A stretch of 50,366 bases of DNA, from NCBI GenBank assembly GCA_025934775.1, contig JAICWO010000024.1:1-50366 (forward strand). Direction: 5' to 3'. Of this stretch, positions 1 to 50,366 are shown piece by piece (within the stretch, counting starts at the first letter, position 1; the number at the start of each line of letters is the position of its first letter). The notes below the pieces were generated by a model. The model had not been told where the DNA came from and made no database searches. It was given only the letters and a program-made list of their open reading frames with translations. The DNA is from Gemmatimonadaceae bacterium. Lineage in GTDB: Bacteria > Gemmatimonadota > Gemmatimonadetes > Gemmatimonadales > Gemmatimonadaceae. The position numbers and the translations under genes were made by a program.

Positions 1-924
1 GGAGAACGCCGCGCCGTCGAACATCACGACGATCGCGAACGCGGTGCATCCCCGCACGTGCGGAGAACGCGTGTCGCCCGTGCACGCGAACACGTGCTGG
101 CCCGGTGCATCCCCGCACGTGCGGAGAACGCCGCGACCTCGTGCGGCCGATGATCGATCTCAACGGTGCATCCCCGCACGTGCGGAGAACGCCTGATGTT
201 GCGGTACGCCTCCGCGAGTCCGTCCGGTGCATCCCCGCACGTGCGGAGAACGCGGTGCTGAAATAAGTGGCATGTCGGCGGATGCCGGTGCATCCCCGCA
301 CGTGCGGAGAACGCAGGCGCCAAACTCGGAACGGGAGCGCGCAGTTCGGTGCATCCCCGCACGTGCGGAGAACGCTCGAGCTCATCGCCGATCGCCTGGA
401 GCCGCGGCGGTGCATCCCCGCACGTGCGGAGAACGCCCGCGACGTACGGACGCGCGCGAAAGCTCGGTCGGTGCATCCCCGCACGTGCGGAGAACGCCTG
501 GAGCGCGAACGTGAGTACCTGCCCGTAGTCGGTGCATCCCCGCACGTGCGGAGAACGCCCGCTCGGCAAAGTCGGTGACCGAGATCTCCTCGGTGCATCC
601 CCGCACGTGCGGAGAACGCGCGGCGACTTCGCCGCCGTCATGCTGCCGTGGAGGTGCATCCCCGCACGTGCGGAGAACGCGTTGAGTTTCGCGTACTCCT
701 CGGTCGAGAGCTCGGTGCATCCCCGCACGTGCGGAGAACGCCTGATCGCGGGCGGCGCGGCGTCCAGCACGTCCGGTGCATCCCCGCACGTGCGGAGAAC
801 GCCGCGCGAGCTGCGGCGTGGGCGAGTTCCAGCACGGTGCATCCCCGCACGTGCGGAGAACGCCTCGCAGACTACACACAGCGCGCGCGTAACGCCGGTG
901 CATCCCCGCACGTGCGGAGAACGC
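1..924 (-). CRISPR. Type I-E CRISPR array, 15 full repeats, open at left edge
   Basis: A 28-base unit beginning GGTGCATCC and ending GGAGAACGC starts at 43 and recurs every 61 bases up to 897-924, giving 15 full copies. The last 9 bases of another copy are at 1-9. I found no differences among the 28-base cores. The base before each core is C in 14 of 15 copies, so the natural repeat is 29 bp with 32-bp spacers, the standard I-E geometry. Read on the minus strand the repeat is E. coli-like: it starts GCGTTCTCC, forms a CTCCGC/GCGGGG hairpin (one G-T pair), and ends in the 8-base crRNA handle ATGCACCG. Transcription is therefore leftward and the leader end is at 924, beside cas2. The repeat does not degenerate toward position 1, so the array continues beyond the window. 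Confidence 0.98.
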
Positions 925-973
925 ACCAAACGTAACACCACAATTTTCAATCAGCTACGCGAACGCTGCCGAC
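925..973 (-). promoter_or_regulatory. CRISPR leader (short, AT-richer)
   Basis: These 49 bases separate the leader-proximal repeat from the cas2 stop codon. They are AT-richer than their surroundings; on the minus strand the stretch near the array reads GATTGAAAATTGTGG. In E. coli-type loci this is where the array leader, with its promoter and IHF site, lies. Only 49 bp are available here, so the array promoter probably extends into the 3' end of cas2, or the array is partly transcribed from the cas operon. The assignment rests on position and repeat polarity. I could not confirm an IHF site or a complete promoter. Confidence 0.6.
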
Positions 974-1294
974 TTACCGACCGTCTCCCGCCGTCGCGTT
1001 CGGTTGGTCTGGTCCGGATTCCGGACGAAAGGCCACCAGCCACAGACCATCCAAATCAACCGGCTCGCGCCGATTGTTTCCACACGTCGCGACCCGATAC
1101 CCTTGCTCCGAGGGCGCGCTCCATACCATCACGGCGTTTCCCTCACCAACCGCGAGTTGCACCTCTCCCCAGATCCTTTCCCGCAGGCGCGCGCTCGCGC
1201 GTCCGACGTACACCCCCGCGCGCACTTCGAGGAGTTGAATCGCCAATCGACCGCGAAGCCGCGGCGCAACATTCTCGACGATGATTGCGACCAT
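974..1294 (-). CDS. cas2: CRISPR-associated endoribonuclease/integrase subunit Cas2 (type I-E)
   Basis: A 106-residue protein with the I-E Cas2 fold signature: it starts MVAIIVENV, continues with LRGRLAIQLLEVRAGVYVG, and has a WSAPSEQGY stretch near residue 60 and a terminal GLWLVAFRP strand. Cas2 is the central dimer of the Cas1-Cas2 integrase that inserts new spacers at the leader end. The start at 1294 is set by homology to short I-E Cas2 proteins and by a purine-rich GGCGAGAGAT upstream. It begins 19 bases after the cas1 stop, making it the last gene of the cas operon, directly before leader and array. The roughly 15-residue tail after the final strand is not conserved and may double as leader DNA. 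Confidence 0.96.
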   Translation of the reverse strand: MVAIIVENVAPRLRGRLAIQLLEVRAGVYVGRASARLRERIWGEVQLAVGEGNAVMVWSAPSEQGYRVATCGNNRREPVDLDGLWLVAFRPESGPDQPNATAGDGR

Positions 1295-1313
1295 GATGAT
1301 CTCTCGCCTTCGG

Positions 1314-2255
1314 CTAGGCGCGATGCCCGGGATCGCCTGATGCCGCCGCATCTGGAAAGGCGGGACCGACCACGCCCAGTGCAGGCTCCGGCGTCACTCC
1401 TCCCGCGGATAACACGCTCTCGATCATCGGAATGATCTGCGCCAGCGTCTTCTCCTCGCGGAACAAGTCGCGGCACGCCCGCCGAACCTCACCCTCGCTC
1501 CCGCGGCCATCACTTCCGCGGCGATGCAGCTTGCCGGCAATGCGGAATGCCATTGGCACGACACCCGAAAACTTGAAGATGTCCGCGATGTCGTACACGA
1601 ACGACAGCGGCTTTCCGGTATGTATGAACCCGACGGCGGGCGCGTATCCCGCCGCGAGCACCGCCGCCTCGGTAATCCCATAAAGACATGCCGTCGCGGC
1701 ACTCAGACATCGGTTCGCGATGTCACCAGTCTCCCACGACTCCGGGTCGTATTCGCGATGCGTCCAGGGTACGTCGCACTGCCGTGCCAGTGCTCTATAG
1801 ATCGCGCGCACGCGTGCCCCTTCGATGCCGCGCAATTGCTCCACGGAGCGTCGCTCCGGCGCTGCCTCGTTGAACCGAGCCTCATACATGCGGCGCACGA
1901 CTCGCAACCGAAGCTCCGGATCGAGCGCGAGGCGTGCCTGATACAGCAGACGATCCGATCGCGCGCCGCCGGGCTGGCCCGCCGCGTACAGCCGAACGCC
2001 CGCCTCACCGACCCAGACGAGCAACGTCCCCGCCTGTGCGGCCAAATGTACGGCGGCGTGACTGACACGAGTTCCCGGCTCGAGGAAGATGCACGCAATC
2101 GCGCCAACGGGAATGACTGTCCGTACGCCGTTGTCGTCGACCAGAACGAACGCTCCGTCGATCACATCCAGCCGACCGTATTGCAAAAAGACCGACGAGA
2201 TGCGGTCCTTCATCGGCACCGGCGTGACCGGCGGCAAAACCGGATCGAAGGTCAC
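1314..2255 (-). CDS. cas1: CRISPR integrase Cas1 (type I-E)
   Basis: The catalytic subunit of the spacer integrase. It is very close to the E. coli I-E protein, with stretches such as FLQYGRLDVIDGAFVL, GTLLVWVGEAGVR and GKPLSFVYDIADI. The metal ligands are visible: Glu145 in RGIEG, His212 in FIHTGK, and Asp222 and Asp225 in YDIAD, each offset by +4 from E. coli. I chose the GTG at 2255 because it overlaps the cas6e stop as GTGA, like other junctions in this operon, and gives an N-terminus (MTFDPVLPPVTPVPMKDR) that aligns with other I-E Cas1 proteins. This gives 313 residues. An ATG at 2213 is the alternative start. Confidence 0.97.
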   Translation of the reverse strand: MTFDPVLPPVTPVPMKDRISSVFLQYGRLDVIDGAFVLVDDNGVRTVIPVGAIACIFLEPGTRVSHAAVHLAAQAGTLLVWVGEAGVRLYAAGQPGGARSDRLLYQARLALDPELRLRVVRRMYEARFNEAAPERRSVEQLRGIEGARVRAIYRALARQCDVPWTHREYDPESWETGDIANRCLSAATACLYGITEAAVLAAGYAPAVGFIHTGKPLSFVYDIADIFKFSGVVPMAFRIAGKLHRRGSDGRGSEGEVRRACRDLFREEKTLAQIIPMIESVLSAGGVTPEPALGVVGPAFPDAAASGDPGHRA

Positions 2256-2926
2256 ACCCGTCGCACGAGCAGCAGGCCGCACCCGTACGCGCGCGCGGAA
2301 CCGATGCCCTGGTACAGCGCCGCGGTGAACGCCGCGGGATCGCGCACGGTCAGCGAACCGGCAAGATCAAACGACGTGAACTCTACGGTGTCACGCTCCC
2401 GCCCCCGGCTAATGCGTCGCTGCTGCGACCCCACTGCATCGAACCCAGCTTCGATCGCATCGAAGCCGTGCCGTTGCCCCTGATGAACGAACCAGGACCA
2501 GACCGCCTCCCGCGCGGTCGCAACTCGGCGACTGGCGCGCTCGGACGGTTCGACCTCCCGCAAGGCGTGCATCGCGACATCGTGTTTGTGCAGGCGGCCG
2601 CTGTCGTCACGCCGCCGCACGACGGGGTTGGCACGTACCACGAACTGCAGAACGTCGCCGTCGGCGAGCGCGGGATCGTAGGGCTTTGTCCGAATTTCGA
2701 AGACGCCGATATCGTCAGCCGGCGGTTGACGCGAGACAATCAAAGCACTGAACCGCGTTGCGTTTTCGTCACGCCAGATGAACGAGCGTTCCGTTTCATC
2801 TGGGAACAACATTGACACGAGCGCATGACCGCCGTCATACGCTGCGCCACGCGCCAGCTGCGCGGCCAGCGCTCGGTACGCCGAGCCATCGCGCCGAAGC
2901 GCAACGCGTGACATGAACATCGTCAT
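2252..2926 (-). CDS. cas6e: CRISPR pre-crRNA endoribonuclease Cas6e
   Basis: A 224-residue CRISPR RNA processing nuclease that should cut in the repeat hairpin just before ATGCACCG and stay on the crRNA as the Cascade head. The N-terminus (MFMSRVALRRD) matches the usual Cas6e start. A conserved-position His34 in GGHALVSMLFPD is the likely catalytic histidine. The C-terminus carries the glycine-rich RNA-binding loop QGIGSARAYGCGLLLV. The ATG at 2926 overlaps the cas5 stop as ATGA. Expected substrates are the array transcript and, by inference, the degenerate repeats at 7391-7466, whose hairpins keep the canonical shape. Confidence 0.96.
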   Translation of the reverse strand: MTMFMSRVALRRDGSAYRALAAQLARGAAYDGGHALVSMLFPDETERSFIWRDENATRFSALIVSRQPPADDIGVFEIRTKPYDPALADGDVLQFVVRANPVVRRRDDSGRLHKHDVAMHALREVEPSERASRRVATAREAVWSWFVHQGQRHGFDAIEAGFDAVGSQQRRISRGRERDTVEFTSFDLAGSLTVRDPAAFTAALYQGIGSARAYGCGLLLVRRV

Positions 2927-3678
2927 GCACTCGGTAGAAAGAGTCTTTGCTCGCGGCGATCCTCGAAGAACCAGCGGTCAGCGCGCCGTTCGATCGGCTG
3001 ATCACGCCGAATCACCTCCGTGGTCGCCACAGTCGCCAACGGCGCGTCCATATCCGCGGCGAGCAGCTTCGTCGAAGCCTGGTGCCGGCGCATCACCGGG
3101 CGAAGCCGCCGGTTCAAGCGATCGAGCTCCGGCAACGCGGCGTATGTCGCGATCGCCTGCTCGACAGTTGGTGCCTCGATGATCCGGGCGGCGAGGGGCG
3201 CGGCCACCGCGCAGGCGCGACGCCCGAGCGACGGAGTGAAGAACGGTGCGGCCAACGCGGCGCGGATCGTGGCGAGCGACGGCTCGGTGGTGCGCGCCCA
3301 TATGGCGACCCGATAGAGAGCATCGCATCGATAGCCTCGCCACGACAGGATCGTCTCCAAGGTGTCGTGCTCCGCACCCAGGGCGATCTCCTCGGCACGC
3401 GTATGCCAACGCCCGTTCATCTTCGCCGGAAGCGTCTGCGCGGTATGATAGTCTTCGAGTAACACTCCATCCGCTTCGACGAGGACCGCTACTCCGACGG
3501 CGCCCGACAAGGCCTGAAGCTGCGCCGGTTGCTCACGACGAATGCCAAGCGATGCCGCGAGCAACCCGAGCACGGCGGACCGGCTCGGCACGAAATCAGT
3601 GCCGCGCACCTCGCCCACGGCGATGCCGCCCCACGACGCGAAGGGACCGTAAAGCGTAAAGACGAGGAATTCGGTCAC
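2923..3678 (-). CDS. cas5e: Cascade subunit Cas5e
   Basis: A 251-residue Cas5/CasD subunit, which caps the 5' handle of the crRNA. The N-terminus FLVFTLYGPFASWGG is the family signature, followed by the PSRSAVLGLLAASLGI helix. The GTG at 3678 is preferred over an ATG 30 bases upstream: it overlaps the cas7 stop as GTGA, and the family begins only two or three residues before the first strand. The C-terminal region is ordinary for I-E Cas5. Expression should be coupled to cas7 upstream and cas6e downstream through 4-base overlaps. Confidence 0.96.
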   Translation of the reverse strand: MTEFLVFTLYGPFASWGGIAVGEVRGTDFVPSRSAVLGLLAASLGIRREQPAQLQALSGAVGVAVLVEADGVLLEDYHTAQTLPAKMNGRWHTRAEEIALGAEHDTLETILSWRGYRCDALYRVAIWARTTEPSLATIRAALAAPFFTPSLGRRACAVAAPLAARIIEAPTVEQAIATYAALPELDRLNRRLRPVMRRHQASTKLLAADMDAPLATVATTEVIRRDQPIERRADRWFFEDRREQRLFLPSA

Positions 3679-4784
3679 GGTTTGGCTTCCGTGAGCGATG
3701 CGACACAAAACGCCGCGAGCTCCCGGAGATTGCCACGCGTGCCATCGCCCGAGGCATGGCTCGCGGTCATCTCGTAGCTTGCAGTCCCCTCGTCGTACAA
3801 CTGACCGAAATCGTCCCGCGTGGCGCGGAGCGCACTGACCGCTTCCCGGATCGGCGAGCCGGCATGGGCGGCGCTCCGCGTTCCGCTCGCGCCCACCGGT
3901 TCGAGAAATGCAACGGACAACGCGCGCGGCTGCTGACGTCCGACCTCGGCGAGCACATACGATGCCTTTGCTACGGACCCGAAGCTTGCCTGCTTTCCCT
4001 TTGGCGCAACCGTCGTAATGGCACGCACGAGTCCCTCGAGCGCGGCGCCGGCGAGGGCGCGGCCCGCATCGTCCCCGCCAAGGTTCTTCAGTAGCAGATC
4101 ACAGTTCACGCACACATAGATGTAGAACACTCCGGCGCCGAACCCGGTCTCGCCGATGTGGGCCGAGCCCGTGTCCCCACGGTCCGCTGGATCTTTCAGA
4201 TCGTCGATCGCTGAGAAGTAGTCGTCTTCGACGGTCGCGGCATGCACCGTAATCGCATGCGCGACTTGAACCGCCGCCTCGACGTTACCGTGGGACGCGT
4301 CCGCGAGCATTCGTCCGAACATGGCGATGTCCGCGGCCTTGGGCCGAACCGCGATCAACGCCTTCACGTCCTCATCTGACGGCTCTTTCTTCGACTGGAT
4401 CGCCTTGTCGAGAAGAGCTTCGGCGGCGTGCTTCTCGTCTTCGCTCAGGAATACGAGCGTCGACGAATCGCCATCGTCGTCCAACTTTCCGAAGGCGCTC
4501 GCGATGGCACGCACGATTTTTTTTCTCAGCTTTTCGTCGGCGATGGCTCCCTCGGCCCGCTCGAGCAGCTCGCGGCCGAGACGCTTCGTTCGTGTTCCCT
4601 TGGCGTCGCCGATCGCGCTCTGGAAGTCGTTGCTCGTGCGCCAAGCGCGCTTGAGGGCCTGCGATGAGATCCGAAGCCGTTCGCGACCGCCGACGATGGC
4701 GGTCTTTGGCCTGCCGGTTTCGTCGCGATTCAGATTCGCTGGTGGGTAACTCGTGAGCACATGAAGCTGTAGGAATGTGGTCAT
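3675..4784 (-). CDS. cas7e: Cascade backbone subunit Cas7e
   Basis: A 369-residue CasC/Cse4 protein, six copies of which normally form the helical backbone on a 32-nt I-E spacer. The N-terminus MTTFLQLHVLTSYPPANLNR followed by the RISSQALKRAWR helix is diagnostic. The middle contains GETGFGAGVFYIY, and the C-terminus has the RNLRELAAF-like helix (GNLRELAAFCVASL). The ATG at 4784 forms an ATGA overlap with the cse2 stop, which excludes the upstream in-frame ATG at 4868. Each Cas7 flips out one guide base in six, which matters for the mismatch pattern described at 7467-7490. Confidence 0.97.
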   Translation of the reverse strand: MTTFLQLHVLTSYPPANLNRDETGRPKTAIVGGRERLRISSQALKRAWRTSNDFQSAIGDAKGTRTKRLGRELLERAEGAIADEKLRKKIVRAIASAFGKLDDDGDSSTLVFLSEDEKHAAEALLDKAIQSKKEPSDEDVKALIAVRPKAADIAMFGRMLADASHGNVEAAVQVAHAITVHAATVEDDYFSAIDDLKDPADRGDTGSAHIGETGFGAGVFYIYVCVNCDLLLKNLGGDDAGRALAGAALEGLVRAITTVAPKGKQASFGSVAKASYVLAEVGRQQPRALSVAFLEPVGASGTRSAAHAGSPIREAVSALRATRDDFGQLYDEGTASYEMTASHASGDGTRGNLRELAAFCVASLTEAKP

Positions 4785-5383
4785 TTGCGCGTCTCGCGGG
4801 GCTCGTGTTTGATAGCGGCGGTCCAGTAGCTCGTGGCGGCGGTACGTCGCACGGATTCGAATGGCCACCTCGTGACCATCTCGAGGACAACGCCGGGGTG
4901 AACGAACTTCGGCTCGTTCGGCAGAAGCGCGAGCGCCGCACCGAAGCCACGGACCAAATCGGCTGCCTCGTCGGAATTCGTCCGCAGCAGCGACAGGAAA
5001 CGAGAGCGCGAGAGCCGAGGTCGGGCGCGCGCGCCCTCGTCCGCGGGGGAGCCGAGATACTCGAACAGCTCTTGGATTCGGTTCACCGTGAATGGTGTCA
5101 ACGGCTCGTCGGCATCCCGGCCATCGGGCTCTCGGACCACGACGGAGGCCGGCAGCCGGGCGATGAGTGCTGAGGACGCGGCAATCCGGTCGATATCGCC
5201 GTCATTCAAATGACCTTCGCCACCAAGACGTTGGCAGAGGTCATGAAAAGCACGTGTGACGATGATATCGATCGGTTCGACTGCGCGCCGCAACGCGGCG
5301 CGATCGCCGCGATGCCAGTTCAGGCGATACCACCACCGCGCCGCATGTATTTTCGGCGTTGGTGGCGCGCTCGTCTCGGTCAT
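4781..5383 (-). CDS. cse2: Cascade small subunit Cse2 (Cas11)
   Basis: A 200-residue CasB/Cse2 small subunit, which lines the belly of Cascade and stabilises the displaced DNA strand. It matches in position, size and helical composition. Family-like stretches include WWYRLNWHRGDRAALRRA near residue 17 and RFLSLLRTNSDEAADLVRGF near residue 128. It lies between cse1 and cas7 with ATGA overlaps at both ends. No deviation from the family is apparent. Confidence 0.94.
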   Translation of the reverse strand: MTETSAPPTPKIHAARWWYRLNWHRGDRAALRRAVEPIDIIVTRAFHDLCQRLGGEGHLNDGDIDRIAASSALIARLPASVVVREPDGRDADEPLTPFTVNRIQELFEYLGSPADEGARARPRLSRSRFLSLLRTNSDEAADLVRGFGAALALLPNEPKFVHPGVVLEMVTRWPFESVRRTAATSYWTAAIKHEPRETRK

Positions 5384-6996
5384 GACGCCACCCCCTCCGC
5401 AGGCGGTTGATTGAGCCCAAGCCGCTTGGCGAATTTCTCGCCCCGGAGTGAGCTTCGCAGAATCGTCTGTGCGCGGATGACCCGCTCCATGTCCATGCTC
5501 TCCGCGGAATCCAGGTCGACGTGATCTGAAAAAATCGCGAGTGCCTTCGCGCGAAGCGCCTCGCCGAACGCGGAGAGTGTCTTCGCCACGTCTTCGCCGA
5601 ATTTCTCATCGAACCGCGAATGGATATGCTGAAGCGCCTCGACCGCCTGCCGAAACGACGATTCGGTGCGGCTGGTGAGCTCCTCATCGATCCACGACGC
5701 ATCGCCCTTCGCGTTGCGTCCAAACAACGCGTCCCTGAGCGTCGTTCGCAGCATCGAGGCGGCGAAATCGGCAGCTTCGACCAATCGCGCCACGTCTGCC
5801 TCGATGAATTCACTCGTGTAGAGCTTGAGATCGGGAATCACGGACCGGACAAATCTTCGAGCTTTCATATTATCCATATCGTATCCGAACGCGAGCATCG
5901 TCGCGGACATGCCATTGGGAGACTGCACGACCGCTCGGCGCGACGGCGTCGAGCCGCCAGCGTCGAGCTGCTGCACGACGGCCGCGGGCTCGATCTGACC
6001 GTTCCTCTGCTCTCTCGCGTGGACGTAGCCCAACCAGTCGCGATAGTCGATGGAGCCGCTGGGATGCAACGGGAGACGCGTGTCCTTCTTCGCATCGGTA
6101 CGGTACGGCGTCAGCGGATGCGACCAGCCGGCGTACGACGCTCCGAATGGGCGCGACGAGAATCCTGTCACGGAAGTCGAAACACGCTCGCCCGTAACGA
6201 AGCAGCGCCTCTCGCCTGGCTCGGCATGGAGCCAAATCCGTCGGGGCATTCCCCAGAACGCCTGGAGAGCGTTCCGCTCGTTCGGCCGAACGGTCCGGGC
6301 TTCGCCGTCGTGAGTCTCGCTCGTGCAAGTCTCACCCATCCACGGGAACACATCGGGCGTGGGCCGGGACGGAGGGGCGCAGTGCAAGACGTTCGCGGGT
6401 AGCACGTTGAGCCAGATGGTGCGCCATAACCCATGCGTGCCCTGCCGAGGAGCGACGAGCAGCGTGGTGAGTGGCCCGCCGCCGCGCATCCCCGTTCGGT
6501 TGCCGGCGCCCCCGGCGGGCGCGTATGCCTGCAGCGCAAATAGGGAAATCGCAGCGGCGGCTTCGCTGAGCGCGGCATCGCTCGTGCGCTTCACGAAGAG
6601 ATCGGCGTTCTTCTTGAGCGTGTTCTCGCCCGGGCTGTCGATGAGCAGCGACGTCACCGAGACAACATCGTCTCGGGGGATATCGCGATCCTGGAGAAAT
6701 CGCGGTCCGTCGCCAAGGAGCTCGAACGCGGAAGCGAATGGCGCGAGCCGCGCGGAGAGATCGGCGCTCGTTGGCGGCGTGAGATACCAGCGTGCCCATT
6801 CGTCCGCGGAGACCGGCGCACAGGTCGTCTGGAACACTCCGACGAGGAACTCGAGCGTCGCGCACTGGAGATCCACCCGCGGCCACGCGATGGCGCCGGC
6901 GTCGAGCGCAGGCTTGACGATTTCGTGCGGAGCGATGGTTACCGCTCGCCCGCGGGCGTCATGGACCGGTATCCAGCTCGCCTCGAGAATGTTCAT
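5380..6996 (-). CDS. cse1: Cascade large subunit Cse1 (Cas8e)
   Basis: A 538-residue CasA/Cse1 protein, which reads the PAM and recruits Cas3. Family signatures are the N-terminal SWIPVHDARG, the HEIVKPALDAGAI-type helix, and the glycine-rich segment AGGAGNRTGMRGGGPLTTLL near residue 165. The C-terminal helical bundle ends LGLNQPPAEGVAS and overlaps cse2 by ATGA. The start at 6996 lies about 15 bases from the TSS predicted from a good promoter at 7018-7046, so the Cascade operon probably has its own promoter rather than depending on read-through from cas3. Confidence 0.96.
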   Translation of the reverse strand: MNILEASWIPVHDARGRAVTIAPHEIVKPALDAGAIAWPRVDLQCATLEFLVGVFQTTCAPVSADEWARWYLTPPTSADLSARLAPFASAFELLGDGPRFLQDRDIPRDDVVSVTSLLIDSPGENTLKKNADLFVKRTSDAALSEAAAAISLFALQAYAPAGGAGNRTGMRGGGPLTTLLVAPRQGTHGLWRTIWLNVLPANVLHCAPPSRPTPDVFPWMGETCTSETHDGEARTVRPNERNALQAFWGMPRRIWLHAEPGERRCFVTGERVSTSVTGFSSRPFGASYAGWSHPLTPYRTDAKKDTRLPLHPSGSIDYRDWLGYVHAREQRNGQIEPAAVVQQLDAGGSTPSRRAVVQSPNGMSATMLAFGYDMDNMKARRFVRSVIPDLKLYTSEFIEADVARLVEAADFAASMLRTTLRDALFGRNAKGDASWIDEELTSRTESSFRQAVEALQHIHSRFDEKFGEDVAKTLSAFGEALRAKALAIFSDHVDLDSAESMDMERVIRAQTILRSSLRGEKFAKRLGLNQPPAEGVAS

Positions 6997-7017
6997 GAGA
7001 GAGTCGCCATACTAACA

Positions 7018-7046
7018 TTAATAACCGGCGCTGTCCAGCTTGTCAT
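7018..7046 (-). promoter_or_regulatory. Predicted promoter of the cse1-cas2 operon
   Basis: On the minus strand a -35 element ATGACA (7046-7041, 5 of 6 to TTGACA) is followed after exactly 17 bases by TATTAA (7023-7018, 4 of 6 to TATAAT). A start about 7 bases downstream would leave a leader of only about 15 bases before the cse1 ATG. This is the clearest sigma-70-like promoter in the cas3-cse1 gap and sits in a local AT-rich island. Its -10 shares TATTAA with the promoter-like sequence at 7492-7520. Confidence 0.6.
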
Positions 7047-7236
7047 GCGGGCGCCCTGGGCCAGGCAGCCCCCTTTCGAAATGCGCGTAACTTCGGCGCG
7101 GTGCGCACAGGGACCGTCCACGCGATTCGACTGCGGCTGAGACGCCGGCGCCTGCAACTTCGCCACGCGAACTGCGGCCTGAATTGCACCGTGATCCGCG
7201 CGTTCCACCGAGACCGAAACCGTGCGCGACTTCTGG

Positions 7237-7420
7237 TCAGAGTTGGGACGTGCATACCGACCCGCCGATCCGCAGTATGTGGCGGATCGATTCCCGCGAC
7301 AGTAGAGCGGCCACGTCCGACGGGGTAGCGGGGCCGAAAGTGCGCTGAAGCGCGTCGACCGCCGGGCCGAATCCAAGCCGCTCCGGCGGCTGATTCCATC
7401 CCCACCTGGTGGAGAACGCA
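7237..7420 (-). pseudogene. Coding-like remnant without a start codon
   Basis: One minus-strand frame is open and moderately GC3-biased from about 7420 to a TGA at 7239-7237. It begins FSTRWGWNQPPERLGFG and continues DALQRTFGPATPSDVAALL. It has no convincing start codon or ribosome-binding site. Its first part weakly echoes the Cse1 C-terminus (FAKRLGLNQPPAEG). It overlaps the second degenerate repeat. It could be the remnant of an older gene, or chance in GC-rich DNA. I do not recognise a family. Confidence 0.2.
7391..7419 (-). repeat. Degenerate CRISPR repeat 2 (downstream of mini-spacer)
   Basis: On the minus strand this 29-base segment starts with the exact repeat 5' end GCGTTCTCC. It keeps a repeat-like hairpin CTCCAC-CAG-GTGGGG: a 6-bp stem with one G-T pair, the same stem length as the true repeat with one fewer loop base. 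It loses the handle, reading ATGGAATCA instead of ATGCACCG. That is what is expected of the terminal repeat of a single-guide unit, where only the 3' hairpin is needed. The true array lies about 6.5 kb away, so this is not an array edge. Confidence 0.8.
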
Positions 7421-7440
7421 ATTTGGCTTATCAGGCAATG
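7420..7440 (-). ncRNA. 21-nt guide segment of a crRNA-like RNA
   Basis: This is the spacer-like segment between the two degenerate repeats, 21 nt rather than the 32 nt of every array spacer. On the minus strand it starts directly after an intact ATGCACCG handle with CATTGCCTGATAAG. An 18/21 match lies at 7467-7487, the only strong match I noticed in the window. A processed product would be an 8-nt handle, 21-nt guide and about 20-nt hairpin. By analogy with CreA and Cas-regulating RNAs (established in other type I systems) I infer a Cascade guide that represses rather than cleaves. Confidence 0.65.
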
Positions 7441-7466
7441 CGGTGCATCCGCTGAGAGCGGAACTT
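7441..7466 (-). repeat. Degenerate CRISPR repeat 1 with intact 5' handle
   Basis: This 26-base segment ends on the minus strand with the full handle ATGCACCG preceded by a perfect 6-bp hairpin TCCGCT-CTC-AGCGGA. Relative to the true repeat it lacks two bases on each side of the stem, so the stem is shortened symmetrically and pairing is preserved. That suggests selection for Cas6e cleavage and handle formation rather than decay. The plus-strand string CGGTGCATCC at 7441-7450 is identical to the array repeat. Confidence 0.82.
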
Positions 7467-7490
7467 AATTTGGCTCTTCAGACAATGCTT
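7467..7490 (-). promoter_or_regulatory. Putative Cascade target site: AAG PAM plus 21-nt near-match to the mini-guide
   Basis: On the minus strand AAG (7490-7488) is followed by 21 bases (7487-7467) matching the mini-guide at 18 of 21 positions. Mismatches are at guide positions 6, 11 and 12. AAG is the consensus I-E interference PAM. Positions 6 and 12 are among those Cascade flips out and does not pair, so only position 11 should cost binding. The site lies on the predicted -10/start region at 7492-7520. Cascade bound here would be expected to block that promoter; a 21-base partial R-loop is unlikely to license Cas3. The alternative is a plain tandem duplication. Confidence 0.6.
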
Positions 7491-7491
7491 T

Positions 7492-7520
7492 AATATCGAG
7501 TCACAGGTTGCTGCGCGCAA
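7492..7520 (-). promoter_or_regulatory. Predicted promoter of the crRNA-like RNA
   Basis: Just past the cas3 stop, the minus strand reads TTGCGC (7520-7515), 17 bases, then GATATT (7497-7492) within an AT-rich GATATTAAAG. Initiation would fall at about 7485, within the putative Cascade target and about 20 bases before the first degenerate repeat. The -35 is weak (3 of 6), so this is a moderate call. A transcript from here would carry both degenerate repeats and could run on into cse1. Confidence 0.4.
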
Positions 7521-7525
7521 GGCCA

Positions 7526-10285
7526 TCATTCCCGAATCAACCCCTCATCTGCCGAGTAAACCAGCCGAACATCCGATCCTCCTGCGCGCAACGTACCGGC
7601 ATACGAGCCTGCACCGGTTTCCGCAACGACCAGTGGGACCACCCACCGCCCCTGATCTGGCCACGTCGAGCGTAGCCGCTCGAGCATCACATCGGCGACG
7701 GGTTCAATCGCCTCGCCGCTCCGAGCCAGCAAACTGCGCCTCACGCTCACCTCCGACCGGCGCCACACATTCATCGCGTTGCGCTCGTCGCCCGGCTCGG
7801 GCCGCGCCAATGGATGCAGCGCGCCATCAAGGGCGCGAACGCAAATACGCAGCACCTCGCTCCTTTCGCCCAGTCGCGTCGGCGCACGCTCGTCGTCGTC
7901 CCACAATCCCTCGCCCGAGGGCGGATAGGGTCGGTTCGGATCGAGCGAGTTCGCACGCCCGAGAAACTGATCCGCCGATCGGTCGCCAATCGTCATGATG
8001 TCGTTGTTCACGAACGCGGGCGGTACCTCGCCATCCTCATCATAGACGAACTCCACCATGGCCCTGGCATCCGACGGCAGCTTGACCAGATGCCCGTCCG
8101 GTAGCACCGCCGCCGTCCGCCAAAGATGCAAGCGGCTCTCGTACACTCGCAGCGTGGATGGCAGGAGATCGCGAAGCCAATCGATTTTGGGCTCCGCCGT
8201 CGCCGCCGAAATCAGGTGGAGGTACGCGGGGCCGCGCTCGTCAGGGCCATTGACGGGATCCCCACTGCTCGTTCGCGAATGCCGGCGGAGCCGGCCCATT
8301 CGTTGGATCAGCACGTCGATTGGCGCGAGATCGCTAATGAGCACATCGAAATCGATGTCCAGCGATGCCTCGGCGACCTGCGTTGCCACGACGATTGCTC
8401 CCTGTCGCTGCTCGCCGCGCGACCGCGGACCGAACCGCGACACGATGCCGTCTTCGATCGTGGCACGATCGCCGGCGGTAAATCGCGCGTGAAAGAGCGA
8501 TACTCGAACGCCGTCGGAGCGGTTCCGCACGCGCCGATAGGTCTCGATCGCATCGCGAACCGTGTTTCGGATATAGAGCACCGCCTGTCCCGTGGATGCG
8601 CTGGCGATCGCCACCTCGTCCGCGGCGGCTACGGCATCGTGGCGAACGATTCGATGCTCGCGCAGACCAACGGCCTCCACGCCCGCCGCGTGTACCAGTC
8701 CACGCCCGACGCGTATCAGCGCGGGGTACTCGCGGGTCGGTGCCGGAATGGGTGGGGCAACATGGTGACGGTCGTCCAGTCCGCGCTCGAATGCCGCGAT
8801 CAACTTCTCTCGAGTCGCCACCGGCAACGTGGCGGAGAGGAGCACCGCGTCGCCTCCCAGCGCCGCCTGAAAGTGGAGCACACGCTCGAGAATCGCGGTT
8901 TGATACGCATCCGCGGCGTGTACCTCGTCGACGACCAGTACTGCGTCGACCAGGCCCAAGAGACGAAGCTGTTGGTGTCGCGACTTGAGCGCAGCCAACA
9001 AGACCTGGTCGATCGTACCGATCCCGATGTGCGCGAGCAGCGCCTTTTTGCGCGAGTCGGCGATCCAGGCGCGGCACTGCGCCGCACCGTCTTCGTCATC
9101 GTGCGGGGGCGATCGATCGTCAGCGGGCCATACTCTCGATTCGAGAAACGCCGCATTCGTATCCGCGCGTCCATGCGCGAGAACGACCGACGCGTTGCTG
9201 TCGGCGCTGAAGAGCGTTGACCATCGTCGCCGGAGGCGGTCGTACATCGCCGTCGCGGTGGCCTGGGTTGGGAGTGCCCAAAACAGCCGCGCCGCCCGAC
9301 CCGCCGCGATCATTCGATGCGCGAGGATCATTGCGGCCTCAGTCTTTCCCGAGCCCGTGAGATCTTCCAGAATCGTAATCGTCGGGCCGTCGCCAAGCTC
9401 GACGCTGGCGGCCGCCGACTGCATTGGCCGAATCTGTTGACCGCTCGCGATCCACATCGCTGCTGACGTGAACGCCGAAGGCTCGACAACGACGACGCCG
9501 GCGTTTTGGATGGCGTGACGTGCGCGTTCATACGCCTGCCGCCAGTACGCCTCGGGAGCGCCGGCTTCGGCGATCGGCGGAAACCACAGTTCATTCGAGC
9601 CGATCCAATCGGCGAGGACGGTCAGGCCGGCAATCGCCCACGTACACTCGGCGGGAACGATGAAGTCGTGATCATCCCGAGGCGGCCCGAGTGTTTGAAC
9701 GACGATGTCCACGAGCGCACGCGCCGCATCGATGTCCCAAGGCTGCGCGAAACGCGAGCGCCGAAGCCCTTCGATCAGCGCGTTTCCCCTGAGATGCTGG
9801 CCATGGATGGACGACACCGGCCGGCCGTGGTGACCGGAAACTGGAACGAGCAGTTGTCGGAAACGCGAGGACTCCGAACTGGCGTCCGTCCCGAGCGCCG
9901 CATCGTATATCGGCAACGTGAGACTCGCATGATGACAATCTACAAGCCCCTCGTTGCCTTTGAAGATCATTCCGAGCTGTGCTGCTGCGTCTGCGCGCTT
10001 GACCTGGAACGCGCTCGCGCATTTGCCAATGTCGTGAAGCGCGACGGCGCTAGCGACGACGCGCGTCGCCGCATCCTCCGAGAGCTCGAGCCACCGGGCG
10101 AAGCGCTCGTTCAGCGAACGGTGCTCCTCCAGATATGCCATCGCGACGGCGCCGACGTCGAGGGCATGCCATTGCAGGAGATGAACTCGGCACTCGGTGC
10201 CGCGGCCAGCCTTTGCCCACCGACGCACGGGGTCCGAGTAACGTACCGTTGAAGTCGACAGCCGTGGTTCCTTGGTAGCGGGCAT
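7526..10285 (-). CDS. cas3: CRISPR nuclease-helicase Cas3 (type I-E)
   Basis: The HD nuclease and SF2 helicase recruited by Cascade to shred target DNA. HD motifs are seen at His40 (QWHALDV), His84-Asp85 (HDIGK), CHHASL near 118 and GHHGRP near 152. WAIAGLTVLADWIGS near 216 is typical of I-E Cas3. Helicase motifs are Walker A TGSGKT at about 310-315 and DEVH at about 452, followed by the later SF2 motifs, so the enzyme looks intact. I chose the ATG at 10285; a TTG at 10318 is possible, and neither has a strong ribosome-binding site. Unlike the other cas genes it is not overlapped with cse1, and its 5' end lies tens of bases from the stop of the ABC-F gene. Confidence 0.95.
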   Translation of the reverse strand: MPATKEPRLSTSTVRYSDPVRRWAKAGRGTECRVHLLQWHALDVGAVAMAYLEEHRSLNERFARWLELSEDAATRVVASAVALHDIGKCASAFQVKRADAAAQLGMIFKGNEGLVDCHHASLTLPIYDAALGTDASSESSRFRQLLVPVSGHHGRPVSSIHGQHLRGNALIEGLRRSRFAQPWDIDAARALVDIVVQTLGPPRDDHDFIVPAECTWAIAGLTVLADWIGSNELWFPPIAEAGAPEAYWRQAYERARHAIQNAGVVVVEPSAFTSAAMWIASGQQIRPMQSAAASVELGDGPTITILEDLTGSGKTEAAMILAHRMIAAGRAARLFWALPTQATATAMYDRLRRRWSTLFSADSNASVVLAHGRADTNAAFLESRVWPADDRSPPHDDEDGAAQCRAWIADSRKKALLAHIGIGTIDQVLLAALKSRHQQLRLLGLVDAVLVVDEVHAADAYQTAILERVLHFQAALGGDAVLLSATLPVATREKLIAAFERGLDDRHHVAPPIPAPTREYPALIRVGRGLVHAAGVEAVGLREHRIVRHDAVAAADEVAIASASTGQAVLYIRNTVRDAIETYRRVRNRSDGVRVSLFHARFTAGDRATIEDGIVSRFGPRSRGEQRQGAIVVATQVAEASLDIDFDVLISDLAPIDVLIQRMGRLRRHSRTSSGDPVNGPDERGPAYLHLISAATAEPKIDWLRDLLPSTLRVYESRLHLWRTAAVLPDGHLVKLPSDARAMVEFVYDEDGEVPPAFVNNDIMTIGDRSADQFLGRANSLDPNRPYPPSGEGLWDDDERAPTRLGERSEVLRICVRALDGALHPLARPEPGDERNAMNVWRRSEVSVRRSLLARSGEAIEPVADVMLERLRSTWPDQGRWVVPLVVAETGAGSYAGTLRAGGSDVRLVYSADEGLIRE

Positions 10286-10339
10286 CCAATACTGTACGCC
10301 GCCGCCGAGCCATCGCAATGACGGAACACTACTCGGATT

Positions 10340-11947
10340 TCAGCGCCGCCCCCGCTCCGCCTCCCATTCCACGAACGGCCCATCGAAATCCCGGAGCCGC
10401 GTCCCGTCGAACGCCCACACGCGGGTCGCCACCTCGCGCAGAAACGCGCGGTCGTGGCTCACCAGCAGCACCGAGCCCTCGTACTCGTCGAGCGCATCTT
10501 CCAGCGCCTCGATGTTCTCGACGTCCAGGTGGTTCGTCGGCTCGTCGAGAATGAGCAGATTGGCATGCGCGAGCGTCATCAGCGCGAGCGCGACGCGCGC
10601 CCGCTCGCCGCCGCTCAACGTGCCGATCTCGCGCTGCACTTCGTCGCCGCTGAACCCGAATGCGCCGAGGCAATTCTGAATCTGCCCGCGGCTCCAGAGC
10701 GGACGCTGATCCTGGATGGCCTCGTACAGCGTCTTCCGCAGCGGGAGGTCCCCAAGGTCCTGCCGAAACCACGCCGGCGTGATCGAGCCCCCGATTCTCA
10801 CGTCACCGCTCGCGGGCTCGTGGTCGCCGACGATCGTCGAGATGAACGACGATTTGCCCGCGCCATTCGGCCCGATCAGCGCGACGAAGTCGTTGCGCCG
10901 GAGCACCGCCGTGAAGTCCTCGACGAGCACGCGGCCGGGCACGTCCACGGTCAGATCCTTCACCGCGATCACCTGGTCGCCGCCGCGTTCAGCGATCTCG
11001 AATTTGAGATCCATCGCCGCCGGATCGCCGGGCGGCGGCGCGAGGCGCGGCAGGCGCTCCAGCCGCTTCCGCTTGCCCTTCGCCTGAAACGAGTTGACCC
11101 CGGCAATGTTCCGGCGAATGTATTCCTCCTCCTTCTTCACGTACGCGATCTGCTTCTGGATCTCGCGATCGCGCGTGAGCCGCCGCTCGGCGCGCTGCGG
11201 AACGAACTGGCTGTAGTTGCCCTTGTACCATTCGCTGGTGCGTCCTTCCACATGCAGGATGTGCGTGCAGATCGCGTCGAGAAACGCGCGATCGTGCGAG
11301 ATCACGATCACCGTTTCGGCGGCGTCGCTGAGCCATTCCTGAAGCCACGTCGTCGTGTCCAGATCGAGGTGGTTGGTCGGTTCGTCGAGCAGGAGGAGGT
11401 CGGCCGGCGCGATGAGCTGCGCCGCGAGGCCAACGCGCCCCCGCTCTCCGCCCGAGAGCGTCGAGACCGGCCGTGTCTTCGCCTCTTCCGCATCGAAGCC
11501 CAAACCCTGGAGGACCGCGTCGACCCGTGCGTGGTAGATGTAGCCGCCGAGATCGGCGAAGCGCTCCTGGTCGTGACCGAATTTTTCGAGGAAGGCGTCG
11601 CTGACGCGCTCTCCGAGCTCGCCCAGCTCGATCGCCTGTTCGGCGATGCGCTTCTCGAGCGCCATCACGTCCCGCCATGCGGCCGCACCCGCTTCCCAGA
11701 CCGTCGTCGCGTCTTCGAAGGCGCGATGTTGGTCGAGTAGCGCCCATCGCAGCCCGGGCTTGCGCGCGACGCTGCCGGCGCTCGGCTGGAGCTCGCCGGT
11801 GATGAGCCTGAAGATCGACGACTTGCCGGCACCGTTGCGCCCGATGATACCCCACCGCTCACCGTCGGCGACGGTGAAGGTGACGTTCTTGAAGATCTCG
11901 GTGGCGCCGAACGACACGCCGACGTTGGACAGCGAGAGCAGCGTCAT
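10340..11947 (-). CDS. ABC-F family ATPase
   Basis: A 535-residue cytoplasmic protein with two ABC domains and no membrane segments. Walker A motifs are GRNGAGKS (36-43) and GPNGAGKS (359-366). Each half has LSGGE and DEPTNHLD motifs. The basic ABC-F linker lies at about 241-310 (KKEEEYIRRN, KGKRKRLERLP). ABC-F proteins act on ribosomes during translation stress or antibiotic challenge; the sequence does not say which subclass this is. It overlaps the oxidoreductase upstream by ATGA, so the two form an operon. Its stop lies 54 bases from the cas3 ATG, so read-through into cas3 is plausible. Confidence 0.93.
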   Translation of the reverse strand: MTLLSLSNVGVSFGATEIFKNVTFTVADGERWGIIGRNGAGKSSIFRLITGELQPSAGSVARKPGLRWALLDQHRAFEDATTVWEAGAAAWRDVMALEKRIAEQAIELGELGERVSDAFLEKFGHDQERFADLGGYIYHARVDAVLQGLGFDAEEAKTRPVSTLSGGERGRVGLAAQLIAPADLLLLDEPTNHLDLDTTTWLQEWLSDAAETVIVISHDRAFLDAICTHILHVEGRTSEWYKGNYSQFVPQRAERRLTRDREIQKQIAYVKKEEEYIRRNIAGVNSFQAKGKRKRLERLPRLAPPPGDPAAMDLKFEIAERGGDQVIAVKDLTVDVPGRVLVEDFTAVLRRNDFVALIGPNGAGKSSFISTIVGDHEPASGDVRIGGSITPAWFRQDLGDLPLRKTLYEAIQDQRPLWSRGQIQNCLGAFGFSGDEVQREIGTLSGGERARVALALMTLAHANLLILDEPTNHLDVENIEALEDALDEYEGSVLLVSHDRAFLREVATRVWAFDGTRLRDFDGPFVEWEAERGRR

Positions 11948-12960
11948 CGCCAGCCGAGCGCGGGCGCGACGTGCGTGAGAATCGATTCAATCACGTGCGC
12001 ATTGTAGTCGACGCCGAGCGTGTTGGGCACCGTGAGAAGGAGCGTGTCGGCCTCGGCGATCGCCTCATCCGCTCTCAGCTGCTCCACCAGCACGTCCGGC
12101 TCGGCGGCGTACGACCGGCCGAACACCGCGCGCATGTTGTCGATCACGCCGATCTGGTCGCCGCTCTCATCGTGCCCGAAGTACATCCGGTCGCGATCGT
12201 CCATCAACGCGAAGATCGACCGGGACACGGAGACGCGCGGCTTGCGTGAATGACCGGCCTCGGTCCATGCGTCGCGGAAGAGCCGGATCTGCCGTGCCTG
12301 CTGGACGTGAAAGGGCTCGCCCGATTCGTCGGCTTTGAGCGTGGAGCTTTGCAGATTCATCCCGTGCTGCGCGGCCCAGACCGCCGTGGCGTTCGATCCC
12401 GAGCCCCACCAGATGCGATCGCGCAATCCCGACGAGTGGGGCTCGAGACGCAGCAGGCCAGGGGGATTGGGAAACATGGGCCGCGGGTTGGGTCGCGCGA
12501 ACCCTTCGCCTTTCAACAACTCTAAAAACACTTCGCCGTGCCGCCGGCCCAGGTCCACGTCGGTGCCGCCGTCGGGCGGCACGTACCCGAAGTGACGCCA
12601 CCCGTCGATGACCTGCTCCGGCGAGCCGCGGCTGATCCCGAGCTGGAGCCGGCCATTGCTGATCAGGTCGGCCGCGCCCGCGTCCTCGATCATATAGAAG
12701 GGGTTCTCGTACCGCATGTCGATGACCGCCGTTCCGATCTCGATGCGGCTCGTCCTCGCGCCGACCGCGGCGAGCAGCGGGAACGGCGACGAGAGCTGCT
12801 GGGCAAAGTGATGCACGCGAAAATAGGCGCCGTCGGCGCCGAGTGCCTCCGCGGCAACCGCGAGCTCGATCGATTGTTGGAGCACGTCGCGTGCGGATCG
12901 TGCGGCCGAGTGGGGAGACGCGGTCCAGTGGCCAAAGGAGAGGAAGCCGATCTTCTTCAT
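11944..12960 (-). CDS. LLM-class flavin-dependent oxidoreductase
   Basis: A 338-residue luciferase-like monooxygenase. The N-terminal strand MKKIGFLSFGHW, the RVHHFAQQLSSPFPLLAAV segment, RIEIGTAVIDMRYENP and LQLGISRGSP are characteristic of the flavin-binding TIM-barrel family. Such enzymes use FMN or F420; which one cannot be read here. I chose the ATG at 12960 because upstream in-frame residues are basic and unlike the family. The end overlaps the ABC-F start by ATGA. The gene is divergent from the DUF2911 lipoprotein gene across a 187-bp intergenic region with no firm promoter. Confidence 0.9.
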   Translation of the reverse strand: MKKIGFLSFGHWTASPHSAARSARDVLQQSIELAVAAEALGADGAYFRVHHFAQQLSSPFPLLAAVGARTSRIEIGTAVIDMRYENPFYMIEDAGAADLISNGRLQLGISRGSPEQVIDGWRHFGYVPPDGGTDVDLGRRHGEVFLELLKGEGFARPNPRPMFPNPPGLLRLEPHSSGLRDRIWWGSGSNATAVWAAQHGMNLQSSTLKADESGEPFHVQQARQIRLFRDAWTEAGHSRKPRVSVSRSIFALMDDRDRMYFGHDESGDQIGVIDNMRAVFGRSYAAEPDVLVEQLRADEAIAEADTLLLTVPNTLGVDYNAHVIESILTHVAPALGWR

Positions 12961-13147
12961 GAACTGCCGGAATGGGGTGCGGGAGCGTCGTCGCTTCGTG
13001 AACCAAGACGAAGTGTACTGAACCGGACAAGGCACGCGCCGCGGGTACGGATGCTGTAAGCAACCGCCGCGCGGCAGTAGCGCTCGACAGTCTGAGATCT
13101 AGTATGGAGTGATCGGCTGCCGCCTCAGACCCTCACGCGCGCATCAC

Positions 13148-14338
13148 ATGCCTACTGCCGCTGTCCGGATCGCCTTGCTGCTCACGCTCGTGGCATGCAG
13201 CACGCCGCGCGAGGAGCGCTACGGTTTCGTTGCCGTCTTGGGCAATGACACCACGTCCGTGGAACAGGTGACGCGGACGCCGAGTCGCATCGTCGTCGAC
13301 GCCGTCGAACGATCGCCGCGCGTGACGCGCCGCCATTGGGACGCCGAGCTCGGGTCGGACGGCGGTGTGCGACGGTGGTCGATGGACACCTACATCCCGA
13401 ACGCATCACCCGATCAGCAGCACCTCCATCACACCGCCGACTTCACCGGCAAGGCGATCGCGCTCACGCGCGCGACCGCCGCTGGGACGCGCCGCTTCGC
13501 GTACGTGAAGCAGTACGCCTCCACCGTGCCGTGGAATGAGTTCGTCTACAGCACGTACGAGCCGTTGTTCGATGCCGCGCGGCGGCAGGGGGCGACGGCG
13601 CGCGTGGGGCAGTACTTCTTCGAGGGATGGGATGAAGGCCACATCGGATTCGCGATGATCGAGCGGCTTCCCGACGGCGCCTATTCGCTCAGGAGCACCG
13701 GGCTCGCGGGGAGCGGCCTCGCCCGGCTCGACTCGCTCGGACGGATGGTGTCGTATTCCGGCGCCGGAACGACCGAAAAGCAGGAGGTGCGCCGGGTATC
13801 ATATGTTCCTGATATCGATTCTCTTACAACACGTCTCGCCGCCGACGAACGGCGCACGGGCGTTCCGTCGGCGCTGAGTCCGGCGGACACGGCGCGCGCC
13901 GCGGTCGGCTCGGCCATCGTGACGATCGCCTACAGCCGCCCGGCTCGGCGAGGCCGGACGCTGCTGGGTGGGCTCATTCCGTACGATCAGGTGTGGCGCA
14001 CCGGGGCGAACGCCGCCACGCAACTCACCACGTCCGAGCCGATCTCGCTCGACGGAATTGCGCTTCGCGCGGGGTCGTACACGTTGTGGACACTCCCGTC
14101 GAAGACTGGCGTGGATCTGATCGTGAACGGAGAGACGGGGCAGTGGGGCACCGCCTACCGATCGAGCGCCGATGTCGCGCGAAAGCCGATGACCGTCGAT
14201 TCGCTGCCGGAGAACGTGGAGCGGTTCACGATTCGCGTCGAGCCGGATAAGGGCGCGAGGAGCGGCGCCGCGAAGGCGCGTCTCGTCATGGAGTGGGGGC
14301 GGTTTCGCTGGTCGGCGGAGATGCGGCGTCGCGAGTGA
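13148..14338 (+). CDS. DUF2911 domain lipoprotein
   Basis: A 396-residue predicted lipoprotein: the N-terminus MPTAAVRIALLLTLVACST has a hydrophobic core and an LVAC lipobox. The C-terminal part, from about residue 240, matches DUF2911: YSRPARRGRTLLGGLIPYDQ, VWRTGANAATQL and AGSYTLWTLP. That domain is common in Bacteroidota and Gemmatimonadota and has no assigned activity. The first 200 residues look like a periplasmic beta-rich domain I do not recognise. The start at 13148 is the first ATG that gives a signal sequence. Confidence 0.85.
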   Translation: MPTAAVRIALLLTLVACSTPREERYGFVAVLGNDTTSVEQVTRTPSRIVVDAVERSPRVTRRHWDAELGSDGGVRRWSMDTYIPNASPDQQHLHHTADFTGKAIALTRATAAGTRRFAYVKQYASTVPWNEFVYSTYEPLFDAARRQGATARVGQYFFEGWDEGHIGFAMIERLPDGAYSLRSTGLAGSGLARLDSLGRMVSYSGAGTTEKQEVRRVSYVPDIDSLTTRLAADERRTGVPSALSPADTARAAVGSAIVTIAYSRPARRGRTLLGGLIPYDQVWRTGANAATQLTTSEPISLDGIALRAGSYTLWTLPSKTGVDLIVNGETGQWGTAYRSSADVARKPMTVDSLPENVERFTIRVEPDKGARSGAAKARLVMEWGRFRWSAEMRRRE

Positions 14339-14353
14339 GCGCGGCCTTCCCTG

Positions 14354-14392
14354 TTGACCTCTGTGCACGTGCCGTCTATGTTGGATAACCAA
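14354..14392 (+). promoter_or_regulatory. Promoter with operator-like dyad upstream of doxX-like gene
   Basis: TTGACC (14354-14359), 17 bases, TATGTT (14377-14382) form a good sigma-70-like promoter. The dyad TTGGATAACCAA (14381-14392) covers the expected start and is a plausible site for the TetR repressor encoded as the second gene of the operon. A GGAG ribosome-binding site follows at 14403-14406, six bases before the ATG at 14412. Confidence 0.55.
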
Positions 14393-14411
14393 CCAATATC
14401 GTGGAGTGAAT

Positions 14412-14921
14412 ATGACGCTGCCCACGCCGGGACGCGAGCAGGGAACGCTCGACACGGATCCTCGAGGCCGACGCGTCGCATACTGGGTCGCGACGTCGCT
14501 CGTCGCGGTCGCGTTCGTTGTACCGGGTGTACTCAACCTGATTCACGCGCCTCACATCGCCGGCGACATGGCGCACCTGGGATATCCGCCATACTTCTCG
14601 ACCATCCTCGGGACGTGGAAGCTCCTCGCCGCGGTTGCGGTACTCGCGCCGCGCACGCCGCGCGTGAAAGAGTGGGCGTACGCGGGGATGATGTTCGATC
14701 TGACCGGTGCGTCCGCTTCCCGGCTGGTGGTCGGCGACTCGTTGGCGACGATCGCGATTCCGCTGGTCATCGCGTGCGTCGTCGCGGTGTCATGGCGACT
14801 GAGACCGCCCGCGCGTCGTTTGTCGGCGGACGGCGCTCGTCGTATGCCGTTCCGGGGCGTCGGGCCGCTCGACTCCCCGGCCGGTTTCTCCGGCGCCCTG
14901 CGCGGCGGAGCCCACGAATGA
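14412..14921 (+). CDS. DoxX-like membrane protein
   Basis: A 169-residue integral membrane protein. Four hydrophobic segments are visible: WVATSLVAVAFVVPGVLNLI, then one around ILGTWKLLAAVAVLAP, one around WAYAGMMFDLTGASASRLVV, and IAIPLVIACVVAVSW. The LIHAPHIAGDMAHLGYPPYF loop and the TWKLLA segment are typical of DoxX-like proteins (DUF4267/DoxX_2 group), whose biochemical role is unsettled. The ATG at 14412 has GGAG at the right spacing. The stop overlaps the TetR start by ATGA, so membrane protein and regulator are co-expressed. Confidence 0.85.
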   Translation: MTLPTPGREQGTLDTDPRGRRVAYWVATSLVAVAFVVPGVLNLIHAPHIAGDMAHLGYPPYFSTILGTWKLLAAVAVLAPRTPRVKEWAYAGMMFDLTGASASRLVVGDSLATIAIPLVIACVVAVSWRLRPPARRLSADGARRMPFRGVGPLDSPAGFSGALRGGAHE

Positions 14922-15490
14922 GTCGAAAGCCCGTCGGTGACAAGCGAACCCGGCTCGTCAACGCGGCCGCGAAGCTCGTGCACGAACAGGGATTCCATCG
15001 CACGACGCTCGCCGACATCTCGGAGGAATCCGGAGTGCCGCTCGGGAATCTCAGCTACTACTTCAAGAGCAAGGACGCGATCGGCCACGCCGTCGTCGAG
15101 CGGCTCGCCTGCGCCTACGATGCACTGCGCGAGTCGTGGGAAGCGGCGCCCGATCCGCGTGATCGACTCACGAGCTTCATTCAACTCACGATGACCAACC
15201 GCGATGCGCTCTCGCGAAGCGGCTGCCCGGTGGGCACGCTGTGCGCCGAGTTGAGCAAAGAAGGCGGTCTGGTCGCGGACAGCGCGACCCGCGTGCTCGG
15301 CGAGCTTCGAGGTTGGATCGAGGCGCAATTTCGGCTGCTTGGAAAGGGTGCAGCCTCCGCCGACCTCGCGAATCATCTGCTCTCGGCCATCCAGGGCGTC
15401 TCGCTCCTCGCGCTCGCGTTTCACGACGTGAAGCTCGTCGAGCGCGAGGCCCGCTATCTCCAGCGATGGGTGCGCGATCTCGCCGGTTGA
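14918..15490 (+). CDS. TetR/AcrR family transcriptional regulator
   Basis: A 190-residue one-component regulator. The N-terminal helix-turn-helix spans about residues 8-55, with TRLVNAAAKLVHEQGFHRTT, ADISEESGVPLGNLSYYFKS and KDAIGHAVV. The ligand domain contains SGCPVGTLCAEL, as in the NemR-like subgroup. It overlaps the doxX-like gene and precedes the SDR gene by 43 bases. The likely target is the dyad at 14381-14392, giving an autoregulated doxX-tetR-sdr operon; this is inference. Confidence 0.92.
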   Translation: MSRKPVGDKRTRLVNAAAKLVHEQGFHRTTLADISEESGVPLGNLSYYFKSKDAIGHAVVERLACAYDALRESWEAAPDPRDRLTSFIQLTMTNRDALSRSGCPVGTLCAELSKEGGLVADSATRVLGELRGWIEAQFRLLGKGAASADLANHLLSAIQGVSLLALAFHDVKLVEREARYLQRWVRDLAG

Positions 15491-15533
15491 TGCGCGAACG
15501 TCACGAAGGAATTCTCCACAGGATGCGAGAAAT

Positions 15534-16352
15534 ATGAAGAGTATCGTGAGCTTCTTGGATCGATATGGACCCTGGGCGCTGGTCACCGGCGCATCATCGG
15601 GCATTGGTGCGGAGTTCGCGCGCCAGCTTGCCTCGGAGGGGTTTCACCTGGTCCTCGCCGCGAGGCGAGAAGACTTGCTCGATGCGTTGGCCGCGGAGTT
15701 GTCGCGGCGGTTCGGGGTCCAAGCGCGTGTCGTCGTGGTCGATCTGTCTGAGGAGGATGCGGTCGATCGCCTCGGCCGCGCGGTCGCCGATCTCGACATT
15801 GGTCTCGTGGTGTCGAACGCGGGAACGGGGGATCCCGGCCATTTCCTCGATCAGGATCACGACGAGCAACTCCGCTTGTTTCGCCTCAACGCGCTCTCGC
15901 ATCTGAACGTCGCGCATCATTTCGGCGGCCGGTTAGCGCGGCGAGGGGGCGGCGGAATTCTGCTGGGGGGAGCCATGGGCGCGGCGCACGGGATTCCGTT
16001 CTCGGCCAACGAGGCGGGCGCCAAGGCACTGGTGCAGAGCTTGGGCGAGTCACTGCATGTGGAGCTCCGGCGTCAAGGCATTCGCGTCATGACGTATGTC
16101 GTGCCGCCGACCGACACCGCGATCATCCGGAAGTTCGGGCTCGATCCAGAGCTGATGCCCGTCAAGCCGATGAGCACGACGCAGTGCGTCTCGGAAACGC
16201 TCCGCGCGTTTCGCGCGAACGGGAAATCATCGTTCCTGCCGGGACGGATGAATCGGATCATGAGCGCCATCATCCCCGCGTTCGTCATGCGCCTGATGAT
16301 GGGAGCGATGATCGAGCGGGCGCTCGCGAACCGGAGCGACCAGGCGGCGTGA
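15534..16352 (+). CDS. SDR-family protein with altered active site
   Basis: A 272-residue Rossmann-fold short-chain dehydrogenase/reductase relative. The cofactor motif TGASSGIG (18-25) and the NAG motif (95-97) are intact. The active site is not: at the YxxxK position it reads EAGAK, so Tyr is replaced by Glu160 while Lys164 remains, and the catalytic Ser region reads LLGGAMG (about 143-149) with Gly in place of Ser. It may bind NAD(P) without standard reductase chemistry, or the alignment may shift by a residue. It follows the tetR gene and shares its direction. Confidence 0.85.
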   Translation: MKSIVSFLDRYGPWALVTGASSGIGAEFARQLASEGFHLVLAARREDLLDALAAELSRRFGVQARVVVVDLSEEDAVDRLGRAVADLDIGLVVSNAGTGDPGHFLDQDHDEQLRLFRLNALSHLNVAHHFGGRLARRGGGGILLGGAMGAAHGIPFSANEAGAKALVQSLGESLHVELRRQGIRVMTYVVPPTDTAIIRKFGLDPELMPVKPMSTTQCVSETLRAFRANGKSSFLPGRMNRIMSAIIPAFVMRLMMGAMIERALANRSDQAA

Positions 16353-16407
16353 GGTGCGCCGGAACTCCCCAATTGAACCCGGCCGCGGCGCGCAGTAGGC
16401 TTGCGGG

Positions 16408-18573
16408 ATGCACACTCGCCGATTGCTCCCGCCGCTCGCCATCGCGCTGCTCGCCGGCATCGCCGCCGCTCAAACACCGACCAAGCCGCGCGCCCACCCG
16501 AAGCTGACGATCGATCAGCTCATCGCGATCAAGCACCCGTCCGGCCACCAATGGACGCCTGACGGCAGTCACGTCTGGTTCACCTATGACAGCGCCGGCA
16601 TTAACAACATCTGGCTTGCGCCCGCGAACGGCTCGAGCGCCGCGAGGCCGCTGACCACCTACGCCGACGGGCAGAATGGCAACGGCGGATTCTGGAGCAA
16701 CGACGGTCAGACGCTCTTCTTCCCGCGAGACGGCGGACTGTTCGCGGTCTCCTCGAGCGGCGGCGCACCGCACACCGCGTGGCCTTCGGCCGCGCGTGCG
16801 CACAGCTTCGCGCTCTCACCAGACGGTACGCGCGTCGCGTTCGTCGCGGGTGCTCCCGGCGGTGCGAATGGCGGAGACCTGATCGTCCATACCATCGCGA
16901 CCAACACCGATCAGACGGTCGCGCATGCCGACAGCGCACTCGGCGCGCCGTCGTGGTCAGCCGACGGTGCGAATCTCGTGTACACGGTGGGCGCGCACCC
17001 CGCGTCGCCGATCGAGCACTATGCGTCGCCGCCGGAGATCGGACCGAAGCTCATCTTCGTCGCGACGGAGTTTGCTCGCGGTGGCGGCGGCGGGACGACG
17101 TTCACGGTTCCCGCGAGCGGAGGAACACCGCGGCCTGTCCCGGGCCGCTCGGCCTTCGGCCGCGGAAGCGCGCGCATCGACGCCACGCACACGCTCTCGA
17201 CGCGGGTATCCAACGGTGGACTGATCCGCACCACCGAGTCGATCGACGCGAATGGCGGCCCACCGATCATTCTCCACGTCGACACGGCGGAGAAGTTTTT
17301 CAGTTCTGTCAATACGACGAACAATGCGATCTCGCCCGATCACCGTTGGCTGCTCTACACGAGCGATGCCACGGGCTGGGATCAGATCTACGTCGTCCCG
17401 ACGGCCGGCGGTACGCCGGTGCAGATCACGAAGACGCCGGGCGAGCATTGGCGCGCCATCTGGTCGCACGACAGCAAACGCATCGCGTGGGACGCGAACA
17501 CCGCCGAGCATCCTGGGACGCGCGAGATTCAGGTCGCGACGATCGGCGCCGATCCCGCGAATGCGACGATCGTGACCGTCACCTCGGGCAGCGGCACGAA
17601 CACGGCGCCGCAGTGGTCGCCGGACGACGAGCGCGTGCTCTTCCAGCACACCGACGCCCGCAACTCGGCGGACCTCTACGTCGCGAACGCGGTCGCGAAC
17701 GCCACGGTGACGCGTGTGACGTCGTCGATGCCGGCGAGCATCGATAAATCCCAGCTCGTCGCGCCGACGCTCATTCATTACCCGGGTCCGGACGGCAAGC
17801 CGGTGCCGGCATGGCTCTTCGTGCCGAAGAACTTCGACCGGACGAAGAAGCACGCGGCGATCGTGTGGATTCACCCGGACGGCGTGAATCAGAATTACGA
17901 CGGCTGGCACCCGGACCGCAACGAGGCCGTCTATTATGAGTTTCATCAATATCTGCTGCAGCAGGGCTACGTCGTCATCGCCCCCGACTACCGCGGCAGC
18001 ATCGGCTACGGCCGAGCGTGGCGCAACGACGTGTACATGGACGTCGGCGGCAAGGACGCGAAGGACGCGCGGCTCGCGGCGAAGTACCTCGAGTCCCTTG
18101 GCTACGTCGATCCCGATCGCGTCGGTGTGTGGGGGCTGAGCTACGGCGGATTCTTCACACTGCTCGCCGTCACGCAGGAGCCGACCTGGTTCCGCGCCGC
18201 GGTCGACGTCGCCGGCGTCGCGGATTACAAGCTCTACTATGATGATCCGTATCACGGCGGCTGGACGACGAGCCGCATCGGCACGCCGGACGAGCATCCC
18301 GAGGTGTACGCGAAGGCGGCGCCGATGTCACACGTCGATCAGATACAGCATCCGCTGCTGATCCTGCACGGCACCGCGGACGTGAACGTGCCGTTCATCC
18401 ATTCGGTGCTCCTCGTCGACCATCTGCTCGAGGCGGGGAAGGGCGATCTCGTGAATTTCATGGTCTATCCAGGCGAATATCACTACTTCGACCGCGGCTT
18501 CGTCGTGCGCGACGCCTGGCATCGCGTGGATGCATTCTTCCGCAAGAACTTGCAGCCGGACGTGATCAAGTAG
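16408..18573 (+). CDS. S9 family serine peptidase (DPP IV / prolyl oligopeptidase type), exported
   Basis: A 721-residue secreted peptidase. The signal peptide MHTRRLLPPLAIALLAGIAA ends near AAQTP. An N-terminal beta-propeller with WSPDD- and SPDGT-type repeats spans about residues 40-430. The alpha/beta hydrolase domain carries a complete triad: Ser578 in GLSYGG, Asp658 in HGTADVNV and His692 in GEYHYF. S9 enzymes cleave short peptides, often after proline. The ATG at 16408 begins the signal peptide. It is the first of three exported plus-strand proteins. Confidence 0.93.
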   Translation: MHTRRLLPPLAIALLAGIAAAQTPTKPRAHPKLTIDQLIAIKHPSGHQWTPDGSHVWFTYDSAGINNIWLAPANGSSAARPLTTYADGQNGNGGFWSNDGQTLFFPRDGGLFAVSSSGGAPHTAWPSAARAHSFALSPDGTRVAFVAGAPGGANGGDLIVHTIATNTDQTVAHADSALGAPSWSADGANLVYTVGAHPASPIEHYASPPEIGPKLIFVATEFARGGGGGTTFTVPASGGTPRPVPGRSAFGRGSARIDATHTLSTRVSNGGLIRTTESIDANGGPPIILHVDTAEKFFSSVNTTNNAISPDHRWLLYTSDATGWDQIYVVPTAGGTPVQITKTPGEHWRAIWSHDSKRIAWDANTAEHPGTREIQVATIGADPANATIVTVTSGSGTNTAPQWSPDDERVLFQHTDARNSADLYVANAVANATVTRVTSSMPASIDKSQLVAPTLIHYPGPDGKPVPAWLFVPKNFDRTKKHAAIVWIHPDGVNQNYDGWHPDRNEAVYYEFHQYLLQQGYVVIAPDYRGSIGYGRAWRNDVYMDVGGKDAKDARLAAKYLESLGYVDPDRVGVWGLSYGGFFTLLAVTQEPTWFRAAVDVAGVADYKLYYDDPYHGGWTTSRIGTPDEHPEVYAKAAPMSHVDQIQHPLLILHGTADVNVPFIHSVLLVDHLLEAGKGDLVNFMVYPGEYHYFDRGFVVRDAWHRVDAFFRKNLQPDVIK

Positions 18574-18607
18574 GCCGACGTCGGGAAAGCCCAGGAGGTA
18601 CCGAGCC

Positions 18608-20848
18608 GTGTCACGCAAACTCGCGGTCGCCACCTTGGCGCTATTTGTGGCGGCGTGGCGAGCGCCACTCGCGTCGCAAACTCCGCGCGTCGACGTTCGC
18701 TCCGCGGGCGCCGTCGCCCTGCGCGTCAGGGTGCACCCATCGGCGTCGAGCGCGCCGGCGCGCGCGACGCACGAGCGCATCGGCGCGTTCGTCGTCGACG
18801 TCTCGCCGTCGCCGCTCGTCGTCGACGTTCACGACGCGCGTGGCCGGCGCGTGCAGCGGCTCGCGTTTCAGTCCGACGGCAGCGTGCAATTCGATCTCGA
18901 CGACGCGCCCGTGCTCGGCTTGGGAGAGGGAGGTCCGCGTCCGCAACGCGGCGTCAACTGGCGCGAGCAGCCGGTCGAGTTCGACCGGCGCGGCCGTCTC
19001 GACAGAATGGCGCCGCGCTGGCAGAGCGACATGTACGGTTCGCGCAATCCCGTGCCGATGCTCATCGGCACGCGCGGCTGGGCGCTCTTCTTCGCCAAGC
19101 CGTGGGGGCAAGTCGATCTGCGCGCCCCCGATCACGGAACTCTCATGCCCTGGATTCCTTCGGACTCCGAGCGCGCCCCGCAGACGGCGCGCAACCAGGG
19201 GCAGGACCGCAACAAGGGCCGCCCCGCGGTCGCGTCGATCGCGCCCGGCGAATACGACGTCTACGTCGTCGACGCGCGCGATCCGGCCGCGATGATGCGC
19301 GACTACTCGCGCATCGCGGGCCAGGCGGTGATGCCGCCGAAATGGGCGCTCGGCTACATGCAGTCGCATCGCACGATCGAAGACGAGACGCAACTGCTTG
19401 GCATCATCGACACGTTTCGCGCGAAGCGCATCCCGTTGGATGCCGTCATCTACCTCGGCACCGGCTTCGCGCCGCGCGGGTGGAACACGACGCAGCCGTC
19501 GTTCACGTTCAATCCCGACGTGTTCAAGCGCGATCCAAAAACTGTGATTGACGACATGCATGCGCGGCACGTGCACGTCGTGTTGCACATCGTGCCCTTC
19601 GACCGGGACCGCTTGCCGACGCTGCACGGGTCCATCCCGCCGCAGCCAGGCGAGACGCTCGACGCCGGGCACATCGCGAACTATTGGCGGTTGCACGTGC
19701 CGCTGATCGATGCTGGCGTCGACGCGTTCTGGCCTGACGAAGGCGACTGGTTCAATCTCGATGAGCGGCTCGAGCGCCATAAGATGTACTACGAGGGACC
19801 ACTCTCGTCGCGTCCCAACGTGCGCCCGTGGAGCTTGCATCGGAACGGCTACGCCGGAATCGCGCAGTGGGGTGGGTGGGTCTGGTCGGGCGACACCGAA
19901 TCGTCGTGGAAAACGCTCGAGGCGCAGATCGCCGTCGGGCTCAATCATTCATTGAGCCTCAGTCCATACTGGGGCTCGGACATTGGCGGCTTCTATCCGA
20001 CGCGCGAGCTCACGGGCGAGCTCTATGCGCGCTGGTACCAGTTCGCGGCGTTCACGCCGTCGTTCCGCGCGCACGGCCGCACGTGGTGGACGCGGTTGCC
20101 GTGGGGATTTGGCCTCAGCGACATGGGCCCGCGCGAGGGCACGCCCGATGACCGCGGGATTCAGCAATCGGCGATGAACGACCGCCGAGTGGAGCCGATC
20201 GCGCGCGCGTACGACGATCTGCGCTACCAACTGCTGCCCTACAACTACACGCTCGCATGGGAAGCGCGCGAGAGCGGACTACCACTGATGCGCGCGCTGT
20301 GGCTGCACTATCCAACCGATTCAGTCGCGCGCGCGTTGGGCACGGAGTATCTCTGGGGTCGCGATCTGCTCATTGCGCCCGTGTTCACACCATCGGCATC
20401 GTCGCGCGACGTCTACTTGCCCGCGGGCGCGTGGTACGACTGGTGGACGAACGCGCAGGTGGCCGGCGGACGAACCGTCCGTCGTGACGTCGACCTCGCG
20501 ACGATGCCCATCTATGTGCGCGCGGGCGCGATCATTCCAATCGATCCGCTTCGGCAGTACACGAGCGAGACCGTGTCTTCACCGACGACGTTGCGCGTGT
20601 ATCCGGGCGCCGATGGCGATTTCACGTTGTACGATGACGATGGAGTCAGCCAAGCCTATCTCTCGGGGGACGCCGCGTACACGCGCGTGCGGTGGAACGA
20701 TCGGACGCGCACGCTCACGATCGAGCCGGACGCGCGGTATCGGTCGTCGCCGGCGCGGCTCGCGCGGGATTTTGATGTAGTGGTCATGCCGGGCGAAAAG
20801 GCGCGGCGGGTGCACTTCGTGGGGGAGCGCGTTCGGGTCAGGTTCTGA
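18608..20848 (+). CDS. Glycoside hydrolase family 31 protein, exported
   Basis: A 746-residue exported alpha-glycosidase-type enzyme. The GTG start at 18608 has a GGAGG site nine bases upstream (18594-18598). The signal peptide is SRKLAVATLALFVAAWRAP. The GH31 barrel carries the expected nucleophile Asp377 in DAFWPDEGDW and acid/base Asp429 in WSGDTESSW, followed by SPYWGSDIGGFYP. C-terminal beta domains (DVYLPAGAWYDWW, then a DUF5110-like tail) are present. GH31 covers alpha-glucosidases, xylosidases and others; substrate is not readable. It lies 34 bases after the S9 peptidase gene. Confidence 0.92.
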   Translation: MSRKLAVATLALFVAAWRAPLASQTPRVDVRSAGAVALRVRVHPSASSAPARATHERIGAFVVDVSPSPLVVDVHDARGRRVQRLAFQSDGSVQFDLDDAPVLGLGEGGPRPQRGVNWREQPVEFDRRGRLDRMAPRWQSDMYGSRNPVPMLIGTRGWALFFAKPWGQVDLRAPDHGTLMPWIPSDSERAPQTARNQGQDRNKGRPAVASIAPGEYDVYVVDARDPAAMMRDYSRIAGQAVMPPKWALGYMQSHRTIEDETQLLGIIDTFRAKRIPLDAVIYLGTGFAPRGWNTTQPSFTFNPDVFKRDPKTVIDDMHARHVHVVLHIVPFDRDRLPTLHGSIPPQPGETLDAGHIANYWRLHVPLIDAGVDAFWPDEGDWFNLDERLERHKMYYEGPLSSRPNVRPWSLHRNGYAGIAQWGGWVWSGDTESSWKTLEAQIAVGLNHSLSLSPYWGSDIGGFYPTRELTGELYARWYQFAAFTPSFRAHGRTWWTRLPWGFGLSDMGPREGTPDDRGIQQSAMNDRRVEPIARAYDDLRYQLLPYNYTLAWEARESGLPLMRALWLHYPTDSVARALGTEYLWGRDLLIAPVFTPSASSRDVYLPAGAWYDWWTNAQVAGGRTVRRDVDLATMPIYVRAGAIIPIDPLRQYTSETVSSPTTLRVYPGADGDFTLYDDDGVSQAYLSGDAAYTRVRWNDRTRTLTIEPDARYRSSPARLARDFDVVVMPGEKARRVHFVGERVRVRF

Positions 20849-20997
20849 GTGGGGGCGCCGGTGGGTCCCGCAGCCGACCTTGCACCCTGTCCCGCCGCTC
20901 TTCACCTTGCTTTCGGACCCAATGGGTTCCCGCTTCCCCCGTTCGCTCTATCCGCATCAGGCTTCATAAAAGTCTTATCGAAAGAGGGACACCTCCG

Positions 20998-23900
20998 ATG
21001 CTTTCCGCACGCGCCGTACTGCTCGCTTCGCTCCCGCTCGCCCTCGCCGCCACGCCCCGAGCGCCCGCCTCGACGCCCAAGCTCGACCCCGCGCTCCACT
21101 GGCGCAGCGTCGGCCCGTTCACCGGTGGCCGCGTCACCACCGTGGCCGGCATCCCCAACGAACCGAACGTCTTCTATATGGGCACCGCGGGCGGCGGCGT
21201 CTGGCAGACCGACGACTACGGCGCGAACTGGCGGCCGATCTCGGACAAGGGGATCAAGACCGGCTCGATCGGCGCGATGGCCCTCGCGCCGTCCAACCCC
21301 GAGATCATCTACGTCGGCACGGGCGACTCCGCGCCGCGCAACACGGTCCTGACCGGCGACGGGATGTACAAGTCGACCGATGGCGGCAAGACGTGGCAGT
21401 ACATCGGGCTCGGCGACACGCACATCATCACGTGGATCCTCGTCGATCCCGCCAACCCCGACGTCGTCTACGCCGCGGCGCTCGGCCACCTCTTCGCGCC
21501 CAACGCGGATCGCGGCGTGTTCAAGACCACTGATGGCGGCAAGACGTGGAAGAAGGTGCTCTTCGTCGACGACGAGACGGGGGCGATCGCCATGACGATG
21601 GATCCGTCGAACCCGAATGTGGTGTACGCCGCGATGTGGCAGATGTCGCGCAACCACTGGTCGTTCTCGAGCGGCGGAGCGGGGAGCGGCATCTTCAAGA
21701 CCACCGACGGCGGCGCGACGTGGACGAACATCTCGCACCGCCCGGGCCTGCCGACCGGGATCTTCGGACGCGTCGGCATCGCGCTGGCGCCGAGCAACCC
21801 GAAGGTCGTGTACGCGCTGATCCAGGGGCAGTACAAGGATCAGGCGGGCGGGCTGTTCAAGTCCGACGACGCCGGCCAGACGTGGTCGCTCGTCAATAAC
21901 AGTATGGATATCACACAACGGGCATTCTATTACTCGAATGTCTTCGTCGACCCGAAGGACGCGAACACGATCTACGTGCCCAACGTCGGCGTGTACGTGT
22001 CGCACGATGGCGGCAAGACGCTGAACCCGCTCCGTCCGCCGCACGGCGACAACCACGTCCTGTGGATCAATCCGACCAACCCGCAGATCTTCATCGAAGG
22101 GAACGACGGCGGCGCGACCGTGACGCTGAACGGCGGCAAGGCGTTCAGCGCCGAGGACAACCAGCCGACCGGCCAGTTCTACCACGCCAATCTCGACAAC
22201 GCGTTCCCGTTCAACATCTACGGCGCGCAGCAGGATCGGAGCTCGGTCACCGGACCCAGCGCCAACGTCACGCCGGTGTGGACGAACATCCAAGGCGGCG
22301 AGATGAGCTGGGTCGTTCCCACTCCGGACCGCCCGTGGATCACGTACGCCAGCGGCTACTACAGCATGGAGTGGCGCGACGATCGCCGCTCGGGGCTCGT
22401 CACCAACGTGGCGCCGTGGCCGGAATACAAGTTTGGTCTACAAGGAACTCAGATCAAATATCGGTATGGCTGGAACCATCACCCCGTGGTGTTCGCCTCG
22501 CACAACCCAAAAGAGCTGCTGATGGGGGCGCAGGTGCTCTTCGAGACGACGGACGAAGGCACGCACTGGAAGGTGATCAGCCCCGACCTCACGCGGAACG
22601 ACACGACGAAGGAACAGCGCCCGGGCGGCCCGATCAGCGCCGACGTGACGGGCGAGGAGATGTTCGGCACGATCTCGTCGATCGCCTTCTCGCCGCTCAG
22701 CGACGCCATCATCTGGACCGGATCGGACGATGGGCTCGTGCACGTGACCACGGACGCGGGCGCCCACTGGGCCGAGGTCCGTCCGCCGGCGCTCCCCACC
22801 TGGTCCACCATCACCTGCATCGAGCCGTCGCACACGGCGGCGGGCACGGCGTACGTGTCGGCGAGCCGGTTCGACTGGGACGATTTTAAACCATACGTAT
22901 ACAAGACTACTGATTACGGCAAGCACTGGACGGCGCTCACGGCCGGTCTGCCCAACGATCAGTACGTGGAGAGCGTGCGCGAGGACCCGAGCGACGCCAG
23001 CCTGCTCTTCGCCGGCACGAGCAACACCGCCTATTACAGCACGGACGCCGGCGCGAGCTGGCAGCCGCTCACGCTGAACCTGCCGCCGGTGCGCGTGAAC
23101 GACATCGAGATCCAGCCCGAGCAGCATGCGGTGGTCCTCGCGACGTTCGGGCGCGGTTTCTACGTCCTCGACGACCTCCAGCTCCTCGAGCAGTTGGGCG
23201 GAGCCGCCGCGAAGTCGTCGAACGAGTCGGCGTATCTGTACAAGCCGCAGCAGGCATGGCTCACCTCGCGCGGCGGCGGACGCGGCGGCGCCGGCGGCGC
23301 GAATCTCGCCGCGGGTGCGACGGTCTTCTTCGATCTGCCGGCGGACTACAATGCCAGCACGCCGGCGACGCTCACGTTCACGACGGCGAGCGGCGCGCCG
23401 ATTCACACCTTCACGCTCCATCCGCGCTCGTCGGGTGCGCGCGGCGAGGCTGGTGCAGGACGCGGCGGCCGCGGAGGGGCATCGCCGGCGCAACAGGAAG
23501 AGCGGCTCACCGCCGTGGAACCCGGGATGAATCGTTTCCAGTGGGATCTCCGCTACCCGGACGCCGCCGAGGTCAAAGGCCTGTACCACTCCGGCTTCTC
23601 GGCGTCGCAACCCGTCGGCCCGGAGATCGTGCCGGGCACGTACTACGTGACGCTGACGTACGGCGGCAAGACGCAGAAGCAGCCGCTCGTGGTCAAGCTC
23701 GATCCGCGGCTCACGACCACGCAGGCCGCGCTCCAGCAGCGTTTCGATCTGCTCATGAGAATTCACAACTCGGTGAACGCCCTCGACACGACGCTGAATC
23801 ATGCGATCGACACGCGGGATGCGCTCCAGAAGTCGGTCGCCAGTGGAAGCGCGAACGCGCAGCAGCGTGCGGCGCTCGACAAGCTGAATCACGACATCGA

Positions 23901-24120
23901 CGATCTCGTGGATCTCAGAATTCAGTCGGGCGAGGGCGCGCTCGTGTATCCACCGCGGCTCCGGGCGTGGTTGTCGGCGATCACGGGTCAGGTCGACATG
24001 GCGTTCGTGGCGCCGACGCCGGCGATGGTCCAGGTGGGGAACGGGTACGTTCGCGATGCGGCGGCGGGCATCGCGCGATTGCAGACCGACATGGCCGCGG
24101 CGCGCGGCATGGTGCCGTAG
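20998..24120 (+). CDS. Sortilin-like BNR/VPS10-repeat exported protein
   Basis: A 1040-residue secreted protein. A signal peptide (MLSARAVLLASLPLALAAT) is followed by repeated Asp-box motifs: TDDYGANW, STDGGKTW, TTDGGATW, SDDAGQTW and STDAGASW, spaced along residues 50-720. These indicate a ten-bladed VPS10/exo-alpha-sialidase-like propeller, annotated in related bacteria as sortilin or glycosyl hydrolase; no activity is assured. The C-terminal part has a glycine-rich RGGGRGGAGG stretch (about 757) and a helical region. It is 149 bases after the GH31 gene. A long hairpin follows its stop. Confidence 0.88.
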   Translation: MLSARAVLLASLPLALAATPRAPASTPKLDPALHWRSVGPFTGGRVTTVAGIPNEPNVFYMGTAGGGVWQTDDYGANWRPISDKGIKTGSIGAMALAPSNPEIIYVGTGDSAPRNTVLTGDGMYKSTDGGKTWQYIGLGDTHIITWILVDPANPDVVYAAALGHLFAPNADRGVFKTTDGGKTWKKVLFVDDETGAIAMTMDPSNPNVVYAAMWQMSRNHWSFSSGGAGSGIFKTTDGGATWTNISHRPGLPTGIFGRVGIALAPSNPKVVYALIQGQYKDQAGGLFKSDDAGQTWSLVNNSMDITQRAFYYSNVFVDPKDANTIYVPNVGVYVSHDGGKTLNPLRPPHGDNHVLWINPTNPQIFIEGNDGGATVTLNGGKAFSAEDNQPTGQFYHANLDNAFPFNIYGAQQDRSSVTGPSANVTPVWTNIQGGEMSWVVPTPDRPWITYASGYYSMEWRDDRRSGLVTNVAPWPEYKFGLQGTQIKYRYGWNHHPVVFASHNPKELLMGAQVLFETTDEGTHWKVISPDLTRNDTTKEQRPGGPISADVTGEEMFGTISSIAFSPLSDAIIWTGSDDGLVHVTTDAGAHWAEVRPPALPTWSTITCIEPSHTAAGTAYVSASRFDWDDFKPYVYKTTDYGKHWTALTAGLPNDQYVESVREDPSDASLLFAGTSNTAYYSTDAGASWQPLTLNLPPVRVNDIEIQPEQHAVVLATFGRGFYVLDDLQLLEQLGGAAAKSSNESAYLYKPQQAWLTSRGGGRGGAGGANLAAGATVFFDLPADYNASTPATLTFTTASGAPIHTFTLHPRSSGARGEAGAGRGGRGGASPAQQEERLTAVEPGMNRFQWDLRYPDAAEVKGLYHSGFSASQPVGPEIVPGTYYVTLTYGGKTQKQPLVVKLDPRLTTTQAALQQRFDLLMRIHNSVNALDTTLNHAIDTRDALQKSVASGSANAQQRAALDKLNHDIDDLVDLRIQSGEGALVYPPRLRAWLSAITGQVDMAFVAPTPAMVQVGNGYVRDAAAGIARLQTDMAAARGMVP

Positions 24121-24146
24121 AGAGCAGCGTGTGCGGTTGTGGTGAG

Positions 24147-24184
24147 TGAGACCGCCATGGCGCGACAACGCCATGGCGGTCTCA
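24147..24184 (+). terminator. 16-bp perfect hairpin after the sortilin-like gene
   Basis: The arms TGAGACCGCCATGGCG (24147-24162) and 24169-24184 are exact inverted repeats around a six-base loop CGACAA. Each arm also contains the palindrome CGCCATGGCG. There is no U tract on either side, so it may act as an mRNA-stabilising or Rho-assisted end rather than a classic intrinsic terminator. It separates the exported hydrolase genes from the kinase gene. Confidence 0.6.
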
Positions 24185-24239
24185 GCTACTGCGTGCATAT
24201 TTGGCGCGGCAACCGGAGTTCCCTCCCCGCCGCCCGCCG

Positions 24240-26864
24240 ATGACGACGACGACTCTCCACCAATTGGATTCGCTGGCCGAACGATATCGCGTCGTTCGCG
24301 AGATCGGGCGCGGCGGCATGGCGAGCGTCTATCTCGCGCACGATCTGAAGCATGAACGGGACGTCGCGATCAAGCTGCTGCACCCGGAACTCGCGGCCGC
24401 CCTGGGCGGCGAGCGGTTCCTGGCCGAGATCAAGACGACGGCTCGGCTGCAACACCCGCACATTCTTCCGTTGCTCGATTCCGGCGACGCCGGCGGCCAA
24501 CTCTTCTACGTCATGCCGTACGTGGCGGGGGAGTCGCTGCGCGACCGGCTCGACCGCGAGCACCTCCTGCCCATCGACGACGCGCTGCGCATCGGACGCG
24601 CGATCGCCGGCGCATTAGAGTATGCGCATGGTCTGGGCGTCGTGCACCGCGACATCAAGCCCGAAAACATTCTGCTGCAAGACGGGCACGCGCTCGTTGC
24701 CGATTTCGGCATCGCGCTCGCCGTGCAGAACGCCGGCGGCACGCGGATGACGCAAACCGGCCTGTCGCTCGGCACGCCGCAGTACATGAGTCCCGAGCAG
24801 GCCATGGGCGAGCGCACCATCGACGGCCGGAGCGACGTCTACGCGCTCGGCGCCGTCGTGTACGAGATGCTTGCCGGCGATCCGCCGTTCACCGGCTCGA
24901 CGGTGCAAGCGATCGTCGCGCGCGTGATGACCGAGAAGCCGCCGCCGATCGCGCCGCGGCGCGAACGAGTGGCGCCGCACGTCGAGGCGGCGGTGCTGCG
25001 CGCGCTCGAGAAATTGCCGGCCGATCGTTGGGGCACCGCACGAGAATTTTCCGAAGCGCTCGGCAGACCAGACGGTGCGAGTGGGCCGGCGGACAGCGAC
25101 GCGGCGCGCGGATCGGAGTCACGACGCCCGAGGTCGGCGCGACCATTCGTGATCGGCGCCGCGATAGTTGTAATCGCGCTCGGCCTCGGGTGGCTTGGTG
25201 GCCGCTGGATGGCGCGCGGCGACGCCAAGCCGCCGCTCACCGAGACGTCGATCCTGCCGCCCGTCGACGGGTCGTTCGGCGAACGGCAATCGTTGGCGCT
25301 GTCGCCCGACGGCCGCCAGCTCGCCTTCGTCTTCGCGACCGCGACGGGCGCGCGGTCACTCTGGCTGCGGCAACTCGACGCATTCGACGCCAAGCCGATC
25401 GCGGGCAGCGACGGCGCCGACAGTCCCTTCTGGTCGCCGGACGGGACGCGGCTCGGCTTCTTCGCGCGCGGCGCGCTCTACGTCGTCGACCTGCACGGCG
25501 ACACGCGACAGCTCTGCACCGTCGCGGAGCCGACCAACGCATCGTGGGGTCGGGGCGATGTCATTTTCTTCGGGTCGCGCGGCGGCGTATCGATGGTGCC
25601 GGCGGCCGGCGGCGCCTGCCGCGTGCTCGTTCAGCGTAACGACGCGCCGACCCCGCGCGTCGCCGTCCTCCCCGATGGAAAGCGATTCCTGTATTCGCGG
25701 GGGCGCCGCGGGGCCGATCTCGTCATCGCCGACGAAACGGGCCGGGCGCTCGGAACGCTTCCCCTGCGGACCACCACGATGTTCGCCGTGATCGCGCCGG
25801 ATTATCTCGCGTATACGGACGACCACGATCCGCTCGCGGTCGACATCCGCGCGTTCGATCAGCGGTCGCTGACGTGGTCGGGTCCGGCGATGCGCCTCCT
25901 CAACGGCGTCCGCGCGTCCGCCGGCCTGAGCACCTTCAGTGTGTCGGTGACAGGCGCCCTGGCATATCTCCCCGGGTCCGCCGATCGCGCATATCAGATC
26001 TATCATGGCGGCCGCGTGGCCGACACGGTGCCGCTGGAAGGCGCCTGGACCGTCGCGGCGGCGCGGCACTTCGGGTCGCCGACCATCGCGCTCGCCGGGA
26101 ATACCGTCGGTTTGTGGCTGTACGACCTCGCGACGCGGCGCCTGACGCGCGTGGCGGTGCACGACTCGGTGGCCGGCGCGTCCGGCGTCGCAGGTGTCAG
26201 CGTCTCGTTCCCCGCGTTCAGCCCCGACGGCAAGCGCGTCGCCCTGCTTTCGCATCCGCTGAACGACTGCGAGCTGCGCGTGCACGACCTGCTCGGCGAT
26301 TCGGACCGCGTGCTGTTGCGCACCTCGTTCATCGGGTCGGGCGTGCTCTGTCCGTGGCCGCTGGACTGGTTCCCGGACGGCGGCCGTCTGCTCATTCGCC
26401 ATGACGCGGCGCTCCAGATCATGACGCTGGATGGTCGCGTCGTCGCAACCATCTCGCGGCCGGGAACGATCTGGGAAGCGCGCATCTCGCCCGACGGGAG
26501 CCGCATCGCCTACGCCTCCGATGAAACGGGGCGCGGCGAGGTGTACGTGCAGCGCCTGCCGACGGGGTTGCCGGCGCGCGTGTCGCTCGACGGCGGCCGA
26601 TGGCCCAACTGGTCCGACGACGGACGCAGTCTCTACTTCATGACGCCGGACGGTCGCGTGCAGCAGGCGACGATCGATGGCAGGTCGAGCGCCGGCGCGC
26701 CCAAGACGCTGTTCGATGCGCCGCTCTGGCAGCGCAGTATGTTCGACGACAACGGCGTCGGGCTCGCCGTCGTCGGGAACGGCGAATGGTTCGTCGTGCG
26801 CCAATCAGCCAGCGCGCGCGGCCTGGCGTACGTGCAGAACTGGCGCGCGCTGCTCGCTCGGTAG
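24240..26864 (+). CDS. Transmembrane Ser/Thr protein kinase with WD40/TolB-like sensor domain
   Basis: An 874-residue PknB-type kinase. The kinase domain (about 16-275) has the glycine loop GRGGMASVY, Lys45 in VAIK, catalytic Asp138 in HRDIKPEN, DFG at 155-157 and GTPQYMSPEQ in the activation segment, so it should be active. One membrane helix (PFVIGAAIVVIALGLGWLGG, about 300-320) separates it from an extracytoplasmic propeller with LSPDGRQ, WSPDGTRLG and ISPDGSRIAYAS repeats. The ATG at 24240 is chosen because the kinase fold begins only 15 residues later. It stands alone on the plus strand and ends near a terminator. Confidence 0.93.
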   Translation: MTTTTLHQLDSLAERYRVVREIGRGGMASVYLAHDLKHERDVAIKLLHPELAAALGGERFLAEIKTTARLQHPHILPLLDSGDAGGQLFYVMPYVAGESLRDRLDREHLLPIDDALRIGRAIAGALEYAHGLGVVHRDIKPENILLQDGHALVADFGIALAVQNAGGTRMTQTGLSLGTPQYMSPEQAMGERTIDGRSDVYALGAVVYEMLAGDPPFTGSTVQAIVARVMTEKPPPIAPRRERVAPHVEAAVLRALEKLPADRWGTAREFSEALGRPDGASGPADSDAARGSESRRPRSARPFVIGAAIVVIALGLGWLGGRWMARGDAKPPLTETSILPPVDGSFGERQSLALSPDGRQLAFVFATATGARSLWLRQLDAFDAKPIAGSDGADSPFWSPDGTRLGFFARGALYVVDLHGDTRQLCTVAEPTNASWGRGDVIFFGSRGGVSMVPAAGGACRVLVQRNDAPTPRVAVLPDGKRFLYSRGRRGADLVIADETGRALGTLPLRTTTMFAVIAPDYLAYTDDHDPLAVDIRAFDQRSLTWSGPAMRLLNGVRASAGLSTFSVSVTGALAYLPGSADRAYQIYHGGRVADTVPLEGAWTVAAARHFGSPTIALAGNTVGLWLYDLATRRLTRVAVHDSVAGASGVAGVSVSFPAFSPDGKRVALLSHPLNDCELRVHDLLGDSDRVLLRTSFIGSGVLCPWPLDWFPDGGRLLIRHDAALQIMTLDGRVVATISRPGTIWEARISPDGSRIAYASDETGRGEVYVQRLPTGLPARVSLDGGRWPNWSDDGRSLYFMTPDGRVQQATIDGRSSAGAPKTLFDAPLWQRSMFDDNGVGLAVVGNGEWFVVRQSASARGLAYVQNWRALLAR

Positions 26865-26910
26865 CGCATCCGATCCGGAAGGCTCGCGGCGGACTTGCGT
26901 CAACAACGAA

Positions 26911-26944
26911 AAATGAGCTGGTGCCCAAAGGCACCAGCTCATTT
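26911..26944. terminator. Intrinsic terminator between convergent genes
   Basis: The arms AAATGAGCTGGTGCC (26911-26925) and 26930-26944 pair perfectly around the loop CAAA. On the minus strand the stem is followed by TTTTT, making it a standard Rho-independent terminator for the lipoprotein gene that ends at 26967. It can also end plus-strand kinase transcripts, with a weaker tail. Confidence 0.85.
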
Positions 26945-26966
26945 GTTGAGGGGCGGTGAGATCCGG

Positions 26967-27509
26967 CTAACGGCCGGCGGTCAGCGCCGGGCTGCCGCCA
27001 ACGTCGATCACGCCCGACGTCGGCCTCGACACGCCTTCCGCCGTGATGATCGTCCCGGTGAACGGGAGCACCGCGCATCCTTGCGCGCAGTTCGCGTTGA
27101 ACACCGCGGTCTTCGCGCTGAACGCCGTCGCGAGATTCACGCTGATCGTGGCGCCGTTCGCCGTGAAGTTCATCGTGCCTTTGCCGGTGACCGCGCCCTG
27201 ATGGAAGCTGATGCGCGCGTTCGGCGAGATCGACACACCGACCGGCTGCTTCTGCGGGAACGCGATGAAGCCGGCGAGGTCGGGGCCATTCAGCATGTAC
27301 GTTGTTTCGAAGCCGAAGGCGCCATCATCGGTCAGCGCGACGCTCGCGGTATCGACGGGCGGGGGCGGCGGATTACCGTCGAAGCGCGCCGCGCCCGGGG
27401 AGAGGTGCGACGACGGCGGTGCGCTCGTGGGCGTGTTCGCACATGCGCTGACGAAGACGACCCATCCGACGACCAACGCGCTGACCGATGCGATGCGGAA
27501 TCTTGTCAT
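26967..27509 (-). CDS. Small lipoprotein of unknown function
   Basis: A 180-residue predicted lipoprotein. The N-terminus MTRFRIASVSALVVGWVVFV leads to the lipobox VSAC. A proline run follows, then a beta-rich domain with FETTYMLNGPDLAGFI and two cysteines in NANCAQGCAVL that could form a disulfide. The ATG at 27509 is preceded by GAGGG at normal spacing; the longer in-frame extension lacks a signal sequence. It lies 56 bases downstream of the second kinase gene and may be co-transcribed with it. I do not recognise the family. Confidence 0.75.
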   Translation of the reverse strand: MTRFRIASVSALVVGWVVFVSACANTPTSAPPSSHLSPGAARFDGNPPPPPVDTASVALTDDGAFGFETTYMLNGPDLAGFIAFPQKQPVGVSISPNARISFHQGAVTGKGTMNFTANGATISVNLATAFSAKTAVFNANCAQGCAVLPFTGTIITAEGVSRPTSGVIDVGGSPALTAGR

Positions 27510-27565
27510 GGCAGTGCCCTCGAGAAAGTGGGACCACGAGTCTCGATGCCGAATATACACGCGAC

Positions 27566-30505
27566 TCACTGGCGCGCAGTGACGGACGCCACAGAGCCCG
27601 CATGCAATCTCGCGAGGCCGTTGCGCGCGTCGGTCAAAGCGCCCGAAATGATCGGGTCTCCGCCCGCCCATGCCGCGATCACCCGTGAGTATTCTCGAAC
27701 CGCGGTCGCGCGGTCGCCGAGTCGCTCGCTTACGTGTGCGTGCGCGAGCGCAATCGGAATCTCCATCGGTGAAAGAGCAGTATACGGGCGGCCTGCGAGA
27801 AGCGTATCCGCTGTCGCGAGATCCCCTCTACCCGCGCGTAGTCGCGCCTCGACATACCGGTCGGTATAACAGGCGAGACACGCGGTGTCCGAGAGGGTGG
27901 CGAACGCTTGAAGTGCCGCCACGGTGTCGCGCCGTGCAAGCGCGAGATAAGCCTGCGCCGCCCGCACGTTGTACGACGCCGATCGTGCCTCCGCACCCGT
28001 CGCGCTTTTGTTCTTCAGCTCGCTACGATGCGCGAACTCGATGAGTGATGCTGTATCGCCTTGCTGCTCCCACCACGGCATTGCCCAACGCGCCGTCGCG
28101 GCGTCGCGGAGCAGCCATTCGTGAAAGACGGCGCGAGCCGAATCGCGTGAGACACCGCCGATATACGCCATCTCTGGAAGTGCTCGAGACGGTCGGTCGC
28201 CGAGTGCGGCGTAGGCTTCGTGAAAACGGCCGCGATAGGCCAGGGCCAACGGAATGAACTGCGCCGCAACCGTGGAGTCCGCAGTCGACCCACCATGCGC
28301 GTGCGCCCGTCGCTCGAGCGCGCGCAGCAAACGCAGAGCGGTCTCGGCGGTATCCGGCCAGCGGAGGGTGGCATAGATAGCCGTTCGCAGCGCGGGAAGC
28401 GGTACGCTGTCGATAGCGCGATCGCGCTCTCCGGACCGCGCACGTTCGGGGTCGAGGAGTTGTGCGACAAGCGCGATGCCCGTCGCTTCTGTCTCCCTCG
28501 GATGCAGCGCCAGATACCGGACCGCATATCGCCTCGCATCATCCGCGCTGCGCAGCTCGAGCGCGAGCTCGACACAATGCACGTACGCGGGAGCGAACGC
28601 CGAGTCGAGCGCGATCGACCGGTCGAACGCGTCGAGCACGTCAGCCGCGCTCACGCCAAGCGGCCGGCCAAACCCGAGATGCTGGCGCGCCTCGCCCAGA
28701 TCATACCAGATCTCTGCATCGCTCGGGTACCGGCGCGACGCGTCGTCGAGTGTGTTGAACAACCGGCGCAGCATCGCCCAGTCGACGCTCGAGCCGTCGG
28801 ACTGCGCCAGCGCCGCGGTCATGGAATCGGCGGCGATGACCAGGCTGTCGCGCGTTGACAATTGATGATTCAGCGCGCCGGCGCGCAGGGCGAATCGCCG
28901 CGTCACGCTGTCGGCGACGTTGTTCATCCAACTCTCGATCGACGCGACGCGGTACACGGCGAGCGCGAAGGTGCTGTCCGCGGTGATCGCGCGGTCGTAC
29001 ATCGCGAGCGCTGAGTCGAATACCGTGCGCCGGTAATACTGCTCGCCCTGGAGGAACGCGTGCAGGGCAGGGAGCGACTTCGCCGTGAGCGGCAGCGGAC
29101 GCGTGACCGCGCCGATGCGGTGTCGCAGCGAGAGCTCGGCGAGCACGCGCAACGTGAGCGAATCAGAAAGCTGCTCGACGCTCGGTCCGCGCTCCTCGAA
29201 CTCGCTCACCACCTCGCCGTCGGCGGTGATCAACTCCGCGCTCATGCGCACCGAGTCGCCCGCGGTCGGCGTGATGTCGCCCCACACCGCGTATCCCGCG
29301 CCGGTGCCATGTGCGACGTCGACCGCCGCGGGGCGCGCATCGACCTCCGGCCAGCGTTTGAGCACGAGGCTCGGCGGCGCGGTGCGGACCGACCCCGCGC
29401 CGTCCAGATTGCGCGCGAGCACGTCGACCATGCCGTCGTGCCAGAGCGAGAGGGCGGGGTCGTCGACGAGCACGTGGAATGGCGCGATCGCAACCGTGAC
29501 GATGTCACTGGGTGCGCTGCGCGCGCGACCGTGCCGCACGTAAAATCCACCCGCGACGACGCCGAGCGCGACGAGCGCGATCGCGGGCCATCGGAGCGCG
29601 CGGAGACCGCCGCGCCGAATCGCCGCGAGGCGCACCGGCATCGTGCGCGCCATGGTCGCCATCATCGGCACCGATGCGCGCAGCGCGGCTCGGAACTGCG
29701 TCGCCGTCTCGAACCGGTCGTCGCGCTTCTTGGCCAGCGCGCGTTCGATCGCGAGCGCGAGCGCGACGGGCACGTCGCTGGCGAACTGCTCGATGCGCGG
29801 CGGCTCATGCGTCAGGTGCGCGGCGACGATCTCCTGTCCGCTCGCGCCGACGAAGGGCGGTCGGCCGGCGAGCATCTCGTATCCCACGACGCCGAGCGCG
29901 TAGATGTCGGCGCGCGCATCGATGTCGCGTTCGCCCACGGCTTGTTCGGGCGCCATGTAGCCAACGGTGCCGAGCGACATGCCCGTGAATGTGAGCCGGT
30001 CGCCCGACGTCGGTGTGGCGAGCGCCGACGCGATGCCGAAGTCGGCGACGACGGCGTGGCCGCCCTGGAGGAGAATGTTCTCCGGCTTGATGTCGCGGTG
30101 CACCACGCCCTGCGCGTGCGCGAAGCCGAGGGCGTCGGCGACTTCGGCGAGGAGCATCACCGCCTCGCCGGGCTCGATTCTCTTGTCGCGATCGAGACGA
30201 GCGCGGAGCGACTCGCCGGCGACGAACGGCGTGACGTAGTAGAGGAGATCCCCGTGCACGCCCGCCGAGATGACCGGCAGGATGTGCGGGTGCTGGAGGC
30301 GAGCCGTGATCTCGGCCTCGCGCTTGAATCGCTCGGCGGTCGTCTCGGTCGCGAACTCGGGCGGCAGGATCTTGATGACGACCTTGCGGCGGAGCACGCG
30401 ATCGTGGGCGACGAAGAGCCGGCTCATCCCTCCGCGCGCGAGCTCGCCCACGACCTCGTAGTCGTGCGCGAAGAGTTCCTGGAGTCGAGCCAAGAGATCA
30501 GGCAC
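27566..30505 (-). CDS. Transmembrane Ser/Thr protein kinase with TolB-like and TPR-like C-terminal region
   Basis: A 979-residue PknB-type kinase. The catalytic domain has ARGGMSRLF, Lys45 in VVIK, Asp138 in HRDIKPEN, DFG at 155-157 and GTVGYMAPEQ. A membrane helix (WPAIALVALGVVAGGFYV) lies near residue 310. Outside is a region like the TolB/FlgO N-terminal domain (IVTVAIAPFHVL, then LARNLDGAGSVRTAPP, YAVWGDITP), followed by TPR-like helices (ALAMYDRAITADSTFALAVY). The family is common in Gemmatimonadota; ligands are unknown. It starts 111 bases downstream of the ADOP permease stop on the same strand. Confidence 0.93.
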   Translation of the reverse strand: MPDLLARLQELFAHDYEVVGELARGGMSRLFVAHDRVLRRKVVIKILPPEFATETTAERFKREAEITARLQHPHILPVISAGVHGDLLYYVTPFVAGESLRARLDRDKRIEPGEAVMLLAEVADALGFAHAQGVVHRDIKPENILLQGGHAVVADFGIASALATPTSGDRLTFTGMSLGTVGYMAPEQAVGERDIDARADIYALGVVGYEMLAGRPPFVGASGQEIVAAHLTHEPPRIEQFASDVPVALALAIERALAKKRDDRFETATQFRAALRASVPMMATMARTMPVRLAAIRRGGLRALRWPAIALVALGVVAGGFYVRHGRARSAPSDIVTVAIAPFHVLVDDPALSLWHDGMVDVLARNLDGAGSVRTAPPSLVLKRWPEVDARPAAVDVAHGTGAGYAVWGDITPTAGDSVRMSAELITADGEVVSEFEERGPSVEQLSDSLTLRVLAELSLRHRIGAVTRPLPLTAKSLPALHAFLQGEQYYRRTVFDSALAMYDRAITADSTFALAVYRVASIESWMNNVADSVTRRFALRAGALNHQLSTRDSLVIAADSMTAALAQSDGSSVDWAMLRRLFNTLDDASRRYPSDAEIWYDLGEARQHLGFGRPLGVSAADVLDAFDRSIALDSAFAPAYVHCVELALELRSADDARRYAVRYLALHPRETEATGIALVAQLLDPERARSGERDRAIDSVPLPALRTAIYATLRWPDTAETALRLLRALERRAHAHGGSTADSTVAAQFIPLALAYRGRFHEAYAALGDRPSRALPEMAYIGGVSRDSARAVFHEWLLRDAATARWAMPWWEQQGDTASLIEFAHRSELKNKSATGAEARSASYNVRAAQAYLALARRDTVAALQAFATLSDTACLACYTDRYVEARLRAGRGDLATADTLLAGRPYTALSPMEIPIALAHAHVSERLGDRATAVREYSRVIAAWAGGDPIISGALTDARNGLARLHAGSVASVTARQ

Positions 30506-30615
30506 GCGGCATGGGCTGGGGCCGCGACCAACTTGGCGACAATTCGAGTCGGGCGCCAGCGCGCCGGGTCCGGGCGCGCTGGCTGTTATAGAATACTAAT
30601 CATCGCCTCGACCGG

Positions 30616-33054
<2,439 letters not shown>

Positions 33055-33100
33055 GGGACGACACCGGTTGAAGTGGAACCGCGGACTGCCGTGCGACGTG

Positions 33101-33739
33101 CTATGGCTTCAGTGAATTGAGATAATCGCAGAGCGCTTCGTTGGCCTGCACCATGACCGACTTGCGGCGCGAGCTCTTGCCGGAGCCCCAGATGCCCATC
33201 TGGCCGGCGACGAGCATTGCCGCCGCGGATTTCGGATCGACCTGCTTCCGGACAGCTCCGGTTTTCACACCGCTCGCGAGCGCCGCCCCGAACCGCTTCC
33301 GCCACATCGAGTACAGCCGGTCGATGCGCGAGTGAAAGCCTTGGTCGAGCGGCGACATCTCCTGCGCGAGATTGTTGAGCGGACAGCCTTGCACCCACGA
33401 TCCGGTCTCGATGTCTTCCTTCACGTACTTCCGGAACACGTGCTCGAGATCGGCGATGGGATCGGTGGTGTCGTCGAGCGGAGCGAGCCAGCGCTCGAGC
33501 ACGAGCGGCTCGATGCACTCGTCGACGACGGCGTAGCCGAGCGCCTGCTTGCTCGAGAAATGGTGAAAGAGCGCGCCTTTGGTGACACCGGCGGCCGCGA
33601 TGATGTCGTTGATGCTGCCGCCCTGGAAGCCGTTGCGATAGAACTCGAGAAAGGCCGCGCGAAGGATGCGCTGGCGCGTGGCCTCGGCGTGGCTGGGCGT
33701 TCGGGCGGGAGCGGGGCGGGGGGCTGGTCTCGTCGGCAC
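33101..33739 (-). CDS. TetR/AcrR family transcriptional regulator
   Basis: A 212-residue regulator. The HTH spans about 18-65: TRQRILRAAFLEFYRNGFQG, INDIIAAAGVTKGALFHHFS, KQALGYAVV. The C-terminal domain contains GCPLNNLAQEMS, as in NemR-like proteins. The GTG at 33739 is preferred because an ATG 36 bases further up would place coding sequence over a strong dyad (33749-33766). It precedes the ADOP permease gene and is divergent from the YtkA-like gene, so it could control both sides. Confidence 0.9.
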   Translation of the reverse strand: MPTRPAPRPAPARTPSHAEATRQRILRAAFLEFYRNGFQGGSINDIIAAAGVTKGALFHHFSSKQALGYAVVDECIEPLVLERWLAPLDDTTDPIADLEHVFRKYVKEDIETGSWVQGCPLNNLAQEMSPLDQGFHSRIDRLYSMWRKRFGAALASGVKTGAVRKQVDPKSAAAMLVAGQMGIWGSGKSSRRKSVMVQANEALCDYLNSLKP

Positions 33740-33748
33740 GCGATCACA

Positions 33749-33766
33749 ATACAGACCAGTCGGTAT
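33749..33766. promoter_or_regulatory. TetR-type operator dyad
   Basis: The 18-base sequence ATACAGACCAGTCGGTAT matches its own reverse complement at 14 of 18 positions, with the outer ATAC/GTAT arms perfect. It contains a GACC/GGT core resembling NemR-type boxes. It lies 10 bases upstream of the chosen tetR start and is the natural autoregulatory site for that protein. Confidence 0.7.
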
Positions 33767-33908
33767 GTGCGTCAAGGTGGGCCCGGGAATAGCGCGTCAC
33801 GGCGGCGCACCGGACAATTTTCGCACAACTCCGATACCAAATCATCACTCGGCGCATCGATCGTGATGCTAGTGTGTCATCGACTCGTCAACGTTCGTCC
33901 TTTCCCGG

Positions 33909-34400
33909 ATGACGCTCGGCATCATGCGACTCGATCGGACGGTCCTTCGTCCCGCCGCGGCGGTGGTTTGCGCAATCGCCGTCACGGCAACCAAGGCGTC
34001 GCCTCAGGCGTGCGCGATCCAACAAGGCTGGAAGAAGGATTTCATTCCGGCCGACGCGCGCGACTTCAGCCGCACGCGCGTGACGCAGAGCGGGCTGTAT
34101 CGCGTCTCGATCAAAGCGCCCGATGCGGAGCCGCCCACGGGCAAGCTCCACGAGTGGATTCTGCACGTCGAAGACACGACCGGCGTAGCGGTCGACGGCG
34201 CGACGATCTGTGTCGACGGCGGGATGCCGGAGCATGGGCACGGATTGCCGACGAGTCCCGCGATGAGCGGCGTGCCCGACGGCGGCGATTACCGCATCGA
34301 TGGAATGAAGTTCAGCATGTCCGGCTGGTGGGTCGTCAAGTTCGCGATCCAGGCACCCGCGGGAACGGACAGCGTCAGGTTCAACCTCCAGTTGCGCTGA
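33909..34400 (+). CDS. YtkA-like/FixH-like exported protein
   Basis: A 163-residue protein with an N-terminal export signal (LRPAAAVVCAIAVTATKASP) and a single beta-sandwich. The motif GGMPEHGHGLPTSPAMS, then GMKFSMSGWWVVKFAI, is typical of YtkA-like domains, whose His and Met residues suggest copper binding. A second start, ATG at 33924, gives a more usual signal peptide. It ends three bases before the heme protein gene, so the two are probably one operon concerned with metal or redox handling. Confidence 0.75.
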   Translation: MTLGIMRLDRTVLRPAAAVVCAIAVTATKASPQACAIQQGWKKDFIPADARDFSRTRVTQSGLYRVSIKAPDAEPPTGKLHEWILHVEDTTGVAVDGATICVDGGMPEHGHGLPTSPAMSGVPDGGDYRIDGMKFSMSGWWVVKFAIQAPAGTDSVRFNLQLR

Positions 34401-34403
34401 CGA

Positions 34404-35126
34404 ATGCGGAGCATGACGCGGCGGCTCGCGTTCGGCGCATGTCTCGCGGCGTGCGGCGCGGCCACGATCGCCGCGTCGGGATTCGCGCGATCGACGATCC
34501 CGGACGGTTGGTCGGCGGACGCGTCGGCGAAACTGCAGTCGCTCACGCTCACGCACCTGGGCGATCCACCGGCCGATCCGTCGAACCGGTACGCGTCGAA
34601 CGCGATGGCGGCGGCGTTCGGGCGACGAGTGTTTTTTGATAGCAGTTTCAGCATCAACGGCTGCGTCGCGTGCGCCACGTGCCACCTGCCAAACCGACAA
34701 TACGATCAATTCCACAACGTCGGCGTGGGCGCCGCGCAGCCGCCGGACTCGGGCCGCGCCGCGGGCATCAGGCTCGCCGATGCCAGTGACTTCAATTGCC
34801 TGGGTCGGTACAGCGACGCCTCGGCGGACGATTGCGCGGAACTGCGCTACGCAAAGCGCACGGGCGCCGAGCTCGTTGCCGCGTTTCGCACACCATCACT
34901 CCGCAACGTCGCGCTACGGCCGCCCTATGGGCACGACGGAGAGTTCTCGACCTTGGCCGCGGTGCTCGATCATTACAATCGGGCGCCCGCCGCCGCGGTC
35001 GGGCACTCGGAGCTCGAAGCGTTGCACTTGACGCCGACGAAGCTGCGACAGCTCGAGGCGTTTCTGCGTACGCTCAACGGTCCGGTCATCGTCGCGGAGC
35101 CGCCGGCGCGAACCGCGACGCGGTAA
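34404..35126 (+). CDS. Single-heme cytochrome c peroxidase-like (MauG-family) protein
   Basis: A 240-residue exported protein with one heme motif, CATCH, at 90-94, set in FFDSSFSINGCVACATCHLP. Later it has AFRTPSLRNVALRPPYGHDG, the conserved segment carrying the distal-side ligand in di-heme cytochrome c peroxidases. Full-length members are over 300 residues and have a second CxxCH; none is visible here, so this is a short monoheme derivative. The signal sequence is MTRRLAFGACLAACGAATIA. Function cannot be fixed; peroxidase activity is doubtful. Confidence 0.82.
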   Translation: MRSMTRRLAFGACLAACGAATIAASGFARSTIPDGWSADASAKLQSLTLTHLGDPPADPSNRYASNAMAAAFGRRVFFDSSFSINGCVACATCHLPNRQYDQFHNVGVGAAQPPDSGRAAGIRLADASDFNCLGRYSDASADDCAELRYAKRTGAELVAAFRTPSLRNVALRPPYGHDGEFSTLAAVLDHYNRAPAAAVGHSELEALHLTPTKLRQLEAFLRTLNGPVIVAEPPARTATR

Positions 35127-35200
35127 CGGCTCGACGCACGGCGCATCCGCGCTTGGGCATTCGGCGCATTATAAGAATCCTCATCGGCGTGCCGGCTGCG

Positions 35201-37915
35201 CTACTCCTGCCGCAAGACCGTCATCGGGTCCGCTCGTGCCGCCCGGCGTAGCGGCGCGATCGCGGCCGTCATCGCAGCCACGGCAAGCAAGGCGATTGTC
35301 GCGACGAACGTCGTCGGGTCCGACGACGCCACGTCGAAGAGCAGCGCGCCGAGCAGGCGTGTCGACCAGAACGCGGCGAGAATCCCGAGCACGGTCCCGA
35401 CCAGCACGACCAGTGCGCCATCGGTGACGGCGAGCCATGAGACCCGAGCGCGCGTCGCGCCCAGCGCGACACGGATGCCGATCTCGCGCATGCGCGTGCT
35501 CACCGTCGACGAGATCACGGTGTAGACGCCGAGCGTCGCGAGCAGGAGCGCCATCGCGGCGAACAGGGTGATGAGGATCGCGCCGAAGCGCGCCTGCGCC
35601 GTGGCATCGCCCGCGCGGGCGTCCATCGTTCGCACGTCGAACGCCGGAATCTTGGGATCGATGTCGCGCACGAGGCGCTCCGCCGGCGCGCGCAGCGCGT
35701 CCGGGTCGCCGGCAGTCCGGAGAAACAGGACGGCGGCGGGGCGCGGGGATTGAGCAAATGGTAAATAGAAATCTGGCGCGGCGGCCGAGTCGAGCGAGCG
35801 ATACCGCACGTCGCCGACAACGCCGACGACCAATCCCGTGTCCTTGCCGAAGCCGCCCTGGCCGACGCGCACTGGCCGGCCGATCGGATCCTGTCCAGGC
35901 CACAGCGCGCGCGCGGCCGATTGACTGATGATGACGGCGCGTCGTGTCCCCGCGACGTCCCCGCGAGAGAAGTCGCGGCCGCGCAGCACCGGGACGCGGG
36001 CGAGCGCGAACCACCCCGGCGTCACCCAATGCACGCCGACGATCGGTTCGTCATTGCTCGATACGGGCGGCCGGTCGAGCAGCTCGACGAATGTCCGGTT
36101 GCATCCGCCATTCAGGGGTGGACACGCGGTCAGCGCGGCGCTCGTGACACCCGGAGTCGCACGCGCGCCCATGAGCAAACGATCATAATAGCTCGTGCTC
36201 GCGCGCACGGCCGAGCTGTCGGCGAGCAGGTTGAGCCGCATCGTCAGGGTGCGCGAGGCATCGAAGCCTGGGTTCACGTCCGTGAGCTTTCGAAGGCTCC
36301 GCAGCATCAGACCGGAGCCGGTCACGAGCACGATCGCGAGCGCGATCTCGAGCGCCGAGAGGGCGCCGCGGCCCCGGATGCCGAGAGCGCGCCGCGGTGA
36401 TCGGCCGTGGCGCCCTCTCGTGCCGGCGGCGAGCGATGCGCGCGTCGCATGCATCGCGGGCACCAGCCCGAAAAGGAGACCGGTGATCAGCGCGAGCGTG
36501 CCGGCGGCGAGAAGCGTGAAATCGTCCAGGCGAATGCGCGAGAAGCTCACGACGCCGAGCCCGCCCAAGTTCTGTACGCGGAGCGATGCCGCGGGGTTGA
36601 ATGCCGAGAGGAGTTTGACGCCGGCCGCCGCCAGGGCGAACGCGGCGACCCCGCCCGCCAGCGAGAGCAGCAAACTTTCCGTGAGGAGTTGCCGGATCAG
36701 CCGCGCACGCCCAGCCCCGAGCGCGACCCGCATCGCGATCTCGTGCTCGCGGCGTTTTGCGCGCACGAGGAGGAGCCCGGCGACATTGGCCGTCATCGCG
36801 AGGAGCATCAGGGCGGCGGCATAGGCGACGACGAGGAGCGATCGCCGAACTCTGGCATCGACGCGGGTCGCGTCGAGCGGGCGCGCACTTGCGCCCCAGC
36901 GCTCACGCGCCGACGGGTACGGCGTAGCGGCATCGATGCGCGCGCCGAGCGTCTTCACGGCGTCCTGCGCTTGCGCGAGCGTAACGCCCGGCGCGAGTCG
37001 CGCGACCATCGTGAAGCTCAGGTCCCACGTCGCGGTGAGCTCGGCGGGATACTCCGCCGCGATCGGCATCCATACGTCCGCGCGGCCGGACAGCCCGGTA
37101 AAGCTGGACGGCATCACGCCGATGATGGTGTGGCGCGCGCCATCGATATCGAGCGTGCGACCGATCACCGAGGGGTCGGCGTCGAATCGCCGCTGCCACA
37201 GTCCCTCGCTCACGATCACGGTTGGTGGTGCGCCCACCCGGTCGAGCTCCTCGGGCGCGAACAGCCGCCCGACGATCGGCAGCACCGTTAATGTCTTGAA
37301 ATAACGGCCGCCGACCACTTCGCCGTCGACGCGTTCGGCGGTGCCGCCGCCGCCATTCACCGTGACAGGGTCGGCGCTGTAGAGGCCCACGTTGGAAAAG
37401 ACGTGCTGCGCGTCGCGCAGCATCGCGAATTTCGGATACGACCACACGATGTCATCGGCCGCCGGCCGGTTCGGGTTTCCGGCCCGCGTGAGTCCGACGT
37501 CCACCAAGCGATCCGGCTCGCTGAATGGGAGCGGCCGAAGGAGCATCGCCTGGAGCGCGCTGAAGATCGCCGCGTTCGCCCCGATGCCGAGGCCGAGGCT
37601 GACGACGACGGCAGCGGTGAAACCCGGGGCGCGGGCGAACGTGCGAGCGGCAAACGCGAGATCGCGTTTCACGGAGTCCAGCCATTCGACGGCAGTCATA
37701 CGGCGCGCCTCCTCCTGCATGTAGGTGGGATTTCCGAACGCGCGCCGCGCCGCGATCCGGGCGTCGCCGCGCGACAGCGTGCCGGCCGACGCGTGCGCGC
37801 GCTGCTCGGCGTCGAGCTCGAGGTGAAAGGCGATCTCCCGCCCGATGTCTCGGGCGCGGCGTGACGGGCGAATCACGGCGCCGAGCCGGTAGCGAAGTCC
37901 GTCGAAGAGCGACAC
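35201..37915 (-). CDS. ADOP-family ABC transporter permease with N-terminal extension
   Basis: A 904-residue duplicated permease. The cytoplasmic N-terminal region (RDIGREIAFHLELDAEQRAH, RRAFGNPTYMQEEARRM) is the extension typical of PadR-paired ADOPs. The first core starts LAFAARTFARAPGFTAAVVV, LGLGIGANAAIFSAL. A periplasmic domain (GGRYFKTLTVLPIVGRLFA), middle helices, a second periplasmic domain and C-terminal helices (ILITLFAAMALLLATLGVYT) follow. It lies 31 bases downstream of a padR gene on the same strand. Its end converges on the heme-protein gene with no clear terminator between. Confidence 0.93.
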   Translation of the reverse strand: MSLFDGLRYRLGAVIRPSRRARDIGREIAFHLELDAEQRAHASAGTLSRGDARIAARRAFGNPTYMQEEARRMTAVEWLDSVKRDLAFAARTFARAPGFTAAVVVSLGLGIGANAAIFSALQAMLLRPLPFSEPDRLVDVGLTRAGNPNRPAADDIVWSYPKFAMLRDAQHVFSNVGLYSADPVTVNGGGGTAERVDGEVVGGRYFKTLTVLPIVGRLFAPEELDRVGAPPTVIVSEGLWQRRFDADPSVIGRTLDIDGARHTIIGVMPSSFTGLSGRADVWMPIAAEYPAELTATWDLSFTMVARLAPGVTLAQAQDAVKTLGARIDAATPYPSARERWGASARPLDATRVDARVRRSLLVVAYAAALMLLAMTANVAGLLLVRAKRREHEIAMRVALGAGRARLIRQLLTESLLLSLAGGVAAFALAAAGVKLLSAFNPAASLRVQNLGGLGVVSFSRIRLDDFTLLAAGTLALITGLLFGLVPAMHATRASLAAGTRGRHGRSPRRALGIRGRGALSALEIALAIVLVTGSGLMLRSLRKLTDVNPGFDASRTLTMRLNLLADSSAVRASTSYYDRLLMGARATPGVTSAALTACPPLNGGCNRTFVELLDRPPVSSNDEPIVGVHWVTPGWFALARVPVLRGRDFSRGDVAGTRRAVIISQSAARALWPGQDPIGRPVRVGQGGFGKDTGLVVGVVGDVRYRSLDSAAAPDFYLPFAQSPRPAAVLFLRTAGDPDALRAPAERLVRDIDPKIPAFDVRTMDARAGDATAQARFGAILITLFAAMALLLATLGVYTVISSTVSTRMREIGIRVALGATRARVSWLAVTDGALVVLVGTVLGILAAFWSTRLLGALLFDVASSDPTTFVATIALLAVAAMTAAIAPLRRAARADPMTVLRQE

Positions 37916-37946
37916 GGATTCGTACGTCGTCGTGGCGGCGCGGCGG

Positions 37947-38294
37947 TCAGGTGCTGCGCATCACGCGCGCGATGGCGAGCGCGATGCGGTCATACTCGGT
38001 CTTCTTGGTCCCGAGCTGCTTGCGACCGGACGCCGTGATGGTGTAGTAGCGCGCCTGGCGTCCGGTCGGCGATTGTGCCCACTTCGACGTCACCCACCCT
38101 TTGGCCTGAAGGCGTTCGAGGGCGGGGTAGAGCGAGCCCTGCTCGACCGACAAGACGTCATGCGAGAGTCGCTCGAGGTATTGGGCGATCGCGTATCCGT
38201 GCATCGTGCCGGCGTCGAGCGTCTTGAGCACGAGCATCTCGAGGGTGCCGGGGCCGAGGGCGGCGCGGGTCCCGGAGGCAGAACTGGGCGTCAT
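37947..38294 (-). CDS. PadR family transcriptional regulator
   Basis: A 115-residue winged-helix repressor: LGPGTLEMLVLKTLDAGTMH, GYAIAQYLERLS, VEQGSLYPALERLQAKGWVT and the wing GRQARYYTITASGRKQL. PadR proteins of this size usually control an adjacent transporter, here the 904-residue ADOP permease. A pair of perfect 10-base direct repeats (38312-38337) lies directly upstream and is the likely operator. Confidence 0.93.
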   Translation of the reverse strand: MTPSSASGTRAALGPGTLEMLVLKTLDAGTMHGYAIAQYLERLSHDVLSVEQGSLYPALERLQAKGWVTSKWAQSPTGRQARYYTITASGRKQLGTKKTEYDRIALAIARVMRST

Positions 38295-38311
38295 AGGCAG
38301 TTGGATTAGGA

Positions 38312-38337
38312 AGTCAGCTTAATATGTAGTCAGCTTA
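38312..38337. promoter_or_regulatory. Direct-repeat operator upstream of padR
   Basis: AGTCAGCTTA occurs exactly twice, at 38312-38321 and 38328-38337, with a 16-base period and AT-rich DNA between. The pair lies 18-43 bases upstream of the minus-strand padR start, where the promoter should be. The spacing suits binding of a small repressor dimer or tetramer; the assignment to PadR is by position. Confidence 0.6.
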
Positions 38338-38519
38338 CCAACCGCGCAATACGGACTCGGCTCGGCGTGTGCGGCCGGATGGACATTTTCGTCCGGCCTT
38401 CAACCATACGCACGTCTCGGCTGTCTACCCGGGGACGTGGGCCACCTGCCGACGGGCGCATCGGACGAATCCGCGCCCGAAATCGTCAGGAGCCCGTCGG
38501 ACGGCGCCGAACCCTTGTG

Positions 38520-38561
38520 CTTCTACAAGAGTGAGTGCATACTTTCACTCCCCTGTAGAAG
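38520..38561. promoter_or_regulatory. Large inverted repeat over predicted promoter of second padR
   Basis: CTTCTACA (38520-38527) plus GAGTGA (38529-38534) is mirrored by TCACTC (38545-38550) plus TGTAGAAG (38554-38561). A promoter-like TTGTGC (38515-38520), 17 bases, CATACT (38538-38543) lies within it. A repressor bound to the dyad would block the plus-strand padR-ADOP operon. Confidence 0.6.
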
Positions 38562-38574
38562 CATAAGAGGAACT

Positions 38575-38907
38575 GTGACGGACGATAAACTCGACCTGCC
38601 GCAAGGCACCCTCGATCTCCTGATCCTCAAAGCCCTCTCGCTCGAGGCGATGCACGGCTGGGGGATCTCCGAGCGCATCCACCAAGTCTCGCACGCAACG
38701 CTGCAGATCCCGCAAGGCTCGCTCTATCCGGCGCTGCATCGGCTCGAGCGCCGCGGCTGGATCACCGCCTCGTGGGGCGCGTCCGACAACAATCGCCGAG
38801 CCAAGTACTACGAGCTCACCCGCACCGGCCGCAAACGCCTCGAGGCGGAAGCGCAGGATTGGGAGCGCTTGACGACCGCCGTCGCCCTCGTATTACGAAT
38901 GTCATAA
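38575..38907 (+). CDS. PadR family transcriptional regulator
   Basis: A 110-residue winged-helix regulator: LPQGTLDLLILKALSLEAMH, GWGISERIHQVSH, PQGSLYPALHRLERRGWITA and a wing NNRRAKYYELTRTGRKRL. The GTG start at 38575 has AGAGGA at good spacing; upstream in-frame sequence runs through the operator and is not protein-like. It lies 14 bases before the ADOP permease gene it presumably represses, and is divergent from another padR 280 bases away. Confidence 0.93.
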   Translation: MTDDKLDLPQGTLDLLILKALSLEAMHGWGISERIHQVSHATLQIPQGSLYPALHRLERRGWITASWGASDNNRRAKYYELTRTGRKRLEAEAQDWERLTTAVALVLRMS

Positions 38908-38921
38908 TTCAGGGATTCTCC

Positions 38922-41690
38922 ATGCTCTCGTCACTGCTGAGCGACATCCGCTACCGCGTGCGCGCGGTCTTCTCCCGGAGCTCCGTCGAGCGGGAGCTCG
39001 ACGAGGAGCTCCGCTTTCACATCCAACACGAGGCGGAGAAGTACGAGCGGCAGGGCATGCCGCCCGAGGCGGCGCTCCGCCGCGCACGCCTTCAATTCGG
39101 CGGCGTGGAGCAGATGAAAGAAGCGAGTCGGGACAGCCGCGGGACGGCCCGGTTGGAGTCGGTGCTGCGCGACGTGCGCTATGCGATTCGATCGCTCGGG
39201 AGCCGGCCAGCGTTCACGCTCACGGTGATCGCCACGCTCGCACTGGGCATCGGCGCCAACACCGCGATCTTCACGCTGGTCGATGCGCTCTTGCTGCGTC
39301 GCCTTCCGGTCGCCCATCCCGAGCAGCTCGTGATCGTGACCGACCCGACCCAGGTGAACAACAACAACGTCGGCGCTCCGCTTACCGCGTTCGTGTCGTT
39401 CCTCCTCTACAGGGACGTGCGCGCACGCAACACGGTGTTCACCGACATGTACGCCAACGGATGGTCTGGTCCGATTGACGTGCAGATGGGCTCGGGCCCC
39501 GGGGCAACGGTCGAACAGCCGCACGCCCGATTCGTGACGGGCAATTTCTTTTCCGTGCTTGGTGTGCCCGCGTACGCTGGGCGCATCTTCACCGCGGCCG
39601 AAGACCAGACGCCGGGACAAGATCCCGTAGCGGTCATCACATACGACTACTGGCAGCGTCGCTTCGCGGGGTCGCGCGCGGCGATCGGCAGCGTCATGCG
39701 CGTCAACGACGTCGCCGTGACGATCATCGGGGTCACGCCGCCGGGTTTCGACGGCGACATCATCGGCCAGCCGTTGGACTTCTGGCTGCCGATGATGATG
39801 GACCCCGCGATTCAGCCGAGTATGAATCTCTTGAATGACCGCACGTGGTCGTGGCTCATGATGATGGGCCGCCTCAAGCCGGGCGTCACGCTCGAGGAGG
39901 CGAGTCACCAGATCAGTGCGATCGAGCCGAGCTCGATTGCCGAAAATCTCTCCGGCCGTGCGCTGTCGCAGTTCCGGGATGGTCTCAAGCAAAATCCCAT
40001 CGAAGTCGTGTCGGGCGCCCGGGGGTTCTCCGAACGGCGCGCCGAGTATGCGACGGCGCTCTGGGTCCTGATGGGAGCGGTCGGTTTGGTCATTCTGGTC
40101 GTCTGCGCGAACGTGTCGAGTCTGATGCTCGCGCGCATCGTTGCGCGCCGCCGCGAGATGACGGTCCGCATGACGCTCGGTGCCGGCCGCGGGCGGTTGA
40201 TGCAGCAATTGCTCGTCGAGGGTGCGTTGCTCACGATCGTGTCGAGCGTGCTGGGACTGCTCGCGGCGGCCTGGGGCAGCCGCGTGTTGCTCACGACCGT
40301 GCGCGGTGGTTCGGTCGTCGCCGGCCCGGTCGCGATCGATACGACACTGGATGCGCGTGTGCTCGCGTTCACGGCGGCAATGACGCTTGCCTGCGTGCTC
40401 CTGTTCGGCCTGTTGCCTGCGTTCCGCGCGACGCGGGTCGACCTCGCGACGTCGTTGCGCTCGCAGGGGCGCAACTTGATGGGTGCGACGCGAGTCGGCG
40501 GCAGAGCCAACATTCCTTTCGGGCGCGCGCTGGTCGTGGCGCAGATCGCCTTGTCGATGCTCCTGCTCATCGGCGGCGGCTTGCTCGTGCGCAGCATGCA
40601 ACAGCTCCTGCACGGCGACATCGGAGCGGATCGAGATCACGTGGTCGCCGTGCGCGTACGAACGTCGCGCTCACAGTACGTCGGGGCGCGTCTCGGTCAA
40701 TTGCGGCGCGACCTCACGGACCGCGTGGCCCAAATACCTGGCGTGGATGCGGTCGCGTTCGCCGATCACGGGCTGTTCAGCGGGGGCGCGGCGGGCGGCC
40801 GCGTCGAGGTGTCGGGTTTCGTTCCGCAAGCGGATTCGGAGCGCGTGGTGTCACTCGATCAAGTCGGCCCAAACTTTTTCCATGCCATCGGCGCGCGTTT
40901 GATTCGCGGGCGCGACATCGACCGCCAAGATCTCGAGACGGGGCCACCCGCCATGGGTGCCGTCGTGATCAACGAGACGATGGCGAAGAAGTATTTCGGT
41001 GCTCGTGACCCGCTGGGCGGTACGGTGACGTTGGCCGATACGCTGCACTATCGGATCGTTGGGGTCGTGCGGGACTTTCAAAGCAAGAGTGTTCGCGGCC
41101 AGCCGATCCGCGAGATGTACGTCGTGTTCAACAATCCCAATACGGGCAACGCAGGGACGGCCAAGCTCGTGGCGCACGTCCGAGGGGATCCGTCGCGTTT
41201 CGTGGGACCAATTCGTCGCGCGGTCGAAACCGCTGCTCCTGGTCTCCCGGTGCAGGTCGATCCGGTGAATGACCTCGTGCGCGGTACCGTGTCGCAAGAC
41301 GTGCTGTTGGTTCAGGTCACGATCTTCTTCTGCATCGTCACGCTCGTGCTCGCGGCGCTCGGGCTGTACGGCGTGACGGCCTATTCGACGAGCCAGCGCA
41401 CGAGCGAGTTCGGACTCCGCGCGGCGCTCGGCGCGGAGCCCGGCCGAGTGACGCGCATGGTGCTCGGCGAGGCGGTGCGCGTGGCGATTATGGGAATCGT
41501 CATCGGCGCGCCGGCGGGACTCCTGGCGACGCGGTTGATTCGCGCGCAGCTCTTCGACGTCGGGTCAATCGACGTGCCGTCGCTCAGCATCGCGATCGGC
41601 GTGCTGGTGGCGACGGCGATTCTGGCGAGCTATCTGCCGGCGAGGCGCGCGGCGAAGGTTGGACCGCTCGAGGCGCTGCGGCTGGAGTAG
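38922..41690 (+). CDS. ADOP-family ABC transporter permease with N-terminal extension
   Basis: A 922-residue duplicated permease. The N-terminal extension (VERELDEELRFHIQHEAEKY, LQFGGVEQMKEASRD) precedes the first FtsX-like core (YAIRSLGSRPAFTLTVIATL, GIGANTAIFTLVDAL). The periplasmic domain contains GNFFSVLGVPAYAGRIF, and central helices include LVILVVCANVSSLMLARIV. The second half ends LVLAALGLYGVTAYSTSQ, then GLRAALGAEPGRVTRMVLGE. The ATG at 38922 has AGGGA upstream and follows padR by 14 bases. No ATPase partner is nearby. Confidence 0.93.
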   Translation: MLSSLLSDIRYRVRAVFSRSSVERELDEELRFHIQHEAEKYERQGMPPEAALRRARLQFGGVEQMKEASRDSRGTARLESVLRDVRYAIRSLGSRPAFTLTVIATLALGIGANTAIFTLVDALLLRRLPVAHPEQLVIVTDPTQVNNNNVGAPLTAFVSFLLYRDVRARNTVFTDMYANGWSGPIDVQMGSGPGATVEQPHARFVTGNFFSVLGVPAYAGRIFTAAEDQTPGQDPVAVITYDYWQRRFAGSRAAIGSVMRVNDVAVTIIGVTPPGFDGDIIGQPLDFWLPMMMDPAIQPSMNLLNDRTWSWLMMMGRLKPGVTLEEASHQISAIEPSSIAENLSGRALSQFRDGLKQNPIEVVSGARGFSERRAEYATALWVLMGAVGLVILVVCANVSSLMLARIVARRREMTVRMTLGAGRGRLMQQLLVEGALLTIVSSVLGLLAAAWGSRVLLTTVRGGSVVAGPVAIDTTLDARVLAFTAAMTLACVLLFGLLPAFRATRVDLATSLRSQGRNLMGATRVGGRANIPFGRALVVAQIALSMLLLIGGGLLVRSMQQLLHGDIGADRDHVVAVRVRTSRSQYVGARLGQLRRDLTDRVAQIPGVDAVAFADHGLFSGGAAGGRVEVSGFVPQADSERVVSLDQVGPNFFHAIGARLIRGRDIDRQDLETGPPAMGAVVINETMAKKYFGARDPLGGTVTLADTLHYRIVGVVRDFQSKSVRGQPIREMYVVFNNPNTGNAGTAKLVAHVRGDPSRFVGPIRRAVETAAPGLPVQVDPVNDLVRGTVSQDVLLVQVTIFFCIVTLVLAALGLYGVTAYSTSQRTSEFGLRAALGAEPGRVTRMVLGEAVRVAIMGIVIGAPAGLLATRLIRAQLFDVGSIDVPSLSIAIGVLVATAILASYLPARRAAKVGPLEALRLE

Positions 41691-41712
41691 CGGACCGCTC
41701 GCACCACGATAA

Positions 41713-43005
41713 TCACCGGCGGCGGACGATCGCGATCCGTTCGCCGTCCGGTGACACGTCGTACATCGAATTTAGTGAATGCTCATATGCGGAATGAAAC
41801 AGCACGCGCTCGCCGCCGAGGACGGGCGGCTGGGCGACGTTCGAGCCGTCGATCGGCACCGCGATGAGCGCGTCGCCGCGCCAGTAGTACAACTCCCGGC
41901 CGTCGCGGCGCCACGCCGGATCGATCCCGCCCCCCCGCGAGACCGTCACGCGGAAGCCCGGTTGCGGATACGAATCGACGTACACTTCGTCGCGCCCTGA
42001 CTCGTTCGAGGTGTACGCGACCCAGTGCGTGTGGGGCGACACGCGGGCCGCGGTCTCTTGTGCGCGCGTGCCGGCGTACGGAGTCGGCCCCCCGCCGTTG
42101 GCGGGCTGCACGAGAATGTCGAAGTCGCCGTTCCCGCCGTCGGCGCTGACGAGCAGCGCGCTGCCATCGCGCAGCCAATCCGTCGGGAATTGCGTTCCAG
42201 GGCGCGAGACGAGGAGGCGCGCGCCGCCGCCTGTAATTGATTGCTCGGCGATGGTCGTGCCGCCGGTCACGCTGGTCGCAAAGGCGATGGTGCCGCCGTC
42301 AGGACTCCACTGCGGAGTACTGCTCTCGGCATCGTCGTTGGTGAGGCGTCGCTCGGCGCCATCGGCGAGATCGGTGATCCAGATGTCGCTCGTCTGTCTG
42401 CCCTCGCCAACCGCGGCGTACGCGAGCCGCCGGCCGTTGGGAGAGAAGCGCGGCGTCGCTGGCTGACTGGCCGCGATCTGTCGCACGACTTGCCCGCTCC
42501 GGTCCACGATGACGAGCGACAGTTCGCCGGCCGCGCCAGCTCCTCCGGCCCCGGACGCGCTGCTCGGATTCGAAGTGGCGTTCGCCTGCTGGCGTATCGC
42601 CCTGAACGTGCCGCGCCACCGATCGACGGTCGTCGAATGCGCGAGCGTCCAGCCGGTCACGCCACCGAGCAGGATGCCGGCCGCGGTCGCGTACACCATG
42701 AATCGCGCGGACACGATTCGCGCGGCCGGGGCAGGCGAGGAACCCCGAGCGGGCGGTGAGCCCGGGGCGGCCGCGGAGCGTTCGCGCTGCTCGTCGGCCG
42801 CTGGGCGCTCGAGAAACTCACCGGGAGTCGAGTCGTACGCCGCAAGCAGCGATGACACTTCGTTCCGCAGCGCAGCGTCGTCGCCGCACGAACGCGCGAC
42901 GAACTCGTCACGGTGCTCGCGGGTACAGGTGAGCGCGTCTTGCAGCACGTGATCGATGGCGCGCCAGCGGTCGGGTGTGATCGGGGGCCGAGCGGGCGTC
43001 GTCAT
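41713..43005 (-). CDS. Kinase-less membrane protein with WD40/TolB-like propeller
   Basis: A 430-residue protein. Residues about 10-60 (TPDRWRAIDHVLQDALTC, LRNEVSSLLAAYD) match the N-terminal segment that precedes the kinase domain in many Acidobacteriota and Gemmatimonadota receptor kinases. The kinase domain itself is absent: a low-complexity linker leads to one membrane helix (VYATAAGILLGGVTGWTL, near 105) and an extracytoplasmic propeller with FSPNGRRLAYAA, WSPDGGTIAFAT and SPDGERIAIV. The start overlaps the sigma-factor stop by ATGA. A role as anti-sigma or receptor for that sigma factor is inference. Confidence 0.82.
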   Translation of the reverse strand: MTTPARPPITPDRWRAIDHVLQDALTCTREHRDEFVARSCGDDAALRNEVSSLLAAYDSTPGEFLERPAADEQRERSAAAPGSPPARGSSPAPAARIVSARFMVYATAAGILLGGVTGWTLAHSTTVDRWRGTFRAIRQQANATSNPSSASGAGGAGAAGELSLVIVDRSGQVVRQIAASQPATPRFSPNGRRLAYAAVGEGRQTSDIWITDLADGAERRLTNDDAESSTPQWSPDGGTIAFATSVTGGTTIAEQSITGGGARLLVSRPGTQFPTDWLRDGSALLVSADGGNGDFDILVQPANGGGPTPYAGTRAQETAARVSPHTHWVAYTSNESGRDEVYVDSYPQPGFRVTVSRGGGIDPAWRRDGRELYYWRGDALIAVPIDGSNVAQPPVLGGERVLFHSAYEHSLNSMYDVSPDGERIAIVRRR

Positions 43006-43607
43006 CGCTCGAGCTCACGACGCAGCCACATGCGGGCGACCGCCCATTCGCGTCCAGCGGTGGCGAGGGAGATACCGAGCGATTCGGCGGCTTTCGGCAT
43101 GCTGAGGCCAGCGAAGTAGCGGAGCTCGACGAGCCGCACCTTCTGCGGATCAAGGGCCTCGAGGCGGGACAGGGCGTCGTCGAGCGCGAGGAGATCGATC
43201 GGATCGAGCGACGATCCCGGCGACGCGGCTTCGTGTCCGTCGTGCTCGCGATCGACCGCGTCGAGCGCGACCTGTGTGGGTGCGACGCCACGCTTCAGCG
43301 CGTGCCGGCGACGGGCGTGGTCGACGAGGATGCGCCGCATGATCTGCGCGGCGACCGCGAAGAACTGCGACCGACTGTCCCACTGCATGTCGCGCTGTGC
43401 ATCGAGGCGCAGCCAGGCTTCGTGGACGAGCGCGGTGGTCTGCAGTGTGTGTCCGTCGCCTTCGCGGCGCAGCGCGAGGCCCGCCTGCCGGCGCAATTCG
43501 CCGTAGACGAGCGGTGCGACGGCTTCGCTTGCCTGCGCATCACCCGCTCCCCACGCGCGCAGGAGATCAGTGACGTCCTTCGCGTCCTTCGCGGAATGCT
43601 CGAGCAT
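43002..43607 (-). CDS. ECF-like RNA polymerase sigma factor (TIGR02999 type)
   Basis: A 201-residue sigma-70-like factor. Region 2 is around LVYGELRRQAGLAL to HEAWLRL and FFAVAAQIMRRILVDHARRR, which is diagnostic of the TIGR02999 group. Region 4 contains LDPQKVRLVELRYFAGLSM, then AAESLGISLATAGREWAVAR. I chose the ATG at 43607 because upstream in-frame sequence is not conserved-looking. It overlaps the propeller protein gene by ATGA, so the two are co-translated. Confidence 0.92.
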   Translation of the reverse strand: MLEHSAKDAKDVTDLLRAWGAGDAQASEAVAPLVYGELRRQAGLALRREGDGHTLQTTALVHEAWLRLDAQRDMQWDSRSQFFAVAAQIMRRILVDHARRRHALKRGVAPTQVALDAVDREHDGHEAASPGSSLDPIDLLALDDALSRLEALDPQKVRLVELRYFAGLSMPKAAESLGISLATAGREWAVARMWLRRELER

Positions 43608-43761
43608 CGTTGTGCGGTCGAGGCCAAGGATGAAGCCGGCGGACGTCGCGCTCACCATCACGCGCCACGGTGAGTGGGACAGCGCGTGAGTCGATTTGGT
43701 TGAGTTCTGCGCGCTACGAGAAGAGGCGCGAACGCGCCCGCTTCTTCTCACGGGAGATACG

Positions 43762-44244
43762 ATGCCTACGCGGCGCAGCCATTCGGCGGTTTCAGGAGCT
43801 TCTGCTTTGCTGGGGTTTGGCCTTGCGGCCCTGCTCGTCGCGGCGCTCGGAATCGGTGCCTGTGCGGGGCGCCAGCACCCCGTCACGCCGGCCGATGGCG
43901 CGGCGGCGCCGCGCACCGTGATGCTGCATTTCGACAACCAGGCGACTGTCTACGTCGACGTCTATCTCATCGCCGACGAACTGCAATGGCGGCTGGGGCG
44001 CGTTCCGCCGGGAATGCGCACGAGCCTGAGCGTGCCCCAGTCGGCGATCGATCGGGCGCCAGGATTCGTGCAGCTCGCGGTGATTCCGGGAGCGCAGATC
44101 ACAGGCGAGGCGCGGCGCGATCCACAGGCGATTCTGGCGGTTGGGCAGCGGCTGTCAGAAGTATTGTCGCGGCGGTGGACCTTTCGTCAGGATGCCGGGG
44201 CGGCGCTGCAGCTTCAGGCAACGCCGCTCGCGGGGCGGCCGTGA
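43762..44244 (+). CDS. Small lipoprotein of unknown function
   Basis: A 160-residue predicted lipoprotein. The hydrophobic LLGFGLAALLVAALGIGAC gives a lipobox GIGAC, with Cys near residue 33. The mature part has a compact beta-rich segment (VMLHFDNQATVYVDVYLIAD, WRLGRVPPGMRTSLSVP) of a kind often seen in Gemmatimonadota genomes. ATG 43762 has GGGAG at good spacing. It is divergent from the sigma-factor gene and could belong to its regulon; nothing shows this directly. Confidence 0.75.
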   Translation: MPTRRSHSAVSGASALLGFGLAALLVAALGIGACAGRQHPVTPADGAAAPRTVMLHFDNQATVYVDVYLIADELQWRLGRVPPGMRTSLSVPQSAIDRAPGFVQLAVIPGAQITGEARRDPQAILAVGQRLSEVLSRRWTFRQDAGAALQLQATPLAGRP

Positions 44245-44424
44245 GCGGCGGTCGGCTCCATCAGCGCGGCGGTCTCATTCATCGTCTCTCCGCCGCGTTC
44301 AGCGCTCGTGATTCGGGCTGCTGGAAGCGCTGCGGTTGGAGTACGTGGCAATACGACCGACGACCTTCGCTGCGCTGAGATCTCGGGCGTGGGTGCTCCG
44401 CTCAGGCGTGCGATGCCTAACGAG

Positions 44425-45672
44425 TCAGTAACTAATGGAGAGCGCGCCGCCGAGGATCGCCTTGCGCTCGGGACTATGCGCCAGATACACGCTGGCTCGC
44501 GGGACGGTTGCGAAATACAGCGACAGCCCCGCGCCGTAGTCGCCACGAATATCGCGTGCATCGAGATCTCGCAATCGCATTGCGACCTTGCCCGCATCGC
44601 CGAACGCGAGTACGCGGAGCCAGTCGTGTCTCGGCAACACGGCCACCGCATAGTCCGCCTGTATCAAGGCGGAGTGAAGTCCGCGAAACCGGTAGTTATC
44701 GTACCCGCGAAGATCCTCCCGGCCGTCGATGTCGCTTTGCCCCAATGTCGGCTGGTAGTAGAAAGGGACGGTGTCGCCGGCGAACGACTTCGTAAGCACG
44801 AGCCGAGCACGCACGCGGAGGCCCTGACGATACGATGACAGCCCCGCCGCCATGTTTGCCTCGATTTCTCCGAAGGAATAGTGACCGCCGCCGACGTTGA
44901 GATAAGGCTCATACGAGATCTCAAGCGAGTCGCGATAAAACTTTGGCTTCGCGTCGTGTAGCGTTGCCACGGCTTTCATGTGCACATATGAGGCAGGGCG
45001 CGACATCCCGGGCGCGTCGCCGTCGGCGAGGGACGTTTGAATCGACGGGAAGCGCACGCCGGCCGTCGTTCGCCAATGACGGAACTCCGCGCCGAAGCCG
45101 AGATCGAGCAATTCGTACCAAGGAACGCGTGCGCTGGCGCCGACCACCTGCTCCCGGCCGCCGAAGCCCATCGCGATTCGCGGTGACGTCGGCCCTTCGC
45201 CGTAGTCGGTCAGCGAATGCAGATCCCGCGCCAGACCGTATGCCTCGTAGTTTTCATGCTCGCTCAGCCCGCGATGTGAATAGGGACGCCACTTGGCCGT
45301 GTCGGAGAGAAACCAGAACCGATTCCACGTCCAGAGCGCGGCGAATGGCATCTGGATCGTCATCGCGCCGCTGCTGAGGTCAGGAGAGCCACCAAGGCCG
45401 GTGTACGCGCCACTCATGGGGACGACGGCGAATCCGCCCGTGACATGAGCCGGGGGATCGGTGAAGAGTGCTTCGACGCATCCCTTCACGTGCGACGCCT
45501 GCTCGAAGATCCGTGAGCACTCGTGGCGCACGGTTGGCCAGAGTCCGTGCGCGGGGGAGGGCGCCGTGGCATCCATCTGCGCCGGAGTGTCCCATTCCGT
45601 TGCTTTCTGAGCGGAGGCGACGCGCGTCATCGCCGCCGCGATGACGAGCGTGATGGCGAGCGCGCGGCTCAT
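44425..45672 (-). CDS. Outer-membrane beta-barrel protein (surface-antigen-like)
   Basis: A 415-residue exported protein. A signal peptide (MSRALAITLVIAAAMTRVAS, cut near AQK) is followed by alternating amphipathic strands and a C-terminal strand ending in tyrosine (GGALSISY), as in proteins assembled by the BAM complex. The segment LRGYDNYRFRG, then VLAFGDAGKV, resembles the bacterial surface antigen (BamA-like) barrel. ATG 45672 overlaps the phosphoesterase stop by ATGA, so it is the last gene of that operon. Confidence 0.82.
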   Translation of the reverse strand: MSRALAITLVIAAAMTRVASAQKATEWDTPAQMDATAPSPAHGLWPTVRHECSRIFEQASHVKGCVEALFTDPPAHVTGGFAVVPMSGAYTGLGGSPDLSSGAMTIQMPFAALWTWNRFWFLSDTAKWRPYSHRGLSEHENYEAYGLARDLHSLTDYGEGPTSPRIAMGFGGREQVVGASARVPWYELLDLGFGAEFRHWRTTAGVRFPSIQTSLADGDAPGMSRPASYVHMKAVATLHDAKPKFYRDSLEISYEPYLNVGGGHYSFGEIEANMAAGLSSYRQGLRVRARLVLTKSFAGDTVPFYYQPTLGQSDIDGREDLRGYDNYRFRGLHSALIQADYAVAVLPRHDWLRVLAFGDAGKVAMRLRDLDARDIRGDYGAGLSLYFATVPRASVYLAHSPERKAILGGALSISY

Positions 45673-47030
45673 TGCGCGATGCCGGCGAGCTGCCGTCGTG
45701 CGGCGCTCATGAAGTTCGCCGCCTGCCGGCACGTGCGAATCTTTTCGACGTCAAACGGGATCGCCTCGTTGGGCATGCGGCGCTGCAACGTTGCGGCGAG
45801 ATGCCTGACGATCTCCATGGCGAGCGCCGTGGGCGGAGCGTCCGCCGCAGCGGGGCGCGTGTGAACGACAGTATCCGCGGCAGACGCGGGCGCAGTGGCG
45901 GGCGCCGAGGCGCGTCGCGGCAATTCCACATTGTCGGTTCGCGCCGCGTGCAAGGTTAGCTCGCCGTCGAACGCTGCTGCACTCGCTTCTCGTCCGAGCG
46001 GTGGCGCGCCCGTACCCTCGAGAAAGAGCTTGCGAATCGTCGCGAGGATTGACGAGTGCTCGAACACCTGATGCGACACGCGCGAGGCGGCGAATGGTGA
46101 CACGATGATCGCGGGCACACGCAATCCGAGCCGATCGAAGTTGAACGGGGGATCGTGAGAGACATCGGCCGTCGGCGCACACGGACCGGGCACGACGTGA
46201 TCGTAGATTCCCCCATGCTCGTCGAACAGGATGAGGAGCAGCGTACTCTGCCAGAGCGCATCGTTGCCGCGGATTGCTTCGTACACCTCGCGAACGAGGT
46301 TCTCGCCGTCACGGACGTCGGCATCGGGGTGCATGTCCGTTGGCGGGAACTCTCCGTCCCACGTGTAGCGCGCCTCGATGAACGTGTAGCACGGTAGATC
46401 CCCGCGTACGCAGTCGTCGGCGAAATGCGCGTATTCCACGAAGCCGCGCTGGTGATCCACCAAGTAGTCGACGGAGAAGAGCAGGGAGCCGCCGTTGTTG
46501 TGATAGATGCGGTACGAGACGCCATGTTCGTCGAGTTGTTCGTATATCGTTTTCAGTTTGATCCACGCTGCCGGATCGGAGAGCACGGATCCGTTCGACG
46601 TCGCCGCGTGTGCGAACATTCGGTTCGGCGACGTCGGACCGGGGACCGAGGAATGCCACGCGTCGCACAGGACGAAGTTGCGTCCGAGCGTCCGCAGCAC
46701 GGGCAGGCTGTCGGCGCCGAAGCACTTCATGATGCGCTCGGGATGATCGGAGTAATTCGCGAAGTTGCGCACGAACCCGCTCATACTCGGCGTTCCGGGA
46801 ACGCCATTATAGATCTGCTCTTCCACGTCTGGAAACTCGTGCCCGGGATCCTTCAAGTCTCCGACGGGATTCGCGTCGAATGTGACGCAGATCTGCGATC
46901 CGTCGCTTGCCGGATTGGACTCGGCACCGGTCAAGCCATTGATGTCGGGGTTGTCTTGGTGGAGCACGCCGAACAGGTGATCGAACGACCGGTTCTCGAG
47001 CATCAACACGACGAGATGGCGAATCGGCAT
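45669..47030 (-). CDS. Phosphoesterase family protein (phospholipase C / acid phosphatase type)
   Basis: A 453-residue alkaline-phosphatase-superfamily enzyme. The N-terminus HLVVLMLENRSFDHLFG carries the metal-binding Glu-Asn. Later come SSVPGPTSPNRMF, ILFDEHGGIYDHVVPG with further ligands, and LGLRVPAIIVSPFA. These are hallmarks of PF04185 enzymes, which hydrolyse phosphate esters such as phosphatidylcholine. It lacks a signal peptide, starting directly at the first strand, which is unusual for the family. It lies three bases after the cysteine peptidase gene and overlaps the barrel gene. Confidence 0.92.
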   Translation of the reverse strand: MPIRHLVVLMLENRSFDHLFGVLHQDNPDINGLTGAESNPASDGSQICVTFDANPVGDLKDPGHEFPDVEEQIYNGVPGTPSMSGFVRNFANYSDHPERIMKCFGADSLPVLRTLGRNFVLCDAWHSSVPGPTSPNRMFAHAATSNGSVLSDPAAWIKLKTIYEQLDEHGVSYRIYHNNGGSLLFSVDYLVDHQRGFVEYAHFADDCVRGDLPCYTFIEARYTWDGEFPPTDMHPDADVRDGENLVREVYEAIRGNDALWQSTLLLILFDEHGGIYDHVVPGPCAPTADVSHDPPFNFDRLGLRVPAIIVSPFAASRVSHQVFEHSSILATIRKLFLEGTGAPPLGREASAAAFDGELTLHAARTDNVELPRRASAPATAPASAADTVVHTRPAAADAPPTALAMEIVRHLAATLQRRMPNEAIPFDVEKIRTCRQAANFMSAARRQLAGIAQ

Positions 47031-47033
47031 CGG

Positions 47034-48569
47034 TCACGTCCTCCCGCTCTTCGTGGAATCGGCCGGCCGCGTCGCGCCCGGGCCGCTCCGCGGCGAAACG
47101 CTCGGCGATATGCTCGGCGGAGCCGAGCGCTGATTGGCCAGTTGCACCAGCGACGCAACCACCAGGGCGAGTGCGAAGCACAGTACCGACGGGATCAGCC
47201 ACGACCGACGGTATCGCTGCGTCGTGGTGATTGCCGCGCGAATGAGGTCGGGGCTGTTCGGATTGACGATCTTCCAGATGGGCGTCATCGCGAGCAACGC
47301 ACACGTCATACTGAGCCCCATCAGCGCAACGGCGACGGCGAACGTCCAACGTCCCGCGTGCGACCACGTCATTCCGGATGACGCACCGAAACCGGCGGCG
47401 ACTGTCGCCAGTGTTGCTCCGCCACCCCAGAGAAACATCGTGAACTTGTCGACGCGCTCGATCCCCTTGACGGGATCGGCGAAGGCGCGCAATGCGTCCC
47501 AGTCCGCAGCCGCCTTGGTCCCGAGCGGCGCACCAATCTGCTCGACCGCGTCATTCGCCGGCGGCCCATCGGCGTCTCGATCCGGCGGCATGCGGTACGA
47601 GCAATAGTGACCTTCACGGCACTCCACGATGAGAGTGTTCTCAACCGCGGATGTTGCGGCGGCCATCGGTTGGACGATCACCTCGCGTGCTGCGTCGTAG
47701 ACCGCGTCGGTGACGTCGATGGGGGCCGGCCCCGCGGGACACGTGTATCGATACTTCCGTCTGCTCGGAGCCGAAGCTGCCGCCGTTCCGTCCTGCACTG
47801 CGTCGCTGGCGACGCCCGCGAGGTCTCTCCTGAGATCGTCGAGGGCAAAGCCCGGTGCGAACGCGGGGTCGTCGGCCTGCTGCGGCAGGACGGCGTTCGC
47901 TTCGTCGACGCAATCGTCCCACCAATCCCATGTTGCACGCTGGGTATTGCCCCACGTGAGCACGGTGACGCCGGCCGCGTCGTACGCGGTGGCGAAAACG
48001 GCGTGCCCATCTTCCGTCAGCGGGCCGGGGACCCACGTCTTGCCAGCCTTGAAATCGGCCTGGCAGTTCTCCTGCACCTGAAAGCCGAGATACACGCCAC
48101 CAAACGTGCAGATCGCCTGCTTGACGTGCTCGTGGTTCTTGTGATCGATCTTCGCGAACGCAAAGATCGTTTCGCCGCCGATCCCGCTCTTCCGCCAGTA
48201 GTTGAGTACATCCAGCTCGACGAGGCCTTCGTCCTGGTTGTTGCCGAGCTGCAGATACAGCGCCGTCACAGCCGCTTCGGGCATGATCTTGCGCTCACCA
48301 ACCATGCCGCAGAAGGTCGTTCCGGCATGCGCCGCCGCGGCGATCGTGCAGTCGCCGTAGTCGAGGTTGCCATCCATTGGAAACAGCTCGGCTGCATTCG
48401 TCACGCCCAGGCGCGGATAGACGCGTGTGGCGAGGACATCGTACGCCGCCGGCGGCGCCGGCAGCGTGCCGAGATACGTCCGGAAGCGCAACGTGCGGTA
48501 GTCGGCGTGCGGGGGCTTCTTGCCAAAGCGCATCGTGGCCTGAGCGGCGGCAGCGCGGAGTGCAGCCAT
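47034..48569 (-). CDS. Membrane-anchored papain-like cysteine peptidase (predicted)
   Basis: A 511-residue protein. The N-terminal domain shows a papain-like triad: Cys74 in YGDCTIAAAAHA, His189 in TEDGHAVFATAYD and Asn208 in LTWGNTQ. A linker with CPAGPAPIDVTDAVYD and ECREGHYCSYR follows. The C-terminal third has three membrane helices (about MFLWGGGATLATVAAGFGAS, FAVAVALMGLSMTCALLAM, LIPSVLCFALALVVASLVQL). There is no N-terminal signal, so the peptidase domain may face the cytoplasm. ATG 48569 has a strong GGAGGAT site. It starts an operon with the phosphoesterase and the barrel protein. The combination is not one I recognise. Confidence 0.7.
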   Translation of the reverse strand: MAALRAAAAQATMRFGKKPPHADYRTLRFRTYLGTLPAPPAAYDVLATRVYPRLGVTNAAELFPMDGNLDYGDCTIAAAAHAGTTFCGMVGERKIMPEAAVTALYLQLGNNQDEGLVELDVLNYWRKSGIGGETIFAFAKIDHKNHEHVKQAICTFGGVYLGFQVQENCQADFKAGKTWVPGPLTEDGHAVFATAYDAAGVTVLTWGNTQRATWDWWDDCVDEANAVLPQQADDPAFAPGFALDDLRRDLAGVASDAVQDGTAAASAPSRRKYRYTCPAGPAPIDVTDAVYDAAREVIVQPMAAATSAVENTLIVECREGHYCSYRMPPDRDADGPPANDAVEQIGAPLGTKAAADWDALRAFADPVKGIERVDKFTMFLWGGGATLATVAAGFGASSGMTWSHAGRWTFAVAVALMGLSMTCALLAMTPIWKIVNPNSPDLIRAAITTTQRYRRSWLIPSVLCFALALVVASLVQLANQRSAPPSISPSVSPRSGPGATRPADSTKSGRT

Positions 48570-48677
48570 GTTCCATCCTCCAATTTTCGAACGTGTTGGT
48601 CTTGGTTCGAACCGCTCGCGCGGCCGGCACAAATGATCTCGGCGCCGGTTTTCGCACCGAGCTCGCGGCGCGTGCCC

Positions 48678-50129
48678 TCAATTCCGAACGAACGGCGGCA
48701 CCCCGGTCACGGACACGCTCACGTACATCTTGCCGCTGTGGTACGTGTCCGTCGTCGCGAGCTCGTCGGCGGTCGACAGATGCTGCCCGATGGTCTGTGC
48801 ATCGAGCTCGGAGTGTTTGAACCAGACGTATCCGACACCGAGGCGCAGGAGCCGGTATCCGATGCCGGCGCCGACGCCGATCGACTTGAGCTGGTCGATC
48901 GGATTCGCGAGGATCTCGACCGGCGCGATAGAGAACCCGCTGTGCGCGTTCTCGTACGCGATGAGGCTCAACATGACTGCGTAGTTCAGGCGCTGGTCGT
49001 CGGTGCCCGTCGAGATGACCGCTACGCTATCGCTCGCGCCGAACTTCGCCGAACCGAACTTGCGATACACCGCGTCGTCGGCGTAAAGCAGCGAGATCCC
49101 GAGCGTGGGCCGGAGCGCCCAATGCGGGAGCAGCCGAGCCTTGAACGTGAACGGCTCGTCGGTGGCGATGCGGGCGAGGAGCGGGCTCGAGGCCGGGACG
49201 ACGTCGATCGTAAAGTCCCGGCCTGTGTTCCACGCGATGCTCAGGGATTTGCACGCGACCGTCGGCGTCGCCCTCCACGCGGCGAGGTAGAGCCGCTCCG
49301 TGTCATAGGCGAAATCGAGAATGGTGGACTCGTCGTCGAGCGGCTTTCTCACCTCGACGAGCAGCGCGTTGTAACGCGCGACGGTGTCACGCGAGACCGC
49401 TGGATCGTTCTCGAGCTTGTTCACGAGCTCCTGGAGGTGCTGCACCGCGCGGTCGAGGCGACCGAGGGACCGTGTCACGGCCACCACCGGCTTCAGACGC
49501 GTGCAGTCTTGGTCGTTGCAGAAGCGGCCGCCGTCCAGCGCGTTGCGCAGACGCAGTGTGTCGAATGCGCTCGTCCGCACGCTGTCGAGGACGGAGAGTG
49601 CCAACGCCCGTGCCTGATACACGCCGGCATCTCCGTGCAGTTCCTCGAGAAGGTCGCGAAGCGCGATGCTCGCCGAGTCGGCCGGCCGTGCAGTTTCCAG
49701 AAGCCGCCCCTGCGCGGCGCCCCGTGTCCCGAACGCGCTGCTGAGATCCGTCGCGTAGGGGCCGAGCACTTTGAGGAACGACTTGAGCGAATCCAGGGCG
49801 GGGACGCTCGTCTCGGTGTCCGCCACGGTGCAGCGATAGAGCGCCGAGTTGGTGTTACTGAGCTCGATGGTGGCGGTTCGGGATCGCGCGAGCTCGACGT
49901 CGTCGCCGTTGGTCAACTCGGTTGAGTCGCGGTTCACGAGCCAAACTTTTCGAGATCGCTGATCGACGCGAATCACTTGCGCGTGAGCGAGGCACGGCAA
50001 GCCCGTCGCCGCGAGGACCGCGAGCAGCGTGAGTAAGACCGGCCGCGCACGGACGCCGGATGCGGCGGACGGAAGATGTGAATGCCAGGCGGGAGACACG
50101 GTGCGACGACGAGTCGATGGGCGCGGCAT
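48678..50129 (-). CDS. Exported hypothetical protein with C-terminal barrel-like region
   Basis: A 483-residue protein. A late signal peptide (RPVLLTLLAVLAATGLPCLA, ending AHA) follows a basic leader of about 28 residues. The mature N-terminus (IRVDQRSRKVWLVNRDSTEL) is beta-like; the middle (about 100-260) is helical, with two cysteines in GRFCNDQDCTRLKP. The C-terminal half alternates strands (LRPTLGISLLYADD, GIGYRLLRLGVGYVWF) that suggest an outer-membrane or periplasmic beta domain. ATG 50129 has GAGGA upstream. It lies 108 bases upstream of the peptidase operon, same strand. No family recognised. Confidence 0.7.
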   Translation of the reverse strand: MPRPSTRRRTVSPAWHSHLPSAASGVRARPVLLTLLAVLAATGLPCLAHAQVIRVDQRSRKVWLVNRDSTELTNGDDVELARSRTATIELSNTNSALYRCTVADTETSVPALDSLKSFLKVLGPYATDLSSAFGTRGAAQGRLLETARPADSASIALRDLLEELHGDAGVYQARALALSVLDSVRTSAFDTLRLRNALDGGRFCNDQDCTRLKPVVAVTRSLGRLDRAVQHLQELVNKLENDPAVSRDTVARYNALLVEVRKPLDDESTILDFAYDTERLYLAAWRATPTVACKSLSIAWNTGRDFTIDVVPASSPLLARIATDEPFTFKARLLPHWALRPTLGISLLYADDAVYRKFGSAKFGASDSVAVISTGTDDQRLNYAVMLSLIAYENAHSGFSIAPVEILANPIDQLKSIGVGAGIGYRLLRLGVGYVWFKHSELDAQTIGQHLSTADELATTDTYHSGKMYVSVSVTGVPPFVRN

Positions 50130-50170
50130 GGTCGTCCTCGTTGAAGGAATTATGGGCTCGAGGCCAAGTG

Positions 50171-50275
50171 TCACTGTTTGACGGACACGTCCGCTAATTT
50201 TCCCTCGGCGGCCTTCAATCGGCCGGCCGCGATCTCGAGAATGCGCGGCAACGCGCGAGGCCGGGAACGAGCCGG
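50171..50275 (-). CDS. 3' end of a gene, truncated at the window edge
   Basis: One minus-strand frame ends with a plausible C-terminus, LPRILEIAAGRLKAAEGKLA followed by DVSVKQ and TGA at 50173-50171. The codon pattern is gene-like until about 50275. Beyond that the sequence turns into G and C homopolymer runs and then A-rich DNA, where no frame makes sense. It is probably the end of a gene cut by the contig end. No function can be given. Confidence 0.4.
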   Translation of the reverse strand, partial: PARSRPRALPRILEIAAGRLKAAEGKLADVSVKQ

Positions 50276-50366
50276 GGGGGGGCGGGCCGGGGCGGAACCC
50301 GGCGCCCCCCCCCCGGCGGCGGGCGCACAAAATGATATAAAAAAACATAAAGGAACGCCGCACGGA
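50256..50366. other. Low-complexity contig end, probable assembly artefact
   Basis: After ordinary coding-like DNA the sequence shows a run of nine G, alternating G/C runs, a run of ten C, then an abrupt A-rich stretch (CACAAAATGATATAAAAAAA). Composition changes several times within 110 bases. This looks like low-quality or chimeric read ends rather than biology. Confidence 0.6.

Follow-up and report, generated by a model that had tools for sequence, protein, structure and literature searches.

What is the function of two degenerate CRISPR repeats that flank a single short guide in the gap between cas3 and cse1? The question arises from a locus of a Gemmatimonadaceae bacterium, analyzed here within a stretch of 50,366 nucleotides (referred to as the window). 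A preliminary description of this DNA had assigned the locus to type I-E and reported the two repeats around a 21-nt guide. Both statements were borne out, as family models identified cas3, cse1, cse2, cas7, cas5, cas6e, cas1e, and cas2e, and the coordinates, the exact handle, and the exact repeat start of the unit were all verified (Table 1). Each of the eight cas genes scores above the curated cut-off for one or more family models, and the operon is complete. Its array follows the repeat consensus GCGTTCTCCGCACGTGCGGGGATGCACCG, and the earlier observation that all array spacers measure 32 nt holds for every complete spacer of the array at 1-924 as well as for a second array stretch on genome contig C41. 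The cas3–cse1 gap comprises 529 nt and holds psiR1, the guide, and psiR2 on the minus strand. A protein gene in this gap was rejected, as frames of 142 and 119 aa show flat GC by codon position; the 142-aa frame had no NCBIfam match, and an Rfam search of 6900-7600 retrieved no described RNA family at E-values up to 1.

Table 1. Coordinates of the unit, its target, and the surrounding features in the window.
Feature	Position	Strand	Remark
cas3	7526-10318	-	TIGR01587, TIGR01596 above cut-off; upstream of unit
Candidate promoter of unit, TTGCGC-N17-GATATT	7492..7520	-	7/12 consensus matches; AT-rich patch
Target PAM AAG	7488..7490	-	From sequence; AAG likewise in L012, L017, L093, L075
Target (protospacer) CATTGTCTGAAGAGCCAAATT	7467..7487	-	Near copy of guide, 47 nt upstream
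psiR1, degenerate first repeat	7441..7466	-	26 nt, AAGTTCCGCTCTCAGCGGATGCACCG; supplies 5' handle
5' handle ATGCACCG (RNA AUGCACCG)	7448-7441	-	8/8 identical to array repeat
Guide CATTGCCTGATAAGCCAAATT	7420..7440	-	21 nt, between handle and psiR2
psiR2, degenerate second repeat	7391..7419	-	29 nt, GCGTTCTCCACCAGGTGGGGATGGAATCA; supplies 3' hairpin handle
Predicted mature CreR RNA, 49 nt	7400..7448	-	8-nt handle + 21-nt guide + 20-nt 3' hairpin
Candidate cse1 promoter, TGGACA-N17-TAGTAT with TG	7009..7037	-	9/12 consensus; not targeted by guide
cse1 (cas8e), first Cascade-operon gene	5380-6996	-	TIGR02547, 1.2e-71; downstream of unit
cse2, cas7, cas5, cas6e, cas1e, cas2e	974..5383	-	TIGR02548, TIGR01869, TIGR01868, TIGR01907, TIGR03638, TIGR01873
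Canonical CRISPR array	1..924	-	Cut by contig end; 15 complete repeats; spacers of 32 nt

The unit does not have the form of a functional array, given that psiR1 and psiR2 are diverged and the guide has 21 nt versus 32 nt in all array spacers. It does contain the Cas6 elements expected of a CreR, i.e., a cas-regulating crRNA-like RNA, with the handle in psiR1 and the 3' hairpin in psiR2. Each of the two aligns to the array repeat better than all 3000 shuffles. The first 9 nt of psiR2 correspond exactly to the repeat start, and its own handle is decayed. Despite the divergence from the repeat sequence, predicted stems are preserved in both elements (pairs read off the sequence): in psiR1, a 5-bp stem CCGCU/AGCGG with a 3-nt loop replaces the repeat stem CUCCGC/GCGGGG, and in psiR2, the stem CUCCAC/GUGGGG is maintained by a paired G-C to A-U change. 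Across the two elements, the repeat halves needed for the product are kept at 17/17 positions versus 10/17 in the opposite halves; these counts for the window stand alone, as the same asymmetry is biased for relatives, which were chosen partly by their kept halves. Type I-E Cas6e cuts immediately 3' of the repeat stem, and a 49-nt product (7448-7400) is therefore predicted.

To the whole 4.9-Mb genome we applied the pattern ATGCACCG-N12..40-GCGTTCTCC, which yielded 37 matches, 36 of them in the two arrays and one at 7411-7448, and a reversed control pattern had none. Among Markov gaps of equal length and composition, 0/4000 attained the observed score for handle plus repeat start.

The preliminary description had named no target. 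We found a near copy of the guide preceded by AAG 47 nt upstream, directly abutting psiR1, which matches the guide at 18/21 positions with mismatches confined to positions 6, 11, and 12. The best guide match in 2000 Markov gaps was 15/21, the runner-up within the 50-kb window reached 13/21, and a guide copy together with AAG occurred in 0/4000 simulated gaps. Moreover, AAGCATTGNCTGA is unique in the genome, its single occurrence being at the target. The guide's own copy is preceded by CCG, the end of the repeat, rather than by AAG, and the unit itself should therefore be spared. An AAG-seed site near the cas3 start was sought as a second target, and none was found. An exact search of IMG/VR with two spacers, made to derive the PAM from protospacers, gave no matches. 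AAG is the optimal type I-E PAM in E. coli (PMC5904413) and the presumed PAM of this host.

How far the guide would pair bears on the outcome of binding. Every sixth base of type I guides remains unpaired. Subtracting the flipped-out positions 6, 12, and 18 and the mismatch at position 11 from the 21 nt leaves about 17 expected base pairs. For E. coli Cascade, a 5-bp seed next to AAG is sufficient for recruitment, and interference needs >18 bp (PMC5904413); a type I-B system shows repression without interference when spacers measure ≤24 bp (PMC10989794). About 17 bp would thus be enough for stable binding, yet lie about at or below what E. coli needs for Cas3 action, so that repression rather than self-cleavage would be expected. 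Both the guide length of 21 nt and this number of pairs agree with the notion of "bind but do not cut". When E. coli Cascade bound off-target sites through the seed, nearby expression reportedly stayed unchanged (PMC5904413); with the longer pairing at the window target, the outcome may differ.

With regard to promoters, an AT-rich, -10-like patch in a window of 67% GC has the target at its downstream edge. The candidate promoter of the unit (7520-7492) falls under the threshold of the consensus scan and is weak; a transcript from it would be expected to start near 7485, i.e., within the target. The only site found by the consensus scan was the candidate cse1 promoter, for which 0.1 occurrences are expected in shuffles. 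Of the features of a PAM-flanked cas promoter under CreR control, seed and AAG are present at the targeted site, which may be a cas promoter, but the cse1 promoter with the best consensus lies elsewhere. Since this better promoter is not targeted, control of cse1 by the guide would depend on read-through or on a roadblock. Hardly any leader would separate the candidate cse1 promoter from the ATG (window 7037-6993), and the cse1 mRNA may be leaderless. A 17-codon frame overlaps the cse1 start as ATGA.

We consider it likely that the locus is a mini-CRISPR for a CreR that directs Cascade to repress the promoter of the unit itself, and this repression probably extends to the cse1–cas2 operon. The parts of the unit, the AAG, the guide match, and the recurrence described below for other genomes were observed; we infer the promoter as well as the steps from processing and binding to repression and its consequences for the cas genes, as follows. 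A transcript would begin near 7485 or arrive from cas3. Cleavage by Cas6e at psiR1 and psiR2 would release the 49-nt RNA, which has the 21-nt guide between a normal 5' handle and a 3' hairpin. Cascade loaded with this RNA would bind the AAG-flanked site at 7490-7467, directly upstream of the unit, where its own promoter-like region begins. The CreR would thereby lower its own level and probably also that of cse1–cas2, since bound Cascade would block distal initiation as well as read-through from cas3. When array crRNAs or anti-CRISPRs fill Cascade, the repression would ease. The preliminary description had proposed either a CreA antitoxin or a Cas-regulating RNA; the latter half gains from the target now found, and the former half was not sustained, no toxin gene being visible.

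To see how widespread the arrangement is, we examined 87 other type I-E loci, including 80 named from GTDB. A related system is present in 7/395 genomes drawn from the phylum and in 8/179 of the family; within the genus, it occurs in 1/6 genomes and in no other member, and no close relative carrying this guide was found. Scans for hairpin–handle–guide–repeat units in cas3–cse1 intervals, the gaps in which the preliminary description had proposed to search relatives, detected four further loci among the 87: L012 from the same GTDB family, L017 from Siccirubricoccus phaeus, and L093 and L075 from Rhodospirillales MAGs. Their guides are unrelated to that of the window, and every one of them has a match, preceded by AAG, on the same strand of its own interval. 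L012 has GCTAGTACAGGAGGG, in which mismatches within the first 15 positions fall at 6, 10, and 12; matches in L093 and L075 extend over the first 14 positions save position 12, and L017 matches at 16/18 positions. Guides of these four loci range from 21 to 34 nt, and their pairing is restricted to the first 14-18 guide positions. Even when the PAM is given no credit, the target ranks first among guide matches in the gap of L012, of L093, and of the window. The position relative to promoter-like elements varies: the target begins 20 nt upstream of TTGACC-N17-CAAAAT in L093, is followed by TTGACT in L012 and by TTGCAA in L017, and begins straight after a -10-like box in L075 and in the window. 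The L075 unit (L075:9143-9400) is a mini-CRISPR with a 21-nt guide in a type I-E cas3–cse1 interval, and its AAG target directly follows a TATAAG box. A seed scan with weaker demands, which fires on 7/1560 shuffled gaps, gave L054 as its only other match; this locus is without a second repeat and was treated as chance. By the scans used, the gaps of L010, L011, L013, L015, and L016, all from the same phylum, contained no such unit.

Other explanations were weighed against these data. A CreTA module, in which CreA, an antitoxin RNA, keeps the small toxin RNA CreT silent and the cell thereby addicted to Cascade, appears unlikely for the window, even though its psiR1–guide–psiR2 architecture is identical and such modules adjoin cas operons (PMC8501985). 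The similar locus L093 lends this explanation some weight, since its targeted promoter precedes a 10-codon ORF with a ribosome site as well as a strong hairpin, as would be expected of a CreT. In the window, by contrast, the target abuts psiR1, so that targeted site and unit are contiguous, and the 350 nt down to cse1 carry no codon signal; CreR is therefore the better name for the window unit. A search for CreT ORFs between target and unit and downstream, which covers ORF-type toxins, found no mini-ORF with a ribosome site save a long, poor frame. As for L093 itself (L093:4145-4400), TTGACC-N17-CAAAAT is followed by AAAGGAGG, in which the 10-codon ORF includes an AUA codon, and the strong hairpin precedes T-rich sequence ahead of cse1. 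The L093 unit may be a type I-E CreTA toxin–antitoxin.

Guide and target form tandem copies with a 47-bp period, and their similarity (82% over 28 nt) runs into the repeat start, as would be the case for a duplicated spacer–repeat unit. These copies could also be read as the remnant of an old array, i.e., leftover repeats and a shortened, duplicated spacer without function, which we regard as distinctly improbable. Decay of the repeats was asymmetric, with the parts required for the product intact and others partly lost, and the target copy has AAG where the guide copy has CCG, with mismatches at the three positions given above. No repeat relic was detected upstream of the target copy (p 0.53), and the arrangement recurs elsewhere with unrelated guides. 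Still less probable, indeed very much so, is a guide retained because it is aimed at some other gene or a mobile element, its upstream match being incidental: crRNA-like RNAs can aim at foreign genes, and other targets may exist outside the genome, but AAGCATTGNCTGA has its single genomic occurrence at the target, the AAG-flanked 18/21 match within a 529-nt gap is not chance, and the guides of four other loci match next-door sites as well. Chance resemblance without any CRISPR-derived unit, conceivable in GC-rich DNA that readily forms hairpins, is already refuted by the simulated gaps and the control pattern.

The CreR reading places the unit among known systems. CreR was described by Liu et al. 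(2023, Cell Host Microbe 31:1481), as cited in the reviews PMC13131331, PMC12737573, and PMC12948488. CreRs were reported in types I-B, I-E, and V-A and act on cas genes, and competing crRNAs and anti-CRISPRs relieve their repression (PMC13131331, PMC12737573). Like these, the window unit is a mini-CRISPR in a cas locus, here also of type I-E, with a guide of limited complementarity to a PAM-flanked, promoter-proximal site and with no toxin gene. It differs in that its target is the promoter-like region upstream of the unit itself and not the best cse1 promoter, and in its 21-nt guide, which is predicted to pair almost end to end. These differing features may already be described in the primary work.

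Similarities to CreA extend to pairing. CreA-guided Cascade represses a PAM-flanked promoter site; positions 1-5 and 7-11 of CreA pair beside the PAM, positions 6 and 12 are unpaired and do not matter, and psiR1 and psiR2 preserve only the Cas6 elements, giving an 8-nt 5' handle and a 3' handle of ~20-22 nt (PMC8501985). The window unit shares with CreA/CreTA the psiR1–guide–psiR2 order, the handles, pairing at 1-5 and 7-11 by the PAM, and predicted auto-repression of its own promoter (PMC8501985, PMC9458426); it differs by having no visible CreT gene and by a target that abuts psiR1. With the type I-E array of its own genome it has handle, repeat start, strand, and operon in common, and differs in having two diverged repeats, a 21- versus 32-nt guide, and a target in the host cas locus.

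Self-control by CreR is already known, type I-E included, and the window unit is a well-supported new example. It offers a clear type I-E CreR beyond the well-studied hosts, with guide, PAM, and target visible within 100 bp, in an arrangement that recurs in cas3–cse1 gaps of several lineages. Less usual are the 21-nt guide, the long pairing, and the target abutting the unit; the combination of short guide and long pairing lends itself naturally to testing how Cascade keeps repression apart from self-destruction. Tentatively, guide and target may be two copies of one 47-bp spacer–repeat unit, of which the AAG copy became the operator, with the 21-nt guide serving as a safety device that permits repression by near-full pairing without cutting by Cas3. 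If this were true, a CreR–operator pair could arise by one duplication step, feeding back on its own promoter.

Two further observations concern repeats outside the gap. Genome contig C41 (L106:42-1656) carries 27 further repeats of the same array type, the last of which is decayed at its 3' end, and these are probably the continuation of the array interrupted at window position 1. Scanning for hairpin–handle–guide–repeat units also yielded pairs of degenerate repeats with 32-nt spacers located elsewhere than in the cas3–cse1 gap (L035:16202, L071:18294, and L072:18294), which could be array ends or further mini-CRISPRs.
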